Below are positions 1 through 12,596 of a stretch of DNA of 12,596 bases, piece after piece. Numbering within the stretch: the stretch's first letter is position 1; each line of letters begins with the position of its first letter. Location of the stretch: NCBI GenBank assembly GCA_002746395.1, contig NVXA01000005.1:65495-78090 (forward strand), read 5' to 3'. This DNA comes from Paracoccaceae bacterium. GTDB taxonomy: Bacteria; Pseudomonadota; Alphaproteobacteria; Rhodobacterales; Rhodobacteraceae. A model generated the notes under the pieces. It had not been told where the DNA came from and did not search any database. It saw only the letters and a program-made list of their open reading frames with translations. Both the position numbers and the translations under genes were made by a program.

Positions 1-452
1 GCGCCGTGTAGTTCCCGTTCGGTCGTAATGCTGAACCGGCGACATAATGCATCCAACGAGTTCTGCGCGCCGGGGAATTTTTTTCGTGCAATCGCCAAGG
101 TATCCAACGCCTGCGCCCATGGAAGCTCCGGTCTTTCCACCCATTTCAATTCCGCGTTGAGGAATTTCATATCAAACGCGGCGTTGTGGATGATCATTTT
201 GGATTCGCCAACAAAATCAAGAAATGCTTGTGCAATATCCTTGAACAACGGCTTGTCAGACAGAAATTCGGCACTTAATCCGTGAACGGCGAACGCACCC
301 TCGGGCATGTCTCGTTGTGGATTAATGTACTGATGGTAGGTTTTTCCGGTGGGCATGTGGTTAAACAGTTCCACCGCGCCGATCTCGACAATCCGATCAC
401 CGGAATTCGGGTCGAGTCCGGTTGTCTCTGTATCCATCACGATTTCGCGCAT
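1..452 (-). CDS. dnaQ: DNA polymerase III epsilon subunit, 3'-5' proofreading exonuclease (partial, C-terminus off window)
   Basis: This is the first 150 residues of the proofreading subunit that removes misincorporated bases within the Pol III core. The ATG at 452-450 follows directly after the coaE stop (TAG at 455-453), so the two are translationally coupled. The protein opens MREIVMDTETTGLD; DTET at residues 7-10 is the Exo I motif carrying the two metal-binding acidic residues. Further in are VHGLS and the Exo II block HNAAFDMKFLN. Near the edge, the stretch with SLDALCRRF followed by HGA is where the Exo III region (usually HxALxDA) begins, so its catalytic His/Asp and the alpha-subunit-binding tail lie outside the window. 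It is last of the visible genes in the ppsR operon. Family identity is clear from the motifs; the truncation is only the window edge. Confidence 0.95.
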   Translation of the reverse strand, partial: MREIVMDTETTGLDPNSGDRIVEIGAVELFNHMPTGKTYHQYINPQRDMPEGAFAVHGLSAEFLSDKPLFKDIAQAFLDFVGESKMIIHNAAFDMKFLNAELKWVERPELPWAQALDTLAIARKKFPGAQNSLDALCRRFSITTERELHG

Positions 453-1049
453 CTACTTCCCCTTTAGCCGTTCAATCAGTGATAAAACCTCTGCCTGCGC
501 GTGGTCCAGCCCTAATCCGGTATCAATAAGATAATCCGCGCGCTGGCGTTTTTCCGCGTCGGGGGTTTGCTTGGCCAGAATGGTTTCGAAAACCTCGTGG
601 GTCATCCCTTCGCGATCCATGACCCGTTGCCTTTGCACGACTTCATCCGCAGTAACAACCAAAACCCCATCTAGCCACTTGTCTGCATGGGTTTCAAACA
701 ACAGCGGAATATCGCAAACGACCAATGGTTCGTCCGAATTGGCAGTCAGAAAACCTTGCCGGTCTGCCGATACCAATGGGTGCACAACATCTTCGATACG
801 CGTTAACAACCCATCGTCGTTCAGTATCGCTTGCCGTAATGCACCACGATCAACCGCGCCCTCTTTGATGGCAGTGGGGACGAGGGCTTTGATGGCTTGA
901 ACCCCTGCACCGCCCTTATTGTAAAGCTTATGAACCGAGGCATCCGCATCCCAAACCGGCACGCCAGCCGCGCGGAAAAATTCGGCTGTGGTAGATTTTC
1001 CCATACCAATAGAACCTGTCAGCCCCAGAATATATGCCCCATCATTCAT
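453..1049 (-). CDS. coaE: Dephospho-CoA kinase
   Basis: It catalyses the last step of coenzyme A synthesis, ATP-dependent phosphorylation of the ribose 3'-hydroxyl of dephospho-CoA in the cytoplasm. The 198-residue length is normal for the family. The P-loop GLTGSIGMGKST is at residues 9-20. WDAD (33-36) holds the aspartate expected to act as base and metal contact. EDVVHPLV (86-93) and VVCDIPLLFE (110-119) are typical CoA-binding and lid-region blocks, and QTPDAEKRQRADYLIDTG (161-178) is the usual C-terminal signature. The ATG at 1049 overlaps the aroE stop as ATGA, and the stop abuts the dnaQ start, so it sits inside one coupled operon. No alternative start is needed, since the P-loop begins eight residues after the Met as in relatives. 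Confidence 0.96.
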   Translation of the reverse strand: MNDGAYILGLTGSIGMGKSTTAEFFRAAGVPVWDADASVHKLYNKGGAGVQAIKALVPTAIKEGAVDRGALRQAILNDDGLLTRIEDVVHPLVSADRQGFLTANSDEPLVVCDIPLLFETHADKWLDGVLVVTADEVVQRQRVMDREGMTHEVFETILAKQTPDAEKRQRADYLIDTGLGLDHAQAEVLSLIERLKGK

Positions 1050-1882
1050 GCGTTCAGCACTGCTTTACGAAGTTCATCGTCAACCTCTGGCTTTTGGCCA
1101 AACCAACTTTCAAACCCTGGAACGGCTTGGTGTAAAAGCATACCAAGGCCATCAACCGTATCAAGGCCACGTGCCTGAGCCTTTTCAAGGAAAGGCGTGT
1201 TTAACGGCGTGTATACGATGTCGGTTACCAATGCTTCGGGTAAAGCAGCGTTAAAATGTACGCGCAATTCCGGTTGCCCTTTCATACCAAGCGAGGTGGT
1301 ATTGACGATCGTTGCCGCACCTTCCATCGCTTCGCTAATTTCGCTCCACTCCACCACTTCCACCTTCGCCCCGAAGTGATTGCCGAGGATTTCGGCACGA
1401 ATACGGGTGCGGTTTGCCAAGCGAACAATCGGCGCACCCTCATTCAAAAGCGCCCAAACGATTGCGCGTGCAGCACCACCTGCGCCAACGACAAGCGCCG
1501 AGCCGGATTTAGGATTCCACAGCGGCGCGTTTTGGTAAAGGTTTTGGATAAAACCATAACCGTCAGTGTTATCCGCACCGATTGACCCATCTGCGTGAAA
1601 ATGGATTGTATTAGCCGCCCCGATCAGCGCGGCGCGATCAGTAATGCTGTCGGCAATCTTCAAAACTGTTTCCTTGTGGGGAATGGTTACATTCACACCC
1701 TTAAAGCCCTTTTTAGATAGCTTCCGAAGACCGGTTTCGAATTCATCGGGTGATAGCGCGATTGCCCGGTACTCGCCCGCCAAACCGTATCGCTTTAACC
1801 AATGGCCATGCAATGCCGGTGATTTACTATGACTAATCGGCCAACCTACTACGCCGGCTAAGGGGGGTACTATATTACTCAT
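1046..1882 (-). CDS. aroE: Shikimate dehydrogenase (NADP+)
   Basis: It reduces 3-dehydroshikimate to shikimate with NADPH, step four of the chorismate pathway. From the ATG at 1882 the protein is 278 residues. The substrate-binding block GWPISHSKSP (13-22) comes first. NVTIPHK (64-70) ends in the catalytic lysine, and ADNTDG (103-108) carries the partner aspartate. The nucleotide fold has GAGGAARA (133-140) and NRT (158-160), an NADP-selective arrangement. DGLGMLLHQ (244-252) is the C-terminal signature. The frame stays open to a TTG at 1891, but the ATG at 1882 overlaps the maf stop as ATGA, has AGGA directly upstream and GAGG 12 bases away, and fits homologous N-termini. I therefore use 1882. 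It lies between maf and coaE in the overlapping operon. Confidence 0.95.
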   Translation of the reverse strand: MSNIVPPLAGVVGWPISHSKSPALHGHWLKRYGLAGEYRAIALSPDEFETGLRKLSKKGFKGVNVTIPHKETVLKIADSITDRAALIGAANTIHFHADGSIGADNTDGYGFIQNLYQNAPLWNPKSGSALVVGAGGAARAIVWALLNEGAPIVRLANRTRIRAEILGNHFGAKVEVVEWSEISEAMEGAATIVNTTSLGMKGQPELRVHFNAALPEALVTDIVYTPLNTPFLEKAQARGLDTVDGLGMLLHQAVPGFESWFGQKPEVDDELRKAVLNA

Positions 1883-2475
1883 TCCTGACAAATTCCTCGT
1901 GTCCTTAAAAAACCCAGTACTTCTAATAACGGTAGGCCCAGAACTGAAAAGTAGTCGCCCTGAACTCGCGTAAACAACTGCGTGCCTTGTGCCTCCAGCT
2001 TATACGCCCCGACGGTTGTAAACAAATCTTCTGCGTGTGTTTGTAGATAGTTTTCCAGAAATTCATCACTAAATGGACGCATCATCAACTGTGCGCGCCC
2101 GATATGGCGCCAAACAGGTGTGCCATCCTCAAAAATAACCGCTGCGGAAAGAAGCTCGTGCGTTTTTCCGCGCAGTGTTTTGAGTTGCGTTCGCGCAGCA
2201 TCAATGGAGTCCGGCTTGTCGAATAGTTTGCCTTCACACACCAGTACTTGATCAGCGCCAAGCACTAGCACTTCCGGGTTTTTGGTGGCCACGCGCCGGG
2301 CTTTCATTTCGGCAAGGGCATCGGCTATGTCCCGCGCAGGTGCGCCCTCTAACATCAAGGCGGATTTGATCGCGTCCTCGTCAACCCGCGCAACGATGGT
2401 TTCCAGTGATACGCCTGCATTTCGCAACATTTCCGCGCGGATTTTGGAACCTGAAGCCAGAATAAGCCGTTTCAT
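1879..2475 (-). CDS. maf: Maf/Ham1-fold nucleoside triphosphate pyrophosphatase, YceF-like
   Basis: A house-cleaning enzyme that hydrolyses non-canonical nucleoside triphosphates to monophosphate and pyrophosphate. The 198 residues show the family pattern: ASGSKIR (7-13) near the N-terminus, acidic pair DE (32-33), GADQV (73-77) with the catalytic aspartate, DKP (86-88), and QGDYFSVLGLPL (172-183) near the C-terminus. The Q after the catalytic D, rather than T, resembles E. coli YceF (m7GTP pyrophosphatase; SDQV) more than YhdE (dTTP/UTP), so m7GTP-type activity is a reasonable inference but not proven. The start is well supported: GGAGG lies 7 bases before ATG, and the ATG overlaps the ppsR stop as ATGA. 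It is translationally coupled to aroE downstream. Confidence 0.93.
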   Translation of the reverse strand: MKRLILASGSKIRAEMLRNAGVSLETIVARVDEDAIKSALMLEGAPARDIADALAEMKARRVATKNPEVLVLGADQVLVCEGKLFDKPDSIDAARTQLKTLRGKTHELLSAAVIFEDGTPVWRHIGRAQLMMRPFSDEFLENYLQTHAEDLFTTVGAYKLEAQGTQLFTRVQGDYFSVLGLPLLEVLGFLRTRGICQE

Positions 2476-3287
2476 GTCTTTGCCTCCGCTAGAATGCCGC
2501 GTATGGCTGCCGCCGTTTCCTCGATCGAGCGACGGGTTACATCAATGACGGGCAATCCGTGCTTCTCGAAAAACAACCGCGCGGAAGCAAGTTCGTTTTG
2601 GATGTCTTTTGTTTCGGCATAAGCAACCAGTTCTGGGTTTCCCAAAGCTTTCAAGCGATGTTGGCGCACTTGTGACAGACGCGTCGGGCTGGCGATCAAC
2701 CCGATTGCGGGAACGCCCGCAGCGAGGGCTTCGATGAAACTTGCAGGAACATCCTGATCCGGTATCAACGGCACATTCGCGGCCCTAATTCCTTGATACG
2801 CCAAATAAATACAGGTTGGCGTTTTAGATGTACGACTAACACCAACAAGAATTACATCTGCTTGGCGCAGGTATTCAGCGCTTAGGCCATCATCATGCGA
2901 GATCGCGTAATCAATCGCGGTGACCCGTTCCAGATAATCTTTATCGACTTTATATTGCTTTCCGGGCTGGCCCGTAGGTTCGAGGCCGTCCAAATCCGCA
3001 AACGCTTGCATAACCGGCCCAAGCAACGAGATCGCTTTGAAGCCCTGAGTATTGCTCGCGGCCTCGACCAATTTGGTGATTTCTGCGCTAACGATTGTGT
3101 AGATAACCAGATCCGCGCTTCCAAAACCCTCGATTAGAGATTTTGCGCGCTGGAGACTTCGCACAAACGGGTACATGGTGATCTTAACAGGCATTTCGAC
3201 AAATTGACTGGCGACAGCCTCGGCAGCGGCGGCGACGGTCTCGCCTGTCGCATCGGATAGTAATACTATTTGGTAGGTTTTCGTCAA
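2472..3287 (-). CDS. ppsR: Pyruvate, water dikinase / PPDK regulatory protein (DUF299; kinase and pyrophosphorylase)
   Basis: Members switch PEP synthetase or pyruvate phosphate dikinase off and on by ADP-dependent threonine phosphorylation and phosphate-dependent dephosphorylation; which of the two is the target here cannot be told from this window. From the chosen start it is 271 residues, the normal family size. The N-terminus MTKTYQIVLLSDATGET is characteristic. ISHDDG (129-134) follows, and the P-loop-like GVSRTSKTP (149-157) is the nucleotide site. VIDVTRRSIEETAAAI closes the protein. I chose TTG at 3287 because GGAG lies 7 bases upstream (3298-3295) and homologues begin exactly there. 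An in-frame ATG at 3386 would add 33 residues running through the DnaA boxes, with no family resemblance. It is first in the minus-strand operon. Confidence 0.93.
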   Translation of the reverse strand: MTKTYQIVLLSDATGETVAAAAEAVASQFVEMPVKITMYPFVRSLQRAKSLIEGFGSADLVIYTIVSAEITKLVEAASNTQGFKAISLLGPVMQAFADLDGLEPTGQPGKQYKVDKDYLERVTAIDYAISHDDGLSAEYLRQADVILVGVSRTSKTPTCIYLAYQGIRAANVPLIPDQDVPASFIEALAAGVPAIGLIASPTRLSQVRQHRLKALGNPELVAYAETKDIQNELASARLFFEKHGLPVIDVTRRSIEETAAAIRGILAEAKT

Positions 3288-3308
3288 TGCAACGCTCCGA
3301 AATCGGTC

Positions 3309-3448
3309 TGTGGATTGTTTAGGGGGTAACTTATGGAAAAGTCCATGTAATCCACAGCGAAATTTTCCCTTGGAAGTTTTACACACCCTTTGATTTTCTA
3401 TTCACATTTTTATACTTGTGGAAAAGATTTTTCCGGCCTTGTGGATGA
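3309..3448. promoter_or_regulatory. DnaA-box cluster, ppsR-proximal (six boxes)
   Basis: Six near-consensus 9-mers lie in 140 bases. Forward orientation: TAATCCACA 3348-3356, TTTTACACA 3377-3385, CTATTCACA 3398-3406. Reverse orientation (read on the complement): CAATCCACA 3309-3317, TTTTCCACA 3417-3425, TCATCCACA 3440-3448. Most differ by one base from TTATNCACA; the 3309 box differs by two. A 6-bp inverted repeat GGAAAA/TTTTCC (3420-3434, 3-base loop) overlaps the 3417 box. Individual boxes are weak, so density is the evidence. Confidence 0.7.
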
Positions 3449-3505
3449 AATCATCTGCTTTTACCTATTATCTTGCAAAATATACGAGATAGGCGCAGAT
3501 GTCGC

Positions 3506-3549
3506 TATGGATAACCCTGTGCAAAACTATCTAAACGCGGTAATCCACA
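3506..3549. promoter_or_regulatory. DnaA-box cluster, hemE-proximal (three boxes)
   Basis: Three boxes fall in 44 bases: TTATCCATA (complement, 3506-3514), TTTTGCACA (complement, 3518-3526) and TAATCCACA (plus, 3541-3549), each one mismatch from TTATNCACA. They border the most AT-rich part of the intergenic region, which runs up to the hemE ribosome binding site. This is the arrangement expected where DnaA loads next to a duplex-unwinding element; function is inferred. Confidence 0.65.
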
Positions 3550-3615
3550 TTATTCAGACTATCTACTATCAACCACAACTTCTCTTAAATACTTATTATT
3601 AAGAGGGAGAACAAA

Positions 3616-4653
3616 ATGACCGGTTCGCCAAAAAAAACAATACTCCGCGCACTTGCTGGAGAAACGCAAAAAACGCCTCCGGTTTGGATGATGCGTCAAG
3701 CTGGGCGATATTTGCCAGAATATCGTGAATTACGTGCTACCGCAGGCGGGTTTTTGGACCTGTGTTATAACCCTGAGTTCGCAACAGAGGTTACTATGCA
3801 ACCAATCCGTCGATATGGATTTGATGCAGCGATCTTGTTTGCAGATATATTGTTGTTACCTCAAGCGTTGGGAATGGATTTATGGTTTGCTGAAGGTGAA
3901 GGCCCACGGCTTAATCCAGTCACCTGTGTGGCTGATTTAAGCAAGCTGAAGGGCAAAGATGATATTCACGACGTTCTAGGGCCTGTTTACGAGACGGTTA
4001 ATCGACTGTCGGGGGAACTTCCCAAAGAAACCGCGTTGATCGGCTTTGCCGGGGCACCTTGGACGGTTGCAACGTACATGGTTGCTGGTCGAGGAACACC
4101 AGATCAAGCACCGGCGCGTGAATGGATGTACCGTGATCCGACAGGGTTTGGGCAGTTGATTGATCTGATAACAGAATCAACGATCGAATATTTGGCCAAA
4201 CAAGTCGAAGCAGGCGCCGAAGTTATCAAATTGTTTGATAGCTGGTCCGGTGCGCTTGGTGGGTCTTGCTTTGAAGAATATGCGCTGAAACCAGCCGTTA
4301 GAATTGCGACTGAATTGAAAGCCAGATTCCCCGGTTTGCCGGTGATTGGTTTCCCACGCGGTGCGGGTGGCGGATATATCAAGTTCGCCGATGCTGGTGT
4401 GTTTGATGGTGTCGCGATTGATACGTCAGTTCCGGCTGATTGGGCGCGTGATGAGCTGCAAAACAAAGTAACCGTGCAAGGCAACCTTGATCCAATGTTG
4501 TTGATCACTGGCGGTGAATCTTTGGAACGTGAAACCAAAAGATTGTTGGATATTCTTGGTCAAGGGCCTTACATATTCAACCTAGGGCATGGAATTACAC
4601 CACAAGGTGATCCCGCAAATGTTGAGAAAATGTTGAGATTTATCAGAGGGTAA
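3616..4653 (+). CDS. hemE: Uroporphyrinogen decarboxylase
   Basis: It converts uroporphyrinogen III to coproporphyrinogen III by four decarboxylations, a shared step of haem and, where present, bacteriochlorophyll synthesis; cytosolic and cofactor-free. The 345 residues match family length. Signature one, [16 protein letters not shown] (22-37), supplies R27 and R31 for substrate carboxylates. FADI (75-78) carries the conserved catalytic aspartate D77. Signature two, [13 protein letters not shown] (143-155), is intact, as are FDSW (207-210) and FNLGHGITP (322-330), whose histidine is conserved. The ATG has GAGGGAG 6 bases upstream. It is the first gene to the right of the putative origin, as in Caulobacter, so its promoter probably overlaps DnaA-binding sequence. 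hemJ follows after 4 bases. Confidence 0.97.
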
Positions 4654-4657
4654 CCCT

Positions 4658-5110
4658 ATGTCCGACGTTCTTACATCAGCTTATCCATGGATATTATCGT
4701 TTCATATTGTTTCGGTAATTTCATGGATGGCGGGCATGTTCTACTTACCTAGGTTATTTGTATACCACGCAGAAACGGCACCTGTCGGTAGCGCGCAGTC
4801 AGAGATTTTCAAGGTTATGGAGCGCAAGCTGATCCGTGCGATCATCAATCCGGCCATGATTGCGACATGGTTTTTTGGACTAGTTCTGGTTTTCACGCCT
4901 AGTATTGTTGACTGGTCCACGATCTGGCCATGGGTCAAAGCGGCGATGGTTATCGGAATGTCGGCTTTTCATGGTTGGCTGTCCACACGTCGTAAAGAGT
5001 TTGAACGCGATGAAAACACCCGCAGCGGACGCACCTATCGCTTGGCAAATGAGGTTCCGACGGTGTTGATGTTGATCATTGTATTTATGGTCATTCCCAA
5101 GCCGTTTTAA
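4658..5110 (+). CDS. hemJ: Protoporphyrinogen IX oxidase HemJ (membrane protein, UPF0093)
   Basis: HemJ oxidises protoporphyrinogen IX to protoporphyrin IX in the inner membrane, the penultimate haem step in many proteobacteria lacking HemG/HemY. The 150-residue protein has four likely membrane helices (about 10-30, 62-80, 93-108, 132-149). The N-terminal signature FHIVSVISWMAGMFYLPRLF spans residues 15-34, followed by VYH, with the family's conserved His16. WVKAAMVIGMSAFHGW (92-107) is the second conserved block, and the charged loop STRRKEFER follows it. It starts 4 bases after hemE; its Shine-Dalgarno AGAGGG lies in the last hemE codons, so co-translation is likely. AGGG and CCCT flank the hemE stop and could form a small hairpin over this site, though a 4-bp stem is weak evidence. 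Confidence 0.92.
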   Translation: MSDVLTSAYPWILSFHIVSVISWMAGMFYLPRLFVYHAETAPVGSAQSEIFKVMERKLIRAIINPAMIATWFFGLVLVFTPSIVDWSTIWPWVKAAMVIGMSAFHGWLSTRRKEFERDENTRSGRTYRLANEVPTVLMLIIVFMVIPKPF

Positions 5111-5117
5111 TCAATAT

Positions 5118-5147
5118 TTGACATTTAGCTGAAAAAACCGATATGTA
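5118..5147 (+). promoter_or_regulatory. Possible sigma-70 promoter upstream of rho
   Basis: A perfect -35 hexamer TTGACA is at 5118-5123. The best -10 candidate, TATGTA at 5142-5147 (18-base spacer), matches consensus at only three positions. It would give a rho leader of about 90 bases, which suits a gene known to be autoregulated in other bacteria. The weak -10 keeps confidence low. Confidence 0.35.
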
Positions 5148-5158
5148 ACGGCAAGCAC

Positions 5159-5173
5159 GGGCGGTTCTCGCCC
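5159..5173 (+). promoter_or_regulatory. Small GC-rich hairpin in the hemJ-rho intergenic region
   Basis: GGGCG (5159-5163) and CGCCC (5169-5173) can pair as a perfect 5-bp stem around a 5-base loop GTTCT. No U-run follows, so it is not a standard intrinsic terminator. It sits in the presumed rho leader and may be a regulatory or stability element, or chance. Confidence 0.3.
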
Positions 5174-5244
5174 ATAATGTGCGCTCCCCAATTGAAAAGC
5201 TTTGCATGGCAGTTGTCGTGTGGGCGTAGAACTATGGTAAATTT

Positions 5245-6516
5245 ATGGAAATCGAAAAACTATCTTTGGCTGAACTGAAGGCTAAAACTCCGGCAGACTT
5301 GTTGGCAATGGCCGAAGAACTGGAAATCGAAAACGCAACCACGATGCGTAAAGGCGATATGATGTTCGCCATCCTCAAGGAAATGGCCGAGGATGGTATC
5401 GAGATTTCCGGTGACGGGGTGGTTGAGGTTCTGAAAGACGGTTTTGGTTTTTTGCGTTCACCTGCTGCCAACTATTTGGCCGGACCGGAAGATATTTATG
5501 TTAGTCCCGAGCAAATCCGTAAGTTCTCGTTGCGTACCGGTGATACGGTTGACGGTGTAATCAAGGCACCAGGCGAAGGGGAAAAGTATTTCGGGTTGGT
5601 GGATGTTGCGTTGATCAACTTTGAGGATCCCGAAAAGTCCAAACACAAGATTAACTTTGACAACCTAACACCGCTTTATCCGGACGAGCGGCTGATTATG
5701 GAAATCGAGGACCCTACGATTAAAGACAAAACTCCACGGATTATTGATCTGGTTGCGCCTATTGGTAAAGGGCAACGCTCATTAGTTGTGGCACCGCCAA
5801 GAACTGGTAAAACCATGATTTTGCAGAATATTGCTAAATCTATCGCGGCAAACCATCCTGAATGTTTCTTGATCGTGCTGTTGGTTGACGAGCGCCCCGA
5901 AGAAGTTACGGATATGCAGCGCAGCGTTAAAGGCGAGGTTGTGGCCTCGACTTTCGACGAGCCTGCCTCGCGCCACGTTGCCGTTGCTGAAATGGTGATC
6001 GAGAAAGCAAAACGGCTTGTCGAACATAAACGTGATGTTGTGATCTTGCTGGATTCCATCACGCGCCTTGGTCGTGCGTTTAACACAGTGGTTCCATCGT
6101 CCGGTAAAGTTTTGACCGGTGGTGTTGATGCCAACGCCTTGCAACGTCCGAAACGCTTCTTTGGTGCGGCGCGTAATATCGAAGAGGGTGGCTCGCTTAC
6201 GATTATCGCGACTGCGCTGATTGATACAGGCAGCCGCATGGACGAGGTTATCTTCGAGGAGTTCAAAGGAACGGGTAACTCCGAGGTTGTTCTGGACCGT
6301 AAGATTGCCGATAAACGGGTATTCCCGGCGATCGACATTCTGAAATCCGGTACGCGGAAAGAAGAGTTATTGGTCGAGAAATCCGAGCTGACCAAGATGT
6401 TCTTGTTGCGCCGTATTTTGAACCCTATGGGTACTACGGATGCTGCGGAATTCTTGCTTGGCAAGATGAAACAGACGAAGACCAACGCCGAGTTCTTCGA
6501 TTCCATGAACAGCTAA
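5245..6516 (+). CDS. rho: Transcription termination factor Rho
   Basis: A hexameric RNA-dependent ATPase/helicase that releases RNA polymerase from untranslated transcripts. Length (423) is normal. The N-terminal helical domain ([20 protein letters not shown], from residue 6) is followed by a cold-shock-like RNA-binding domain with GFGFLRSP (66-73) as the RNP1-like strand. The ATPase core has Walker A APPRTGKT (183-190), VDERPEEV (214-221), Walker [11 protein letters not shown] (265-274), the Q-loop region [18 protein letters not shown] (294-311) and the R-loop region [17 protein letters not shown] (329-345). Everything needed for ATP and RNA binding appears intact. The ATG at 5245 fits homologous N-termini, but no strong Shine-Dalgarno is visible. 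It stands 134 bases after hemJ with a possible promoter of its own; mnmE follows after 57 bases. Confidence 0.97.
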
Positions 6517-6573
6517 CACCAAGTATATTTCGATGAAGATCATATGACTTTATGGTTTTCTGATTAATTACAA

Positions 6574-7884
6574 ATGGATACAGATATGCATGATACAATC
6601 TTTGCATTAGCAACGGCGCGTGGCCGGGCGGGTGTTGCCGTTGTGCGTGTATCTGGGCCGCTAGCGTGGGATGCTATATCTAGGCTGGTTAAGAATTTGC
6701 CTGAACCTAAACGCTCCGCTGTTCGTGTTGTCCATGATTTGGATGGAGAACCGCTTGATGAGGCTCTGATTCTGACCTTTGAGGCTGGGGCTAGTTTTAC
6801 GGGCGAACGGGTGGTCGAAATGCATTTGCATGGCTCCGCCGCTGTTGTGGCCGCTGTTTTGCGGGAGCTATCCAATTGCCATGGGCTCCGTTTGGCGGAG
6901 GCTGGGGAGTTTACGCGCCAAGCGCTCGATAACGGGCGGTTGGATTTGGCGCAGGTTGAAGGTTTGGCAGATTTAATCGACGCTGAAACCGAAGCGCAGC
7001 GGCGGCAAGCGTTGACGGTGATGCGCGGCGCGTTAAGCGTGAAAACCCAAGTTTGGCGTGAAGCATTGATACGCGCAGTGGCATTGTTAGAGGTCACCAT
7101 CGATTTCGCGGATGAAGAAGTGCCGGTTGATGTTTCGCCTGAAGTGCTGGATCTGATTGATAGTGCCCGCAGTGGAATGCAGGTTGAAGCAGATGGCAGC
7201 GGTATTTCTGTGCGGATTCGGGATGGGTTCGAGGTGGCCATAATAGGGCGCCCTAATATCGGAAAATCCACCCTTTTGAATATGTTAGCCAAAAAGGATG
7301 CCGCAATTACTTCGGCAATCGCAGGCACGACCCGAGACGTCATTGAGGTACGGATGGACCTTGGCGGATTACCTATAACATTGCTTGATACTGCTGGATT
7401 ACGGGTTTCGGCGGACGAAATTGAAATCTTGGGAGTTGAGCGCGCGCGGACACGTGCGGAGGCAGCCGACATCCGTGTGTTTTTACTTGAAGCAGGTGAA
7501 ACACACAAAGATTTGGGCGTTGTATTCAAGGCTGGCGATATCATCGCGTATGGTAAGGCTGACGTAACGCAATCAGCTGGGCTTTGTGTTTCGGGGTTAA
7601 CGGGTGTGGGTGTGGAAGACTTGCTCGACCAGCTTTCCCAAGAGCTTGCGAGCAGGGCCGCCGGCGCCAGTTCAGCAGTCAGAGAACGACACCGTATTGC
7701 TTTGGTAGAAGGTATTGCGGCACTGGACAGTGCGGAAATTCATGTAAAAGCGGGAGCAGAATGGTCTGACCTTGCGGCAGAGGACATGCGACAAGCCTTG
7801 CGATCTTTAGATTCTATGATAGGGCGTGTAGATGTGGAAAATGTTCTTGATGTAATTTTTTCCAGCTTCTGTATCGGAAAGTAG
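6574..7884 (+). CDS. mnmE: tRNA uridine-5-carboxymethylaminomethyl(34) synthesis GTPase MnmE
   Basis: MnmE works with MnmG to install the cmnm5/nm5 group on wobble uridine-34 of certain tRNAs. The 436-residue protein has the N-terminal tetrahydrofolate-binding domain (to about 120), helical domain, and inserted G domain: G1 GRPNIGKS (225-232), G2 threonines at GTTRD (251-255), G3 DTAG (272-275). The G4 position reads GKAD (327-330) where most GTPases have NKxD. The C-terminus FCIGK (432-436) keeps the conserved catalytic cysteine. Two ATGs, 6574 and 6586, are possible; the second (MHDTIFAL) aligns better with relatives and neither has a strong Shine-Dalgarno. I give the longer form. The stop TAG lies inside the region AGGAG that probably serves the mnmG start. 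Adjacent mnmG is its obligate partner. Confidence 0.95.
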
Positions 7885-7886
7885 GA

Positions 7887-9758
7887 GTGTTTCACGTGAA
7901 ACATATGTTCGATGTGATTGTAATTGGCGGCGGCCACGCTGGTTCGGAAGCTGCTCAAGCGGCGGCCCGAATGGGTGTGAAGACCGTATTGATCACGCTT
8001 GCGTTCGATAAAATTGGTGAAATGTCCTGTAATCCTGCAATTGGTGGCCTTGGAAAAGGGCACCTTGTTCGGGAAATTGACGCCCTGGATGGCGTTATGG
8101 GCCGCGTGGCCGATCAGGCGGGTATCCAGTTTCGCCTGCTAAACCGTCGAAAGGGGCCAGCGGTTCAGGGGCCGCGCGCCCAAGCTGACCGCCAAATTTA
8201 TAAATCTGTCATGCAGGCCGAATTTAAAAATCGCGCAAATTTGGAGGTTATCGAGGCCGAGGTTTCGGATCTGATCGTTGTTAACGATAGAGTTGAGGGT
8301 GTTGTTCTTAGCGACGGTAGTGAAATTTCTGCGGGGGCAGTTATCCTTACCGCAGGAACCTTTCTGCGTGGCATCATTCATATTGGGGGCCAAACACACG
8401 CTGGCGGCCGAATGGGTGATAGTTCATCGGTAGCTTTGGCCGAACGGATAGATGCGCTGGGCTTGCCATTGGGTCGGTTGAAAACTGGCACACCGCCTAG
8501 ACTGGATGGACGAACCATCAACTGGGATGGGTTAGAAATGCAAAAAGGTGATGACTCGCCCACGATGTTTTCATTTATATCTGATGCACCGACAGCGCGG
8601 CAAGTATCTTGTGGAATTACGCATACTAATAACCAAACACATGATATTATTATAGAAAATATCAATAAGTCAGCGATGTATAGCGGTAAAATTGAAGGTG
8701 TAGGTCCGAGGTATTGCCCCTCAATAGAAGATAAAGTCGTTCGATTCGCTGATAAAAGTAGCCATCAGATTTTTTTGGAACCGGAAAGCCTCAATGATTT
8801 TGTAGTATACCCGAATGGTATTTCAACGTCACTACCAGTGGACGTTCAAGAAGCGTATGTTGCGTCGATCAAGGGTTTGGAGAATGCCAGGATTTTGCAA
8901 CCGGGATATGCGATCGAGTATGATTACATCGACCCTAGAGCGCTACGCTCTACGCTTGAGGTTAAGGCAGCCCCTGGGCTTTACTTCGCCGGTCAGGTGA
9001 ATGGTACCACTGGCTACGAAGAGGCAGCAGCGCAAGGGCTTGTTGCGGGGCTGAACGCTGCATTGGCTGTTAAGGGGTGTGAATCCGTGTTGTTCGACCG
9101 CGCGGATGGGTATATTGGCGTGATGATCGATGATTTGGTGACGCGCGGCGTTTCCGAGCCATACCGAATGTTCACGTCTAGAGCTGAGTATCGGCTTTCC
9201 TTGCGGGCAGATAACGCTGACCAGCGGTTGACACCAATTGGAATATCGCTGGGCTGTGTTTCAGACCAAAGAAAAAAGGCGTTTGATGATCGCATGGAGT
9301 CTTTGAGGAAAACTAAAGCAAGCTGCCAAAAGCTGTCAGTTTCTCCAAGCGAAGCTGGGGTTCATGGTATTAAGGTCAATCAGGACGGCGTTCGGCGTAC
9401 CGCGCTTGATCTTTTGTCTTACCCAGACGTGAGCATATCCAAACTGTCAGATATCTGGCCGGAGTTGTCGGATGTCTCTGCCAAAATTGCGCAACAGGTT
9501 GAGAACGACGCGCGCTATGCGCATTATATTGCACGTCAGAAAAGAGATGTCGAAGCAATGCGGCGGGATGAGGCGTTGCGGATACCTACGGACACGAATT
9601 ATGAAACCATCGTGGGGCTATCCAATGAGTTGCGCAGCAAGCTTACGAACATCCAACCAGCGACGCTGGGGCAGGCTGGGCGGATTGACGGGATGACACC
9701 AGCGGGATTGACTTTGATACTCGCCAATATACGTAAGCCAAAGAAGCGATCAGCATGA
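7887..9758 (+). CDS. mnmG: tRNA uridine-5-carboxymethylaminomethyl(34) synthesis enzyme MnmG (FAD-dependent)
   Basis: It is the flavoprotein partner of MnmE in tRNA wobble-uridine modification, using FAD, NADH and methylene-tetrahydrofolate-derived carbon. The 623 residues have the dinucleotide-binding GGGHAG (14-19), the signature CNPAIGG with Cys48, a second conserved cysteine in [11 protein letters not shown] (Cys277), [18 protein letters not shown] (367-384), and [20 protein letters not shown] (426-445). The C-terminal helical domain that binds MnmE is complete. Three in-frame starts exist: GTG 7887, GTG 7896 and ATG 7905. AGGAG (7883-7887) is best spaced for 7896. I give 7887 because homologues in this order commonly begin MFHVK from the same parS-overlapping position, but the point is open. 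The stop overlaps rsmG as ATGA. Codons around 8580-8840 are more A/T-rich than the rest of the gene. Confidence 0.96.
7888..7903. other. parS: parS centromere site 1 (perfect), at the mnmG start
   Basis: TGTTTCACGTGAAACA is an exact, fully palindromic match to the conserved bacterial parS consensus bound by ParB. It starts one base after the G of the most upstream mnmG start codon and encodes part of its N-terminus (FHVK). It lies about 4.3 kb from the putative origin and 2.5 kb from parA, whose product acts with ParB on it. Confidence 0.95.
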
Positions 9759-10390
9759 GTCAGTTAACGGCATCACAGGCCAACTTTGCCGAGATATTTG
9801 ATGTTTCACGTGAAACAATGAGCCGGCTGGAAGCGTATGCGGCACTCTTGATCAAATGGAACCCCAAGATTAATTTGGTGGCAAAATCCACAATTCGCGA
9901 TATTTGGCACCGGCATATGGCGGATTCCGCGCAGCTTTGGCCGTTGGCGCCGGAGGGGGTCAAGACTTGGATGGATATCGGATCCGGTGCTGGATTTCCG
10001 GGGTTGGTGATTGGGGCAATTGCCGTTGAAAAAGCACCTGACTTGAGAGTTACACTCGTCGAAAGCGATAGAAGGAAATCCGTATTTCTTCAATCTGCCG
10101 CTAGAGAAATGGGGATATCGGTAGACGTGATTACCCAAAGAATAGAGAAACTTGAACCGAAAGGCGCAGATGTACTGTCAGCACGCGCACTTTCTTCTCT
10201 TACGCAACTACTTGAATTTGCAGAACAACATAGAAATCCAGCTGGGATTTGTTTATTTCCTAAGGGCACACGAGTCGATTCAGAATTGACCGAAGCGTCA
10301 TCTTGTTGGCATATGGCATGCGAGACATTTTCTAGTATGACTGATCCAGACGCAGTTATACTCCGTATCGGAGAATTCAAACGTGTCTAA
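9755..10390 (+). CDS. rsmG: 16S rRNA (guanine(527)-N7)-methyltransferase RsmG
   Basis: It methylates N7 of G527 in the 530 loop of 16S rRNA using S-adenosylmethionine; loss in other bacteria gives low-level streptomycin resistance. The 211 residues include the substrate-binding helix [10 protein letters not shown] (52-61), the SAM motif GSGAGFPG (76-83), [13 protein letters not shown] (101-113) with the ribose-binding acidic residue, SARAL (142-146) and FPKG (168-171). All key family blocks are present. Its ATG overlaps the mnmG stop as ATGA. Codons 17-21 (VSRET) are the translation of the second parS site, a familiar feature of RsmG proteins in bacteria that carry parS here. The 3' end overlaps the parA GTG start by 8 bases, so mnmG, rsmG, parA and parB probably form one transcript. 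Confidence 0.95.
9802..9817. other. parS: parS centromere site 2 (perfect), within rsmG
   Basis: A second exact TGTTTCACGTGAAACA lies 16 codons into rsmG, about 1.9 kb after site 1 and 0.6 kb upstream of parA. Here it is read in a different frame, giving the residues VSRET. Two perfect 16-mers this close, flanking mnmG and next to parAB, make a functional ParB-loading locus very likely. Confidence 0.95.
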
Positions 10391-11201
10391 AAGCACTATT
10401 ACACCCGTTAAGAACCCAACCGTGATTGCTGTGGCGAATCAAAAAGGCGGGGTTGGAAAAACCACGACGGCGATAAATTTGGGCACTGCTTTGGCGGCTG
10501 TCGGGCGAAAAGTGTTGTTGATCGATCTGGATTCGCAAGGGAACGCATCGACCGGGCTGGGAATTACACCGGATAAACGCAAGTTGACGACTTACGATTT
10601 ACTGGAGGGCGAGACCGCACTTTCGGCAATCGCGCAGGAAACCATGATCCCGAACTTCTTCATCGCGCCTTCGACAAACGACTTGAGTTCTGCGGATGTG
10701 GATATGGTGAACGATCCAAACCGTGTGTTGCGGATGAAAAAGGCGTTGACGTCGGATGAGGCGCTGGCCTGCAATTTTGATTACATATTGATCGACTGTC
10801 CACCATCGCTGAACTTGTTAACCGTAAATGCGATGGTTGCGGCGGATTCGGTCCTTGTTCCGTTGCAGTGCGAATTTTTTGCGCTTGAAGGTCTGTCGCA
10901 GCTGATGCTGACGATCCGCGAAGTCAAGCAATCGCTGAATTCTAAGTTAAAGATTCAGGGGATCGTGTTGACGATGTATGATCGCCGAAATAACCTGTCC
11001 AAGCAGGTTGAGGATGATGTGCGTGAAAACCTCGGGGATTTGGTTTACGAAACTATTATCCCCCGAAATATCCGGCTTAGCGAAGCGCCCTCGCACTCGG
11101 TTCCAGCGTTGATTTACGATCACAGAAGTTCCGGCAGTATTGCATATCAAAAACTAGCTGCCGAGTTACTTCGGCGTATGAATGATAACGTAACAGATTG
11201 A
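10383..11201 (+). CDS. parA: Chromosome partitioning ATPase ParA (Soj family)
   Basis: A Walker-type ATPase that binds DNA non-specifically as an ATP dimer and moves the ParB-parS complex so that origins separate. The 272 residues have the deviant Walker A KGGVGKTT (21-28) with its signature lysine, A' LIDLDSQGN (46-54), and Walker B ILIDCPPS (135-142). The C-terminal block PRNIRLSEAPSH (227-238) belongs to the DNA-contacting surface; it continues SVP where many relatives have a glycine after SH. There is no N-terminal helix-turn-helix extension, so this is the chromosomal Soj-like rather than plasmid P1-like type. GTG is the start, with GGAG 9 bases upstream inside rsmG; the ORF overlaps the rsmG stop by 8 bases. 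parB follows after 12 bases. Confidence 0.96.
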   Translation: MSKSTITPVKNPTVIAVANQKGGVGKTTTAINLGTALAAVGRKVLLIDLDSQGNASTGLGITPDKRKLTTYDLLEGETALSAIAQETMIPNFFIAPSTNDLSSADVDMVNDPNRVLRMKKALTSDEALACNFDYILIDCPPSLNLLTVNAMVAADSVLVPLQCEFFALEGLSQLMLTIREVKQSLNSKLKIQGIVLTMYDRRNNLSKQVEDDVRENLGDLVYETIIPRNIRLSEAPSHSVPALIYDHRSSGSIAYQKLAAELLRRMNDNVTD

Positions 11202-11213
11202 AAATATTGAAAA

Positions 11214-12104
11214 ATGGCAAAGAAAACTGAACGCAAAAGCCTAGGGCGCGGTCTTTCCGCATTGTTGGCAGATGTCAATCTTGATGAGGGGAGCAACACC
11301 CACGCAGCGGCTGCCATGCGATCGAGTGATACTGATGTGCCAATCGAAAAGGTTTTTGCGAATCCGGATCAGCCACGCCGGACATTTGTTGAAAAGGATC
11401 TCGAAGACCTGACTGCGTCCATTGCCGAAAAAGGTGTGATTCAGCCGTTAATCGTTAGGCCTGATCCAAATAGTAAAGATGGCTATCAAATCGTTGCTGG
11501 TGAACGTCGTTGGCGCGCTGCACAGCGGGCCAAGCTGCATAGTATCCCGGTCCTAATCCGCGAGCTGACCGACACAGAGGTGTTGGAGTTGGCCATCATC
11601 GAAAACATCCAACGCGCCGATTTGAACGCGGTGGAAGAGGCGATGGGATATCGCCAACTAATGGATAAATTTGGCCACACGCAAGAAAAAATGGCCGCAG
11701 CCTTAGGTAAAAGCCGCAGTCACATCGCTAACCTTCTCCGGCTGTTAAATCTGCCATCAGAAGTGCAAGAGTATCTTCAAAGCGGCCAAATTTCCGCAGG
11801 CCACGCACGAGCGTTGGTGCCTGCTGAAGATCCAGTCGCGTTGGCCCGTGTGATAATTTCAAAAGGCCTGTCCGTTCGACAAGCCGAAGCATTGGCCAAG
11901 GCGAAAAAGCCGGGTGCAGTGCAAAAACGGCAGTTAAAACCAACCAAAGATGCGGATACGCGGGCGATAGAAGATGATTTGACAGCGCATCTCGGCGTTA
12001 AGGTTAGTATTGATCACAAAGCAGGCGGTCAAAGTGGAGAGTTGCGGATTAAATACGCCGATCTGGAACAGTTAGATGGCCTTTGCCAACTTCTGTCGCA
12101 GTGA
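11214..12104 (+). CDS. parB: Chromosome partitioning protein ParB (Spo0J family)
   Basis: ParB loads at parS as a CTP-dependent clamp, spreads on neighbouring DNA and stimulates ParA. The 296 residues show the N-terminal ParA-interacting stretch GRGLSALLAD (11-20), the segment ANPDQPRRTF (49-58), GERRWRAAQRA (96-106; the arginine-rich CTP-binding motif), ENIQRADLN (130-138), and a helix-turn-helix around EKMAAALGKSRSHIANLLRL (158-177) that reads parS. A basic linker (about 224-245) leads to the C-terminal dimerisation domain. All functional regions are present and its two targets lie just upstream, in the mnmG and rsmG genes. The start ATG follows parA by 12 bases without a strong Shine-Dalgarno, suggesting coupling. 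The stop abuts the convergent DUF454 gene with no spacer. Confidence 0.96.
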   Translation: MAKKTERKSLGRGLSALLADVNLDEGSNTHAAAAMRSSDTDVPIEKVFANPDQPRRTFVEKDLEDLTASIAEKGVIQPLIVRPDPNSKDGYQIVAGERRWRAAQRAKLHSIPVLIRELTDTEVLELAIIENIQRADLNAVEEAMGYRQLMDKFGHTQEKMAAALGKSRSHIANLLRLLNLPSEVQEYLQSGQISAGHARALVPAEDPVALARVIISKGLSVRQAEALAKAKKPGAVQKRQLKPTKDADTRAIEDDLTAHLGVKVSIDHKAGGQSGELRIKYADLEQLDGLCQLLSQ

Positions 12105-12461
12105 TTATGCGTTCGGCCGCGTCCATATGAAATATGAGACAGATATTAACGTAACTAGCTGAATTATAAGAACATATACTGGTATTTTGAACAGAATAGA
12201 TATGGTGAAAACAACCACCATAGATGCGGCTGATAAGTACTTGGATTTACGGCTAATGGCTCCGTTTTCCTGCCAATCACGAATGGATGGCCCGAAGGTC
12301 TTATGTGACACTAACCAGTTGTGCGCTCTTTGTGATGACTTTCCGAAAAAGAACGCGGCGAGCAACAAGAACGGTACTGTTGGCAATACGGGCAGGAAAA
12401 TGCCGGCAAACCCTGCCAATACGCATATCGCCCCAAGGATTAGCCAAACGACCCGCACCAT
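12105..12461 (-). CDS. DUF454 (YbaN-like) inner-membrane protein of unknown function
   Basis: The molecular role of this family is not established. The 118 residues contain its signature: LPVLPTVPFLLLAAFFFGKSS beginning at residue 23 (only key residues matter: two LP pairs, a PF and an FFF run), then a short loop WLVSHKTFGPSIRDW (49-63) with the conserved FGPxIRDW. Four hydrophobic stretches (about 4-22, 25-40, 76-92, 94-112) suggest an integral membrane protein with short loops and no signal peptide. The ATG at 12461 shares its A with the upstream gene's TAA, so it is translationally coupled to the HemW-like gene. The 3' end meets the parB stop directly, leaving no room for a separate terminator. 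Family assignment is strong; a link to haem is only inferred from the neighbour. Confidence 0.88.
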   Translation of the reverse strand: MVRVVWLILGAICVLAGFAGIFLPVLPTVPFLLLAAFFFGKSSQRAHNWLVSHKTFGPSIRDWQENGAISRKSKYLSAASMVVVFTISILFKIPVYVLIIQLVTLISVSYFIWTRPNA

Positions 12462-12596
12462 TAAGCCAGTAACTGTCGGAGTACAGCGTTCAGCAATGGC
12501 CGCCCCTTGGGTGTAGTTTTTATCCTGCCACTTTCACATGAAACAAATCCGCCAGACACCATTTCTTCAATGTTCGCGGGGTCCAGACTATCACCG
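12461..12596 (-). CDS. hemW: HemW-like radical SAM protein, C-terminal 44 residues (partial)
   Basis: An open frame enters from the right edge on the minus strand and ends at TAA (12463-12461). The 44 residues include IEEMVSGGFV, a short strand with GRIKTTPKGRPLLNAVLRQLL, the typical winged-helix ending of the HemN/HemW family (region of a G-x-I/L-x-T-x-x-G-R-x-L-x-N-x-V pattern). HemW is a radical SAM haem chaperone, often annotated as oxygen-independent coproporphyrinogen III oxidase-like. No catalytic motif (CxxxCxxC) is visible because the N-terminus lies outside the window, so HemW and HemN cannot be fully separated. It is the upstream gene of a two-gene minus-strand unit with DUF454. 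Confidence 0.68.
   Translation of the reverse strand, partial: GDSLDPANIEEMVSGGFVSCESGRIKTTPKGRPLLNAVLRQLLA
12530..12545. other. Degenerate parS-like site in the HemW-like gene
   Basis: ACTTTCACATGAAACA matches parS at 13 of 16 positions; the inner TTTCACATGAAA differs from TTTCACGTGAAA at one central base. It lies 2.7 kb beyond parS site 2. The central change breaks the CACGTG core, so ParB binding may be weak or absent. It could be a decayed or low-affinity site, or coincidence. Confidence 0.3.

Follow-up and report, generated by a model that had tools for sequence, protein, structure and literature searches.

The 328-bp intergenic region between ppsR and hemE, which covers positions 3288-3615 of the window, is very probably the chromosomal replication origin (oriC) of this genome. 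This reading is based on the two flanking genes, a dense cluster of DnaA boxes, the nearby parAB genes with parS-like sites, conservation among relatives, and the minimum of the sampled GC skew in one relative (G091). The window is the whole stretch of DNA analysed, 12,596 nucleotides, and corresponds to positions 65495-78090 of contig C4 in a 2.61-Mb draft genome (G000) of 23 contigs. Among the papers that a literature search listed, none dealt with the replication origin of this genus, and no replication experiment was found.

Genes around the intergenic region

The main features of the window outside the DnaA boxes are the following.

2475..3287, minus strand: ppsR (COG1806), left flank; Pfam Kinase-PPPase, 2.7e-79
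3288..3615, unstranded: intergenic region (the gap), putative chromosomal oriC, 328 bp
3616..4653, plus strand: hemE, right flank; Pfam URO-D, 1.4e-116
7888..7903, unstranded: perfect parS-like palindrome TGTTTCACGTGAAACA, from a motif search
9802..9817, unstranded: second perfect parS-like palindrome, from a motif search
10383..12104, plus strand: parA and parB, from Pfam

As read from the open reading frames, the genes of the minus strand have the order dnaQ-coaE-aroE-maf-ppsR, those of the plus strand after the gap have the order hemE-hemJ-rho-mnmE-mnmG-rsmG-parA-parB, and both sets are transcribed away from the gap. Maf, Kinase-PPPase (COG1806), HemE, ParA and ParB are confirmed by Pfam, and the names dnaQ, coaE, aroE, hemJ, rho, mnmE, mnmG and rsmG are presumptive, assigned by eye. 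The hemE gene is 90-95% identical to that of the window in eight named loci, seven of them from MAGs. The start of ppsR was assigned to TTG 3287 by eye. An automatic list of reading frames begins the gene at GTG 3386, which would place the first boxes within ppsR. The parAB genes and the two parS-like sites are found 4-9 kb from the gap, the parS-like sites themselves at 4-6 kb, with TGTTTCACGTGAAACA taken as the parS palindrome.

The gap has a GC content of 37.5%, against 49.8% for the window as a whole, and contains no ambiguous base. It had also been proposed to serve as the promoter region of both hemE and ppsR, a double role that is unproven, as a sigma-70-like scan gives 0 matches where 1.1 are expected by chance.

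DnaA boxes in the intergenic region

Nine 9-mers in 3288-3615 have exactly one mismatch to the DnaA box consensus TTATNCACA and six more have two, which makes 15 at two mismatches or fewer, and perfect TTATNCACA boxes number 0 in the same positions. The nine one-mismatch boxes (3348+, 3377+, 3398+, 3417-, 3440-, 3506-, 3518-, 3541+ and 3550+) lie on both strands within 211 bp (3348-3558). The cluster, its mixed orientations and its lack of a perfect consensus box are therefore as the original prediction had described them. The box slots and the other elements of the gap are listed below, with their state in the 11 aligned relatives.

3309..3317, minus strand: slot 1, CAATCCACA, two mismatches; TTATCCACA in 5/11 relatives
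3348..3356, plus strand: slot 2, TAATCCACA
3377..3385, plus strand: slot 3, TTTTACACA
3388..3417, unstranded: second AT-rich stretch, 80% AT
3398..3406, plus strand: slot 4, CTATTCACA; TTATTCACA in 3/11 relatives
3417..3425, minus strand: slot 5, TTTTCCACA
3440..3448, minus strand: slot 6, TCATCCACA; perfect TTATCCACA in 8/11 relatives
3506..3514, minus strand: core box TTATCCATA; same imperfect form in 8/11 relatives, 93% column identity
3513..3546, plus strand: core signature AACNCTGTG-N17-GGTAATCC
3518..3526, minus strand: core box TTTTGCACA; 98% column identity
3541..3549, plus strand: core box TAATCCACA; same in 7/11 relatives, 93% column identity
3550..3558, plus strand: core box TTATTCAGA, abutting the box at 3541..3549
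3575..3604, unstranded: AT-rich stretch, candidate unwinding element, 80% AT
3582-3588 and 3599-3605: inverted repeat CTCTTAA / TTAAGAG, just ahead of the hemE ribosome-binding site

This cluster, a feature expected of an oriC, is well beyond chance. In 1000 dinucleotide shuffles of the gap, boxes with at most one mismatch average 0.43 with a maximum of 4, and boxes with at most two average 4.6 with a maximum of 12, so the observed 9 and 15 are each reached in 0/1000 shuffles. The background scan covers 384 kb of the 2.61 Mb, made up of contig C4 (208,250 bp) and 176 kb from nine other stretches of this genome. The runner-up 328-bp stretches of C4 hold 3 boxes against 9 in the gap, and the best stretch among the nine others holds 2, so that equal box density elsewhere, which would have spoken against an origin, is not what is seen. 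Counted over the whole genome, the pattern with at most one mismatch occurs 1545 times (reversed control, 1194), about 0.19 per 328 bp, and the enrichment in the gap that the original prediction expected from such a count is borne out. The stricter pattern TNATCCACA has 101 occurrences, against 37 for its reversed control, and among the 100 of these 101 that were listed, three within 350 bp are found only in the gap.

In domain IV, the DnaA protein of this genome matches chain 1J1V of E. coli DnaA and has retained the SVARPRQ and GGRDHTTV motifs, so the usual E. coli box consensus should apply. With a DNA-binding domain of this type, the boxes in the gap should really be weak ones.

Architecture of the hemE-proximal core

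The four one-mismatch boxes nearest hemE form a core of two tandem weak-box pairs placed back to back (3506-/3518- and 3541+/3550+), which are separated by a 14-nt spacer. The plus-strand pair is oriented toward the AT-rich stretch at 3575-3604, which ranks among the window's least stable parts without being the least stable of all; an AT-rich element beside the boxes is likewise a feature expected of an oriC. The inverted repeat is present as CTCTTA..TAAGAG in 12/12 aligned sequences, and taken alone it is not significant, as arms of at least 7 appear in 142/1000 mononucleotide shuffles.

Sites for other regulators are scarce in the gap. The strict CtrA motif TTAA-N7-TTAA gives 0 matches and the loose form TTWW-N7-TTWW gives one, at 3585; the IHF motif WATCAN5WTR gives 0, and GANTC and GATC give no sites, although the absence of GANTC says little because the gap is short. 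A terminator-like hairpin at 3441-3458, one found against 0.5 expected, overlaps a box.

Conservation in the genus and family

The window was aligned with 11 relatives of the same genus, which their positions identify as G001-G006 and G008-G012. Identity to the window is 84% in the box slots and 70% in the rest of the gap, and of 327 rotated versions of the slot mask, 3 score equally well. Perfect boxes vary across the relatives at slots 1, 4 and 6. The four core slots contain a single perfect box in the 11 aligned relatives, TTATACACA at 3550-3558 in locus L020. The slot at 3541-3549 reads TAATCCCC(A/G) in the 4/11 aligned relatives that do not share the form of the window, and also in G091, G097 and G179.

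An origin made only of imperfect boxes, as originally predicted, is what this genome has, and it is not what the lineage has: in 11 of the 13 same-genus genomes, a count that takes in the window's own genome, the homologous region (380 bp each) contains 1-3 perfect boxes, the two exceptions without any being the window's genome and G007. The stretch of G009 ends inside hemE and was counted, since the same locus (L020) also shows perfect boxes in a separate scan. Outside the genus, the gap is also without a perfect box in G091 and G097, which belong to two other genera, and has one perfect box in G179, from a third. A weak-box-only origin is thus true for this genome and for three others read, and is not general in the genus.

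Of the 296 family genera searched, 4 contain the core signature, in one copy each, and directly before hemE in 4/4; among 389 genomes of the class it is found in the window's own genome only. The core pattern was built after the window, its genus, G007, G097 and G179 had been viewed, so three of the four family matches had been used to build it and G091 alone is new. The test of its rarity therefore lies in the 292 genera without a match and in the reversed control, which is empty.

A survey of 29 hemE loci of the family, which scored highest among 197 matching genomes and do not include G097, gives boxes and core before hemE in 2/29. The box cluster before hemE is absent in the other 27/29, one of which has just 178 bp readable. 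The ppsR gene was detected in 7/120 genomes, own genome included, and undetected in 113/120; the gene to the left of the gap in G091 and G179 resembles maf by eye, rather than ppsR. The position of the origin beside hemE seems to be kept in few lineages of the family only, and may be an old trait retained in these few Rhodobacteraceae.

GC skew and the dnaA locus

A minimum of the cumulative GC skew at the gap had been predicted, and the results are divided. On contig C4 there is no clean minimum: the skew has a local minimum near 55 kb, with the gap at 69 kb, and falls again after 130 kb to reach its lowest point of the contig at 205.6 kb. The negative skew between ~130 and 175 kb, ~60 kb from the origin, may reflect an inversion, a local bias or a misassembly.

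In G091, a single contig of 3.2 Mb, the predicted minimum does appear. Sampled at 20 places of 20 kb each, the cumulative skew reaches its lowest value between the samples at 750-770 and 776-796 kb, the gap being at 787 kb, and highest after the sample at 2.40-2.42 Mb, about half a chromosome from the minimum. The KOPS-like word GGGNAGGG reverses at about the same places as the skew. Two parS-like sites are present at 781-783 kb. The dnaA gene is only 26 kb from hemE in this genome, so its skew cannot separate the gap from dnaA; the box counts, 3 per 328 bp in the stretch of the gap against 2 or fewer in the 19 other samples, favour the gap over dnaA only slightly.

In two other relatives the skew minimum lies ~0.1-0.4 Mb from the gap. 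The skew of G007 within 90-345 kb is lowest at 180 kb, with the gap at 297 kb, which is the densest box cluster of these 255 continuous kb (6 boxes; the next has 3). In G097 the sampled minimum follows the sample at 2.38-2.40 Mb and the gap is at 2.738 Mb. If the terminus of G097 is placed at ~0.66 Mb, the turning point of both the skew and the KOPS-like words, a hand calculation divides the chromosome arms ~48:52 from the gap and 36:64 from dnaA.

A position of oriC beside dnaA was also considered and is thought unlikely, as no cluster is found there in the own genome, which has 2 boxes per 328 bp in its dnaA region, or in G097, which has a single near-box in 20 kb around dnaA. The own genome has two perfect boxes just ahead of dnaA, at G000:C12:28837 and 29185 (L126:8837 and 9185), which lie near a gene read as rpsT and are nearer the consensus than any box of the origin. 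The dnaN-dnaA stretch, L126 (G000:C12:20001-36276), has many ambiguous bases at ~4400-8600, so the draft genome possibly holds mixed strains.

Comparison with known origins

hemE and COG1806 flank the proven oriC of Caulobacter and the predicted oriC of Rickettsia (PMC1914354), and the position beside hemE that the original prediction had likened to these two is confirmed by the same pair of flanks. The Caulobacter oriC has weak boxes only, the G-box TGATCCACA and the W-box TCCCCA (PMC4285127, PMC4468827). The gap is a further member of the hemE-COG1806 kind of origin, and because Caulobacter already has an origin of weak G- and W-boxes only, an origin built in this way is not new.

The likeness to the Caulobacter origin thus includes the same two flanking genes and weak boxes only, and extends to parS (within 8 kb in Caulobacter, 4-6 kb in the window) and to stronger boxes elsewhere in the genome, of which the window's genome has 65 perfect ones (reversed control, 35). 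The TAATCCCC(A/G) form of the slot at 3541-3549 contains, or almost contains, the W-box (PMC4285127). In contrast to Caulobacter, the gap is without a CtrA or IHF site, carries a larger number of near-consensus boxes, whose sequences also differ (TAATCCACA, TTTTNCACA and TTATCCATA), and has close relatives most of which carry perfect boxes.

The origins of Rickettsia and Sphingomonadaceae (PMC1914354, PMC4741004) have the hemE flank and the presence of boxes in common with the window. In Rhodobacteraceae, nearness to parAB serves to choose oriC (PMC6699656), and the window too has parAB close by, whereas the loci without a box cluster before hemE and the genomes without detected ppsR, counted above, set the window apart from most of the family. 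The high-affinity boxes of H. pylori (TCATTCACA) and M. tuberculosis (TTGTCCACA) are none of them perfect by the E. coli consensus (table in PMC4285127); in these species the consensus is shifted, while the relatives of the window still use TTATCCACA.

The basal unwinding system follows the rule of a box and then at least 3 NAN trios within 16 nt, which are GAT-rich (PMC8287927). The window is similar to that of Bacillus in its tandem pair (3541 and 3550) followed by CTACTA, which on the same strand is the complement of two 3'-GAT-5' trios, and differs from it in that three consecutive trios are absent after this pair, with only the two GAT read there by eye. A loose version of the trio rule fits only after other boxes, those at 3377, 3379, 3398 and 3569, with 0-1 GAT each, in a raw scan without shuffle control.

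Proposed mechanism and alternative explanations

The full explanation, in which the gap is oriC, DnaA acts cooperatively on weak boxes, an AT-rich stretch opens and ParAB carries out segregation, is held with high confidence. DnaA, with its usual E. coli-type DNA-binding domain, would most likely load onto the nine or ten weak boxes in a cooperative manner, as the original prediction reasonably supposed, and would fill them only jointly. A filament starting from the plus-strand pair would then probably open the AT-rich stretch at 3575-3604 just before hemE, forks would depart from the gap in both directions, and the copied origins would be separated by ParAB acting at parS 4-6 kb away.

The skew minima of G007 and G097 that miss the gap, the skew of G091 that is unable to tell it from dnaA, and the two perfect boxes upstream of the own dnaA (C12:28837 and 29185) would also suit a different arrangement, in which the gap serves hemE and ppsR as a promoter region that titrates DnaA or is regulated by it, and the true origin is elsewhere, for example beside dnaA. 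The low box counts around dnaA in the own genome and in G097 argue against this, as do the more even arms of G097 when measured from the gap, and the flanks, the parS-like sites and conservation favour the gap; a promoter or titration region in place of an origin is considered very improbable. An error in the consensus of the draft genome is hardly credible as the cause of the missing perfect box. The ambiguous bases of the dnaN-dnaA stretch, with the mixed strains they may indicate, would allow such an error, but the gap itself is free of them and the separate assemblies of G007, G091 and G097 likewise lack perfect boxes.

With the gap taken as oriC, the chances are about even that the absence of perfect boxes is meaningless and comes from one or two base changes tolerated by the system. 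Slot 6, perfect in most of the aligned relatives, is one base from perfect in the window, and the gain and loss of perfect boxes at slots 1, 4 and 6 points the same way. Against it stand the four separate genomes without perfect boxes (G000, G007, G091 and G097), the single perfect box among the four core slots of the aligned relatives, and Caulobacter, where box changes toward higher affinity can reduce replication (PMC4468827), so that weak boxes may reflect a setting rather than decay. More tentatively, and with somewhat less than an even chance, the hemE-proximal core could be a selected loading module of weak boxes only, in which the two outward-facing pairs at fixed spacing would set the firing threshold and the upstream strong boxes would be optional. 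Most members of the genus, and G179, carry such strong upstream boxes; the window's genome, G007, G091 and G097 do not.

With a single species it is difficult to test whether weak origin boxes are deliberately tuned, as has been claimed for Caulobacter. Within this one genus, homologous origins differ naturally in their number of perfect boxes (0, 1, 2 or 3) while the weak core stays nearly constant, so that box strength can be compared against a largely unchanged background. As a marker, the core motif also points out a few Rhodobacteraceae lineages that retain the hemE origin position.

Other DnaA boxes in the genome

The dnaQ gene contains TCATCCACA and TAATCCACA at window positions 185 and 316 (C4:65679 and 65810), in a near-box group which, with 3 per 328 bp, is tied for the second densest on C4. 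Two perfect TTATCCACA boxes, facing each other 167 bp apart, are found at G000:C21:196301-196476, and this pair is a possible candidate for a DnaA-controlled site.
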